Shown here in pieces: positions 1 to 60,855 of a DNA stretch of 60,855 bases. Under the pieces are notes generated by a model. It ran no database searches, was not told where the DNA came from, and saw only the letters and a list, made by a program, of their open reading frames with translations. The position numbers and the translations under genes were made by a program. Numbering within the stretch: position 1 is the first letter of the stretch; every line of letters begins with the position of its first letter. Source of the DNA: Cochliopodium minus. Taxonomy: Eukaryota; Discosea; Himatismenida; Cochliopodiidae. The stretch is from positions 29,168-90,022 of the forward strand of contig JAMYWO010000011.1 in the NCBI GenBank assembly GCA_024220525.1, given 5' to 3'.

Positions 1-1761
1 GGATGAAGAAATCAGAAGGTTTCAAAGAAATAAACATAGATGGGGTAGTTGATTTTTCTGTTGGAGCGGATCACTGCTTGTTCTTGAAAGGTGAAAATTA
101 TTGTGAAAATTAAAAAGTTGAATTAAAATTAAACATTAAAAATTTAAAAAAAGAATTTTAAATTTAAAATAAAGAATCTGTATTTCAAAAATTAAAAAAT
201 TAAAAAATAAATTTTTTTTTATTGTTTTCACAAAATTTTAAAATGAAACATCAAGAATTAAAACCTAAAAAAAAATGTTAAATAAAAAAAAATTTTTCAA
301 AATTAAAAAAAATTAAGCTAAAATAAAAAAAATGAAGTTTTTTTATTTTTTTTTAATTATTAAAAGAGAATGGAGAAGTATGGGTGATGGGAAATAATGA
401 TTGTGGGCAATGTGGGGTGGAGATCAAGAATAATATAGAGTATATTAAAGAACCAACACTTTTGATGTCCAACAAAACCACCTTTTCTGTTTCCTGTGGA
501 AACAATTTTTCTTTCTTTCTGACGAGTAAAAAAAAAATAAAAAATAAAAAATTATAAAAATTAAAATTAAAATTTGATAAAAAATCAATAAAATAAAAAA
601 TAAAAATAAAAAACAAAAAATAAAAAATAAAATAAAAAGTAAAATAGAAAAATAGTAAAATAGAAAAATATTGAGCAAAAAATTAAAAATTAAAAATAAT
701 TCAATATAATTTATTAAATCTAAAAATAAAAAATAAAAAATAAAAAATAAAAAATAAAAAATAAAAAATAAAAAATAAAAAATTTGAATTAAAAAATAAA
801 ATAAAAAATTTAAATTTAAAAACAAATATTGAACAAAAAAATAAAAAATAAAACAATAAATTTAATGTAAAAATAAGAAAATTAAAATTTGTTTGAACAG
901 AAGAAGGTGGAAATACTGTTTTGAATAGTTTTGGGGGTAATGAATCAGGGCAACTCGGAATGGGAATTTTACTTTTGAAGTCTTTTAAAGTGCTGACTAA
1001 TAAATCTAGCTTACTTGGCGGTGTAATTTCAATTCACTGTGGGTCAAGTCATACTTTCGCTTTGATGAGTAAATAAAATGAAAGTATAAAATAATAACAA
1101 TTTAAAAAACTAAAAATAAAAAATAAAAAATAAAAAATAAAATAAAAAATAAATTAATTAAAAAATAAAACATAAATAAAAATAATATAATTTTATTTTG
1201 GTTTAGAAAATGGAGAAGTTCACTGTTGTGGTAGTAATAATCACTTTAAATTGGGTCTCGCTTCACAGATGAATTATAGATCATTTACTCTTCATACCAT
1301 CAAAAATGTTTCTTATATATTCACTGGGTTCAGCCATACCATTTTTGTTAAAAGTAAAAATTATTCTTTTTTATTATTGAAACTATTTTTAATTAATTTT
1401 TAAACTAGACAATTTTGAGATATATTTTTGTGGTGATGGATCTCAAGGACAATGCGGATCGGGTTTATCAAACAGTGAAAATATTCTGCAACGTTTGAAT
1501 TTTGATTTCAAAGATTTAAAACTTTTGCAAGGATATCTTCTTTTAAATGTAAAAAAAGTATTTATTTATTGATTTATTTTTTTGAATAGTTTCAACAAAA
1601 AAATAAAAAAGGAATGGACACCTAACTTTCATCATTTTTTTGGGAAAAACTTTCACGAAAGAATAATTAATTTTCTACTTTGTTTGTACGATCTCAAAGT
1701 TGTTTTGAATTTAAAAATACCCAAACCTGTTCAACATCACATTATTAAACTCACCATTTGA
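1..1761 (+). CDS. RCC1-repeat protein, 3' part (piece A)
   Basis: Several exons encode RCC1-type propeller blades: 3-90, 367-525, 901-1068, 1206-1353, 1409-1548, with the last exon from about 1590 to the TGA at 1759-1761. Blade signatures such as GNNDCGQCG, GGNESGQLGMG and GDGSQGQCGSG, each followed by a CGxxHT/F-type segment, identify the family. All junctions up to 1548 are in phase with GT-AG introns; the last junction is less certain. After the blades comes a C-terminal motif of the form WTPxxHHFF...IINFLLCL...LKIPKPV, which recurs in the RCC1 gene at 59949-60708. The first 77 bases are identical to 14382-14458, so this is most likely the 3' continuation of the damaged RCC1 gene in piece B or of a close copy. 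RCC1 propellers can be GTPase exchange factors or scaffolds; the role here is unknown. It is convergent with the next gene, 52 bases away. Confidence 0.8.
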
Positions 1762-1813
1762 AATTTCTTTTTGATTTTTATAAAAATAAATTGAAATTGA
1801 AATTTTAAATTTT

Positions 1814-2857
1814 TTATTTCCAGATATAACTCAATTCATTAACAGATTTATCGTTTTTAAAAGTCCAAATTTTTCCATTTTCAATTTCCAAAGCAAAACA
1901 AACAGGAGAAGATTGGCCAACCTCCATTTTTTTTAATTTTTGAAAGTGTAAACCATTATAAATGAAAGCATCCTTAGAATCTTTGCTTGACAAAAACAAA
2001 TGGATGTCATCTTTAAAAGACCAAGAGATATCAACCAGAAAATCTATTTTTTTGCCAGCAAACTCTGTAATAGGTATGTTTCTGATGCAAATGGGTGTGT
2101 TTTGGATGTCGATCACGTGTATGATGTTATCTGAAAGGGCAAGGATGGTGTTGTTGAGGAGATGCAGGCCATGTATGGATTTGCAATTAGGAACATTAAA
2201 AGAGGTTGCTTTGTTTTCTTTTATTGAATAAAGAACTATTTCTCCTTTTAAAAAATATAAATTAAAGTAAAATTAATAATTAAATTACTAAAATTGAATA
2301 AAATAAAAAAAATAAAATAGTTAAAAAATTAAATGAATTAAAAAATAAAAAAAATAAAAAAAAAATAAAAAAAAAATATTAAAAAAAATTAAAATTGAAA
2401 TAAATAAACCAGAAATAAAATTTGAAAATAAACAAAAAATAAAATAAAAATTACCATCATCACAACCAAACCACAATTTTTCGTTGTACAACTGATCAGT
2501 AAGAACACAATGAGAAAGTTTGGCCAAATCAAAAGAAAGAGACTTCTTGACATCCTTGGTACGTTTACCGAGCTTCCAAACATGGATTTTCTTGTCAGAA
2601 TGATAAGAGAAAACTAATTCCGAAACGTAATTTTTAACTAAAAAGATAGCGGAGGATTTTTCTTTCGTTGAAAATATTTTTTTCTTTTTCAAATTTTTGG
2701 CGCCAAAAATAGTGATGTTTCCTGCTTTGTCTCCCATCCACACATTTTTTTTTACATGTGCGATGTTGTTTATTGAGGATTTGTTTTTGTAAGTGTTCAC
2801 TAATTTTTCTGTTACCAAATCATAAACGATCAATGTCCCTTTTTCTTTTGGTATCAA
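1814..2857 (-). CDS. WD/beta-propeller-like protein, 5' end missing
   Basis: Two exons on the minus strand, about 2857-2455 and 2244-1814, join in frame (GAT GAT G + GA GAA). The protein has a beta-propeller rhythm: LIVYDLVTEKLVNTY, VWMGDKAGNITIFG, ELVFSYHSDKKIHVWKLG, LWFGCDDGEIVLYS, IIHVIDIQN. These fit WD40-type blades that lack most GH/WD dipeptides. The upstream end runs into a (ATTTTT)n tract and then the N at 2972, so the true start and any upstream exons are missing. No ATG in this frame precedes the visible coding region. Function is not assignable; WD propellers are usually protein-interaction platforms. Confidence 0.65.
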
Positions 2858-2903
2858 ATAAAATAAAATGAAACATTTTTTAAATTTAATTCGATGATTT
2901 TTT

Positions 2904-2971
2904 TTATTTTTTATTTTTTATTTTTTATTTTTTATTTTTTATTTTTTATTTTTTATTTTTTATTTTTTATT
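2904..2971. repeat. (ATTTTT)n low-complexity tract at contig end
   Basis: About eleven copies of a 6-mer run straight into the N at 2972. The complementary (AAAAAT)n tract ends the window at 60785-60855, and similar tracts occur in introns throughout. Such tracts exceed short k-mers and plausibly caused the contig ends. Confidence 0.9.
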
Positions 2972-2972
2972 N
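2972..2972. other. Single-N scaffold join A/B
   Basis: One ambiguous base separates a low-complexity tract from sequence in the middle of a cysteine synthase exon. Bases 2973-3049 are identical to 14817-14893 (77 bases), after which the two copies diverge (TTCTGA against TTATGA). The join is a graph artefact, not a real junction. Confidence 0.9.
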
Positions 2973-3053
2973 GTCGAGGGGAATAATATGGAAGAAGATT
3001 TCCACAGAATATTCAACAAAGATCTTTTACAATCTTATGGAATCACATTCTGA
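2973..3053 (+). CDS. Cysteine synthase, last 26 codons (copy in piece B)
   Basis: The reading frame starts GTC GAG GGG and ends ACA TTC TGA. It is identical to the C-terminus encoded at 14817-14897 except for the last sense codon (Phe here, Leu there). It is the 3' end of another member of the tandem cysteine synthase array, and piece B is the DNA that follows that copy. The rest of this copy lies outside piece B, presumably collapsed onto pieces C and D. Confidence 0.8.
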   Translation, partial: VEGNNMEEDFHRIFNKDLLQSYGITF

Positions 3054-3217
3054 TTCTTTTCTATAATCACATTGTGATTCTTTTCAAAATTTGGAAATTT
3101 ATTTAATAAAAAAAAAATTATTATTATCAAATAATATTTTTATTTTGAAATTTTTCCCAATCAGAGATGAATTGGGAAGAAACTGTTATTTACAACTATT
3201 GATAATTAATTTTCAGA

Positions 3218-6200
3218 TTAATTCATTTCGTTGTGGCGATTAACAAACTTTTTTGCTTTCTTATGTGAATGGTGTTTGAAGACAAGAAGAGAAACAATTA
3301 TTATTAACAGCAATCCACATGGCAAACCAACAGTAAGACCAACAATGAGAGCAATATTTTTTTTGCAGTTTTTATTGTTTTCGAAATTGATAGAAACAGA
3401 AAGGGAATTCTGCTGATTGTTGAAATTTGTGTTGATTTGATCACACTTATTGTTGGTATAGGTAGGTTTGACTGTGAACTGAGAGGATCTCAAAGAAAGT
3501 GTTTGGTTGCAATTGTAATTCATCAGTGTTATGTCCAGAGAGCCTGATTGTGGTTTGTTTGGTATTAACAAAGTTGCATTTCCATCCAGAATTATGCACC
3601 CAGTAACATTTAAAATACCTTTCATAATTTTTTAATTAATTTTAGAAGTTTCAATCTTTTTTTTAATTTTTTTTTTTTGATTTTTTTTTTTTTACCAAAT
3701 TTGTTTGTTTCGGAAATGATCAAAGTTATATTGGCATTTGAAGTGACATTCAAATTTCCTCCTACAAGCATACTACTTCCATTAACAGAGAAATTATTAG
3801 AAATTTCCATGGTGTCAGAGTTTTTGTCGGAAAAGAAGTAGGCCCATTGATCTCCTATTTTTGTTTTTTAAAAAAAATTTAATCTTTTTTTTTTTTTTTA
3901 ACAAATTAGCGTTGACCTGATTTCGTACATGAAACGTATGTTCTATTTAAGTCAAGGGTAAGATTAACAAAACCGTCGTTAGGACAGTTTTCACAAAATT
4001 GAACCTGATAAATGCATTGAATTGGGTTAAGAGTAGTGGGCTGTCTAGTACTAAATAAAAGTAAAGAAAGTAAAGAAATAAATATAATTTTTGGAAAAAC
4101 TAAGAAAATTAAAAAAAAAAAATTTTAAATAAAAATAAAATGTAAAAAGTGATTTTAAAAGATATTTTAAAGAAAATTTTTTTTAAAATTTTTTTTTTGA
4201 GAGATAATAGAAAAATATTTGGGAAATATTAAGAAAAATATTTGGGAAATATTAAGAAAAATATTTGGTAAATATTAAGAAAAATATTTGGGAAATATTA
4301 AGAAAAATGTTTAAGAAATTTTAAGAAAAATGTTTGAGAAATTTTAAGAAAAATGTTTGAGAAATATTAAGAAAAATGTTTGAGAAATATTAAGAAAAAT
4401 ATTTGAGAAATAATAAGAAAAATGTTGGGAATTATTAAGAGAAAGATTTTTTACGTAGGGACCAGAGTAGAAGGTTTCGTAGTAGGAATGCTAGTGGGAT
4501 AGGAAGTTATAGTGGCTTGAGAAGGGGAGAATGAAGCCGATGTTGTGGAAACAGGATCAAGGGTGGTTGGGGTAAGAGTGGTAGGAGAAGAAGTAGTTGG
4601 AGGTGGTAGGGGTGTGCATCCGGATGTCCAAATCAATGCATTTGTCATCATTCTTGTTCCGTCTGTTTGTGGGTTCCATGATCCTGGGACTGAGTCTGAT
4701 GAAGGTGGGTAGAATCCGAAATCCACTCTTTTTCTGAATCCATTGGCACCTGCATTAGCGCTATTCAAAATTTTAATGAAAAAAATTGATTTAAAGTTTT
4801 CATTATTTTAAAAATTATTATTTTAATTAAAAAAAAAAAAAAAAATAAAAAATCATTAACATCAAAAATAAATTGCGTAAAATAAAAATAAAAATAAAAA
4901 TAAGACTATTTATAGATAATTTTTTTTAAAAATGGTATCAAAGTTTTTTTTATTTTTTTCTTTAAAAAATATTTTTTTTTTGTAATCCATTCATATTTAA
5001 CAAACAAAATTTTTATAAACAAAAAGATCTATTAAAACTGAAAATTTTTTTAATCAAACTGTATCGAGCAAACACTAAAATACCAAGAATTGCAATGAAT
5101 TTAAAAACGAAAAACAAAGTGTTTTACTTGTTAATAAAGATGAAGATGTTAATCAGGGGCATAATGAGAATCTCATAAATTATCAAAAAATCATTTGAAT
5201 AAATTAATAAATATGTTTTGGTTTTGTTTATACAATCTTCACCAATATCTTTAAATTAGAACCATAATTCTAACAATCATCTGATAAACAGATACAGAAA
5301 TTTTGACAAAGAAATTTCATTCATTATTTCATTTAAAAAAAATCACATCTTAGAATAATATATAATCTATTTTTTAGCAAAAATTCTCACCTGGCTGCAA
5401 TTAGAATACTTCCATCGCACCAACTTGCAACTACTTGTCCTTTTTAAATAATTTTTATTTTTAAAATTTTTTTTATTTTCTTCGAAAAAAATGCAAATTT
5501 ACCTTTTGAAAATACTGATGCTCCTACTGGTCTAACGCTTAATGTTCCTCCTTCAAAAAAAGATACCCCTTCCAATAATTCCGGGAAGTCGTTTGCATTT
5601 ATGTCTGTTATTGAAGTTGGAAAACAATAACTGCTGGGTCCTGTTTGAACCATTCCTTTTTGGGGATTTATTACTTGATAGATTGGACCATCAACGAAAA
5701 TTCCAGTGGTACTTTGAGAAAATGCTCCTATTTAAACCGTTGTTATTTTAAATTTTAATTGAATTTTTTTTTTTTTTTTTGATTTCATTTTGCCTGTGGT
5801 TACTTTCGATGATTGGTAGTTGAAGTACTTTTAAAAATATAAAAATATAAAATTATTTCAAAAAAATATAAATTTCATGTTCGTTTATAAGAAATTCTTA
5901 AATCCAAAAATTGTCTTACTATTGATGTCACCACACCTCCTCCATTATCTATAAATGATACAAGATTTTCTCCCAAAGTATTAATATCTTGAATTTCAGA
6001 ATTTTCATCAGCATAAACAAATACAGAAGTATAATCAGAAAGATCCCTAATAGTTTCTTGAGAAATATCAAATGTATCTACTTTACTGAACAAATTTGTT
6101 TGATTTAATTTTAATTGCACATCTTGGCAAGTTCCAGTACATGCTATCAATACTGAACAAATTGGGTCTTGGGATAATATTTGTTTGAAAAAGAAAGAGA

Positions 6201-6228
6201 AAAGAAATAGAAAATATATTAATTTCAT
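3218..6228 (-). CDS. Secretory type I membrane protein with Thr/Ser/Pro stalk
   Basis: Eight minus-strand exons (6228-5920, 5827-5794, 5727-5503, 5439-5391, 4760-4455, 4050-3917, 3854-3696, 3618-3218) give about 540 residues. The N-terminus is a clear signal peptide (MKLIYFLFLFSFFFKQILSQ). Next is a globular domain with DISQETIRDLSDY and FIDNGGGVV, resembling ThuA/DUF4350-type glutamine-amidotransferase-like folds (inference), then a Thr/Ser/Pro stalk (PTTSSPTTLTPTT), Cys-containing ectodomain segments with NxS/T sites, a membrane helix (IALIVGLTVGLPCGLLLIIIVSLLVF) broken only by one Pro, and a short basic tail. The topology is that of a glycosylated surface protein. The second intron has a GC donor. 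The gene is tail-to-tail with the cysteine synthase fragment and head-to-head with the kinase (318 bases apart). Confidence 0.75.
4211..4439. repeat. 23-nt intronic minisatellite, 10 units
   Basis: Ten direct units of about 23 nt, consensus AAAAATRTTTGRGAAATATTAAG, lie in the intron between exons 5 and 6 of the surface-protein gene. The first four units share ATTTGGG or ATTTGGT; later units share GTTTGAG, so the array grew in two phases. The last unit is one base short. Confidence 0.9.
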
Positions 6229-6546
6229 TTTATTTTTTATATTTTTTCTTTAAGATCAGATTTTAACTATCTCTTGAACCATTGGACAACCGTTAGTGTT
6301 GTATTTTTTTGATAGTTCACAAATTAAAATTACATTAAATTCAATTCAGCTTGGCATGTGATCTTTCATTAGATTTCAAAATTCGATCAAATATAAAATG
6401 GCATTTCATAATTTAATTGATCATTTGTAATTATTAAAGATAAAATTTGATCAATATCAAAGAGGATAAAAAAAAAAAAAATAGCTATCTTTTCAGGTTA
6501 TTTTTGCCAAACAAAAGAAAAAAGGCATTTGAAGATATAAAAAAAA
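6229..6546. promoter_or_regulatory. Divergent intergenic region
   Basis: This 318-base spacer separates two divergent start codons (minus-strand ATG at 6226-6228 and plus-strand ATG at 6547), so it must hold both promoters. It is AT-rich, with an A-run just before the plus-strand ATG. No recognisable TATA box or factor site stands out from the background. Confidence 0.4.
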
Positions 6547-9185
6547 ATGAATAAAGATGATGAAGAGAAGAAACTCAAAATATGTTGTACAAATTGTAAA
6601 TCAGAGATAGTAGTGGAGAAAAACGATTCTTCTTCGTTCGATTATATTCAGCCATCAGAGATTGAATGTAATTATACTGAGAATGAAAAGATTGGAGGTT
6701 TAATTTCATCTCAGAGAAATCATATTATTTTTAACGTATTATACAATAAATTTCGAATTTTTTTTTTTTTAAGGAGGAAAATATGGAACTGTATATAGAG
6801 GGAAATTGAGAGGATCCAACATTGCTTTGAAAACAGTATTGTCGTATGTTTTAAATACTTATTTTTTCAAAGAACTTTATAAATATTATATATCCCTTCA
6901 AAGCAATACTATTGCTATCAAAAACGAATTATAATTTTAAAGACAAAATATGAAATAAATTTGCTTTAAATTTCTTGATCGAAAAAATACTGGCGAAAAA
7001 GATTTAAATGGAAATAATTCATCTTTTGATATCCTTTCAATACATAATATTTTAAAGAAATTTTAAATGAATAGAAATTATTTTAAATACAAACAAATGG
7101 AACAATTTTATATTAGATATCATAATAATAGACCAAATTATTTTATATTCTCCAAATAATTCTTTGATTATATGAATATAGTGTGAAGGAAATATTGGAG
7201 ACAAATCACATAAAACAGCCCACATTATCAACCATAAAGAAAGCAGAGACATTGATAGAATCTCAGCTTCAATATCTGGCCAAAGAGCAGGAAATATGTA
7301 AGAGTTTTTACAATCCACACATCTTGACCTATCTGGGAGCAACATCCAATCCATCCAAAAAATTGGTATTAGTGAGTGAATTGTTGGAAACAGATTTGAA
7401 CGAATTCATCAAGAAATACCCTGATAGATACCCTCCATCTTTGTATGATCGTATGATGATGTGCTATCATGTCTGTTGTGGCCTTGCATGGCTGTTTGAT
7501 AAGGTCATCCATTTCGATTTGAAGCCATCTAATATCTTGATCAAGGGAAGGGATAATAACAAATGGGGAAAGCATTCCATATTGAAAATAGGTAAAGAAA
7601 AAAAAAAATAATAATAAGAATAAAGAAGAAAATTAAACTGAAATATTGAAAGGGATGTGAAATTAATAAAATATAATTTATAATTTTCTCAAAATAAATT
7701 TCTCAAAAAAGATTATACAAATATAATTGTGCTCCATTTTATTCAAGATAGGATATTAATTTATATTAAAAACACATCTAGGTGATTTTGGATTATCCAT
7801 ATTTGTTGGTGAAGAAGAAGCAACTTCTCATGGTAAGTTCCACAAAAAAACTCATTTAAACAATCTCAAATTATTTATGTTGTTAATCTAGGTACACCTA
7901 TGTATTCTTCTCCTGAATCTATACAAAAATTGCACACAACATCCAAAACAGATGTATGGTAAAAAAAAAATATCTTTTTTGAAAAAGAATCTTTAAAAAT
8001 TTTAAAATTTTATTTCTTTTTATTTTTTTCAATTAAATTAAATATTTTAATGATTAAAATTTTTTAATTCATGTCTTCATAATTTCTTTCAACATTTTTT
8101 TGAATTGTTTTTTTTTTGGATCCATCAAATTTTAATAGATTTTTTGAGAGCTTAATTCGTTTCAAAATATTTGACGATTTTTTTGTTAATTTATTTTTCT
8201 TTTTAAAATTTTTGTTACTTTATAAAGGTCCTTTGGTTGGATTTTCGCAAACATATTAACATGGAAATCAGAAACAGAGCTCTTCGACGTCTTTTTCCAC
8301 GGAAAATTCGAAAATCAAAACGCAGCGAGAAAAGCCCTGATGGACTTTATCACCAACAAATCTAAAATCAGATCTTACATCGAAAAAAAGGCAAAACACG
8401 GTAACAACGAGACGATCATGTCTGTTATTCTCGGTTGTTTGACTGTGGACCCTAACAACAGACCCACTTTTCTCGAAATTGTGGATGTTTTCAACCAAAA
8501 GATATTTTTGCAAGCTGCCTTCCAAAATTCTGAGTCTGGAAAAAATTTCTGGTCAAAATATTTCGTGGATCAAGTAAATTTTTCAAATCAATTTTAATTT
8601 GATATTTATTTAATTTTTTTTTAATTCCAACTTTTTTTATTATTATTATTTAAAATGATAAATATTTTTTTTTTTTAAACTTTTCATTTAGATTTCATTT
8701 TGGCATATTGTTGAAAAGAATATTTTTTGATTTGATTTTTTTTTTTAGCAATTTCTTTTTTTATTTTAAAAATTAATATTGATTAAATAAAATAATAAAA
8801 AAAAAAATTAAAATGTAAAAATAAGATGAAAAACTCTTAAAATGATGTTTTGAAAATCAAAAAAAGTCTGAAAAACTTTTTATTTTATTTTGGATTTTAA
8901 AAATATTTAAAATTTTGATCACTCATCATTTTTTCTTCCAGGGAAAAGTGAGACACGAAGTATCTTGTAAAGAATTTTTGAATGCAGTAATTGATGATCA
9001 TTTGTGCAATAAAAAAAACGAGCCCAACTTTAAATTTTTGAAGAAGGAGCAACTTTATTTTCTCGAACACTTGTTCACTAGAGGGAAAAACAAAATATAC
9101 AACTTTCTTATTTTGCTTCTATTTGTGGGTTTTTGGTCCTATAGATGAATGGTGAAATTTTTTTTTTTTCATATTTTTTTCATAT

Positions 9186-9217
<32 letters not shown>

Positions 9218-11116
9218 TTTATTTTTATTTTTATTTTTATTTTTAATTTGTTTATTTTTATTTTCATTTTTATTTTTTTATTTTATTATTTTTTATTTTA
9301 TTTTTATTTTTATTTAATATTTTTTTTTTATTTTTATTTTTTTATTTTTTTATTTTTTTCTGTTTATTTTTCATTTTTCATTTTTGAAAACTTTGTTCAT
9401 TTCTGACCTCAAAAATTGGTTTCTGTACCGTGCTTCTATTTTGATGTAAAGTGAAGAATGCGAAAAGGCACTCTACAATGAAAACCAAATAAACTCATTC
9501 TTAGGTGAGAGTTCTTATTTTTTATTTTTATTTTTATTTTATTATTTTTATTTTATTATTTTTATATCATCATTTTTAAATTTTATTTATTTTTTTGACA
9601 AATTATTTTATTTTTTATTTTTATTTTTATATTTTATTTTATATTTTTATTTTTTATTTTTATTTTTATTTTTATATTTTTATTTTATTATTTTTAAATC
9701 ATCATTTTTAAATTTTTTTATTTTTTTTTGACATATTTTTAGTTTTTCATTTTTTTATTTATTATAATTCTATTTTTTTTAGTGAGATGTTCATCGGCTC
9801 CTGATTCTCCTGATTTCGTGATAGTAGCAAACACATTAACAAACAACAAAATGAACTTGACAAGCATAAAAATCCAGCATCTTTTCGATCATCAAACCAA
9901 CAAGAACGTGTTTGTTTTTCAAAAAAACAATTATGCTTCTTTACTCGATATTATCAACACCATATCTGACACCTTACATTTGAAACCATTAAACATAAGA
10001 GGTAAAAAAAAAAATAATAGAAAATTAAAATATTAATTAAATTCTATTAAATATTAATTAGAAAATTTTGAATATTTAATGAAAAATATTTAATGAAAAA
10101 TATTAAATGAAAAATTTTACAAAATGTTTTTTAAAATTTAAAATAGTATTTAAAAAATGGGAAATAAGCTAATTCAATTAAATTAAAATGGAATTCAAAA
10201 AAATAAAATATTTTGTATTTTTTGATATTTAAAATGTTTCTGAAACATTTATTCAATCTAACATTTTAAAATAGGACTAAGACCAGGATTGAATTATTTG
10301 GTGGAAATAGAAAAATCGTATGAAAATTACAAAAGCTACATGGACCTCAACGAAAACTTCTCCAACAGAGCGCCCAGCACGCTTTCCCTCTACATCAAGC
10401 GCGACAAAAACTTTTTCTTCCTGGGCGGCAAGGAGAACTTCAACCAGCTCCTCACGAAGGAGAAGATGAAGAATCTCGGCGAGTTGCTAAAGTTTTTGGA
10501 GAAGATCAGATTAAAGAAGTCCAGTTTCTCTTTGAACATGAAGAAATATGATCTTTTGGTCAAGTATTCCAAAACAAAGTACGAGAGAATCCCCGAGAAA
10601 TCTGATTTCGTTCCGAAGGAGAGATTGGGGTTCCAGGACAACTTCAAGGAGAACTTTTTCCGATGTGTTTCCATCGCCATCTTTGGCAATGATGAGCTTT
10701 CTACCGGCATCCAGAAGAACATCATCAATTATCTTTTAAAGTCTGGCAATGTCAAGTTGGGCGCAATACGATCCAATGACAAGTTGAGATGTGAAGATGA
10801 TGATTTGACTGTCCAGCAGTTTTCTTACAACTTCATTTCCAAGGATCGTTCCGACGTTTGGCTCATCTTCGGCTTTTTGTTCGCTGTCTCCCAGTTTTAC
10901 CAGACCAACTTGGTTCTCATCTACATCCACAACAAGAAGCCCAACACCTTTCACTTCAGCTATCCCTCCACTTCTTTCTTGACCTTTGGTTTCATTTCCC
11001 CTTTTTATTTCTTTAATATTTATGATCCTCACTTCTTGGACAAGAATCATCCCAAGATTTATCAGAATCGCCTCTCTCAATCTCTTGAGAACTCTCCCTC
11101 CAAGGAAAACAAGTGA
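6547..11116 (+). CDS. Protein kinase with C-terminal OTU-like region
   Basis: Exons 6547-6697, 6774-6843, 7182-7591, 7782-7832, 7892-7958, 8228-8573, 8942-~9124, ~9451-9504, 9783-~10001 and 10275-11116 are visible; all phases up to 8942 check, and the junction near 9124-9451 is unresolved. The kinase domain is complete: glycine loop GGGKYGTVYRG, the Lys of IALKT, catalytic loop HFDLKPSN (HFD in place of HRD), DFG, GTPMYSSPE and DVWSFGWIF. It looks TKL/tyrosine-kinase-like. A Cys pair (CCTNC) precedes it. The last exon is richer in G+C than its neighbours and resembles an OTU peptidase: KENFFRCVSIAIFG matches the GNCLFRS helix, followed by DVWLIFGFLFAVSQFYQ and FHFSYPS (OTU: HYxSV). The position of the catalytic Cys reads Asn, so the domain is probably inactive. 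The kinase call is secure; the OTU call is inference. Confidence 0.8.
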
Positions 11117-11426
11117 TTCTATTTAACTTTTTTTTTTTTCTTTCTTTCTTTTCTGCCTCCCTTCACATGTATCATAAGTGGGATTGAAGTGAATATAAAA
11201 TAATTTTTAATTCAAATTTTTTTTTTTCTCTTTTCTTCAATTAAAATTAACATTAACATTTTTAAAAATCTAAAGTTCTAGTTTTAAAGAAACCAAAGTT
11301 CATAATTAAACATTTTCAAAGCAACTTTTTTAACTTTCCAAAGTTGATACTTTTAATGAAGACAGTTTAACAAAGTTAAAGTTTTTTGAAATTAGTATTG
11401 AAATTTTAATAAAAAAAAATTCTAGA

Positions 11427-12525
11427 ATGTCCAATTTAAAATTATCCATAATGATGGTTGGAGATAGTGCCACTGGAAAAACATCTTTGGTTCACAGATT
11501 TGTAGATGATTCATTTCAATACGGTAAGAAAGTATTTGAATATTAATTATCCTTGAAGCATTAATCACTAAATTCAACTCTCTCAGAATTGAAATCTAAT
11601 TTATCTCTTCCCAATATTCAAAAATTATTTGAGGAAAATTTATCACAAACAATATAATTTATAAAATAAAATGAAAGTATAATAGGAAGATATGTATACT
11701 AAAGTTAATTGATGTTTTATTGACGATTAATATCGCATTCAAAAAAAAAAATATTCAAATTATTTTTCAAATAGATTTTGTTACCACTGTTGGTATCGAT
11801 ATGAAATCAAAAACAATAGAGTTAGATAACAATGAAAAAATATTGTTGAATATAACTGACACCGTAATAATAATTTATATAAATAAAAATTTGAAAAATA
11901 AAATTTTAAAAAGGGAGGACAAGAAAGATTTGCGGTCATTGTAAAAATTTTTAAAAAAGAAAAAAAAAGTTTTGAATTTTTTACACAATAAAAGATTTCG
12001 TCCTATTACAGAAATGCGATGGGTAAAAAAAAAGAAAAAAGATAAAAAAAAAATTCTAATAAAAAATTTAAAGGTATATTGTTATGTTTTAGTCTCAATT
12101 CTCAAGAATCTTTCAATAATTTAAACAAATGGTAATTTTTTTTTTTTACATTTTATTTTTATATAATTAAAAAAAAAAAGGATGAAACAAATCAGACAAC
12201 ATGCAACTGACAAAGTGAATATTTTGTTGGTAGGAACTAAGAGTGATGACTCACATATTGTTCCACAAGAGGAAATCAACCAATTCATTAAAGAAAACAA
12301 CATAGATGCTTTCATTAAGACTTCTTCTAAATCTGGAGAAGGAGTAAATAAAATCATTAAATTTTTTATTTGTTGATTTCATAATATTATTAGGTAAATG
12401 ACGCTTTTCTTCATTTGACTAAATCTATAAAGCAAAGACTTTCGGGCAATGAACCTGTCAAGAGAGATACTGTTGATCTTAATGAAAACAATCCTTCACA
12501 AAATGAAGATGGTTGTAATTGTTAA
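11427..12525 (+). CDS. Atypical Rab-family small GTPase
   Basis: Seven exons (11427-11523, 11775-11863, 11914-11940, 11995-12022, 12074-12131, 12181-12343, 12394-12525) splice in phase to about 195 residues. Motifs: P-loop GDSATGKTSL, switch I TTVGID, switch II TDTGGQERF (Rab consensus WDTAGQE), base-binding GTKSD (consensus NKxD) and TSSKSG for SAK. The C-terminus DGCNC is a CxC double geranylgeranylation signal, as in Rabs. The Trp-to-Thr and Ala-to-Gly changes around the switch II glutamine and Thr for Asn in NKxD are unusual and could alter nucleotide handling. Two exons are only 27 and 28 nt. It lies 310 bases downstream of the kinase on the same strand. Confidence 0.88.
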
Positions 12526-13690
12526 ATAAAGAAATTAATATTTTTCATTAGTTTTTGAATTGTCACACTTTTTTTTTGAATTTGTTTATCAATAAATTTA
12601 CAAGAATTTAATATTTCTAATATCTAAAAAGAAATCATAGAATAAAAAAAAAAAAAAAAAATTTTTGTTTGATAAATGAATACTCAATAAAGTGATAGAT
12701 GAATTGATGGATAAAGATGTATATACTTTCACCCTGATGAATTAGATATTGCATAAAAGAACAAACCAAGAAAGTGATGGGACAGATCGTCCAGAATTCA
12801 AATATGCTCTGATGGGATTGGCTGTCTTATATCTATTCCAGATGACAAAGCTGAAAGGGAAAACATCTCCTTCCTGTCTTGGAGTTAGCAAATCTGAAAT
12901 ATCCAATCAATTAAGGGTAATATGAGCAACAAGTTATTGCAAATTGCATCCAAAATCTTGATGAGAAAGTTTCAAAAATTTGAATTAAATTTTTAAAGTA
13001 AATCAATCAATTTGTGATGCATTCATTCATAAAGCAAATTCAAATATATCAAAAATAAAATAAAAAAATTGTTAAAGCTCTTCATGATCAAAATTCAAAT
13101 TCAAGTTTATCTGTCAATAATATTTTGTAAAATCTGACTAAAATAAACTATATTTTCCATTAAATTAAAATGATATAATTAATTCAATAATATATACTAT
13201 GGGATATAAGTTTCATCAAGATGAATTTTATATAACTTTTGTAAAATCAAGAGACATATCTTTTCATTTATGGATAGACAGATTGAATAGACATATTATG
13301 AGAACGATATAAAAATAAATGCTAAATTAATTATATACCTTCGATTGAAAGAAATATTGATTTTAATTTTGAATGGATATTTTTAATTTTATGAACTTGA
13401 GGTGAACATATATGCAATAATAATAATATATTGATATAAATCATAGAAACAAAAGATTTGATTGCTCTAAATTGTAACATCTTGTTCCCACAAATCCATC
13501 AAACCTGATATACTCTTCCTCTTATTTTATTTATTTTATTTGATTAAAATTTATAGTGTGGGTTTGAAAGTTAAGCTAAAATATTCTTTTTAAAGTGAAA
13601 TTTTTGTCTTATAAAATGAAATATTTTAATTTTTCTCATTGAAGTTTTAATTTCCAAATTTTTTAAATGATTTGAAATTGTTTTGATTTA
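12526..13690. other. Gene-poor stretch
   Basis: No convincing gene in about 1.1 kb. One open patch at 12750-12925 (plus strand, containing GLAVLYLFQMTKLKGK) has normal-looking codons and ends in a GTAATA donor-like site, so it may be a lone exon or remnant; I do not recognise it. The rest is AT-rich spacer. Confidence 0.4.
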
Positions 13691-13920
13691 TTTCAAGAAA
13701 ATGGAGATGGTTATTGTTTTGGAGCCAACATGGACAGTGTGGAACAGGAGACACTAAAGATGTTGACACCCACCAAAATATTAAATAACACCAATATAAG
13801 GAGCATTGTGTTAGGATACTTGCATTCTTTTTACCTTGAAAGCAATATTTTTTTCCAAAATAAAGTTTAAATCAATTTATTGAAATAAAGAAAATGGATA
13901 TCTCATATGGTTGTGGTAAA

Positions 13921-14074
13921 TTTCTTTTTCTTCTTTCTTTTTCCTTTTCTTCCCTTTTTCTTTTTCTTCTTCTTTTCTCCTTTCTTTTTCTTCTTTCTTT
14001 CTCTTTCTTTCTTTCTTTTCTTCTTCTTCTCTTTCTTCTTTCTTTTTCTTTCTTTCTTTTTCTTTCTTTTTTTC
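13921..14074. repeat. 154-nt uninterrupted pyrimidine tract
   Basis: All 154 bases are C or T, an irregular mix of CTT, CTTT and TTTTTC units, inside an intron of the damaged RCC1 gene and immediately after a GTAAAT donor. The opposite strand is pure purine. Unlike the surrounding T/A introns it is C-rich. Confidence 0.9.
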
Positions 14075-14381
14075 ATTTTATTTATCATTTTCTTTCTTCT
14101 TTCTTTTTTTTTTCTTTTCATTTTATATTTTATCATTTTCTTTATATTTTTTTCGTTTGAAGGTTCAACAATAAGGGACAATTGAAGTAATTAAAAATCA
14201 AGAGAAAACTATTTAATAATACATCAATTGTGTGGTTAGATAGTGTTGATTTTCTTTACTGAATCCAAAAGGTATCTTTTTTGATTTTTGTATTTAAAAA
14301 TTTTAATTATTTTTATTTTTATAAGTTTTAATTTTTCATTACTAAAGAAAATAAAAAATTGTATTATGTGGGTATTGGGAA

Positions 14382-14458
14382 GGATGAAGAAATCAGAAGG
14401 TTTCAAAGAAATAAACATAGATGGGGTAGTTGATTTTTCTGTTGGAGCGGATCACTGC
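14382..14458. repeat. 77-bp contig overlap, identical to 1-77
   Basis: The last 77 bases before the N at 14459 are identical to the first 77 bases of the window. This exact length recurs at two other joins, which points to a k = 77 assembly graph rather than a biological repeat. It says that piece A follows piece B in at least one genomic copy. Confidence 0.9.
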
Positions 14459-14459
14459 N
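14459..14459. other. Single-N scaffold join B/C
   Basis: The N joins an RCC1 exon to the middle of a cysteine synthase exon. Bases 14460-14532 match 58599-58671 exactly (73 bases) and then diverge within an intron. The open frame running across the N is therefore an artefact. Confidence 0.9.
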
Positions 14460-14897
14460 ATTTTTTGCTCAAATATGATGGATTGTTTGTTGGTAATTTA
14501 TTTTTGTGTTATTTTTCATTTTATTTATTTTAAAATGAATATTTTTTTTTTTTTTTATTATTTTTATTTTTAAACAAATATTTATTTTTATTTACACTTT
14601 ATTTTTATTAATTTATTTATTAAATGTTCTTATATTTATTTTTTTAAATTATAAATAGGAAGCACATCAGGACTGAATGTTGTGGGTGCCATTTTGTCAG
14701 CTTTGAAATATGGAAAAGGAAATGTGATTGCCACCATTCTTTGTGATTCTGGAAGTAAATACTGTTCCAAAACATACGATAGTGAATGGCTTAAAACCAA
14801 CAACATCGAGATTGTGGTCGAGGGGAATAATATGGAAGAAGATTTCCACAGAATATTCAACAAAGATCTTTTACAATCTTATGGAATCACATTATGA
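14460..14897 (+). CDS. Cysteine synthase, last two exons (piece C)
   Basis: Exon 14460-14493 ([11 protein letters not shown]) and exon 14659-14897 join in phase as G|GA to give LFVGGSTSGLNVVGA, the conserved phosphate-binding and C-terminal helix region of OAS-TL/CBS-type PLP enzymes. Next come IATILCDSGSKY and the closing helix, then TGA. It is the natural continuation of the copy at 56798-58631, whose twelfth exon is missing where it stands. The next copy starts 154 bases downstream, so the genes are in tandem. Confidence 0.82.
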
Positions 14898-15051
14898 TTC
14901 TTTAAAAAAAAGAAAGTAATTTGATAAAAATAAAAACACCTATTTATCACATTCTTTAGTTTATTAAATAAAAATTCCACTTGGAAATCTTGCAAAAACA
15001 TACAGAAATTCTCATTCAAAGTTATAAACAAAAAAATAAAAAAATAAAAAA

Positions 15052-16249
15052 ATGAAAGAAAATATAATTGAAGGTTACTTTGACAATATTGGAAAATCAC
15101 CCCTATTGAAAATCCAATCCTTGTCTAAAATTACTGGTTAGAGATTTAATAAATCTTTAGGATTCCAAAAAATATTTTGCTTTTTTTTATTCACTTATTT
15201 ATTTAATGATAGGATCATCTATACTTGGAAAATGTGAATTTATGAATTTGGTAATTTATATAGACAGATTACCCTTGAATCAACATTTAAATTTTATAAA
15301 GGGATCATCAGTCAAAGATAGATGTGCTACATACATCATAAAAGATGCTTTGGAGAAAGGAGAATTGGAGGGAAAAGAATATATTGTGGAAGCAACAGCA
15401 GGTATAAAAAAAAAAAAATAAGATTCTTAAATTCAATTAAATCACTGAAAAACTTTTATAAACGAATTTTTAATTTTAATTTCTATGCTTTTAATAAGAA
15501 AATAACTTTGAATAAGAAAATAATTTTTATTTGATAGGAAACACTGGTATTGCTTTGTGTTTGTTGGCAAATTCCATCGGTAAAAAAGCATTTTTTTGCT
15601 GTCCTGTAAAAAAAAATTTTAAAAAAAAATTTAAAATTAAATTTAACAATTATTCTTCATTTTATTTTTTTTTGAATAAAGGAATACATTTCTGTTGTAA
15701 GAAAAAAAAAAATCATTTTTAAATGGAATTTTTTCAAAAATTTTTAAATTTTAAAGGAAAAAATTGATTATTTAAGAAAATTGGGAGCAAATGTAAAAAT
15801 TTTTTTAACTATTTAATAAAGCTTTTTAAAGATTTCTTTAATGTTATTTTTATTTTTAATTTTTCTTTTTGTTTTTTTGATTTTTTTCTATTTTTTTTTT
15901 TGATTTAGGTGAAATTGTGCCCTGCTGTACCCATTACCGATGAAAGACATTTTCTAAATCAGGCAGTTGTAGTTGCAAAAGAAATTAATGGATTTTTCGC
16001 AAATCAAATGGAGAATTTGAACAACATGAAATGTAAAAAAAAATTTATTTTTAAATAATTGACAATATATGGATTTTTAAATTAATTTTTATCCATTTTA
16101 ATTTATTTTTTTTTTTATTAATTTTTTCATTATTATTTTTGTTAGCTCATTATGAAACAACTGGACCAGAGATATGGAATCAAACCAAAAACAAAATCAC
16201 AATTTTTACATGTGCAGCGGGAACTGGTAAAAAGAAATTTTCAAAAAAN
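15052..16249 (+). CDS. Cysteine synthase, first eight exons (second tandem copy)
   Basis: Exons 15052-15136, 15212-15251, 15301-15401, 15538-15605, 15681-15695, 15756-15791, 15909-16033 and 16146-16225 splice in phase. The product is a fold-type II PLP enzyme that makes cysteine from O-acetylserine (or a related substrate) and sulfide. Visible motifs are KSPLLKI, the PLP lysine in GSSVKDR, EATAGNTGIAL, and [13 protein letters not shown] followed by the glycine loop beginning AAGTG. Exon 5 is only 15 nt (EYISV), flanked by AG and GTAAGA, and the same exon exists in the other copy. The first donor is GTTAGA where the other copy has GTAAGA. The gene is cut by the N at 16250; 16173-16249 equals 57880-57956. 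No mitochondrial or secretory signal is apparent. Confidence 0.88.
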
Positions 16250-16250
16250 A
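16250..16250. other. Single-N scaffold join C/D
   Basis: The preceding 77 bases (16173-16249) are identical to 57880-57956. The sequence after the N belongs to an unrelated reading frame, so the apparent frame across the N is false. The true continuation of piece C is 57957 onward or a near-identical copy of it. Confidence 0.9.
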
Positions 16251-16495
16251 ATTTGGTTGTGGGAGAAATTCCAAGCGGAAAAAAAAGGGTTGGAAGTTTC
16301 AGAATCACTTTCATAAGAAATTGGCATAAAGGAGAGAAGTACTTTGGAGGTGATCTTAGTTTTCGTTTTTTTCACGAAGTACGTGAAGCAGGTGTACTAA
16401 AAGGCGAAAATGCAGAAGATGAAGAGTACCAAGATGAAGCAATACCAATCAGTGATGAAGAGGCTTTCACTGAAATTAATCAAAAAAATAAATAA
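16251..16495 (+). CDS. C-terminal exon of an unrecognised protein
   Basis: An open frame from the start of piece D to TAA gives 81 residues. The first half is folded-looking (VGSFRITFIRNWHKGEKYF, DLSFRFFHEVREAG); the end is acidic (ENAEDEEYQDEA). The 5' part is outside piece D. No family recognised. Confidence 0.45.
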
Positions 16496-16955
16496 AAATA
16501 AATGAAAATTTGAAATAAAAAAAAGACTTTAAAAAGAAAAATAAAATAAAATAAAAAATAAAAGAAATAAAGAAAATAACATACGGCCAAATAATTCTCA
16601 TTAGAATGCGAATCAGATAAAAAATAAGTTTGATTGTAAATTTAAAAATAATTAATTATTCATTGAGCAATTTATTTCTCCGCGTTTTAATAAATGTTCA
16701 TGGGTTTCCATTAACAAAATAATAAAAAAAAATTATTTGGCCTGATGATAACAAATCAACAAAAAAATTTGAATAAAGAAAAAAAAAAGATTTAATATTA
16801 AAAAATAAAATAAAAATAAAAAATAAAAAAAATAAAAAAATAAAAAAAATAAAAAGAATAAAAAAAATAAAAATAAAAAAAAATAAAAATAATAAAAATA
16901 ATAAAAATAATAAAAAAATAATTTTTTTTTTTAACGAGTAATTTACTTTAACGAC
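16496..16955. other. AT-rich spacer with A/T microsatellites
   Basis: Mostly AAAAAT and AAAAATAAT tracts; no gene, RNA or site recognised. Confidence 0.5.
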
Positions 16956-16960
16956 TGAAG

Positions 16961-17167
16961 TTGTCAGTTTTGATTGGAGTTACAGATATCACATGTGATG
17001 TAATCTTGGAGCTAAAAATAAATCAAAATAATTCTGCAGGGTTGGATCTTCATGCAAGCCTTCCAAATGATAATAAATTGAGACAAAGTTCGGATCATGA
17101 TTTCATTCTAAGCTGTGCAAGAATTCCAACAATCCATGAGGAGGATGTTCTTCGTTTGAAGAGCTGA
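16961..17167 (+). CDS. Possible exon, unrecognised
   Basis: An open frame with normal amino-acid composition (LIGVTDITCDVILELKI, AGLDLHASLPND) follows an acceptor-like GAAG and ends in TGA. No upstream exon is evident, and I do not recognise the protein. It could be the last exon of a gene whose earlier exons lie near 16.3-16.9 kb. Confidence 0.3.
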   Translation: MSVLIGVTDITCDVILELKINQNNSAGLDLHASLPNDNKLRQSSDHDFILSCARIPTIHEEDVLRLKS

Positions 17168-17169
17168 AT

Positions 17170-18229
17170 TTAACAATCGATTAAATTTCCGAGATAAACA
17201 AGAAAAAAATTATGTTGATGTCTCATCGTCACTGAACAGGATCTTTGTGTACCAAAACTGCAAAGAGGAGAGCAACTTGCATCACTTTGGACGTTTGGGA
17301 GTTTTTCTTCATCATTCTTTGTTCTAGCTCCCTCCCCATTTGTCTTGGTAAGATTTCCATGAAGCTTACGATGAATGAGTCCTTGAAGCTCAAGTGAATC
17401 CTTTTTTTGTATAAAAAATAACAATAACAAAAAATAGATGTTTAAAATAAATTAATGTCGAAAATAAATAAAAACAAAAATAAAAAAAAATGAAATAATT
17501 AGAAAATAATAAGAAAGATCAATCAAAAATAAAAAATTGGAAATTAAAATAAAAATAAAATAATAACAAAATTAAATGAGAAAACAATAAGAAAGATCAA
17601 TCAAAAATATTTAAAATAAAGATCAATCAAAAATAAAATGGAAATTAAAAAAAAATTAAAAAAAAAATAATAAACAAATAATAAAATTAATAAAATTTAA
17701 TTTCAAAAACTAAAAAAAATAAAATGAAGAGATTGATCAAAAATAGAAATAAAGAGAAAATAATATGTAATAAATTAAAAACTGAAAAAATGACAAAAAT
17801 TGAAACATTTTAAAAAATAAAATAAAATAAAATAATATATAATTTGTTTTACATTTAAAGTGAAAAATGATGGCTGACGAATGATCTGAAGCAAAATGAT
17901 TGTACAGGACCCAGATTAAAGTCTATTGCACTCCCAACTTTATACCAAGTGGTTGAAAAGTAATGTGCAGGAAAGTTGTGATCTTCTTTTGTTAGATGAC
18001 AAGAGTACCAAAGCAAATTCCACAACTTGCAGTCAAAGCCCTCTTCCATCAAATACAAAATTACTTTAATCTTCTTGGTGAAGATATATTCGTAGGTATC
18101 CACCAAATTTTCAAAGTAAGCAAATCTGAAATCCTCTTTTTCTTTTTGGGAAGATTGGGAAGGCTGAGATCTTGGATCTTGAGAACCTCTTTCGTTCATT
18201 TCTCTTTTTTCCGCTTCTTCTCTATCATC
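17170..18229 (-). CDS. Small unrecognised gene, acid/base-rich N-terminus
   Basis: The minus-strand exon 18229-17855 starts ATGGATGATAGAG and encodes a charged head (EEAEKREMNER, SQPSQSSQKEKED) followed by a hydrophobic, Cys/Trp-containing part (FENLVDTYEYIF, GFDCKLWNLLWYSC, HYFSTTWYKVG). It ends in TAA just before a GTAAAA donor. A second open exon (17422-17170) could follow in either of two frames, DSLELQGLIHRK or LSFKDSFIVSFMEIL; I cannot decide between them. Function unknown. Confidence 0.4.
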
Positions 18230-18339
18230 CATATTTTTGCATATCACAAGTTGTCAAAATTGATCCACGAAAAAACTACTTAAGAAATTATTATTTAATA
18301 AAAAATTATAATGTATGGGAAAATAAAAAATAAATTACC

Positions 18340-20215
18340 TGCCTGAATTGGATCAGAGTTGAACCAAGTGAGTTAGCATCATTAAGAGGAGGATCTCATT
18401 CTTATCATAAAAATTGAAAATAAAAATAAATTGAGAATAAAAATAAAATAAATTTTTAAAATTAAAGTAAGAATTTAAATCAATTGAAAATAAACTAATA
18501 ATAAATAAAAAATGAAAAATAAAATGAATAAATATAAGTATAAAAGAATTTAAATAAATTAAAAAATTTAATCAAAAAAATAATCAAAAGAATGAAATAA
18601 AAAATGGAATAAATAAGAATTTAATCAAATAAAAAAATTAAAAAAATTAAAATAAGTATAAAATTAATAAAAATAGAAAAAATGAAATATATATATAAAT
18701 TGAAATCAAATAAAAATAAAAAATAAAAAATAAATACAATAAAAATAAAAAATAAATTTAAATAAATAATAAATAATAAAATAATTTAAACATTAAAAAT
18801 CTTAAAAATCAAAAAAAAAAATTTTATCTAACAGAATTAAAAAATAAAAAATAAAAAACAAAAAATAAAAAATAAAAAAATATGAAAACTAAAAAATAAA
18901 TAATAAAAAAAAAATAAATAATAAAAAAATATGAAAATAAAAAATAAAAAATAAAAAAATTTGTAAGAGTTACCTTTTTTTCTTTTTGTGTTTGGGTCTA
19001 GGAGACCTGTTTGGAGATCTCTTGCCACCAGGAGAACTCTTGGTGGTTTTTTTGCGAGGGGAATGATTACGAGGGGAGTGGGATGGTGATGACTCGGTGG
19101 AAGAGGATTGTTCTGGGGGTGTTGGGAGGGGAAGGTTGTATGGGATTTTTGGTGGTGAGCCTGGAATAGGTGCCTCTTTCCTAAATAAAAAATAAAAAAT
19201 AAAAAATAAAAAAATATGAATACTAAAAAATAAAAAATATGAAAATAATAAAAAAAAAATAAAAAATAAAAAAATATGAAAACTAAAAAATAAATAATAA
19301 ATATAAATCAAATAAACATAAATAAGTAATTAATTAAAAAATTTTTTTACTCAGGAGGTGGGGTTGGAATATTTTTGGACTGTCTTTCTTCTAGCTCCAA
19401 TACCACGTTTCTTTTTCTCTCTACAGGTTCCAAAACAACATTCTTTTTTTCTGTATGAATAAATTAAATGAATTTGATTAATAAAAATAAAAAATAAAAA
19501 AATATGAAATAAAAATGAAAATAAATAAATAAAAATTGTTTGACCATTGGATTGCGAGACTTGAATGGGTTTTCTTTCAACTGGCTCCAGTACAATATTT
19601 TTTTTTTCTTAAGCGAGAAAGAAATATGAAAAAAATAAAAAAAAATAAATCAATAAAATAAAAATAAATAAATAAAATTACCATTGGAAGGAAGAGGATT
19701 GGAAATAGTTTGAACCGGCTTCCTTTCTTCAGGTTCCAAAACGATATTCTTCTATTTCTCTTCGAACACGCTGATTTTTCTTGGCTAAGGATCCAAATTG
19801 ACTACGTTTTGTTTCTTGACAAATTGATAGATTCAATACTTTCAAATTTAAATGAATAACTTAATATAAATATAATAAATTAAACAAAAAAATTAATTAT
19901 TAAAAATTAAAAATTAAAAAAATGTAAAATCATTATATAATCAAAATTTTTAAATTAAAAGTTTAAAAATATAAAAATCAAAAAGAAAAAAATTAAAAAA
20001 ATAGAAAAATATAGAAAAAATAAAAAAAAGAATAATTATAAATTAAAAAAAAAAAAATGAGTGATTTTTTTACCTTTTTCTTGGGGAGGAAGAACCATTA
20101 TTATGTTCTTTTCTTCCTGGAGAAGAACTGTTAGAAGTGGAAATTTTAACCAACTCTTGTGAAGAGTGTTTGTTATTTTTTGGAGATTCAAGAGGGGAAC
20201 TGTTAAAAAAAAAGC
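18340..20215 (-). CDS. Ser/Pro/Lys-rich protein built from repeated short exons
   Basis: On the minus strand, exon-like blocks at about 20199-20083, 19756-19682, 19610-19545, 19452-19355 and 19186-18975 are each bounded by AG and GT. The first carries SSPLESPKNNKHSSQELV; the next three each carry a variant of the motif KNIVLEPVERKP, once doubled; the last is an SP-rich basic tail (SPGGKRSPNRSPRPKHKKKK). A fifth, decayed motif copy (QNVVNLDP then a stop) lies near 19800-19765. It looks like a disordered, possibly nuclear protein whose repeat grew by exon duplication. Start and 3' end are unresolved; a short block at 18388-18342 may be a further exon. No family recognised. Confidence 0.45.
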
Positions 20216-20930
20216 ATTAAAATGAATAAGTAAACAAAATAAATAATTAAATAAAAATAAATAATTAAAATAAGTATAAAATTAATAAAAATAGAAAAAA
20301 TAAAATAAATTTATAAATTGAAATCAAATAAATTAAAAAGAATAATTAATATAAAAATAAAATATTGAAACAAAAAAATCTAGGATTTAAAATATAAAAT
20401 GATGTTAAAGAGTCAAAGAAAAAAAATTGCTGATTGGGTGGTGATTCTTGGAGAGGGAAGGTAACTATGTCTCTTTGAGAATCAACGACTTCTAATTGAT
20501 AGAATATTTTTGCTCATCTTTTCCTTATTATTTTATTTTAAATAAAAAGATATTTAAAAAAATAGATTAATAAATAAATATAATGGAATGTATGAAATCT
20601 AAAGTAACGATAAAGGTTGCATTAAACATGAAATAATTGTTCTAATAAAAATAAAAGAGTAACAATATTGTGGAAATAAACTTAAAGAAAAAAAAATCAA
20701 AATCAAATTAAAAAAAAAAATTTACTTATAAAAGATTCCTCCATTTTTATAAGGAGGTTAACAGATCGATTAATTGATTCTGGAATACAATGTGGAACCA
20801 CAATTCATTTGTATTACCAATAGCAGAGCTGTGATCAAATTTTAAATTGATCAGCAAAAAATTGTCGCCCAAAAAAGATAGATATGATCCTCTTTAGGCT
20901 ATTTCTTGCTCTCACTAATTGCTTCTGACA
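20216..20930. other. Spacer without a recognisable gene
   Basis: AT-rich sequence with no convincing exon. The region 20750-20930 is less biased in composition than its surroundings and could hold UTR or promoter sequence for a flanking gene. Confidence 0.35.
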
Positions 20931-20933
20931 CAT

Positions 20934-21131
20934 TTATTTGATGTTTTCGTTGGGACTGAAATTAATATCAATGTTGGTTGTTTTATATAGGTGCTGATCC
21001 CCCGAATCAAAAAGTCCTGTTACATAGCCGAATACGGGTCTGCAACAGTCCATCTTGACATAGGACCCCACACCTAATACAACAACTATTCCTTTATCAA
21101 TCTGATATAATTTGTCAAATCCCTTTATCAT
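20934..21131 (-). CDS. Small single-exon protein, unrecognised
   Basis: 65 residues from ATG to TAA without an intron: MIKGFDKLYQIDKGIVVVLG at the start, then VKMDCCRPVFGYVTGLF and YKTTNIDINFS. Alternating hydrophobic/polar residues suggest a small beta-rich domain. Codon use matches nearby real exons. It may be complete or the last exon of a longer gene. Function unknown. Confidence 0.5.
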   Translation of the reverse strand: MIKGFDKLYQIDKGIVVVLGVGSYVKMDCCRPVFGYVTGLFDSGDQHLYKTTNIDINFSPNENIK

Positions 21132-21716
21132 GTTGAAGGATCATTTTGGTATCCAATAAATTAAATTTTCCTTATTTTGAAAAGAGAAAGGGATTGAATT
21201 TAAGTTTTTTTTATATTTTTCTTATTTTTCTCATAATTTTAAAAAAAATTTTTTGTTAACAACAAATTTCAACAGCCCATATGCTCACACATCTCAAATG
21301 AATGATCTAATTTAGATCATTTGAAAAATAAATGGATTTTATGCTAAAATATCCTCAATTTATAAATGTTAGTAAATATATGAAAATATCATACATCTAG
21401 ATATCTGATGCAAATCAATAATACAATCTAATTATGATCAAATTACTTTTATTTTTAAATCTACTTTTTTTTATCATCAACATCAACATCCATGTATCAC
21501 GGCTGATACTATATGTAGAACTAAGGTCATTCTTTGGTGGGTTGAAGTGGTTTTCCCATATCTCGTTTCAATAAAGCTCTATTAAGAATCTTGGATTTAT
21601 TTAACACATCGTTTTCGTTTGTGAATAATATAATCATCAAATACGTATACATCCTATTTATCATTAAAGATTGACCAATTAAATACCATTTCATTCATAA
21701 ATAATATCTGAAAAAG
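21132..21716. other. Spacer upstream of the phosphatase
   Basis: This stretch should contain the first exon of the histidine phosphatase, because the frame closes upstream of 21717. No single ATG-GT candidate stands out. A hydrophobic short frame starting at 21438 (MIKLLLFL) ends in a stop and is not convincing. Confidence 0.35.
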
Positions 21717-22728
21717 GTGACCTTCATAAGACACGCAGAATCAGTATGTAATGTGGCAGCAAGAGAAATAGGAGATTCAGTTTATACAAGCTATGATTAT
21801 TTTGTAAGATAAACAAAACAAGGAAATAATGAACTGAAAATCATTTTTTTTTTTTTATTATTTTAAAGGATGCAATATTGAGTGAAGAAGGAATTCAACA
21901 ATGCATAGATGCATTAGATAAAATCAAGACAATAAATAAACCAGAAGTTTTGATTGTAAAATAAATTCAAAATATTTTTAGAGAAATTTCAAATTGAATA
22001 TTAAAAAATTTTTTTTTAATTTTTAAAAAAAGGTTTCACCTCTATCAAGAGCTTTACAAACTGCCACTCTTTTGTTCGGAGAAAATTGTGGAGTTCCTTA
22101 TGTTTGTGAAGAAATTTTCAGGGAAATCATCGGAAATCACCCTTGTGATAAAAGAACCACTAAAACCATTTTGTAAAAAAAAAAAAATTAAAAAAAACAA
22201 TTTTTCAAATTTAATTCAAAATTATCAAAATAAGAAAAAAAAATTTCCCACACGTAAATTTTGACAATGTAAACTTTTAAAATTTTTGTTTCAAAATTTT
22301 CATATTTATTATTTTTTATCACTTTTTTTAAAGATCACAGAAGAGGATGAATTGTACACCGAAAAAAGAGAACCTTTGCCTGATTTGGTTGAGAGATCAA
22401 TCAAGTGTCTTGAATACCTTAGCAACAGAAAAGAATCCAACATTGCTGTTGTGACTCATTCAAAGTTAACATGGTAAATAAGAACAAAAAATTTAAAATA
22501 AATTAAAATATAAATAATTTAAAAAAATTCATTAAATAAGTGCGCTATTTAATGCTTTGCAATATTTGGAAGAAAATCCTAACTCTACAGATATTCAAAC
22601 ATTGAGGGATCATGTTGTAGTTGACAAAAAGAAATTTTGGATGCAAAACTGCGAGATAATATCAATTGTTATTGCAGCCAAGAAAGGAAAACACAGTTTC
22701 TACAAAACTGTTGTCGAAGAGAATTAAA
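21717..22728 (+). CDS. Histidine phosphatase (phosphoglycerate mutase-like), first exon unresolved
   Basis: Exons 21717-21803, 21869-21955, 22033-22172, 22235-22268, 22334-22472 and 22541-22728 splice in phase. The branch-1 catalytic motif is FIRHAES (RHG family, RHA variant), followed by LSEEGIQQ, then SPLSRALQTA with the second catalytic Arg, the acidic site EEIFREIIG, the 34-nt exon giving NFPHVNFDN, EEDELYTEKRE, and THSK in place of the usual GHG/SHG (branch-2 His). The C-terminus ends SFYKTVVEEN. Such proteins dephosphorylate small metabolites or sugar phosphates; the substrate is unknown. The start codon lies upstream in an exon I could not place. Confidence 0.82.
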
Positions 22729-22815
22729 TATTTAAAGATTTTAACTTTTAAAGAAATAAAAAAAAAATTTCTCTCCTATAAACAAATTTATTTTCACAAA
22801 AAAAATTTCTCTCAT

Positions 22816-25800
22816 TCAAATCATATCCACATTTTGAAGCTCATTTTGAATAAAACTAAGAAAATCAGAACCATTCAAAGCACTTTTCAAATTATGAGTT
22901 CCAACCGTATCAAATTTAGAAACAAGTTTGGGTTTCATGTTCTGGGCGATAACTTTAGCCTGAGAATCCTCGATACCACTGATGTCAACAAGAGCATTGG
23001 ACAAAACAGGGAAGAACTTATCCCAAGAAACAAACTTGAGATTTTTAAAGTTTTCTCGCCAAAACTTTCTTGAAGTTTCATCAAAGTCCGACAAAAAATC
23101 TTTGCTCTGATTTAAAGGATCTTCTTTATTTAGAACGGGAAGATCTTTGTTTTGAAGAAGAGGATCTTCTTTGTTAGAGAGAGATGGAGATAGGGGATTG
23201 CGGTTGACGCGAAAAGGATCATTGTTGAGAGAGATGTTGTCCAGTGATTTAACATTTAGAGGATCATTGGGGAGTGGATCTTTTTGATGGAGAGAAATCT
23301 CATCAAGAGATTTGGAAAGAAAGGGATCTTTAGAACTGTGATTCAAATGCTTTTCTTCAATGAAAACACCACTCGGTTGATTTTGGATGAGATCTTTCTC
23401 AGATGGAAGAGATTTCTCCAAAGAATCTTTCTTATTGAAAAGATGATTATGAAGAGAAGAAGAAACAAAGTTGTTATCAACATTAGAATTCAAAAAGGAG
23501 GTGTCTTTCTTATTCAAAGAGGAATTATCTTGACCACTCAAGGATAAATGGATCGTTTCGTTGTGTTTGGGCTTTTTTAATTCTATTCGGAGCATGTCGT
23601 TGTCGTTGGAGGAGGTGCAGATGGTGTTTTTCATTTTGGAAGAGGACACTTTCGTCTTTGGCTTCTTGAGGGGAGATTCATCACTTTCTCCCTCTTTTTT
23701 TGATTGTGTTGTTTTTTTCATCGAATTACTTTTTTTGCGCTTTGGAGATACTGCAGATGATTCTAAATAAAATTAAAAAATAAAAAAAATTAAACAAAAA
23801 AAAATTAATAATAAAAAATTAATTATAAAAAATGAAATTATTAAATAAAAAATGAAATTAATAAAAAGTAAAATATAAAAAATAAGAATTTTTTTTTTAC
23901 CGTATTCAATGTCAGAATCACTTTCACTGTAAGACTTAAAATCACGACTTTCATAAGAAGAACCTTCGTCTTCATCTTTAATTTCATTTTCGTTTTCAAA
24001 GAAACCCCCTTTTTCTTGTTTTATCTTTTTAAAACTGTTATTGTCAACGTTAATATTAACGTTTTGCTTTTTTTTGAGATATAGTTCGATGAGAGTTTCT
24101 GCGTTCATCATCTTCTTTTGGTTCTTGAAGAGAAAATAGCACGCATTCAGTGTGTTCATCGTTGTGTTTTTTCCATTTAACAGGTCACCTTTGAAAAATT
24201 TTTCAAATGAAAAATAAATTAAAACATAAAAACTTTCAAATTAAAATATAAAATTTTGTTTAATGACAAAATTATTTTAAAAAAAAATAGTTAATGGAAA
24301 TAAATAAAAAAAAAAAATTTAGAAAGAAAAATAACAAAAAAATGAAAAAAATGAAAAAGCTTACAATGAACGTAATGAATGAAATACTCGATGGGCAAAA
24401 TCTTACCAGAATTCTCCATCTTGACAGACTTGCAATCAAGCTCCAAAGACCCTACATAACCTCCATATATGGCATGAGGAAGCTCTTCCCCCTCCTTCAA
24501 AGCAGCGGACAAGTTTTCCAAACTCAAATCGTTCTTATCAGAAAGTCCCATCCCCTTCACAAGCACGAAGCCCCTCTCTTTATAAGATTTGAGCTGACTG
24601 TTCGTGAGAGCGTAGGAATGAACCCTTTTCCTTTCGGAGATATTCTCTAATTTGATAGTTTCTTTTTTTAGGGGAGGGAGGCGGGTGGACGAGTTTTTAA
24701 TGGAGGAGGTTTTTGATGTGGAGGAGGTTTTTTTGGTGGTGCCCGTTGTTGTTGGGGTGGGGTGTTCTTTTTTGGGGACTTGGACGCTTGCTTCTTTCTT
24801 TGCGTAGTTCTTTTTTGTTTCGTTGGTCGTGTTGGGGTTGTTTGGGGCGGTGGTTTTGGTATCTTTTGAGTTTCTTGTCTCCTTTACGTTTTCTTTTGGT
24901 TGGGTTGTGTGTAAATCTTTTATAGAAAAATCAAAAAATCAATAATTTTTAATTTAAAAATTGATAAATGAAAAAAATTGAAATTCATATTTTTTTTTTA
25001 ACCTCTTGGATCTTTAGTTGTTTTGAAATCCATCTTTCGATCTCTCATTTCAATCTCCCTGTTTTTGGGAGGAAGAGCCTTGCGCACATCCCTCCAAGGA
25101 TCCGTCTCCTCTTCCTCTCCTTTATCTCCCTCTCTCCTCACCATCTTCTTTCTCAAGGAAAGAAGATCTCTTCCTTCTTTGTTGACCTCTTTCCTCTTCT
25201 TGACGATGGGAGGTTCTTTCTTGAGGGGAGGTAGTTTTTTGAGAGGAACTCCCTTTACTTTGGTTTCCACTCTTTTGAAGACGAGATCCTGAGATTTGGC
25301 TAACTTCCGTTGGCTAGGTGGAGCCACCAATTTTAAGGGTTTTTTTTTATCCAATGAATTTCTTCTACTGCGAATCTTGTCTGTTTCTTGGGGTGTTGTA
25401 ATTCTCAATTTGGTAGGAAATTCATTGCTATTTAAATTTATATTAGTAGCAGGTGTAGTATTGGTCTTTGTATTTCCCCTGTTGATGTTGTTAATTTGAT
25501 TGTTGTTGGTGTTGATGGGATGGATTATTTTTTTGGTTAAATTTGAATCTTCGGATTTAGCTGAATTATTATTTTCGATTGAACTCTTTAATTCCAATGA
25601 TTTATTTAGCCTTATATTTATTTTGGATGGAATATTGTTTGTGGTGTTTGTTGTGGTGTTTATATTATTTGTAATTGAATTTGAAATTTTATTTGCGTCT
25701 TCCAAATTTTTCTTGCAAATATTTCGGTCTATAATGCTGGAGATTAAATCTTTGGAGACAGGAATGTTATTATTGGGAATAGGGATGGTGGAAGCTGTTG

Positions 25801-26461
25801 GTTGGGGTGCATTAGAAGAAAGTGAGGTTTCAATATTATTATTGGTTGTTTGAATAGTTTGATTCGGAGCAGTATTTAATTCAATTGGAAGACCATCAAG
25901 GCTGTTATTGAATTTATTTAATGTTGTTTCATTATTTGTTTTTGTAGGAGGATCGATGATGTTATTGTTATCATCTTTCAAATTTGTATCTGAGAAGTTA
26001 CAAGTGCTATCAGTGCCAATTTTTTTATTTGGGCTTTTAGAATATGATCTATCTATTGAATTGCTCCTTTCATTGTTAATCTTTGGAGATGAAGGAGTGT
26101 TTTTGTTATAATTTTTCCTAATATTTTCAGTTTTTCTTGATGATGGATAACAATAGTCATCACGAGAATCATAATACCTCCTATCGCTATAATTATCATT
26201 GTAATAATCATCTGATGAATTTCTATTCTCATTATCTCGATAATGAGGATTATTATTTCGTTCATAATAATATCTGTCATCATTCCTTTGATTATATCTA
26301 TTATCATGGTGATGATTGTAATTATCGTATTGATTATTTCTAATTTTATTGGGCCTATTTTTCACATCATAATCTCTTTCAACTTGTATGTTCATTCTAT
26401 TTATTTTATTGGGTGAATAGTCGTATTCACCTCTCAAATGAAATTTTTGATTTTTCTTCAT
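22816..26461 (-). CDS. Large Asn-rich, low-complexity protein with two conserved islands
   Basis: Four minus-strand exons: 26461-25003, ~24920-24361, 24188-23902 and ~23762-22816, joined by GT-AG introns, giving about 1,080 residues. Exon 1 (487 codons) is Asn/Asp/Tyr/Arg-rich, then Asn/Thr-rich, then basic. Exon 2 ends in a globular island (ALTNSQLKSYKERGFVLVKG, LPHAIYGGYVGSLELDCKS, IEYFIHY) that continues in exon 3 (LNACYFLFKNQKKMMNAETL). Exon 4 has repeated KDPL, KEDPL and NDPL segments and a C-terminal island (FWRENFKNLKFVSWDKFFPVL, SKFDTVGTHNLKSALNGSDF) that looks like a small helical bundle. I recognise neither island. Much of the antisense strand is also open because of the codon bias. 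Probably a nuclear or scaffold protein, by composition only. Confidence 0.6.
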
Positions 26462-26724
26462 TCTAATTCAAAAATGAGCAATTTTTTTTTTTATTTTTAT
26501 TTTTATTTACAATTTATTTATTTTTATTTTTTTCAAAGAAAAGTAAAACTTGTTTGTAATTTGTAATTGTAATTTGATAAAGTAATTTATTATAAATCTT
26601 AATTTTAATATCTTAGATCAAAGATCTGTGATTATTGGAATATGGAACAACAATTCTACAGAACCCTTTAAAACCAATTTGTTCAAACTTTTAATTTGCG
26701 CAATTTTGAAAAAAAAAAAAAAAT

Positions 26725-27610
26725 TCAACCAAACATCAATTTCTTTCTTCCTCTCTTCCTTACTTCAATGAATTTATTGATAATCTTTTTACATTCTTGC
26801 TGAGATTTCTCATCACCGTAATTCTGATAGCTTTCCAATACCTTGGAGAAAAGGATCTTGGATGTGGGATGGGTGGAGAGGAAAGCTCTCTCCAATACGT
26901 AGAGATCAACTGCCTTATCTTCATAATCAATTGATTGGAAGCTTAATCCAAGATCTATCAATACCAATTGTGATACATCTCCATTTTTAAGCATTATGTT
27001 GGAGGTGGTGAGATCTCCATGAATCACATTTCCTAAATGAAGTTTTGCGAGCAATATCCCCATATTTTGAACTAATTGCAAGCAATCTTTGGATTCATAG
27101 GGTGGCCCTTCTTGGTATAATTTCTCTTTGATCGGATATCCTTCTATCTTTTCCATATAAATCCTCAAATTTTCAACATCCACAAAATATACTGTTGGTG
27201 AGAGTATCCCCAGTGATGAACATTTAACCAACCATCTACTTTCCTATTATATGTTAAATCAAAGTTAAATGATTAAATATATAAGAGGATGGATAGTATT
27301 TAAGGTCCATCAATTATTATTTTCCAATTTATTAGATTATTTTTCAATGTATTTGACAAAGGAAAATATAATTTGATAAAGAAATATATTCCATTGATTG
27401 ATGAAAAAAATGATTTATTACAGATGTGATTCTTTGTTTATTCAATTTTTTATCCAATATAGGGTGCCTATATTTCTTTTCAAATCTTTCTTTGATAATA
27501 CAATCCTTTCCCAAAAATTTTGATTCATATATTCTAGCTTCAGCACCTTGACTAATCAATTTCTTATCAATACTATCATTGGGTACGATATCCTCTTTAT
27601 CAACCTGCAT
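26725..27610 (-). CDS. BUD32: Bud32/TP53RK (KEOPS kinase)
   Basis: Two minus-strand exons (27610-~27425 and 27241-26725) give about 235 residues, the size of Bud32. Features typical of the family: [10 protein letters not shown] in place of a glycine-rich loop, [24 protein letters not shown] (here cut at the family's RKxYRHPxLDxxLxxxR motif), ESRWLVKC (family EAR), [12 protein letters not shown] (HGD catalytic loop), [10 protein letters not shown] (DLG in place of DFG) and the basic C-terminal tail [11 protein letters not shown]. Bud32 is the ATPase/kinase subunit of KEOPS, which makes t6A37 in ANN-decoding tRNAs. The start is the only ATG in the first exon. Confidence 0.93.
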
Positions 27611-28390
27611 TTTTTTTTTTTTATTTTTTGATCATTGTGTGAAAAATAATTTTAAAAAAAAATTGAAGAGGATTAGATTGATTTTGAGATGGATAGCTTT
27701 TTATGGAACATTATATTGGGTATAAAAGAAAAATAATATCAAATTAAAGAAAATATTTTTAAATAAAGAGAATAAATTAAAAGTCTAATTCTGATTGGAA
27801 ATTATTAAATTTTATCGAAAATATAGTGATCATTGCTTTACATATTGCTGCACTGGCATTTTACAGTAAGAATAAAAAAAAAAAAAATCAACAATTAATT
27901 TATTAACCATTTTTTTGAAAAAGTAAAACAAACAGCAAGTGAAGTACAAAGAACTAAAAAACAAAACTAAAATTGTTTTAATAGGGGATGGAAATTGAAA
28001 AGGATAATTCAATATTATTTATAAAATGAAAAAATTAAAAATTTGAAAAATATTTTTTTTTTAATGTTAAAGAAACAGGATCAATTTAATGTTAATTTAT
28101 CGAAAATCTATATTAACATTCTAATTAAAATTAATTGTAAAGGAATCAGCTTGGAGTGAAGAAGTCATTATTTTTTTAAAAAATGAAACAAAAAGTTTTT
28201 CTGAGTTTTTTTAATTCCTTAAATTTTTTTAATTCAAATGTTTAAAAAAATTTGGAAGGAATAAAAAGAGGAAGGAGAAGTAAAGTTGTTATTTAAAAGA
28301 AGAATAAATAGATTATAAGACAATTATTTAGCAGAAAGAAAATGTGAGAAAAAATTAAAATGAAAAAAAGCTTTCACAATAAAAAGAAAG
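27611..28390. other. Spacer between uridine kinase and Bud32 genes
   Basis: About 780 bases upstream of the Bud32 start, AT-rich, with no open frame of coding character. It should carry the Bud32 promoter and the uridine kinase 3' UTR (stop TAA at 28391-28393, minus strand). No specific site recognised. Confidence 0.4.
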
Positions 28391-29702
28391 TTAGTTCAAC
28401 AACTTTTTGCTTGCTCTTAACTTCAAAGCAGACTTTTTTTCAACAAGCTTTTGGTTGATGTGTTCAACAATGAGTTTGATAGCGACCATATTGGCAACAC
28501 CTCGTGGAATGATGATGTCAGCTCTTTTTTTGGAAGGAGCAATGTAATTATCAAAAGCTGGCTTGACAAACTTTTCGTATTGGAAAAGGACTCCCTCGAT
28601 GTCTCTTCCTCTCTCCTTTATATCTCTTCTGACTAAAAAAGAAAAAGAGTTTAAATTAAATGTTTATTTATTTCAGATTTAAGAATGTGAATTTAGATTT
28701 TCGATTTAAAAATTTCCAAATTTGTAAAATAAATATATATTCTGAAAATTTTCTTGAAAACATGAAATAATTATTTTATTACTTCTTCTGACAAGACGGA
28801 TATCATCATCAGTTTCAACAAAAAGCTATATAAAGGGATAGAAAATAAATTAATAAGGGATTGAAGAAATAATAAGAATATTCTTTGTGAAATTTCAGCT
28901 AAATAAAATATTTAAAAATTTTTTACCTTCAAATCCATAAGATCAGTGATTTCCTTTTTGTAAAACATTAGAATTCCCTCCAAGATGATTACATCAGCAG
29001 AAATCAATTTAGAAGTTTTAAGATCTCTTTGATGAGTTACAAAGTCATAGTATGGTATATCAATAGATTTGTTGTTTCTCAAATCAATTATCTGATCCTC
29101 CAATAATTCCCAATCAAAAGAATCTATAAGTGAAGAAATTTAAAAATTGAGAATATATGAAATTTATAATGGACAAATGAATGATAAGAGCAAATAAAAT
29201 CTTGATCAAGAAAAAAATAAGTGATCATTGTTTTGTATAGAATATATTTTCATTTTATTTTTACCAGGGTGATCGAAATTGTAATTGTGAACATTCAATA
29301 AATCTTCCTTTGTGAGATTCTTGTAGTAACTATCTTGGGAGATGATCACAACTCTTTCATTCCCTACCAATTCTGAAATCTTTTTGCACACAGAAGTTTT
29401 TCCTGAAGCTGTACCTCCAGCTACACCTTTTAAGAAGGAAAAATAAGAGGAAGATAGGAATTATAAATTATGTAAGAGGGTGATATATTCGTATAAGGGA
29501 TATTATTTTTTGAATATAACAGTTATATTCATCTCTTCAAAAAGTATTTACCTATAATGAATGGTGAATCTTTTGTGGATTTATCTGGTATGGTAAAATC
29601 TAAGAATGATGGCAATGATTGAGGTTTTATAATATTCTTTTCGGGAGTGGAAACTATTATAGGACTTGTAATATTCATATTTGGACTTTGTATTTTTTGC
29701 AT
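28391..29702 (-). CDS. Uridine kinase
   Basis: Five minus-strand exons (29702-29553, ~29424-29265, 29124-28927, ~28822-28785, 28632-28391) give about 260 residues. The Walker A is [13 protein letters not shown], followed by [66 protein letters not shown] and [19 protein letters not shown], all hallmarks of the uridine-cytidine kinase family. It phosphorylates uridine or cytidine in pyrimidine salvage. About 35 residues before the core are poorly ordered and show no targeting signal. There is no fused phosphoribosyltransferase domain, unlike plant and some protist enzymes. Confidence 0.93.
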
Positions 29703-30562
29703 CTTTGTATTTGGAGGAAAATGATGTTAAATTTTCTTTTTTGATTTTTTTTTATTTATTTTATTTTTTATTGCTTTAAATAAAAATCTTTATTTTTCTT
29801 AAAATCTTCCCTGTTTATAAATATATTTTTTTTTACAACTTGGGTTGATGGTTAATATGTTGAATTGTATCCAATTATATTAAATTGTTATGTGGATAAT
29901 CATTATCCCTTCAATAAAATATAATTTTTTTTTTATAAAATGATATATCATCTACATATTCCTATTATATAGTGATTATATTCTTATTATAATGTTTCAA
30001 TTTTTAAAATATTTGATTGAATTTGATCTAACCATAATTTCTTTGAAAAAAAAAATGAAAATTGATTGTGATTAACTTAATTTTGAATGATTCATCAATT
30101 TCAAATATCTTGAAATAAGCCTAATTTGGATTAATTGTTAGTATATTTAAAATAAATAAATATTCAAAAAATAAATACCTTTTATCAAAAAATTCAAAAT
30201 AATTTGACCAATTTAATCGTTTTTAATTGAACAGATTTCCAAAAATTAACAATTTTTATTATACGGCATCTGATAATCTAATTTTTTTTATTATTTTTTT
30301 ATGAATCAATTTTGTGAAAAGAATAATAATATAATGATTGACAATAAACAAAATTTTAAAGAAGAAAGAAAATGAATTCATGATTTTCTAATTTTAAAAC
30401 AAAAATGAACGATGTGATTGTATGAATAAGTTTTTGGGATTGAAAAATTGAAAAGGATTTAAAAAAAAAGCTTTGGAGATGAGTATTGGAAAAATGAATC
30501 ATAGTTCTTCAAGCAAATTATTTTTTTTTTGACAATTTTTTTTTTTTTAATTTAATTTTGAT
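29703..30562. other. Spacer upstream of uridine kinase
   Basis: About 860 bases of AT-rich DNA holding the uridine kinase promoter and the 3' end of the ArfGAP gene. No coding exon, RNA or regulatory motif recognised. Confidence 0.4.
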
Positions 30563-33500
30563 TTAAAATTGTTCTTCACCACCCATTTCTTTAATTAAAG
30601 AAGAAAAAAAAGTGAGAGTTTGGGAAAAAGACTGCTTGGACTTTGACGAGGAACTTTCATTGAGGGCAAGTTGAGCAAGTCTCAAAAGTGTAAGACAATC
30701 CGCAGCTTTGGTTTGTGTTGCTAGATCAATAGCTTGGAAACCTAAATAAAAAATAATTAAAACAAAAACTATGATACAGTGTTAATGAATAAGAAAAAAA
30801 TATAAGTTAAAAAGTGAATGAATGTTGAATATAAATTAGATAAATAAATCAAAAAAATTGTTTGTGAAGAGAATCCAAACAATAAAATTAAAAAAGTTAT
30901 TAAAATAGTTTTAAATGAATTAAGAAATTAGTTTAAATTAAATGATGAAAAAATAATTTGAAAATAATTTTTTTTTAACCTTCGACAGTTTTGAGATCCA
31001 AGTCAGCCCTTCTCTTGAACAACAAGGAAGTGATGGAAGCACTCCCCAATTTGGAGGCATAATGCAAAGGAGTCCACAGGTTTACATCACAAACGTTAGG
31101 ATTCACACCGTACTGTTGGAGAAGAAACTCGCACAAACCCAGGTCTCCTTCAATCACTGCATAGTGAAGAGGTGTCAATTCGTCATTAGAGGTGTCTTTG
31201 TATGATGGGTTTGCTCCAAAAGCAATCAATTTGAATGCTCTTTCCATATTTTTTTCTAAATTTTAATAATTTTTTTGTGATTAATTTTTTGTTTTTATTT
31301 TTTATTTTTTTTTTTTTTTGTTTTTTTTGTTAGTTATTTTGTTAATCATTTTTATTTTGTACTATTTATTTATTTTTAAAATAACTTGTTTCTATTTAAT
31401 TATTTTAAATAAATAATTTTATTTTTATTTTAGTTATAAAATTTTCAAATTTTCTTTATTTATTATTTTTATATCAACTGATTTATTTTGAATAAACTTT
31501 TATTTTATTATTTTTATTTATTTTTTGGATCAAACCTTTTGTTGCCAATATTAGTTGTTCATTAAGCTCATTTTCAGTAAATTTGGAATCGCCAAAATCA
31601 ATAAATTTTTTGTCGATGTACTTTGATTTGATGAAAGATTCCCTCGTGATGCGATTCCACTCCAAAGGAGTATTTTTCTCCAACTCTTCTTTGTTTGACT
31701 CATACACTTTGTTGACGTTTTGGTTTCCCAATCTCTTAAATACGTTTACGCTTTCATTTTCCCAATCGTCTTTGTAGATAAAAAATTTGGTAAGATCATC
31801 AAATGATTTAATGATAATTTTTTTTTTTTTTAAAATTTGATTAAAAGAAATTTATAAATAATATTCAAAAATATTTTTGAAATATTAAAAATGATATACC
31901 CAATTCGAATGATCTTACTTTTGAATATTGCACACCTATTTAATTAAAAAAAATTTTAATTTTGGTTTATTTAAATATGAGTGGAAGGATTTACCTAAAC
32001 TTCTATGGACACCACTACATTCTATACAAAACAAATTTCCCTTTTATTTTAATAAAAATATTAAATTTAAAAAATAATTTTTTAAAAAATAAATTGATTT
32101 TTAATTTTTTATTAAATTAAATTTAAAAAATAATGTTAAAAAATAAATCTAAAAATTTGAAAATAATAGATCAATTAAATTTTAATATTTTTTACATAAT
32201 TAATAAATTAAAAATAAATTAAAATTAATTAAGGAAAATATTTTTACGAGGTTGAGAGAAGCCCATTTAGGATTTTCAGATTTGCAATCACAGCAAATGG
32301 CGTTTGTTTCATCGCTTTTGATGAGATTTTCAAGGATTCTCTCGTTTCTTCCCAATGAAGAGCCTTCTTTTTGTTCTGAGACGGATTTATTTTTGTTGAG
32401 TTGTTCTGCGATGATGTTTTTTATTGTATTCACCCATTTCTCCAATTCCTCTTGTGTTTCTGCTTGGAAGAGAACAGACTTTTTTGGAAAAAGAAAATGA
32501 TATTAAAAAATTGAAAAATTAAAAATAAAATCAAAAATTGAAAAATAAAAATAATCCGAATTTATAAAGAAAATTTTAAAAAAATTGAAAATTTTTTTTA
32601 AAATAAATTAAAAATGAATAAAAATTAAAATTAAAATTAAAAAGTAAAAATTAAAATTAAAAAGTAAAAATTAAAAAAATTTTTTAAAAAATACTTTCTG
32701 GGGAGAAAACAACTCAAAGCAAAACCTTCTGTCATCTTGGGGAGAAATCTTGACAGAACACAAAAGCAAGTTGAGTTTCTTGGACTCCTTGAACTTGTCA
32801 TTCTTGTAATAAGAAAGAACACCTCCCTGCAACACGCAGTAACATTTGCTCCAATTAAGTAAAACGTTGGAGCTCTTCTTGAACAAGTACCCCTCCAAAT
32901 TGACATCGTTGTTGACGAAGAGAGACTCCTTTCTTTTGCTGGTGAGTTCTTGCACGTGTTTGTGTGCGTTCTCTTTGTACTTTTCGAGAAGATTCTTTTT
33001 GATGCGTTGTTCTTTTACTTCGTCATCGAGGCTTGTTCTGGACACTTTCACTTCTTGAGAGACCATGTTCACTTCTTTTTCATTTGAATCTAATAAAAAA
33101 TTTATAAAGAATACATTTTGCTTTTTTAAAATTTTGGATTGTTAAAAATAATTTGATATTTTTGAATTTTATAAATGATTTAAATTAAATATTTGAAGAA
33201 TTATCTCACTAATTTATGAAATTTCTTTTTAAGAAAAATTTTAAAATGAACTTACTAAATATTGTATTTACTGAATGAAAAAAATTTCTTCCGACATAAA
33301 AGTAATCAACTGCCTTTGCTTCCAAAAAGTAGTCTTTCTTCTTTTGGAACTCGTTTAACTTCAACACAAGCTCCATGTTCATGGATTTATATATTTCTTT
33401 TGCTACTGACAAGTCCTCCTCTAGCTTTGGATCTGTTATTTTTGCTTTACTTTGTTTGCTCACCAATGAATCATACATGTTTTTTGATTTATCAACTTTC

Positions 33501-34252
33501 TAAAGGTATGAAAGATGAATAATTAGATTTGAGATTATATTTTTCCAAAAGAATTATTATTTGTTACTTTTTGAATTTCTTTTATCAATTTATTTTCTCC
33601 TAAAAAATTTTCTATCGATTGAGATAACACTGTTTGGAGCTGTTCGACGTACATTTGTTGTATTTTTTGGATATCCAAAAATATAGCCATCACTTGATTT
33701 ATTTTATTTCCTAGTTTTAGATAATAATAAAATATCAATAACTTTTCATTCAATGATTTTAAATTTTGTTAGAAATATTTTCTTTCTTTACCTGAATCTA
33801 CTTTATCTGAACATATCATTGATGTATTCATGATTGATTTTTCAAATTCATTCAAGCTATTCGTATATCCTAAGTGGATGGAATATATGAAGAATAAAGT
33901 TAGAAAAATTTAAAATACTTTTAAATATTTTGAGATTATATTTTATATATGCTGATAAGTTGATTAATAGATTTTCATAAGAATGTTTACTTCTCAATTC
34001 TTCTTTATATTTTTTTACTGATTTCTCAAAATCCCTTATTTTATCTACATTATCTTCATATTGCTGCCATTAGATTTCCATTTCGAATAAATGGAAGAGG
34101 GAGTTAGTTTTCTTAATAAATTTTATTTTAATAGTGAGTACGTTGGTGAATAATTTAATTTTATCTCTGACGACAGGTGAATCTGAATATACATCAACTA
34201 AATCTATCTTCTCCAATTGTGTCTTTGGGCTATTCTTAAACCAATTCATCAT
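30563..34252 (-). CDS. ACAP/centaurin-type Arf GAP: BAR-PH-ArfGAP-ankyrin
   Basis: About twelve minus-strand exons from ATG at 34250-34252 to TAA at 30563-30565 encode roughly 720 residues. Order: an N-terminal BAR domain (DSPVVRDKIKLF, then heptad-rich helices such as MAIFLDIQKIQQMYVEQLQT); a PH domain at 32.7-32.9 kb (LEGYLFKKSSNVLLNWSKCY, then DRRFCFELFSP); the ArfGAP zinc finger CCDCKSENPKWASLNLGNLF plus CIECSGVHRSLG (Cx2Cx16Cx2C with the Arg finger in HRSLG); then ankyrin repeats (DELTPLHYAVIEGDLGLCEF, DVNLWTPLHYASKLGSASI). This is the standard ACAP layout. The protein senses curved, phosphoinositide-bearing membranes and stimulates Arf GTP hydrolysis. The gene is divergent from the PI3-kinase, only 108 bases between starts, so the two may share a promoter region. 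Confidence 0.9.
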
Positions 34253-34360
34253 CTTTAGGTAGTTTTATTTACAGTTTTTTTTTTTCAAACAAGAAATCAA
34301 AAAAAAAAAAAAAAATTTGATAGGAAACTAAATTTTTGATTGATAACACACTTTTGAAGA
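34253..34360. promoter_or_regulatory. 108-bp divergent promoter region (ArfGAP / PI3-kinase)
   Basis: Two start codons lie 108 bases apart in opposite orientation. The spacer is almost all A and T, with a T-run and an A-run. Both 5' UTRs and core promoters must fit here, or the promoters extend into the neighbouring gene. The shared link to phosphoinositides is suggestive only. Confidence 0.45.
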
Positions 34361-37300
34361 ATGGAATCAGAATCTTTTGATCTTAATGATACCATAAATA
34401 AATTGAAAGATACAAAAATAAATAAGACTGTGCTTCTATTTTTGAAGAATAAATTCAATGAGGCAAGAATAACAATCATTAATAGAATCATTATACAATT
34501 AAAATTAACTATATTTGGAATTTAATTATATCGAATATTATCAATTTTCAAATTAAATTTAAATTTTGGTCTTATAAAATCACCCTATCCTTCATCCTTG
34601 AATTATCTTAGGAAATAGCAATAAAATTTTGTAATTTGGGAGGAATAGAGGTATTGATTGATTTAATCAACAATAATTTGGAAGATGGAAATCCTAAATC
34701 AGGAGAAGGAACAAGTATAGCAATAGCATTACAAATATTGAATCAAACATATACATTATGCCAAAATTCAACTATAAAAGAAGAATTTCTTGATACATTG
34801 ACATCATTATGTATCAATAAAAAAGCAAATTTGGGTAAAAGGGGATTAGAAATGTTAGATGTATATGCAAAATCAGAATTAACCTTCACAATCATCGATA
34901 AAAGTTTAAAGAGAGGTAAAAAAATTATTATTATAATTTAAGATTGAATAATATTCTTTATTGTATTATTTATAATAGTTGTTGGAAATACAACCATCTA
35001 TAAACAATTAATAGATAATTTAACCAAATCCGATCTGGATGGACAAAAACATTTTTTCAGCTTGATACACTCTTTGGCCAAAAAATCAGGAAGAATAGAA
35101 ATGTTTTTGGACTTCTTGGAAGAAAACTCTTTCTTTGAACAATTAGAAATCTTTTTGAAGAAAAAAGAAGCCAAAAACGAGGAGTTAAACACAATGCTCA
35201 ACAAAATACAACAGCTTATAATCGAAAGATACAAAGTACATACCACACAATTCAGGACATTAATTGAAGACAATTCTTTTCCTCAATTAAAAGAATCCCT
35301 ATCAAATTTTAAGGAAGATTCCTACTCAACAGGTTTTGAAGTAAAAAAATATTTTTTTTTTATTCATTTCAATTCTTGATTCGTTTTTTTTTTAATTTCT
35401 TTAATCCTGTTTTAGAATGAAAATTTTGAGAGATTTGGTGTATTGCCACTTGTTTTTCTTTCCCACTTTTGTAATAAATACAAAGAATCTTTCGAAGATA
35501 TATCCAAAAGCAACGTAAAAAACATTCTTTAAATTATTTCAAACTTCAAAATAACCAATATTTTTATTTAGAAAACCCCTAGTTTTCCTATTTTACGTGT
35601 ATCTAGTGTTTTGACAGGTGTCCTTTGTGATGTTCTCTTTAGCCCCAAAAATGATCAAACTGTTTTCTCTGTTCTTTTGGAAAACAGAAATCCATTGGAG
35701 GAAATATTTTGTATTGTCCTCCAATATCTACATAGAAGCTTCTACAAAAAGGAAAATGAGATCACTGATTTGGGAAAGTTCATGTCAGATTTCAAAAACA
35801 AGATCATAGAAACAATAAACATTCCCTCTTTGAGTATTTCAAGAATTCTTCAAGGTAAACTATTATTTTTTTAATTTTTTTTTTTTAAAAAATTTTTTAA
35901 TTTTCTTTTAAAAAAAGTCTTGGAAAGAGGAGCATCCACCAATATGTCCACCGATGAGATCATGTTCGACATTTACAAAATCATTCCTGCAAATATGTGT
36001 CTAATGTTCGAGGGAAAAAAAAAAGATCTCAACGGGAATGATCTTTCTACCATCGTACAGACATTAGACAAAATCCAGAAAGAGGAAGTAAAGAAACTAC
36101 CTTTAATCAATCTACCAGAGTACTATAACGGAGAACCTTTACCGACAATGCCATCTGATTTTACAGTTACAATACACTTATCGGATTTGGGTATTAATTT
36201 TTTTTTTTATTGAATTTTTTATTTTTATTTTTATTATTTTAGGAAATAAAAATTTCTTGAATAGAGCACCTGAATCTGTTTTGTGCACTGCTGTAGATAA
36301 AGTTAGCGATATAATCAAAAGACTTTTGTCCAGATTGAAAATACAGTATGACAACATCGAAGCTTATGCTTTCAAAGTAACAGGCTACCACTCTTACCTG
36401 CTTACAAGAGAAGAAAAACTCCTCACAGGTAAAAAAAAAAAACATTAAAAAAAACATTTTTATTAATCTTACTTTGAATTAATATTTTTATTAAAAAAAT
36501 AAAAGATTATGATTACGTGAGAACATCCATTGCACAAAAGAAGGAATTAAAGTTTAATTTGATAGAAACCTCTTCTTACGCTAAAAGAGAAAGTATAGCT
36601 GAAGTGGTGGGACAAACTATCTCACCAGAGACCATCGTTGGGATCAACGAAGTCTCCAAAGAAAACTTCATGAAGATTCACTTCAGATTGGCCACTTCGG
36701 GAAAAGAATTCCAAAACAAATTCAAGTTTTCTTTTATCACTGTCCGTCCTTATTTAGGAGGGATTCCCTTAGGTAAGGAAATGTCTACTACTTTTCAGGA
36801 ATGGAAAGGAGACAAGTGTGATTTCTCCTCAGATATGCTTGATTTAACTTTAAAACTGTAAAAGAAAATTTTATTTTTCATTTTTCTTAATTTTTTATTA
36901 TTTTCAATTTAAATTTTTCATTTTTGATTCCCTAATTTTTTTGTTATTTTATTTCTTTTTTTTATTATTATTTCCAATTTTAAATTTTTAAAATTGATTC
37001 AATTTCTAAATTGATTAAATTTTTTTAATTTTTTTAATTTTTAATTTTTTTAAAATTTTTTAATTTTTTTGAAGATATGAAGTCCCTAGAGAAGCTAGAT
37101 TACACATCAAAATATGGGGTACTAACAACCCCAAAAAAGGAAATCAAGAGCATGTAGTGATGTCTTGGATCAATTTCCAGATTTATAACCTCCAAGGAGT
37201 CCTTCGTTCTGAATCAACTGAACTACAAACTTGGCCTGTTAATCCAAATGAACAACATGGAAAACCAGAAGATTTAGATAACCAAAATGGGTTTATAAAA

Positions 37301-40300
37301 ACTATTAATTACATTTCTTCATTTATTTATTTTTTATTTAATTATTTTTTAATATTTTATTTTGATTTTTTAACACATTAATTATTAATTTTTAATCTTT
37401 TTTTTTTGTTTATTTTTTAAAAATAATCAAATCATTTTTTGCTTCTATCATAGCCATTGTGAACAATTATTTATTCTTTTAAAAAAAAAACCTAATCTTT
37501 TCTAAACAAAATTTGGTTTAGACAAACAGAAACGGGGATCGGATTAAACATGAAAATTTTTGCATTTGGAGGTAAAGTGGGGACAATATACTCTTATGAA
37601 CCAACCAAAACCGTTCCCGACTATGTCCCTGTTCTGATCACTCCTAAAAAAATTTTCGCATTGGAGTCCATTTTGGACAGGGATCCCCTCTACGAGCTCA
37701 CCGAAGCTGAAAAGCAGTTGTTGTGGGAATGCAGATATTTTTACATTGAGAATCCAAAAGCTCTTTCAAAGTTTTTGTTATCAGTTGATTGGGCTAATCC
37801 TTCACAAGTATAAAAAAAAATTTCAAAAAAATTTTTAATTTTATAATTTTTATTTTAATTTTATAATTTACTTATCTTTTATTGTTATTTTTTTTTATTT
37901 TTAATTTGTATCATATTTAATCTCGCATATTTATTTGGGAATATATTCAAACACATTTTTATTTATTAATTTATAATTATTTTTAATATTTAATATTAAA
38001 ATTTTGTTAATTTTCAGTTAAATTTATTTAATTTTTTATAATTTTTTTATTTTTTTATATTTTATTATTTAATAACTTTTGAAAATTATAATTTTCAAAA
38101 AAAAAGGTAAATGAAGCGCATAATCTTTTGAATTCTTGGGGAGAATTAAATAAGGAACAAGGATTGGAACTTTTGATAGGAAAGTATGCAGACACTAAAG
38201 TCAGAGAAAAAGCAGTCTCCGTGGTAGAAACTTTCAATGATCAAGAATGCTCACAATATCTCGCGCAACTAGTTCAAGGTAAAAATAAGCAAATTATTCA
38301 CAAATAAAAATAAAAAATTAACAAAGAGTTTGAAATAAAAAAATTAACTAAAGAATAAAATAAACAAGTTTAAAAAAAATAAAAAATCAAAACAAAAAAC
38401 TAAAACTAAAAACTAAAACAAAAAATAAAAAATAAAAAATAAAAAATAAAAAATTAAAAAAAAAAAATAAAAAATAAAAAATAAAAAACAAAAAACAAAA
38501 AACAAATAAAAAATAAAAATATAAATAAAAAACAAGAAATTTAAAATTAAAATTATTTTTTAAAAGCACTGAGATATGAACCTTACCATGATAGTGCTCT
38601 TGCGAGGTTTTTGATGAAAAGAGCAATAAGAAGCAGATCGAAGATAGGACACTACTTTTTGTGGCATCTCAAATCGGGTCTCCACGAACACCTCGTGCAG
38701 GAAAGATTCGCGCTCATGCTCTACATCACTCTCAACAACATGGGAGACTACAAGTTGCAGTTCATCAAACAAATCATCGCCTGCGATGTTTTCACTTCTG
38801 TTTCCGCAGACTTAGCTCCTATGAGCAGAGAAGTAACTTATTTTATTTTTATGTTTCTTTTTTACTTATTTATTTTTCATAATTTGATTATTTGATTTTT
38901 ATCTTTTATGTTATTTTCTTTGATCTAAATCTTTTATTTTAATATTTTTTAAAAAATATTTCTTTTATTTGATTATTTGATAATAATCTTTTATCTTATT
39001 TTCTTTGATTATTTGATCTTTAAATTTGTTTCAATATTTTTTTTTTTCATTTCATCTTTCATTTTACTTTGAATTTTCTTTTGGTTTTTTATATTTTTAA
39101 TTTTTAAATTTCTTTTACACATTTTTTTTTTTTATAATTCAATTCATTTATTTACTTTTTATTTCTGTTTTGATTTTAATGTTTTAATTTTTGTAGGAAC
39201 GTAGAAGCAATTATAAGAGTTTGTTAACCAAAGCAAGCAAACAACTCCCTTCCTCATTCATCCTACCTTTGAACAGTCAAGTCGAAGTAACCAACTCTCT
39301 CATGATCGATGAATGCAAAGTAATGACTTCAAAGATGGCGCCTTTGTGGTATATTTTATTTATTTATTTTTTAATATTTTTAAATAATTTTTTTAATATT
39401 AATTTATTTTAATTTTTTATATTTTTTATATTTTTTAATAATTTTTAGACTTTTTTAATTATTTTTTTTTTTTTTGAAGGCTTTCTTTCATTAATGAAGA
39501 TAAAAACGCAAAAGAAAATGTAATTGTGATGTTCAAGAAAGGAGATGACTTGAGACAAGATGCTCTAACTTTGCAACTAATGAGAAACATGGTAAAAATT
39601 GAAAATATAAAAAATAAAAAATAAAAAACAAGAAATAAAAAATAAAAATAATTATAAATAAATCATAAATAATAAAAATAAAGATAATTATAAAAAAAAA
39701 ATTAAATAATAATTATAAAAATTATAAAATAAAATAACAAATTTTTTTTTTGAAGGATGTGATGTGGAAGAATGAAGGAATAGATTTTGGAATAAGTAAT
39801 CTTTTGTACAGGTGTATTCCAACTGGATACAAAGTAGGAATGTTGGAGATCGTGCAAAACAGTACCACGATCGCATCTATTCAAGGAGGTAAAATAAAAA
39901 AATTATATACAAAAAATAAAAATAAATAAAAATAAAAATAAAAATAAAAAATAAAATAAAAATTGAAAAAAATAAAATAAAAATAAAATAAAATAAAATA
40001 AAATAAAATATAAAAAATGTAAAAAATAAAAAATAATAAAAATCAAAAAATAAAAAATAAAAAAATTTTTAACTTGTACCTGAATAATAAATCAAAAAAA
40101 ATTAAAACTAAAAAATATTAATAAATTAATAAAAAAAAAAATTAAAAAATTTTTAGGAATCAAAAAATTGTTTGAGAAAGATGTGATCACGAATTGGATT
40201 AAAGAAGGAAACCCAGATAACTTCAAAAAAGCTAAAAATTACTTTGCCAAATCATGTGCTGGCTATTGTGTTGCTACTTTCGTGTTGGGTGTAGCAGATA

Positions 40301-41213
40301 GACACAACGTAAAACATAAAAACTTAAAAAAAAAATTTTAAAATAAAAAAATGTTAAAAAATATCAATTTTAAATCACTAATTTTTCAAATTTTAATTTT
40401 TCAAAAAAGGATAATATCATGATGACTAGAACAGGGTAATTTTTAATTTTAATTTTAATTTAATTTATTCTAATTTATTTTAATTTTAATTTATTTTAAT
40501 TTATATTAATTTAAAATAGTTTTAATTTATTTTTTTTAATTTATATTTATTTAAAATAGTTTTAATTTAAATTTTAATTTATTTTTTATATTTTATTTCA
40601 TATTACTTATTTCTTTTTATAATTTCTTTTTCTAAAAAAAAGAGCTCTTTTTCACATTGATTTCGGACACTTTTTGGGCCACGTAAAGAAAAAAATGGGA
40701 ATTACCAGAGAAGTTTCTCCTTTCGTCTTCACCAACCAATACGCGGATGTCCTTGGTGGAAAAGGATCTCGTGGTTTCCTCAAATTCGAGCAAGACTGTT
40801 GCACAGCCTTCAACATTGTAAAAATAAAAAATTCAAAATTATTTATTCAATTTCTTAATTTCAATTTTAATTTTTTATTTTTTTTTATTATTCATTCATT
40901 TTAATTTTTTTTTTGTTTTTTATTTTTTATTTTTCGATAGTTGAGAAGAAATGGCCCTCTTTTGATGAACCTTCTTTTGCTTATGATGTCCTCTGGTCTT
41001 CCTGAACTTAAAAGCCAAAAAGACATAGGTCACTTGAGAAAAACTTTGGTGCTGGAAAAGACAGAACAGGACTCTTCCATCTTTTTTAAGGAGAAGATCA
41101 TCGAATCTTTAAACACTTTTTCTCACAAGACTTTGGTTGATGCTCCTCATTTGTTAAAGAACCCAAGAAATCAAGATAAAAATGATAAAAAAAAGGAAAA
41201 GAATTTGAAATAA
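34361..41213 (+). CDS. Class I phosphoinositide 3-kinase catalytic subunit
   Basis: Nineteen exons splice in phase: 34361-34462, 34612-34915, 34979-35340, 35416-35514, 35572-35854, 35918-~36190, ~36242-~36429, ~36505-~36858, ~37075-~37290, ~37521-~37809, ~38107-~38279, ~38567-~38832, ~39197-~39350, ~39480-~39590, ~39757-~39887, ~40156-~40308, ~40411-~40436, ~40642-~40816 and 40941-41213. Domains in order: a ~330-residue helical repeat region (IAIKFCNLGGIEVLIDLINN), a Ras-binding domain (FTVTIHLSDLG onward), C2 (FKFSFITVRPYLGG; HIKIWGTN), the PIK helical domain (EKQLLWECRYFYIENPKAL) and the kinase domain (MFKKGDDLRQDALTLQLMRN, VADRHNDNIM, HIDFGHFLGH). It makes PtdIns(3,4,5)P3-type lipids at membranes. 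An adaptor-binding domain is not evident. Intron 1 has a GC donor. Confidence 0.92.
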
Positions 41214-41441
41214 ACTTCAAAAAAAACGAAATTTTTCTTCTTTGAAAGAAAATTAAAATTATTTAAAATTAATGATTTAAATATTTTTGATAAAATTTTT
41301 TAATTTTTGACACGACAAAAAAAGTTTCAAGAAATGACAAATAAATCAAGTTTGGAGAAATGAACAAATTATATTCTAATTTGAATAAAAATAATAGCTT
41401 GAAAGATAAAAATTTAATTACAAGAAAAAAAAAAAAGGAAA

Positions 41442-44400
41442 ATGAATGATAATGACAATTCATGGATCCAATCAAAGAATCATTATTATAACAAATTAAA
41501 ATTTATAACAACAGATAAAAATATATCTCCATCAAATAACAACAATATACCCAACAAAAATACTTTTCACAATAATAATCCCAATAGCAGCAATATAAAG
41601 TCCAAAAACAATTTCAATACCTTCAATAATAGGTATAATAAAAATCCTATACCAAATAATAATGAAAGCAGATCTTCTAAAAAAATCAAAATTGAGGATA
41701 ACATCAATAGAATGGAAGATGATTCAAAAAAATATAAGATGATACAAGTATCTGATAATGATCTTTGGAATGATGATCATGTGAAAATGCCTTGCTCCAA
41801 ATTCAACAAGACATCTGATGGAGTATCCAAATGGGATATGATAATGATGATATTAGATAAACCCATCAATGATCTCAATTCCCTCAAAAATATAATATGG
41901 GAAATCAATGAGAAACAAAGAATGAGGTAAATATAAAAAAATATATAACACAAATATGTTTATATGCAATCAAATCCAATCATATATTCTTTCAATTTCC
42001 AATGTAGTAAAATATAGGAAAATATATAATCTTTTTGCAAATTTATTTTCCAAGTATTTTTATTTTGTAATAAAACTTTTTTGTTTGCATTTCAAAGTTT
42101 TATGAAGTATAATACTTTGACCAGTTTTTATAATCGTTTTAAAAATTTTCTAATCCTAATACAATTTTAGTTGGGATCTACAATCACTGACAGAATATTT
42201 TCAATCGATCCCACCAAAACAATCAAAAGAGATCCTAGAAAAAATAATCCCCAAAATGAGCCTCTTGGCACAAAAACTTCCGCTCCTCGTAAAAAAGCCT
42301 ATTCCGCTCCTCAAAAAAAAACAAAACAAAACAATAATGCTTTCTCAATTTCAAATTGCAAGTTTATTGGCCAATGCTTTTTTTTGTACATTCCCTCCCA
42401 ATTGGTCTAAAAGCTTGCCCTCTTTCAACTTTGACACTTTGCATAATTCTCATAAGACCCATAAGTTCCGCCATTCCGACATTGACAAGGAAAAGAATGA
42501 ATGTAAATTGGAGAAATACAAGTGCATTTTTAACTACTTCAGGTCTATTTTGGTCAAAGGTGGGGAATTTGGAAACATTGGTAACTTTTTTGTTTGTTTG
42601 ATTTCAATTTTTTAAAACTTTTTAATCAAAATTTTTGAATTAATTTTTTTAAAACATTTTCTTTCTAAAATTATTTTTTTAATTGAATGGATTTTTAATT
42701 GATATTTTTAATTTTTATAGTTTTTTGTAATCTTTTGAAACTTTTTTCTTTTCTAATTTATTTTTAATTAAATTTATTTGATTTAAAAAAATTTTCTATT
42801 CTCAAAGATATCCAGAATGGAAATATTAGCTTTCAAAGACAGATCCTAAAAAACTTTCCAGTTTGGCACACTTCTGAATGTCCCCTCAGCAAGCTCGAAG
42901 TGCTCACAGAAGGAACCATCGAGGATTCTCCTTCTTATTCTCTCCAAGTAGATTTTGCAAACAAAATAATTGGAGGCAAAAAAATAATTCAAAAATAAAA
43001 TAAAACAAAATAATAAAATAATAATATATAATAATAAAATAATAAAATAATAAAATAAAAATAGTTATATAATAAAATAAAAAATTAATAATAAAATAAT
43101 AAAATAACAAAAAAATAAAATAAATTAAAATTAAGAAATTAAAAAATTAATTAAAAAAATTTTAAAGGTGGAGTCCTTAAATCGGGAATGGCTATGGAGG
43201 AAATAAGGTTTTTGATTAACACAGAGCTAATTGTTTCTAGGCTGTTCACTGGTAGATTTCTTTCACTCAACATTTCTTCCTAATTTATTATTCTTTTTTT
43301 TAAAAAAAAAAAAGAGGAACTTGGAGATCATGAAAGGTGAAAGAAAAAAAGAAAAAAAAAAATAAAGATTTTTTAAAATAGAATAGATATTTAATTTAAA
43401 ATATGAAATAAAAAATAACAAAAAAAATAAAAAAATAAAAAAAATTAATAAAATAAATCTTAAAAATGTTAACAAAAATTTTAAAAAAAAATAAAAAAAA
43501 ATTTAACAAAAACTTTTTCTTAGTTTGATAATTAAAGGGAGCGAGAGGTACAATAAATACAAAGAGTATGGCTACAAATTCAAGTACGATGGGAACTACG
43601 AAGACAAAACGAAACAAGACGAGCTCCTCCGCAAAATCACCACCATCACCGCCATTGATGCGCAGATCGTTCCTCCTAACAATTTTAATCAGCAGTATCA
43701 GACAAATTTTTTGTTGAGGGAGTTGAATAAGGCTTTTGTCGGTTTTTGTCATGATGTTTCCCTTGATAAAAACGGTTTAGTTTCTACTGGAAGGTATTTT
43801 TGAAAAAAATTCTTAAAATTTTAAACCATTTATTTCAAATTAATTTTTTGAAATAATTTTAAAAATTATTTTTTTATTTTTTATTTTATCTTCAATTTTT
43901 TTATTTTCAAAAAATTACAACTTTTCAAATTCTATCTTTTTACAAATCAATTTTAACAAATCAATCATTTTTTTCTTTTTTAGATGGGGAAGTGGAGTTT
44001 TTAATGGTAAAGAAAAAAAAAAAATCTCAAAGAAAATATTCAAAGAAAAAATAAATATAAATAAATAAAATGCAATTTAAATAATTCAAATATTAAAAAA
44101 AAAAAAATATAGGGTGCCCACAACTCAAAGCGATAGTACAACTGATGGCGGCTAGCGAATGCAAAAAGGATGTGATTTACTACACATTCGGAGACACCCT
44201 CTTCGAAGAGAAGTTGAAGAAAATCTATGCGATGCTCGTCAAAGAAAAAGTGAGTGTGGGCAAACTCTTCAACAACATTGTTGACTACCAAAAATCTCTT
44301 ATCAACAATTATTCCTTCTTTGACTTTTTGACGCTGAGTTATTCCGAAGATTCCGTCATCGAAAAAACTCGCTCCAATGAAAAAAAAAAAATTGACGGCG

Positions 44401-45628
44401 GAAATATTAATTTTGACGGCGGAAAATTGATTGATGATCAAACAAATTTTGATGGGAAAAAAATTGATGATAATAGGAAAAAAAATGGGGATAGTTGTAC
44501 TCGTTCTCCTTCTTCTTCCAATACTCTTTTTTCTCAGAATCTCTTTTCTGAAAAAAGTCCTCATAGAAATATTGTTAATGAGGAAGAGGATGAGGTGATT
44601 GTTTATCGAAAGAGTTTTTCTGAGACTCAGTTTGATAAATTGACTAAGCAGCAAAATAATAATAATAATAAAATTAACAATAAAAATATTAACAATGTTA
44701 ATAATAAAAATATTAATGATAATAATTTTAATTATTTTAGTAGAGCCAATAATGATTTTGTGAAAAAACTGGATGAGAAAAATAAATGGATAGAAAAAAA
44801 TAAAAATAAAAATGATAAAAATAGTGAGTATGCGATGAATGGAAAAAAAATGGAGGAGGTTAACAAAAAATTGTTTGATAGTGAAAATGAAGGTGAAGAT
44901 GAAGATTTGGATGATGTTTTCGGAGACAATAAAAAAAAAGTTCAAAATAATTACAACAATAATGGTGAAGGTGGTATTAGACCCAGCCAAAGTTTTGAGT
45001 ATAAATTTGATGAAAAAGAAAATGAAGAGATGGATGAAAGCCATGAAGTCAATTTACTTTCTAATCTCAGTGAAGACAATGAGAGAAATGATGGGGAAAA
45101 TGATGCTTTCAATGAGGCCAATATTTCTATTAATATTTCAAGAGAGACTTTGGCAGAAAGAAATGATTATAAAAATAGTTATGAGAGTAATGATGAGATT
45201 AATGAGGATAATTTTGATGAAAATTTTGATAATTTGTTTCAAAAGGATGACAATAATGAAAACAGCGAGAATGATTCTTTTGAAATCATCCATAACAAGG
45301 GCAATCCTCCCAAAAACGCTGCTACAAAAGTCAAAATGTCTTGCCTATCTCATAATTTTAACAAAAAATATCAAGTTTCCCCTAATGTATAAAAATTTTT
45401 TGAAATTTTATTTAAATTTTTATTAATTTATTTTGAAAAAAAAAAAAGGAAAAAATTTCCATTCTTATTTCTCGTGTTTCAAAAGAAGAGTTTGAAAACA
45501 AAAAGTTAACTGTTTTCTCAGAGAAAAAGTTGATAGATCAAAACCTTTTATGGAAAGATATATCTTCTTACTATCCTTATAATAATCTTTTTGTGAGCGA
45601 AATTACATTAAAGTTTGAAGGAGATTGA
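41442..45628 (+). CDS. PARG: Poly(ADP-ribose) glycohydrolase with long acidic/Asn-rich tail
   Basis: Exons 41442-41927, ~42171-42582, 42808-42975, 43168-43251, 43315-43336, 43524-43793, 43984-44006, 44113-45386 and 45449-45628 are in phase. An Asn-rich head is followed by the PARG helical domain (SLLANAFFCTFPP) and the catalytic macrodomain: GGGVLKSGMAMEEIRFLI (family GGG...QEE; here MEE, both Glu kept), TELIVSRLFTEEL, then GRWGSGVFNGCPQLKAIVQL (family GNWGCGAFGGD...LK). It hydrolyses poly(ADP-ribose), presumably in the nucleus. After the core, exon 8 adds about 340 residues of Asn/Asp/Glu/Lys low complexity, and a short last exon has a folded look (ISILISRVSKEEF, DISSYYPYNNLF). The intron within the signature (42976-43167) has a GC donor, and exons 5 and 7 are 22 and 23 nt. 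Confidence 0.9.
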
Positions 45629-45673
45629 TTAAAAAAAAACTATTTGATTGTATTGTATAAAAAAAACTTTTAA

Positions 45674-48434
45674 TTAATTCTTATTTAACTTTTCGTTAAT
45701 AACATTTGGTATTTCCTCAATCTTTATCGGTTGAGAAATAGATTCCAAAACATCAAAAACAGAATTAAAGTGATCAGGCTGTTTGATATCAAACAAAATT
45801 TCGCCAAAATCCCAAGAAAAGGTATTCTCGTTGAAATAACACTTGGCAACAATAGCATCCTCAATTTTGTAAACAAATTTCTTCTTAGAAGAATCTTTTT
45901 GAAGAGGATCATCTTGATCATTCAATTTGTTTTGATTTCCAATCTCTTCGTGGTAAACCAAATCGAAAACTCTTTTGTTGAGACGACTTGCATGTTGCTC
46001 CAAAGACCCCTTAATGAGAGAAAGCTGGGTATCATTGAAATTGGCTCGCTTGCAATAAAAAAGGCCATTGTCAGAAACACAAGTGAAGAAAAGGTTCTGG
46101 ACAATGTATTGGACATCTCTTTTGTTACGAGGAGCAGTTCTAATGCATAATTGAAAATCAACAGAAGTGAAACCAGGAAAATTCCACTTGAACATGTGGA
46201 AATTAGAAAGAGGGAGGTAAGGAGTCATGAAGGGAGAGAAAACAATCCCGCTAGAGTAAGTTTTGAGGTTTCCAAACTGAAAGCAGGGATGTGTGTTGTC
46301 GTAAGAAAAATTTGAAACAAAAGAAGAAAACTGATCAAATTGAAAAAAGGGTTTCAAAAACATTTTGAAACAGTTTGTGTTACTAGAAAAATTAAAATTG
46401 AATTTATCAATTAAATTCTTGAGAGTGGAAAGTCTTTCGCTGAAAGGCTTCACAACAACGGAAACACCGTCAGAGGACAAAAGGTCGAAAGCAACATAAA
46501 CCATCTCGTTGTTGAGCAGATCTTTGACGATCTCCCCATCAATGACAGTATCACCACTCTTAGAAAAAAAATGAAAGAGATTCTCATCAATGTTTTTCAT
46601 TTTGTAAAAATCAAAGTTTTTATCGACAAAAAAAACTCCGCTGTTATTTTTAGGAACAAAAATGGAAAATCTCTCACTTTGAGACTTTGCCGAAAAATAA
46701 TATCCGCTATTCAAATTGTGCATTCTATTGTTGTTGAGGAGTATTGGGTGGCTTCCTGGGAAGATGTGAAAATTAATTTCTTTGAGGGATTGGTAGCCAA
46801 AGATGCGGAGAAATGTTTTTTTGAGAGGCTTTGCTTCGTATTCATCCACCATTTCAAATCTCTTTTCAAAAAAATCATAAGTTGTGTTTTCTTCACAAAA
46901 TTTTTTATTTTCATTTTTATTATTATTCTTATTATTTTTAATTTTATTTTTCTTTTTATTACTATTACTATTATTTTTATTACTGTTTCTGTTTTCATGA
47001 TCTTTATCGTTGTCTTTGTTGTAATTTTTGTCGTAAGAAGATTTCATTTTTTTGTTGTTAAACAGATCATTTTTGTGATTATAAAAAACAGATTCTTCTT
47101 CATTCAAATTTCTTTCACCACTTTTATCGTGAGAACCATTGCCAGCATTTTTACTATAATTACTTTTATTGTTGAAATTATTATTATTGTTTTTATTTTC
47201 ATAAAAATAATCCCCATGATTATTGTTCTGAGAACTATTTCTTTCGTTATATTGTCCATTATTTTGAGAGTTGTAATTGTTTTGGGAACGATCATTGCGA
47301 GAATGGTAACTTTTATTGTAATAATTATTGTTTTGATTATTGTTATAATTGTCGTTGAAATTATTATTATTGTAATTTTTATTGTTGTAATTATGGTTGT
47401 TGTGATTATTGTTTCCTTTGTACGAAGAAAACAGAGATGATGTCTCTTCCCAAAAAGAAGAAACCAAATTGAACAAATCATTTATTTCCATGAACAACAC
47501 TCTTGGATCAAATTCAAATTCTACCTATAAAAAATTTAGAAAAGATTTTTTAAAAAAAATTAAAAACAAAAAACAAAAAATATTAACAAAAAAATAAACA
47601 AAAAACAAAAAAATCACTTCAATTTTTGGATTTTCTGTCTTTTCAGTCATTCCTTCTGAGGTGTATTCGTACGTTTTGGTTTCTACTTTGCTAACATCGA
47701 CCCACCACAATTCATTACACTTGTATGATGAAACTTCCTTTTCTCTCGTGAAAGTGTACCCAAACAAAACTTCTTTGATATCACTTCTTGAAGAAGAACT
47801 GTTGTTGTCTTCGCTGCTTATTTGACATCTCATGCTCATGTTCAGCTCTCTGCTGTACCTGTCTGTTTTATAAATACTTCTTTTGTCAATGTCTCCCATT
47901 AACACCTTTGTTGTCAAATTTTGTCTTTGCGAAAAAAATTTGTTTTTCAATATTAATATTAATTTCAATAAATGATAAATTATTTAATAATTGAAAGTGT
48001 TATTTGGTATGTTCTTCTGATAAATGGAAATTATAAATATATATATAATCAATATCATAATATATTGGCCAATTGATGACGATGATATTGATCAAAATTC
48101 AGAATGAATATAAAGTATTGTTTGATTTTATAAAAAAAAAAATTGAATAATACCTAATTCTTCTTTTATTTCCCATCATGCCTTGATCATAGAAATAATC
48201 TTTTGTGAGAGTACATGTTTTCTTCCATTTAGTATCATTTTTGAATTTCTCGATCAACATTTGGTGGAGATCATTACCTATTTCTGCCTCAAATCTATTA
48301 TTAAATCTCCTTCCCAATCTGATCTCTAATTCAAGGATATCTTTAGGAAGATGGGAATATTTATCTCGATTTCGATCGATAAAATCAACAAGGAATTCGA
48401 TAATATCTGATTCATACTCATTCTTTCTTTTCAT
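45674..48434 (-). CDS. Bifunctional mRNA capping enzyme: TTM triphosphatase + guanylyltransferase
   Basis: Three minus-strand exons (48434-~48153, ~47934-~47614, ~47524-45674), about 810 residues. The first two and the start of the third encode a Cet1-type tunnel triphosphatase: ELEIRLGR (metal-binding Glu strand), WWVDVSKVE, and VEFEFDP (second Glu strand). A ~150-residue Asn/Tyr-rich linker follows. The guanylyltransferase shows FPGSHPILL, motif I AKSQSERF (consensus KxDGxR), motif III TVIDGEIV, IIIa VYVAFDLL, IV SSGIVFSPFMTPY (consensus DGLIF) and V FKWNF (consensus LKWK). The Lys nucleophile and Arg of motif I are retained but the DG pair is QS. Covalent fusion of a metal-dependent RTPase to the GTase differs from yeast (separate proteins) and animals (phosphatase-type RTPase). 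Convergent with PARG, 45 bases apart. Confidence 0.85.
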
Positions 48435-48569
48435 TTTTTTTTTTTATGAATATTTATTTTTCTTTGAAAAATAAAAAAAAAAAAAATTTTTGAATGAAAA
48501 GTGTTTTGTTTAATCTTTAATAAAGTTTAAATAAAAGGTAATATACAGCTTTGTTTGAAGTAACCTAAT

Positions 48570-49395
48570 CACAAAATAAAACAAAAAGAAGATTCTTTTT
48601 TGTTACTAGATCTCGGTTTCTGGTTATTGTTATTGTTGGATCTTGGAGAAAAGTTGTCCTTAGTTCTTTTGGGAAGTGGAGGTGGTACATTTCCGTTAAA
48701 ATAGAGGGTGATACAACCATCATTGGGTGTTTTATCTTTGAATGTGATTCTGTTTTTCTTACAATGATTATGAATGGCGGGATCTTTTTTGGGTATATTT
48801 AAAGATTTTTCTCTTTTTGAATGTATTTCATAATTACTTTCAAAAATTTTTACCTATTCTCTTTTTATTGTCTGTTGAATGATTACCCTTTCCAACAACT
48901 ACTACCAATTCATTTATTCCCTTCTTTCTGCATACATTCAATCGCTCTTCGAAAAAATTCATCGCTTCTTCGACGAATCTTCACAAACAATCAAAAAAAT
49001 TTAATAACTAAGATTTAATATACTTACAATCCATGCAAATCTATCTTTCCATCATCTCCATTTTTATTTAATTCATTGAAAATCAGCTTTGCAGCTTTCT
49101 CATTCGTTTCTTTAAACAAAATATCTTCTTGTTTACCCTTTTCACTCAATTCTTTGGCCAATCCACCATTTCCACCCTTATAAGCATTTTGGGAGTCTTG
49201 ATAATTCTATCCAATAAAAAAAAATTAAAAATCTTTCGTGAACAAATAAGGAATTGAATTTCTCATTTGATGAATAAAATGTATTATGATTACTTTATTT
49301 CTTTGTTTTGCGTGCTCAGATGCTTGTTCCCTCAACTTATTTCCTTGGACAGAATAAATAACTTGTCCTTTATCATTTGTAATATAATTGTTCAT
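48570..49395 (-). CDS. Smr-domain protein with N-terminal DUF1771 helix and C-terminal CaaX
   Basis: Four minus-strand exons (49395-49294, 49206-49028, 48978-48854, 48784-~48570) give about 205 residues. The N-terminal helical segment (KLREQASEHAKQRNK, KGGNGGLAKELSEKGKQ) matches the DUF1771 region that precedes Smr domains. The Smr core has KIDLHGLFVEEAMNFFEERL, then VVVVGKGNHSTDN, and PAIHNHCKKN. Smr domains bind or cleave RNA/DNA; animal and plant relatives act in mRNA surveillance. After a Pro/Asn/Ser tail the protein ends SSFCFIL, a match to the prenylation box CaaX with Leu last (geranylgeranyl type), suggesting membrane attachment. The gene is 136 bases upstream of the capping-enzyme start on the same strand. 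Confidence 0.85.
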
Positions 49396-49631
49396 CCTTT
49401 CTAAAATCTCAAATAAAGATTTATGTTTCTTTCAAAAAAAAATCAATTTTATTTTATTTTTTTTTCCCATTACTTCATCATTCAAACATTTCAAATCAAT
49501 TTTCAACATTCAAATGGGATTCATCATATGAAAAGGATTATTTAGATTGATACAATTCAAAAAATAAGAAAATTCGATTTTAACTAAAATAATTTAAAAA
49601 ATCTTTATTTTGATAAATTAATACAAAAAAT

Positions 49632-50791
49632 ATGGAGGAAGAAAAAATAATATGGGAAGTATGTATAGATTCTGTTGAAAGTGCCATCCAAGCGGAAATA
49701 GGAGGTTTCAATTTTGGATTAATTCCTATAAAAACCATTTAACAAAGAATAAATTATTTAGGTGCTGATAGAGTTGAATTATGCAGTGCATTAATGGAAG
49801 GAGGTAAATATTTTTTAAGAAAATAAAGCAAAAAATATTAATAATCTTTTATTCTCGAATAATGAAGGGTATATTTCAATTTAAATGATAATCAAATCCA
49901 ATTAATCCTTTGGATATAGATTAACACCAAGCTATGGGCTCATAAAATTGACAAGAAGCAAAATAAAAATACCCATTTATGCAATGATTAGACCAAGAGG
50001 CGGTGATTTCTTGTAAGATTAATTCTATTATCAATAAGAAACCATAAATATGTGATTATATTCTTTTTCACACCTTTCAATTTTGATATTTTTTGTAATC
50101 TTTCATTTTCTTAGATATAACAAGGATGAATTTGAAATAATGAAGGAAGATATCAAAAAATGTAAAGAATTGGGTGTGAATGGAGTAGTATTTGGGATAT
50201 TGAATGAAGAAGGGAAAATAGATGTGGAAAGAATGAAAATATTAAAGGAAATTTCAAATCCATTGAAAATAACATTCCACAGAGCATTTGATATGGTAAA
50301 AAATCCAATAGAATCATTAGAAGTGCTCGAAAAACTTGAAATAGAAAGAATATTAACATCGGGATGCGAAAATACTGTTCTGGAAGGTGTAAGAAAAATT
50401 ATATATAAAGAAATTAATCAACTTTCAATTCCATATTATTTGGATCGTAAAGAGAAATTCACCTTTTATTTTTATTATTCGTTCAATTCATATCGCAATT
50501 TCCTATATAGATTGATCTGATTTGTGAATTGATTCAATTTACAATAGATAGAAATATGAAGATCAAAATTATGCCTGGTGGTGGCATAAATGAAAGAAAT
50601 ATCAAAAAGATTGCATCAATAACCAAAGCAAAAGAATTCCATACTAGTGGTAGAAAGACCATTAGAAGTGAAATGAAATATCAAAATGATAGAGTTTCAT
50701 TTTATGGAACCTCAAAGATATCAGAATTTAACATCAATGTTGTTGATGGAAATAGAATCAAAAATTTCATTCATCTCACCCAAAACAAATG
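49632..50791 (+). CDS. CUTC: CutC-family protein with a predicted 1-nt exon
   Basis: A TIM-barrel CutC protein of about 245 residues. Exons 49632-49702, 49762-49803, 49868 (1 nt), 49920-50011, 50115-50388 and 50511-50791. Family motifs are all present: [89 protein letters not shown] and EFHTSGR. CutC was linked to copper handling in bacteria and binds Cu(I) in humans, though the role is debated. The conserved EGGLTPS cannot be made from two exons: direct splicing of 49803 to 49920 leaves the frame one base short. Treating the G at 49868, flanked by AG and GT, as an exon restores GGA GGA TTA. It is divergent from the Smr gene (236 bases). Confidence 0.88.
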
Positions 50792-51289
50792 AAAAAGGGA
50801 AATAATAATTTTTTTATTTTTCTATTTTTTTTTGCTCTCATATTATAATTATAAATAATTATTAAAGAAAATATATAAAATATTTTTAAATGTTGGATGA
50901 TAAAATTTATATTAGTGTTTTATTGCTTATAATCTTTTAATCATTTCAAAATTTTTTTTCTAAGCTCTAATAAATTATTGAGATATTGTTAATTTTTGGT
51001 ATTTTAAATTAATTTATTAAAATAAAATTCATACTTTTTAAATTACCAAGGAAAAATAAAGTGTAATTAATGCAATAAAAAAATATGGCTTCAAATATCG
51101 AAAAATAATATTATTATTTGGTCGTTATAGATTTTTAATTTTTGATATCCGCCAAAAAAAAAACGATATATAAATTATAAAAAAAAAAAATATCGTTACC
51201 AAATAAAAAAATATCTTAAAATTTAAAAAATAAATAATAAATAAATAAAAAAAAAAAACCATAAAAAGAACCTAAAAAAAAAAGAAGAA
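50792..51289. other. Spacer between CutC and the zinc-binding gene
   Basis: Nearly 500 bases of AT-rich DNA. A short imperfect inverted arrangement around 51110-51200 (TATCG near ATATCCGCC and again AAACGATAT / TATCGTTACC) is visible but too weak to call an RNA or site. No gene recognised. Confidence 0.4.
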
Positions 51290-51745
51290 ATGAGCAGTAA
51301 AACTAAAAAAGAAACCAAGAAGAAATCTGAGGAAGAGGAATCTGAAGAAAACAAATCTGAAAGCAGTCCAAAATCTTCCCCAAAAAGTAGCCCAAAGAAG
51401 AAATCTGCAACCTCCAAAACTTCCAGAAAATCCCCAAAGCCAAAGAAAAAACCTGAATTTAGAAAATCTGAATACAAATGTGCTCTTTGCGAAGAACCAT
51501 ACAAAGCAGGAACTAAGCACTGGAAATCCAAAAATAAAACCAGAATTCCTGGAATTTCAATTTCTCAAAACATGTACAATATCACAAAAGATTTGAAAGA
51601 GAGATACGAAAGCAAGGAAGAAATTCCTAAAAATCACAGACTTTGCCAACTTTGCTATAAAGAAAAGGTTGTTCCTAACTTCCCAAAGAAGAAAAAAGAA
51701 GAGAAGGAAGAGAAGCCAGAGAAAAAAGAGAAATCCAAAAAATAA
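51290..51745 (+). CDS. Small basic protein with a CxxC...CxxC zinc site
   Basis: A single-exon gene of 151 residues, unusual among the intron-rich neighbours. The N-terminus is Lys/Ser/Glu/Pro-rich with repeated SPKSSPKK motifs; the centre has KCALCEEPYKAGTKHW and, about 50 residues later, LCQLCYKEKVVPNF, two CxxC pairs that could bind one zinc (inference); the C-terminus is a Lys/Glu run. The SPKK-like and Lys-rich ends fit a nucleic-acid-binding or nuclear protein. I do not recognise a named family. ATG is preceded by an A-rich leader. Confidence 0.7.
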   Translation: MSSKTKKETKKKSEEEESEENKSESSPKSSPKSSPKKKSATSKTSRKSPKPKKKPEFRKSEYKCALCEEPYKAGTKHWKSKNKTRIPGISISQNMYNITKDLKERYESKEEIPKNHRLCQLCYKEKVVPNFPKKKKEEKEEKPEKKEKSKK

Positions 51746-52375
51746 ACGGATAAAATATATATAAAATAAAAAAATTTTTTTGTTCATTTTCTTTATAAAT
51801 TAAAAGTTTTTGTAAAAACTAGCAAAAAAAAACTTTGTTCTTTCTTTTCTATTCTTTCAATTGTTTTAAACAATCTTTTGCGAAACACTCTTCTTTTTTC
51901 AACTGAAAAAAATAAAAAGAAGGATTTTTTTAAGTTTAAGAGGATATTAAACTCAAAGAGGAATTTTTGGAGGAATTAAATGGGAAATATATAGATTGTT
52001 TTAGGGTTGATATGAAACAAATTATTTTTCTTCAAGCAAATAAAGCAATATAATAAAATAAATTTTTTTTTCTGCATAATTATCAATTCGAATTTCATTG
52101 AAAGTAGTTTGTAAAAAAGAGAAATTCAAATAGATAGGAATGTATGTCTGTTTTTTTTTGTAAACATTTGATCTTTGAACTAATAAAAATAAATTTCAGT
52201 TTAAATTTAAATTTGCGAAATATAAATTAAAAAAAAATCACACTTATAAATAGAATATCTGAAGAAAAAAATTTATAAAAAAAAATAAAAAAAAAAATTA
52301 GAAAGGGAAAATTAAAAGGGAGAATTAAATTAAAAAAGGTGTTTATATTTATTTATATTTAAAAAGAAGAAAAGA
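51746..52375. other. Spacer upstream of the LRAT-like gene
   Basis: About 630 bases of AT-rich DNA between same-strand genes. It must hold the LRAT-like promoter. No coding exon or recognisable element. Confidence 0.4.
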
Positions 52376-53224
52376 ATGACAATATTCAAAACTGCAACAT
52401 TTTCATGGCCTTTACAAAAATGGACATATGAAATAATAGATACTGATGAAGATACATCATTGAGTATGCAAGAGTGCCAACATAAATTCAATACAAAATA
52501 TAGGATAATAGATAAATTTGAAAGAGTAGTGGCGAAAAGTGATTCATTAGCAGAAATAAATGATGATTGGACATTATTGATAAATTTGGTGAGTTCAATG
52601 TTAGAATCAAGAAACGATAAGCATAATGTTTCAGATGAAGTGATGGAATGTGCATCAGGGATCTGTTTTAGATTATTGGAGAAAGGGACGAAGCCAGATT
52701 TGATTCCATACTATGAAGCAGGGAAAATCCAAGCAGGAGATCATTTGGTAGCAAAGAAAAAGATCCCTTTGCCAATGTTCGTTACTGGATTTTATCATCA
52801 TGCCATATATGCCGGAGGAGGAAGTATTTTGCATTTTACAGGTGATAGTGCAAGAGATGCAACTGTCAGATTAACTAAATTGGATGAATTCTTGAAGAAT
52901 GCTAGCAGAGCATACATTATCAGGCATAAATGGAAATTCAATACCAACACCATTTTGAGACGAGGATTTGGAATGTTGGGTGATGGAGGTTATTCTTTAT
53001 TGAACTGGAATTGTGAACATTATGTCAATTATTGTATTACTGGCATAAAGAGATGTTATCAGGTAAAGAAACAACTCATCAGCAATTTCTGGCAGACTCA
53101 ATTCAACCTGGTCTTTTTATTCCTTTCTGGAATCGTGCTTTCTATCAAGCGTTGCATTGTAAATTCCAGGCATGGCACTGAGAAGGATATGATGAAGCGT
53201 ATTGAAGAACAATTTGTCAATTAG
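52376..53224 (+). CDS. LRAT-like (NlpC/P60-superfamily) acyltransferase or phospholipase
   Basis: A single-exon gene of 282 residues. The LRAT/H-box is GDHLVAKKKIPLPM followed by FYHHAIYAGGGSILHFTG, with the conserved first His, and the NC-box is SLLNWNCEHYVNYCITG with the catalytic Cys. A hydrophobic C-terminal segment (FNLVFLFLSGIVLSI) could anchor it to a membrane, as in mammalian HRASLS/PLAAT proteins. The family uses Cys-His chemistry to move acyl groups from phospholipids. A ~115-residue N-terminal extension (FSWPLQKWTYEIIDTDE, DDWTLLINLVSSML) is not part of the usual domain; I do not recognise it. The start is preceded by an AAGAAAAGA leader. Confidence 0.85.
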   Translation: MTIFKTATFSWPLQKWTYEIIDTDEDTSLSMQECQHKFNTKYRIIDKFERVVAKSDSLAEINDDWTLLINLVSSMLESRNDKHNVSDEVMECASGICFRLLEKGTKPDLIPYYEAGKIQAGDHLVAKKKIPLPMFVTGFYHHAIYAGGGSILHFTGDSARDATVRLTKLDEFLKNASRAYIIRHKWKFNTNTILRRGFGMLGDGGYSLLNWNCEHYVNYCITGIKRCYQVKKQLISNFWQTQFNLVFLFLSGIVLSIKRCIVNSRHGTEKDMMKRIEEQFVN

Positions 53225-53444
53225 CAAAATTTAAGGATATTTTCCTTTCTTTTAAAAACTCTCTTTTTTCTATTTTCTTTGCTTCATAACCATTTTGTGT
53301 AAAATAAAATATTTTTTGTTTATAAAAATTGTTGTGTATTTTATTTGTCTTTGATTGGTTATCTATCTATATTCTTTTCAAACTATCTGGCTTCAAATAT
53401 AAAATTGAGAAAAATCTTTGAAATAAAATTAAAAAAAAAAAAAA

Positions 53445-56400
53445 ATGGACAATATCATGAGTTATGTACCTCATCTCATCATATCAGTTTCTGCTATTCT
53501 TGCCATTAAATTTCTTTTTGGTGGTCAAAGGAAGGAGGATCATAAAAAAGATGATCCTAAGCATTCTGTGGAAAAAATCGAAAATAATATCGAACCTGTG
53601 ACATCAATTGAGGATCATATAGTTGCTAAAGTTGATGATCTTAAAAATGGAGAGTAAAATTCAAAATATTGAAAAATAACATAAGATATAAATTGCTTGC
53701 ATTTCCAAAATCATAAAATTGAAAATGATCATTGAAGAGATATATCAATCTCCTACTAATTAACATCTATCCATTCCATAGATATCTTTTAAGAAATTTC
53801 TTTTTTTTTTTATAAAGGATGAAAGAATTTTCTATCAAAGAGGGAAAGATCTTGTTGGTGAAAGAAAATGATGAGATCAGAGCGATGGGAAATAAATGTT
53901 CACATGCAGGTGCATTGCTAAAAAATGGATCCTACAATAACGGGAGGGTAAGATGTCCATGGCACGGAGCATGTTTCTCCACAAAGACAGGAGATATTGA
54001 AGATTTCCCTGCAATCGATTCGATAAGGTAATATATCAATCGAATCATAAAAATTAATATTGATTCAGAGAATAAAATAATAAAATTAATTAAATAATTT
54101 TCTTTTGCATTTTTTAGAACTTTTCCTGTTAGAATAGAAGGGAACAAAGTTATTGTAAGAGCAGATGTTAAAGAGTTAACAGAAAACTGGAAGAGATCTC
54201 CAAAGACTTGCAGCCTCGACAAACAAAACAAGCAAGTGATCGCACTAGTTGGAGCAGGTAACAAAAAAAAAAGACTGATTTCAAAAAAAAAAACATTTAA
54301 TTTAAAATCGAATTTAGTTTCAATATTAAACCAAATTTAAAATATTAATTAAAATCTTTGTAAATAATTTTAAAATTAAGTACATCTAAATTTTGTTGTC
54401 TTTATTTCAATCTTAGTACTATTTTAACTTTACCTTTTTTAATTTTTATTTATTTGTTCAAATTATTTTTTTCAAAAATCATTTAAAACATTTTAGGGCC
54501 AGCAACTTTCTTGGCATGCCAAACACTAAGAAGTGAAGGTTACGAAGGAAGAATAATTATAATAGGAAAGGAGAACCACTTGCCATACGACAGAACACTG
54601 TTGTCCAAAGACCTCAGTTCCTCCGTTACCAAGATCCAGTTCAGAAACGAGAAGTGGTACAGCGATAATGGTGTAGAACTCATTTTGGGCAATGAAGTTG
54701 TTGAATTAGATCCTCAACTCAAGAAAATTGTCTTGAGAGACAACAAGGAAGTCATTTATGATAAAGCTTTGATTGCTACTGGTTCTTAGTAAACTCTTTT
54801 TTTTAAAAAATTTTTTTTTTTTTATTTTACCAATAATAATTTAAATTAACTTTTTCAATTAATTAAATTTTAATTTTTAAAAATTTTGTTATTTTCTTTT
54901 GTAATTTTATTATGAAAAAAAAAAGTCCTAGAACTCAGTCCAGGACACTTTCTGCGGAAATCCCCAAGGGAGCTAAAAACATTTTTTTTGTACGTGACTT
55001 GGACTGCGCTAATCAACTTGCTTCCAAATACCAAAACTCTAAAGTGGCTGTTATTGGTTCTTCTTTCATAGCAATGGAAACTGCTGCAATGGTAAAATTA
55101 ATTTTTTTTCATTAAATTTATTTTTTGGTTATTTTTAGTTTTTTTTTGAATTTTTTTTTTTTTAAAACTTCGTTTAGAATAATTCCCATTATTTTTGATT
55201 GAATATATTAGTTTCAATTTTTTTTAAAATTTTTCATTTTTAATGTTTTTTTATTTTTCATCGTTTTATTTTTGATTTGTTGCATATTTTTTATTTTATC
55301 CAAGTGAATTGTTTTTTATTTCAAATTTATTTCAATCAATTTATTAATTGATTTTTATTTTTATAAGTTGTCTAAACAAGCAGAGAGTATCACCATCGTT
55401 TCAACAGAAAAATATCCGCTCAACAACATTTTTGGAGACGAGATAGGCAAGTCCATCAAGGAATGGCACGATTTGAAAAGCAAAGTAAAGTACGATTGGA
55501 AAGTTGGAACCAGCGTTGTTAAGTTTTTGTTGGACGGTAATCACAATTTGGAGGGTTTAGAGCTTAAAAATGGAGAGAAAATTGATTGTACTGTTTGTGT
55601 CATTGGTGTTGGTGTAAAAAAATTTTTTTTTTTTTTATTTTTTATTTTTTATTCTTTTTTTTTTTTTTATTTTTTATTTTAACATACTTTTGATTTCTGT
55701 ATTCATTCATTTTTTATTTTTATTTTTTTTAAATTTATTTTTTATTTCTTTTATATTTTAATTAATTTTTTTTATTTTGATTTCTGTATTCATCATTTTT
55801 TTATTCTTTTTTTAATTTTTTATTTTTTGTAATCGTTTTCCTATTCACTTTTAATTTCAATTTCATTTTCTAAACAGACGATTCCATCCACCAAATTTTT
55901 AAAACAAACAGGGGGAGTCACAATTTTGAAAGACGAAAGCATCAAAGTAGACTCAAGTCTGCATGCGGGTAACGATTTATATGCTGCTGGAGACGTGGCC
56001 ACCTATCCCTACCACATCAGCGGAAAAGATACAAGAGTAGAACATTTGGGGTTGGCACAATATCAAGGTAAATAAAGAATAATTATTTTAATTATAATTT
56101 TTATTTTTTATTTTTTTATTTTTTTTGTTTTATTTTTGTTTTTTTTAAATATTTGTTTTTTAATTAATTTTTTCAATATTTTTTTTTTATTTAATAGGAA
56201 AAGTAGCTGCTTTGAACATGCTTAACAAAAAGGTAGAATGTAAATCAGTCCCTGTTGTCTGGTAAAAATTTTTTTTAAATCAATATTTTTTATTCCTAAA
56301 AATTTTCATTTTTTTTCTTTATTTTTTAAATTTTTTTACATTTTTTTCAAATTTATAATAGGACTACTCAACATGGATCAACATTTAGATTTTGTGGAAT

Positions 56401-56632
56401 TTCAACAGGATATGATGACATCGTTGTTGATGGAAGCTTGGATCCTTCCAACTTTCGTTTTGCCGCCTTTTTTTGTAAAGAAGACAAGGTGATTGCTGTC
56501 TCTTCTTTTTTTAGGGATCCTGTCGTTGCCATTTGCGCCAATTTGATGCATGAAGGTGATATGTTGTCCAAGGAGGATCTTTTGTTGGAAATCAAACAAG
56601 GAAAACTTTCTTTAAAAGGGAGACTCAACTAA
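53445..56632 (+). CDS. AIFM3-type Rieske flavoprotein oxidoreductase
   Basis: Exons 53445-53652, 53819-~54027, ~54117-54258, 54497-54788, 54926-~55091, ~55368-55611, 55879-56068, 56199-~56261 and ~56363-56632 splice in phase. Exon 1 supplies a membrane helix (YVPHLIISVSAILAIKFLFG) and joins exon 2 across GGAGA|GATG to read VDDLKNGEMKEF, the family start of the Rieske domain. The 2Fe-2S ligands are CSHAG and CPWHGAC. The FAD/NAD part has VGAGPATFLACQTL, KENHLPYDRTLLSKDL, ALIATGS, the second dinucleotide motif VIGSSFIAMETAAM, and YAAGDVATYP. The layout (N-terminal anchor, Rieske, pyridine nucleotide-disulphide reductase, C-terminal domain) is that of AIFM3/NFRL proteins. The electron partner is unknown. 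Cysteine synthase follows 165 bases downstream on the same strand. Confidence 0.92.
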
Positions 56633-56797
56633 TTTATTTTCTATTAAAAAATTTTTTTTTATTTTTAAAAAATCATTTTTTTATTTAAATTAAAATTTTA
56701 TATAGTCAATATTTTCAAAATGTTTGTTTCATGATATCAATAGAAATACAACCTTCCCTTCATTTTTTGAATTTGGAAATCTTCAAAAAAAAAAAAA

Positions 56798-58631
56798 ATG
56801 GAAGAAAATATATTTGAAGGCTACTTTGACAATATTGGAAAATCTCCCCTATTGAAAATCCAATCCTTGTCTAAAATTACTGGTAAGAGATTTGAAACAT
56901 TTTCGAGGATAAAATAGACGAAACAATTTTCACAGATTTAAAAATATTTTTTTTTATTCACTTATTCAATGATAGGATCATCTATACTTGGAAAATGTGA
57001 ATTTATGAATTTGGTAAATTTATATAGACAGATTCCCCTTTTGAATCAACATTTAAATAATTATAAAGGGATCATCAGTCAAAGATAGATGTGCTACATA
57101 TATGATAAAAGATGCTTTGGAGAAAGGAGAATTGGAAGGAAAAGAATATATTGTGGAAGGAACAGCAGGTATAATAAAAAATTTTATCCAAATTTCATTT
57201 TAATTCTCCAAAAAAAAATTAATTTTCATAAAAATCATTTTCTATCAAATGAATATTTTTTTATCAAATATTAAAAAACTTTTGATGATAGGAAACACTG
57301 GTATTGCTTTGTGTTTGTTAGCAAATTCCATCGGGAAAAAAGCTTATTTTTGCTGTCCTGTAAAAAAAATTTAATAGATAATGAAAAGAACATTAATTAC
57401 TAATTTGTTATTTGAAAAAAGGAATATGTTTCTGTCGTAAGAAGAAATGCTAATGATCTTTAAAGAGAATATTTTAAAATTTTTAAATTTAAAAGGAAAA
57501 AATTGATTATTTAAGAAAATTGGGAGCAACTGTAGAAACCTTTTTCATTTTTCTCTTTTCATTTTCATTTTTTCATTTGTTTTTTTTTTTTATTTGGTGA
57601 AATTATGCCCAGTTGTTCCTGTCACAGACGAAAAACATTTTTTTAATCAAGCAGCTATAGTTGCCAAAGAAATAAATGGATTTTTTACAAACCAAAAGGT
57701 AAATGTAAACAATATGAAAGGTACAACAAAAATTATTTTTAAATATTTGACAATAAATGTACTTTTAAATTAATTTTTATCCATTTCATTTATTTTATTT
57801 TTTATTTTTTTTTTATTATTATTATTTTTAAAAATTTTGTTTAGCTCATTATGAAACAACTGGACCAGAAATATGGAATCAAACCAAAAACAAAATCACA
57901 ATTTTTACATGTGCAGCGGGAACTGGTAAAAAGAAATTTTCAAAAAAATTTTTAATTCACAGTTTTATTTTAACTGATAAAAAGGTGGAACCATTTCTGG
58001 AACTTCTAAATTTTTGAGAGAAAAAAATCCTAATGTTAAGATTGTAGCTTGTAAATTTTGGTGTTTTTAAATGTTTTTTTAAAAAATAAAACAAATTTCA
58101 AAATAATCTCAGCATTAAATCGTAAAACTTTTTTTTTCCAATTATTTTAAACTTGTATTTTTATTTTTTTTTGTCTCTATGAATTTTTAATTTTTTTTAA
58201 TTTTATTTTTTTGTTGATTAATAATGTAAATTAATTATCACTTTCATTTTAATTCTTAAATTTTTTATTTATTTATTTTATTTTCAGAATCTCAATATGT
58301 CGTGCCATACAAGAAAAGTGAGAAGCACGAAGGATTGTTTGAATGGATGGAGATGTCAGAAGAAGACAAGAATAAAAGAACTTTCACCTCCTCTTCCATG
58401 GAGGGTACTGGTTCCCTAATTCTTTTTGAGAACTTAGTGAAATGTCCCGTCAACGACAGTTTTCAAATTAGTGATTCTCTTGCAATCAACATGTGTGTAA
58501 AAAATATACTTGTTTAAATTATTTTTTAGTTTAAATTTTTTTATTTTTTTGTTCTATTTTTCAAAATATCCATAATTTAAAATAATTATCTCAAAAGCAT
58601 TTTTTGCTCAAATATGATGGATTGTTTGTTG
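56798..58631 (+). CDS. Cysteine synthase, copy 1 (last exon lies in piece C)
   Basis: Exons 56798-56882, 56976-~57014, 57069-57169, ~57292-57360, 57422-57436, ~57496-57531, ~57600-57720, 57846-57925, 57985-58050, a predicted 9-nt exon 58113-58121, 58288-58496 and 58598-58631. The PLP lysine is in the GSSVKDR context; then [38 protein letters not shown] and [12 protein letters not shown]. The missing twelfth exon is found at 14659-14897. The exon at about 57600 lacks an AG acceptor: copy 2 has GATTTAG before GTGAAATT, this copy has TATTTG. With NQKVNVNN against NQMENLNN, this copy may be drifting or the intron may use an unseen site. After 58671 the sequence leaves the gene through an ATTT-rich tract into a sedolisin. 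Confidence 0.82.
57880..57956. repeat. 77-bp overlap identical to 16173-16249
   Basis: Exact match to the last 77 bases of piece C, bounded upstream by a single difference (GAAATATGG here, GAGATATGG in C). It marks the point where the two tandem cysteine synthase copies become indistinguishable to the assembler; 57957-58598 probably represents both copies. Confidence 0.88.
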
Positions 58632-58671
58632 GTAATTTATTTTTGTGTTATTTTTCATTTTATTTATTTTA

Positions 58672-58841
58672 TTTATTTTATTTATTTTATTTATTTTATT
58701 TATTTTATTTATTTTATTTATTTAAATTTATTTTATTAATTAAATTTTATTTTATTTTATTTCATTTTATTTTATTTATTTAGTTTTATTTTAATTTATT
58801 TTTTTCATTTTTTATTTTATTTTATTTTATTTTTATTATAG
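58672..58841. repeat. (TTTTATTTA)n tract at a suspected chimeric junction
   Basis: About 170 bases of TTTAT/TTTTA-type repeats with almost no other sequence. Upstream is a cysteine synthase intron, downstream a sedolisin exon. A low-complexity bridge between unrelated genes on the same strand is where assemblies misjoin. Confidence 0.7.
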
Positions 58842-59870
58842 ATATTACAAATGGACAGGAGGAAGTGGTTTTGGAAACTACACAGCAAGACCTTCATGGC
58901 AAGACAACCAAGTGACAAGATGGCTGAGCCCTTCCACCTCCAAAACATGGCCCATTCCTCCCCTCGTCTTTTACAACCCCAACAACAGGGCTTATCCTGA
59001 TGTGGTTACTGTAGGTGATCGTATTTTGATCATTCAAGGTGGTGGTTTGAGTGTTACTGCTGGTTATTTATTTTTAATTTTTTTTAATTTTTTTTTAAAT
59101 TTTTTTATTTTTTTTTTTCATTTTTATTGTATTTTTTTTTATTTTTTGTTTTTTTTTTAAGATTTTTATTTTTGGCAATTTTTTTTGATTTTTTTGTTAT
59201 TTTGATTTTTATTTTTTTTTATTTTCTATTTTTTATTTTTAATCAAAATAGGAACATCTGCTTCTACACCAATCTTTGCTGGAATTGTTTCTCTTTTGAA
59301 TGATGCAAGGTTAAATGCAAACAAGAAACCTCTCGGCTTTTTGAATCCCCTTTTGTAATCTTATTTTTATTTTATTTTACTTTATGATTTTTTCATTTTT
59401 TCATTTTTTATTAATTTTTTTTTTTTTTTATTTTAATTTATTCATTTTTTCATTTTTCATTTTTTATTAATTTTTTTTTTTTTATTTTTTAATTTATTAG
59501 GTATCAAATGCAATCTAATAGTTCTTCTTTTAACGATATCACTGAAGGAACAAGTTCTTGGAGTAGAGCAAGTAGAAGGTACTTATTTCTACCTATTTGA
59601 TTCTAGTTTAAACAAAACTTTTATTTATTATTTTTTTTTTGATTTATTTTAGTTGCAAATATGGATATGGGTTTGTTTATGAATTTATTTTTTTTAATTT
59701 GTTTTAATGTTATTATTATTTCAAAAAAAGATGTTCAACTGGATGGGATCCTGGTAAAATTTTGTTTTCTATGGATTTTATTTCTCATTTCTTAAATATT
59801 AATAAAAGCATCTGGGCTTGGATCATTGGACTACACAAAAGCACTTTCTTATATTTCAAAATTACAATAA
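58842..59870 (+). CDS. Sedolisin (S53, TPP1-like) serine-carboxyl peptidase, 3' part
   Basis: Exons 58842-59062, ~59252-59354, ~59502-59580, ~59653-59671 (19 nt), ~59731-59753 (23 nt) and ~59809-59870 splice in phase. Hallmarks: [26 protein letters not shown], the nucleophile motif [20 protein letters not shown], and the Ca-binding end [20 protein letters not shown]. The family is secreted or lysosomal and acts at acid pH. The catalytic Glu and Asp, the pro-domain and the signal peptide should lie upstream but are missing: the sequence upstream is cysteine synthase. It ends TTACAATAA and is convergent with the RCC1 gene. Confidence 0.88.
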
Positions 59871-59948
59871 AAAAAATATTTTTTTTTTTTTGAATTTATT
59901 GTTTATTTAATGTACTTTTAAATTATTTTAAAATTGTTCTTAATTGTT

Positions 59949-60708
59949 TTATATTGAAGAGATGAAAGGAGGAGATGAAAAAAAAATGATCATCTCAAAC
60001 AAAACGAACTTAGGAAGTTTAAATTTCCAAATATTTTGTTTAAATTTCAGACATTCCACAAATGTTGAAACATTTTGTTTGAAAAGAGAAGAGAAATGAG
60101 AATGTTTTTCAGGAGACCACAATGAAAACTGTTTACTTGATCTGGAATTGATTATTGATAGGTTTGGATTGTTCATTACTTTTTGAGGAGTCTTGTATTT
60201 TATTGCATTGCCCAAACCAAGTTGACCATAACTTTTGAATAAATTTAATTTAAATAAAATGAAGTGAAAAAAAGAAATTAAAAAAATAAAATGAGATGTA
60301 TAATTATCAAAACATTTAAAAAATAAAATTATTACTCATTATGCCCAAATGAAAAAATATTTCCATTTTCAGTGTAAAACATTGAACTTTGGGCAAAAGC
60401 AGAAATATATTTAATTTTTTCTTTAGTTCCAAGTAGTACCGGAATATATTGATTAATACTATTTCCTAACCCAAGCTAATTAAAAATCAGAAAAAATTTG
60501 AAAATAATAAAAATGAAAAATAAAATGAATAATAAAAATACCAATCCAAATGAATTTAATCCAAAAACATACAATTCACCATGTAAAGTAAGATACATAC
60601 TATGGTTATATCCGCAACTCATTTGTTTAATGTTTTTATTATTGGTGGAAAACATTGGTTTGTTAATATTGTTAAAATTACTACCCAAACCAAGTTGTCC
60701 ATGAGCTT
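59949..60708 (-). CDS. RCC1-repeat protein, 3' part (piece D)
   Basis: Minus-strand exons ~60708-60540, ~60475-60336 and ~60233-59949 with GT-AG introns carry RCC1 blades: AHGQLGLGSNF, MSCGYNHSMYLT, GELYVFGLNSFG, LGLGNSINQYIPV, GNIFSFGHNE and YGQLGLGNAIKY. The C-terminus has WSPEKHSHFSSLFKQNVSTF, CLKFKQ and LPKFVLFEMIIFF, the same motif seen at the end of the RCC1 gene in piece A. Upstream exons run off the window through an (AAAAAT)n tract. Confidence 0.82.
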
Positions 60709-60784
60709 AAATAGAATTAAAAAAATAAAAAATAATAAAAATGAAAAACAAAAAAATAAAAATAAAATAAAATCTGAAAAATAA

Positions 60785-60855
60785 AAAACAAAAAATAAAA
60801 AATAAAAAATAAAAAATAAAAAATAAAAAATAAAAAATAAAAAATAAAAAATAAA
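60785..60855. repeat. (AAAAAT)n tract at window end
   Basis: About ten copies of the 6-mer TAAAAA reach the last base, probably within an intron of the RCC1 gene. The complement of this unit ends piece A at 2971. Confidence 0.9.

Follow-up and report, generated by a model that had tools for sequence, protein, structure and literature searches.

Can a spliceosome build a protein-coding frame through an exon that is one nucleotide long? The question is raised by a CutC gene of Cochliopodium minus. The window analyzed here, 60,855 nt of contig JAMYWO010000011.1, is AT-rich, with a G+C content of 22 to 28% in 5-kb steps, and carries this gene at 49632-50792 on the forward strand. When the single base G49868 is included, the joined product has 254 aa and belongs to the CutC family, scoring 241.3 bits in a profile search with PF03932 (curated cutoff, 23.3). 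Its residues 7 to 249 match PDB entry 3iwp, a "Copper homeostasis protein cutC homolog" that we take to be human CutC, with an E value of 8.5e-73. All boundaries of the gene are in phase except the one between exons 2 and 3 (Table 1). A CutC family search of the genome, which spans 44.65 Mb in 598 contigs, listed no second CutC locus.

Table 1. Exons and introns of the CutC gene, with window coordinates and the basis of each feature
Feature	Position	Strand	Description and basis
CutC exon 1	49632..49704	+	ATG start; gene model, predictor, product identical to P0001
CutC intron 1	49705..49761	+	57 nt, GT-AG, phase 1; gene model, predictor
CutC exon 2	49762..49803	+	GAA GGA G at end, phase 1; gene model, predictor
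CutC intron 2a	49804..49867	+	64 nt, GTAAAT...GAAG; sole canonical solution
CutC 1-nt exon	49868..49868	+	G, very probable middle base of glycine-39 codon G/G/A; enumeration, predictor, product identical to P0001
CutC intron 2b	49869..49919	+	51 nt, GTATAT...ATAG; sole canonical solution
CutC exon 3	49920..50012	+	A TTA ACA CCA at start, phase 2; gene model, predictor
CutC intron 3	50013..50114	+	102 nt; gene model, predictor
CutC exon 4	50115..50388	+	family search, gene model, predictor
CutC intron 4	50389..50510	+	122 nt; gene model, predictor
CutC exon 5	50511..50792	+	stop codon TGA at end; predictor

Several other features of the window and genome were recorded alongside the gene. Parts of a protein resembling cysteine synthase/CBS recur almost unchanged at 15242-16495 and around 57714-58120, the mark of a duplicated or broken copy, and the first of these gene models includes an N at 16249. 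Single N bases also stand at 2972 and 14459; all three are perhaps unresolved or heterozygous positions. On the reverse strand, 45674-47899 encodes a long stretch rich in asparagine and, behind it, an mRNA capping enzyme domain (PF01331). The gene content of the genome includes many asparagine-rich proteins and many Ras-family genes, the latter a very large family with at least 164 matches (150 of 771 candidates scored); such a content suggests an amoeba-like protist.

The preliminary description of this locus had placed the end of exon 2 at GAA GGA G (49803) and the start of exon 3 at A TTA ACA (49920), and both are read in the sequence. It was also right that the two do not fit: with the 116 nt between them removed as one intron, the frame is off by one and a stop codon stands right after the junction codon, ending the protein at MEGD. 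This gap holds AAG/G/GTATAT at 49865-49874, in which a lone G at 49868 follows AG and precedes GT. Taken as an exon, G49868 supplies the base needed for the reading frame, giving MEGGLTPS and 254 open codons, and leaves two workable flanking introns of 64 and 51 nt. The claim that these are normal lengths for the genome holds as well, since both belong to the principal length class of 45 to 75 nt, which takes in 155 of the 339 predicted introns.

Does the mature mRNA carry the additional base? The product was searched against about 5.8 billion proteins, and the 7,999 candidates with the most shared words were scored. The best match, a EukProt protein of 254 aa with ORF type complete, TRINITY_DN331_c1_g2_i1.p1 (here called P0001), is identical to the two-intron CutC model letter for letter, whereas the remaining 119 matches listed have at most 56% identity. 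By naming convention, a TRINITY_DN name denotes a de novo transcript assembly. Because P0001 equals the 254-aa product, the mRNA carries the extra base, as judged at the protein level, and this base must be G because, between an exon 2 ending at 49803 and an exon 3 starting at 49920, only GGA among the GNA codons encodes glycine. P0001 would accordingly imply GGAGGATTA at the exon 2/exon 3 junction of the transcript nucleotides, and a CutC transcript spliced through G49868 would be expected to read GGAGGATTAACA there. We infer that base 49868 is the source of the extra mRNA base. Position 39 is glycine in all 120 aligned proteins, P0001 included (best 120 of 7,897).

P0001 is unlikely to stem from a paralogue, since the family search lists just one CutC locus. 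Among the 120 matches listed in each case, neither a predicted ArfGAP nor an HSP70 of the same genome has an identical EukProt protein, so that the transcript set holding P0001 is either partial or not fixed in its identity. For the HSP70 at L028:96-2030, the best EukProt match among those listed has 89% identity over 82% and bears the name Spiro4, perhaps for a Spironema data set or for an organism living with Spironema.

Which splice patterns can produce this protein? We enumerated patterns over 49762-50012, allowing either two introns of at least 30 nt each with GT-AG, GC-AG, or AT-AC ends or one intron with any ends. Exactly one canonical two-intron pattern yields P0001, namely, 49804-49867 plus 49869-49919 around G49868. 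No canonical one-intron pattern in this span yields it, and all the other canonical one- and two-intron patterns there were rejected for the same reason. The single-nucleotide exon put forward in the preliminary description is thereby supported as the only canonical two-intron pattern that yields the transcript-derived protein.

Two related splicing modes were considered and set aside. Zero-nucleotide recursive splicing proceeds through a ratchet point AG/GT that leaves no base between the splices; here, AG and GT are separated by one base, which the product requires. A spliceosomal twin intron (stwintron) is an intron nested within a splice element of another, again with no exon base left; the canonical solution at this locus consists of consecutive introns with one retained base, as found in an enumeration that covered consecutive introns.

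The neighboring introns were compared with those of the genome by means of a gene finder self-trained on the window and further genome stretches (245,508 bases, 374 introns, all of them predicted only and at most 220 nt long). Length statistics were drawn from 339 of the predicted introns, leaving out the CutC gene and genes with a coding sequence of <450 nt; among these, 51 nt lies at the 8th percentile and 64 nt at the 37th. Exon gaps measured by homology in myosin, HSP70, and TCP1 genes (corrected for overlap) start at 50 to 53 nt, two unclear pairs aside, which places a 51-nt intron at the lower edge of what this genome uses. AAG 3' splice sites are rare in most eukaryotes. The 339 predicted introns end in AAG (154), TAG (152), CAG (28), or GAG (5); AAG acceptors are thus about as frequent as TAG, though the finder started with A at position -3 set to 3%. 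In comparison with 190 reference introns of an earlier model, whose flanking exons are at least 40 nt long and which leave out the CutC gene, intron 2a has its donor at the 81st and its acceptor at the 33rd percentile, and intron 2b has its donor at the 51st and its acceptor at the 3rd. The latter site (ATATAG at 49919) is weak, and it is common to the reading with a one-base exon and to a reading with one intron and an assembly error. No clear enriched hexamer was found as a branch-point motif among 112 short introns.

The finder itself, at a gene penalty of -16, returned unprompted exactly the model of five introns that includes the 1-nt exon, and it did so again after retraining on more sequence. 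This was one of three gene penalties tried; -10 truncated the gene, and -22 dropped it. With a learned penalty the CutC gene was split, and a first run, in which N stretches were read as A, gave no CutC gene. The local parse with the 1-nt exon scored 25.38, versus 17.37 with the acceptor at 49867 forbidden. With that acceptor forbidden and a frameshift permitted at a cost of 5, the score was 20.34, i.e., 25.34 before the cost, and with the acceptor allowed, the 1-nt exon parse was best at frameshift costs of 5, 7, and 9. Across the 245,508 bases, the finder predicted no 1-nt exon other than that of CutC. Its remaining exons of at most 6 nt measured 6, 5, and 0 nt, all predicted only, and the 0-nt "exon" was taken as an artifact of the 220-nt intron maximum.

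Could the assembly have lost a base that the transcript retains? Under this explanation, which the preliminary description had named as the alternative, one G is missing at the junction, a single ordinary intron of about 116 nt separates exons 2 and 3, and the match of AAGGGTATAT within that intron is due to chance. It would yield the same protein as P0001, and 116 nt is a permissible intron length, at the 67th percentile of the predicted introns. G runs are a usual spot for indel errors, and a crude frameshift-tolerant pass over 245 kb made 41, 17, and 12 candidate frameshift calls at penalties of -9, -12, and -15, respectively; none of the calls listed falls in the CutC gene, and they are too crude to serve as an assembly error rate. 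A lost base would, however, reduce the well-placed AGGGT to coincidence. AGGGT with at least 45 nt on each side turned up at a rate of 0.105% when a 116-nt intron was simulated 40,000 times at order 2 and of 0.77% when the 116 nt of CutC were dinucleotide-shuffled 20,000 times, and AG-N-GT with any N and both parts at least 45 nt long was present in none of the 149 other predicted introns of at least 93 nt. When one exon base was deleted on either side of the 339 introns, a 1-nt exon rescued the junction in 2 of 678 simulations (introns of 207 and 85 nt), and exons of 1 to 3 nt numbered nine in all; most introns lack the length needed for a split, as just 149 of the 339 reach 93 nt. An indel of 1 to 2 bases would give an implied gap near 0 nt between adjacent matched pieces, and none of 99 adjacent exon pairs from myosin, HSP70, and TCP1 genes has such a gap. 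This control covered 149 matched pieces (69,945 nt) and took pairs within 600 nt and with <60 profile positions skipped; some pieces contain stops and hence run through introns, and Ras-family matches were not counted. The two pairs with implied gaps below 40 (14 and 34) skip profile positions, and their raw gaps measure 65 and 100 nt. Given no indel-like break in 99 pairs, frame breaks should number fewer than about 4e-5 per base at 95%. With about three places for a lost G and a mimic chance of 0.3 to 0.8%, an error that imitates the exon is expected at about 1e-6 or less per junction. In plants, the two conserved families with 1-nt exons (PMC8831610), set against some 128,000 Arabidopsis introns (PMC5575664), give a frequency of about 1.6e-5. 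By our estimate, an exon is favored over an error by odds of some tens to one, a figure that holds even with the error rate at its upper bound. On the intron scan, the exon pairs, and the deletion simulation, a one-base assembly error is thus unlikely, and we grant it a small probability.

Two further explanations are weaker still. The enumeration found three one-intron patterns that yield P0001 exactly, all of 115 nt and all with noncanonical ends: GT..TA at 49804-49918, TA..AG at 49805-49919, and AA..GA at 49806-49920. Any of them would explain the protein, yet they do so with unorthodox ends where a canonical alternative exists, and they too would make the AGGGT a coincidence; we regard such an intron as highly improbable. 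A frame-broken pseudogene, or programmed frameshifting, would be suggested by the assembled sequence if it is read with one 116-nt intron, and by that sequence only. It is contradicted by a complete ORF that bears a transcript name and equals the product of the two-intron model, and with G49868 included the frame stays open across 254 codons, which leaves this explanation barely credible. We conclude that G49868 is very probably a real single-nucleotide exon.

How might such an exon be spliced? The introns of this genome often measure 50 to 75 nt, a length at which splice-site pairing works best across the intron, and the spliceosome may treat every short intron as one unit (intron definition). 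Spliceosomes can hardly occupy both of two introns separated by a single base at the same time, and the 64-nt and 51-nt introns would therefore probably be removed sequentially, as argued likewise for Arabidopsis APC11 (PMC4674806). Either order would leave canonical sites: with intron 2b removed first, the acceptor would read GAAG/GATTA, and with intron 2a removed first, the donor would read GAGG/GTATAT. The single G would complete a glycine codon in the EGG motif of CutC, and the protein would depend on it, since skipping it leads to a stop after the junction codon.

As to its origin, the exon likely arose when a second intron inserted at the AG/G of an existing AGG/GT exon end, a step that would leave exactly one G without any intermediate loss of frame. 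For Fusarium CYP621A, the authors suggest that a base was lost first and that a cryptic AGGGT was then taken into use (PMC12940212). A general route may be sketched from the two cases, in which one-base exons recur among short, intron-defined introns, by an intron inserted at the AG/G of AGG/GT or by adoption of a cryptic AGGGT, with the lone G filling a glycine codon; the match between CutC and CYP621A would then be convergence, and many one-base exons would await annotation in eukaryotic genomes whose gene models never allowed for them. We offer this tentatively, and it is rather more likely to be wrong than right.

The case bears on more than one gene. It would extend to other short-intron spliceosomes the ability to process exons of the smallest size there can be, and it would show that gene predictors break on one-base exons. 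With AGGGT standing in a glycine codon both in CutC and in Fusarium, the route could be one that recurs. Exons 2 and 3 with everything between them span 251 nt, which would make this region a compact natural substrate for studying the order in which introns one base apart are removed.

How does the CutC exon compare with known one-base exons? Introns of placozoan mitochondrial cox1 are not known to be of the nuclear spliceosomal type. That gene has, like CutC, a single base pair exon, but it is mitochondrial (PMC5436844). No one-base exon from a protist was found among the papers listed from the open-license PubMed Central literature, where the nuclear cases come from land plants and Fusarium. 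The preliminary description had called such exons documented in plants; that is correct, but a Fusarium case published in 2026 widens the range (PMC12940212), and the CutC exon adds a further nuclear one to APC11, VPS55, and Fusarium CYP621A. Arabidopsis APC11 resembles CutC in being nuclear and in restoring its frame by a single base that stands between AG and GT, whereas its base is A, its composite intron measures 422 nt, and it was proved by constructs in protoplasts (PMC4674806). The 1-nt microexons of APC11 and VPS55 in land plants are, like that of CutC, nuclear and were missed by annotation (PMC8831610). The closest parallel in detail is CYP621A. As in CutC, its one-base exon is a G within AGGGT that supplies the middle position of a glycine codon belonging to a conserved motif; the boundary upstream is phase one and that downstream phase two, and the composite intron (139 nt in F. 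graminearum) exceeds the median length of 56 nt more than twofold (PMC12940212). CYP621A differs in being a fungal P450 with RNA reads and 20 Fusarium orthologues (24 genes in the discussion of that paper) (PMC12940212), whereas the CutC case comprises one locus in one genome, with transcript support at the protein level.
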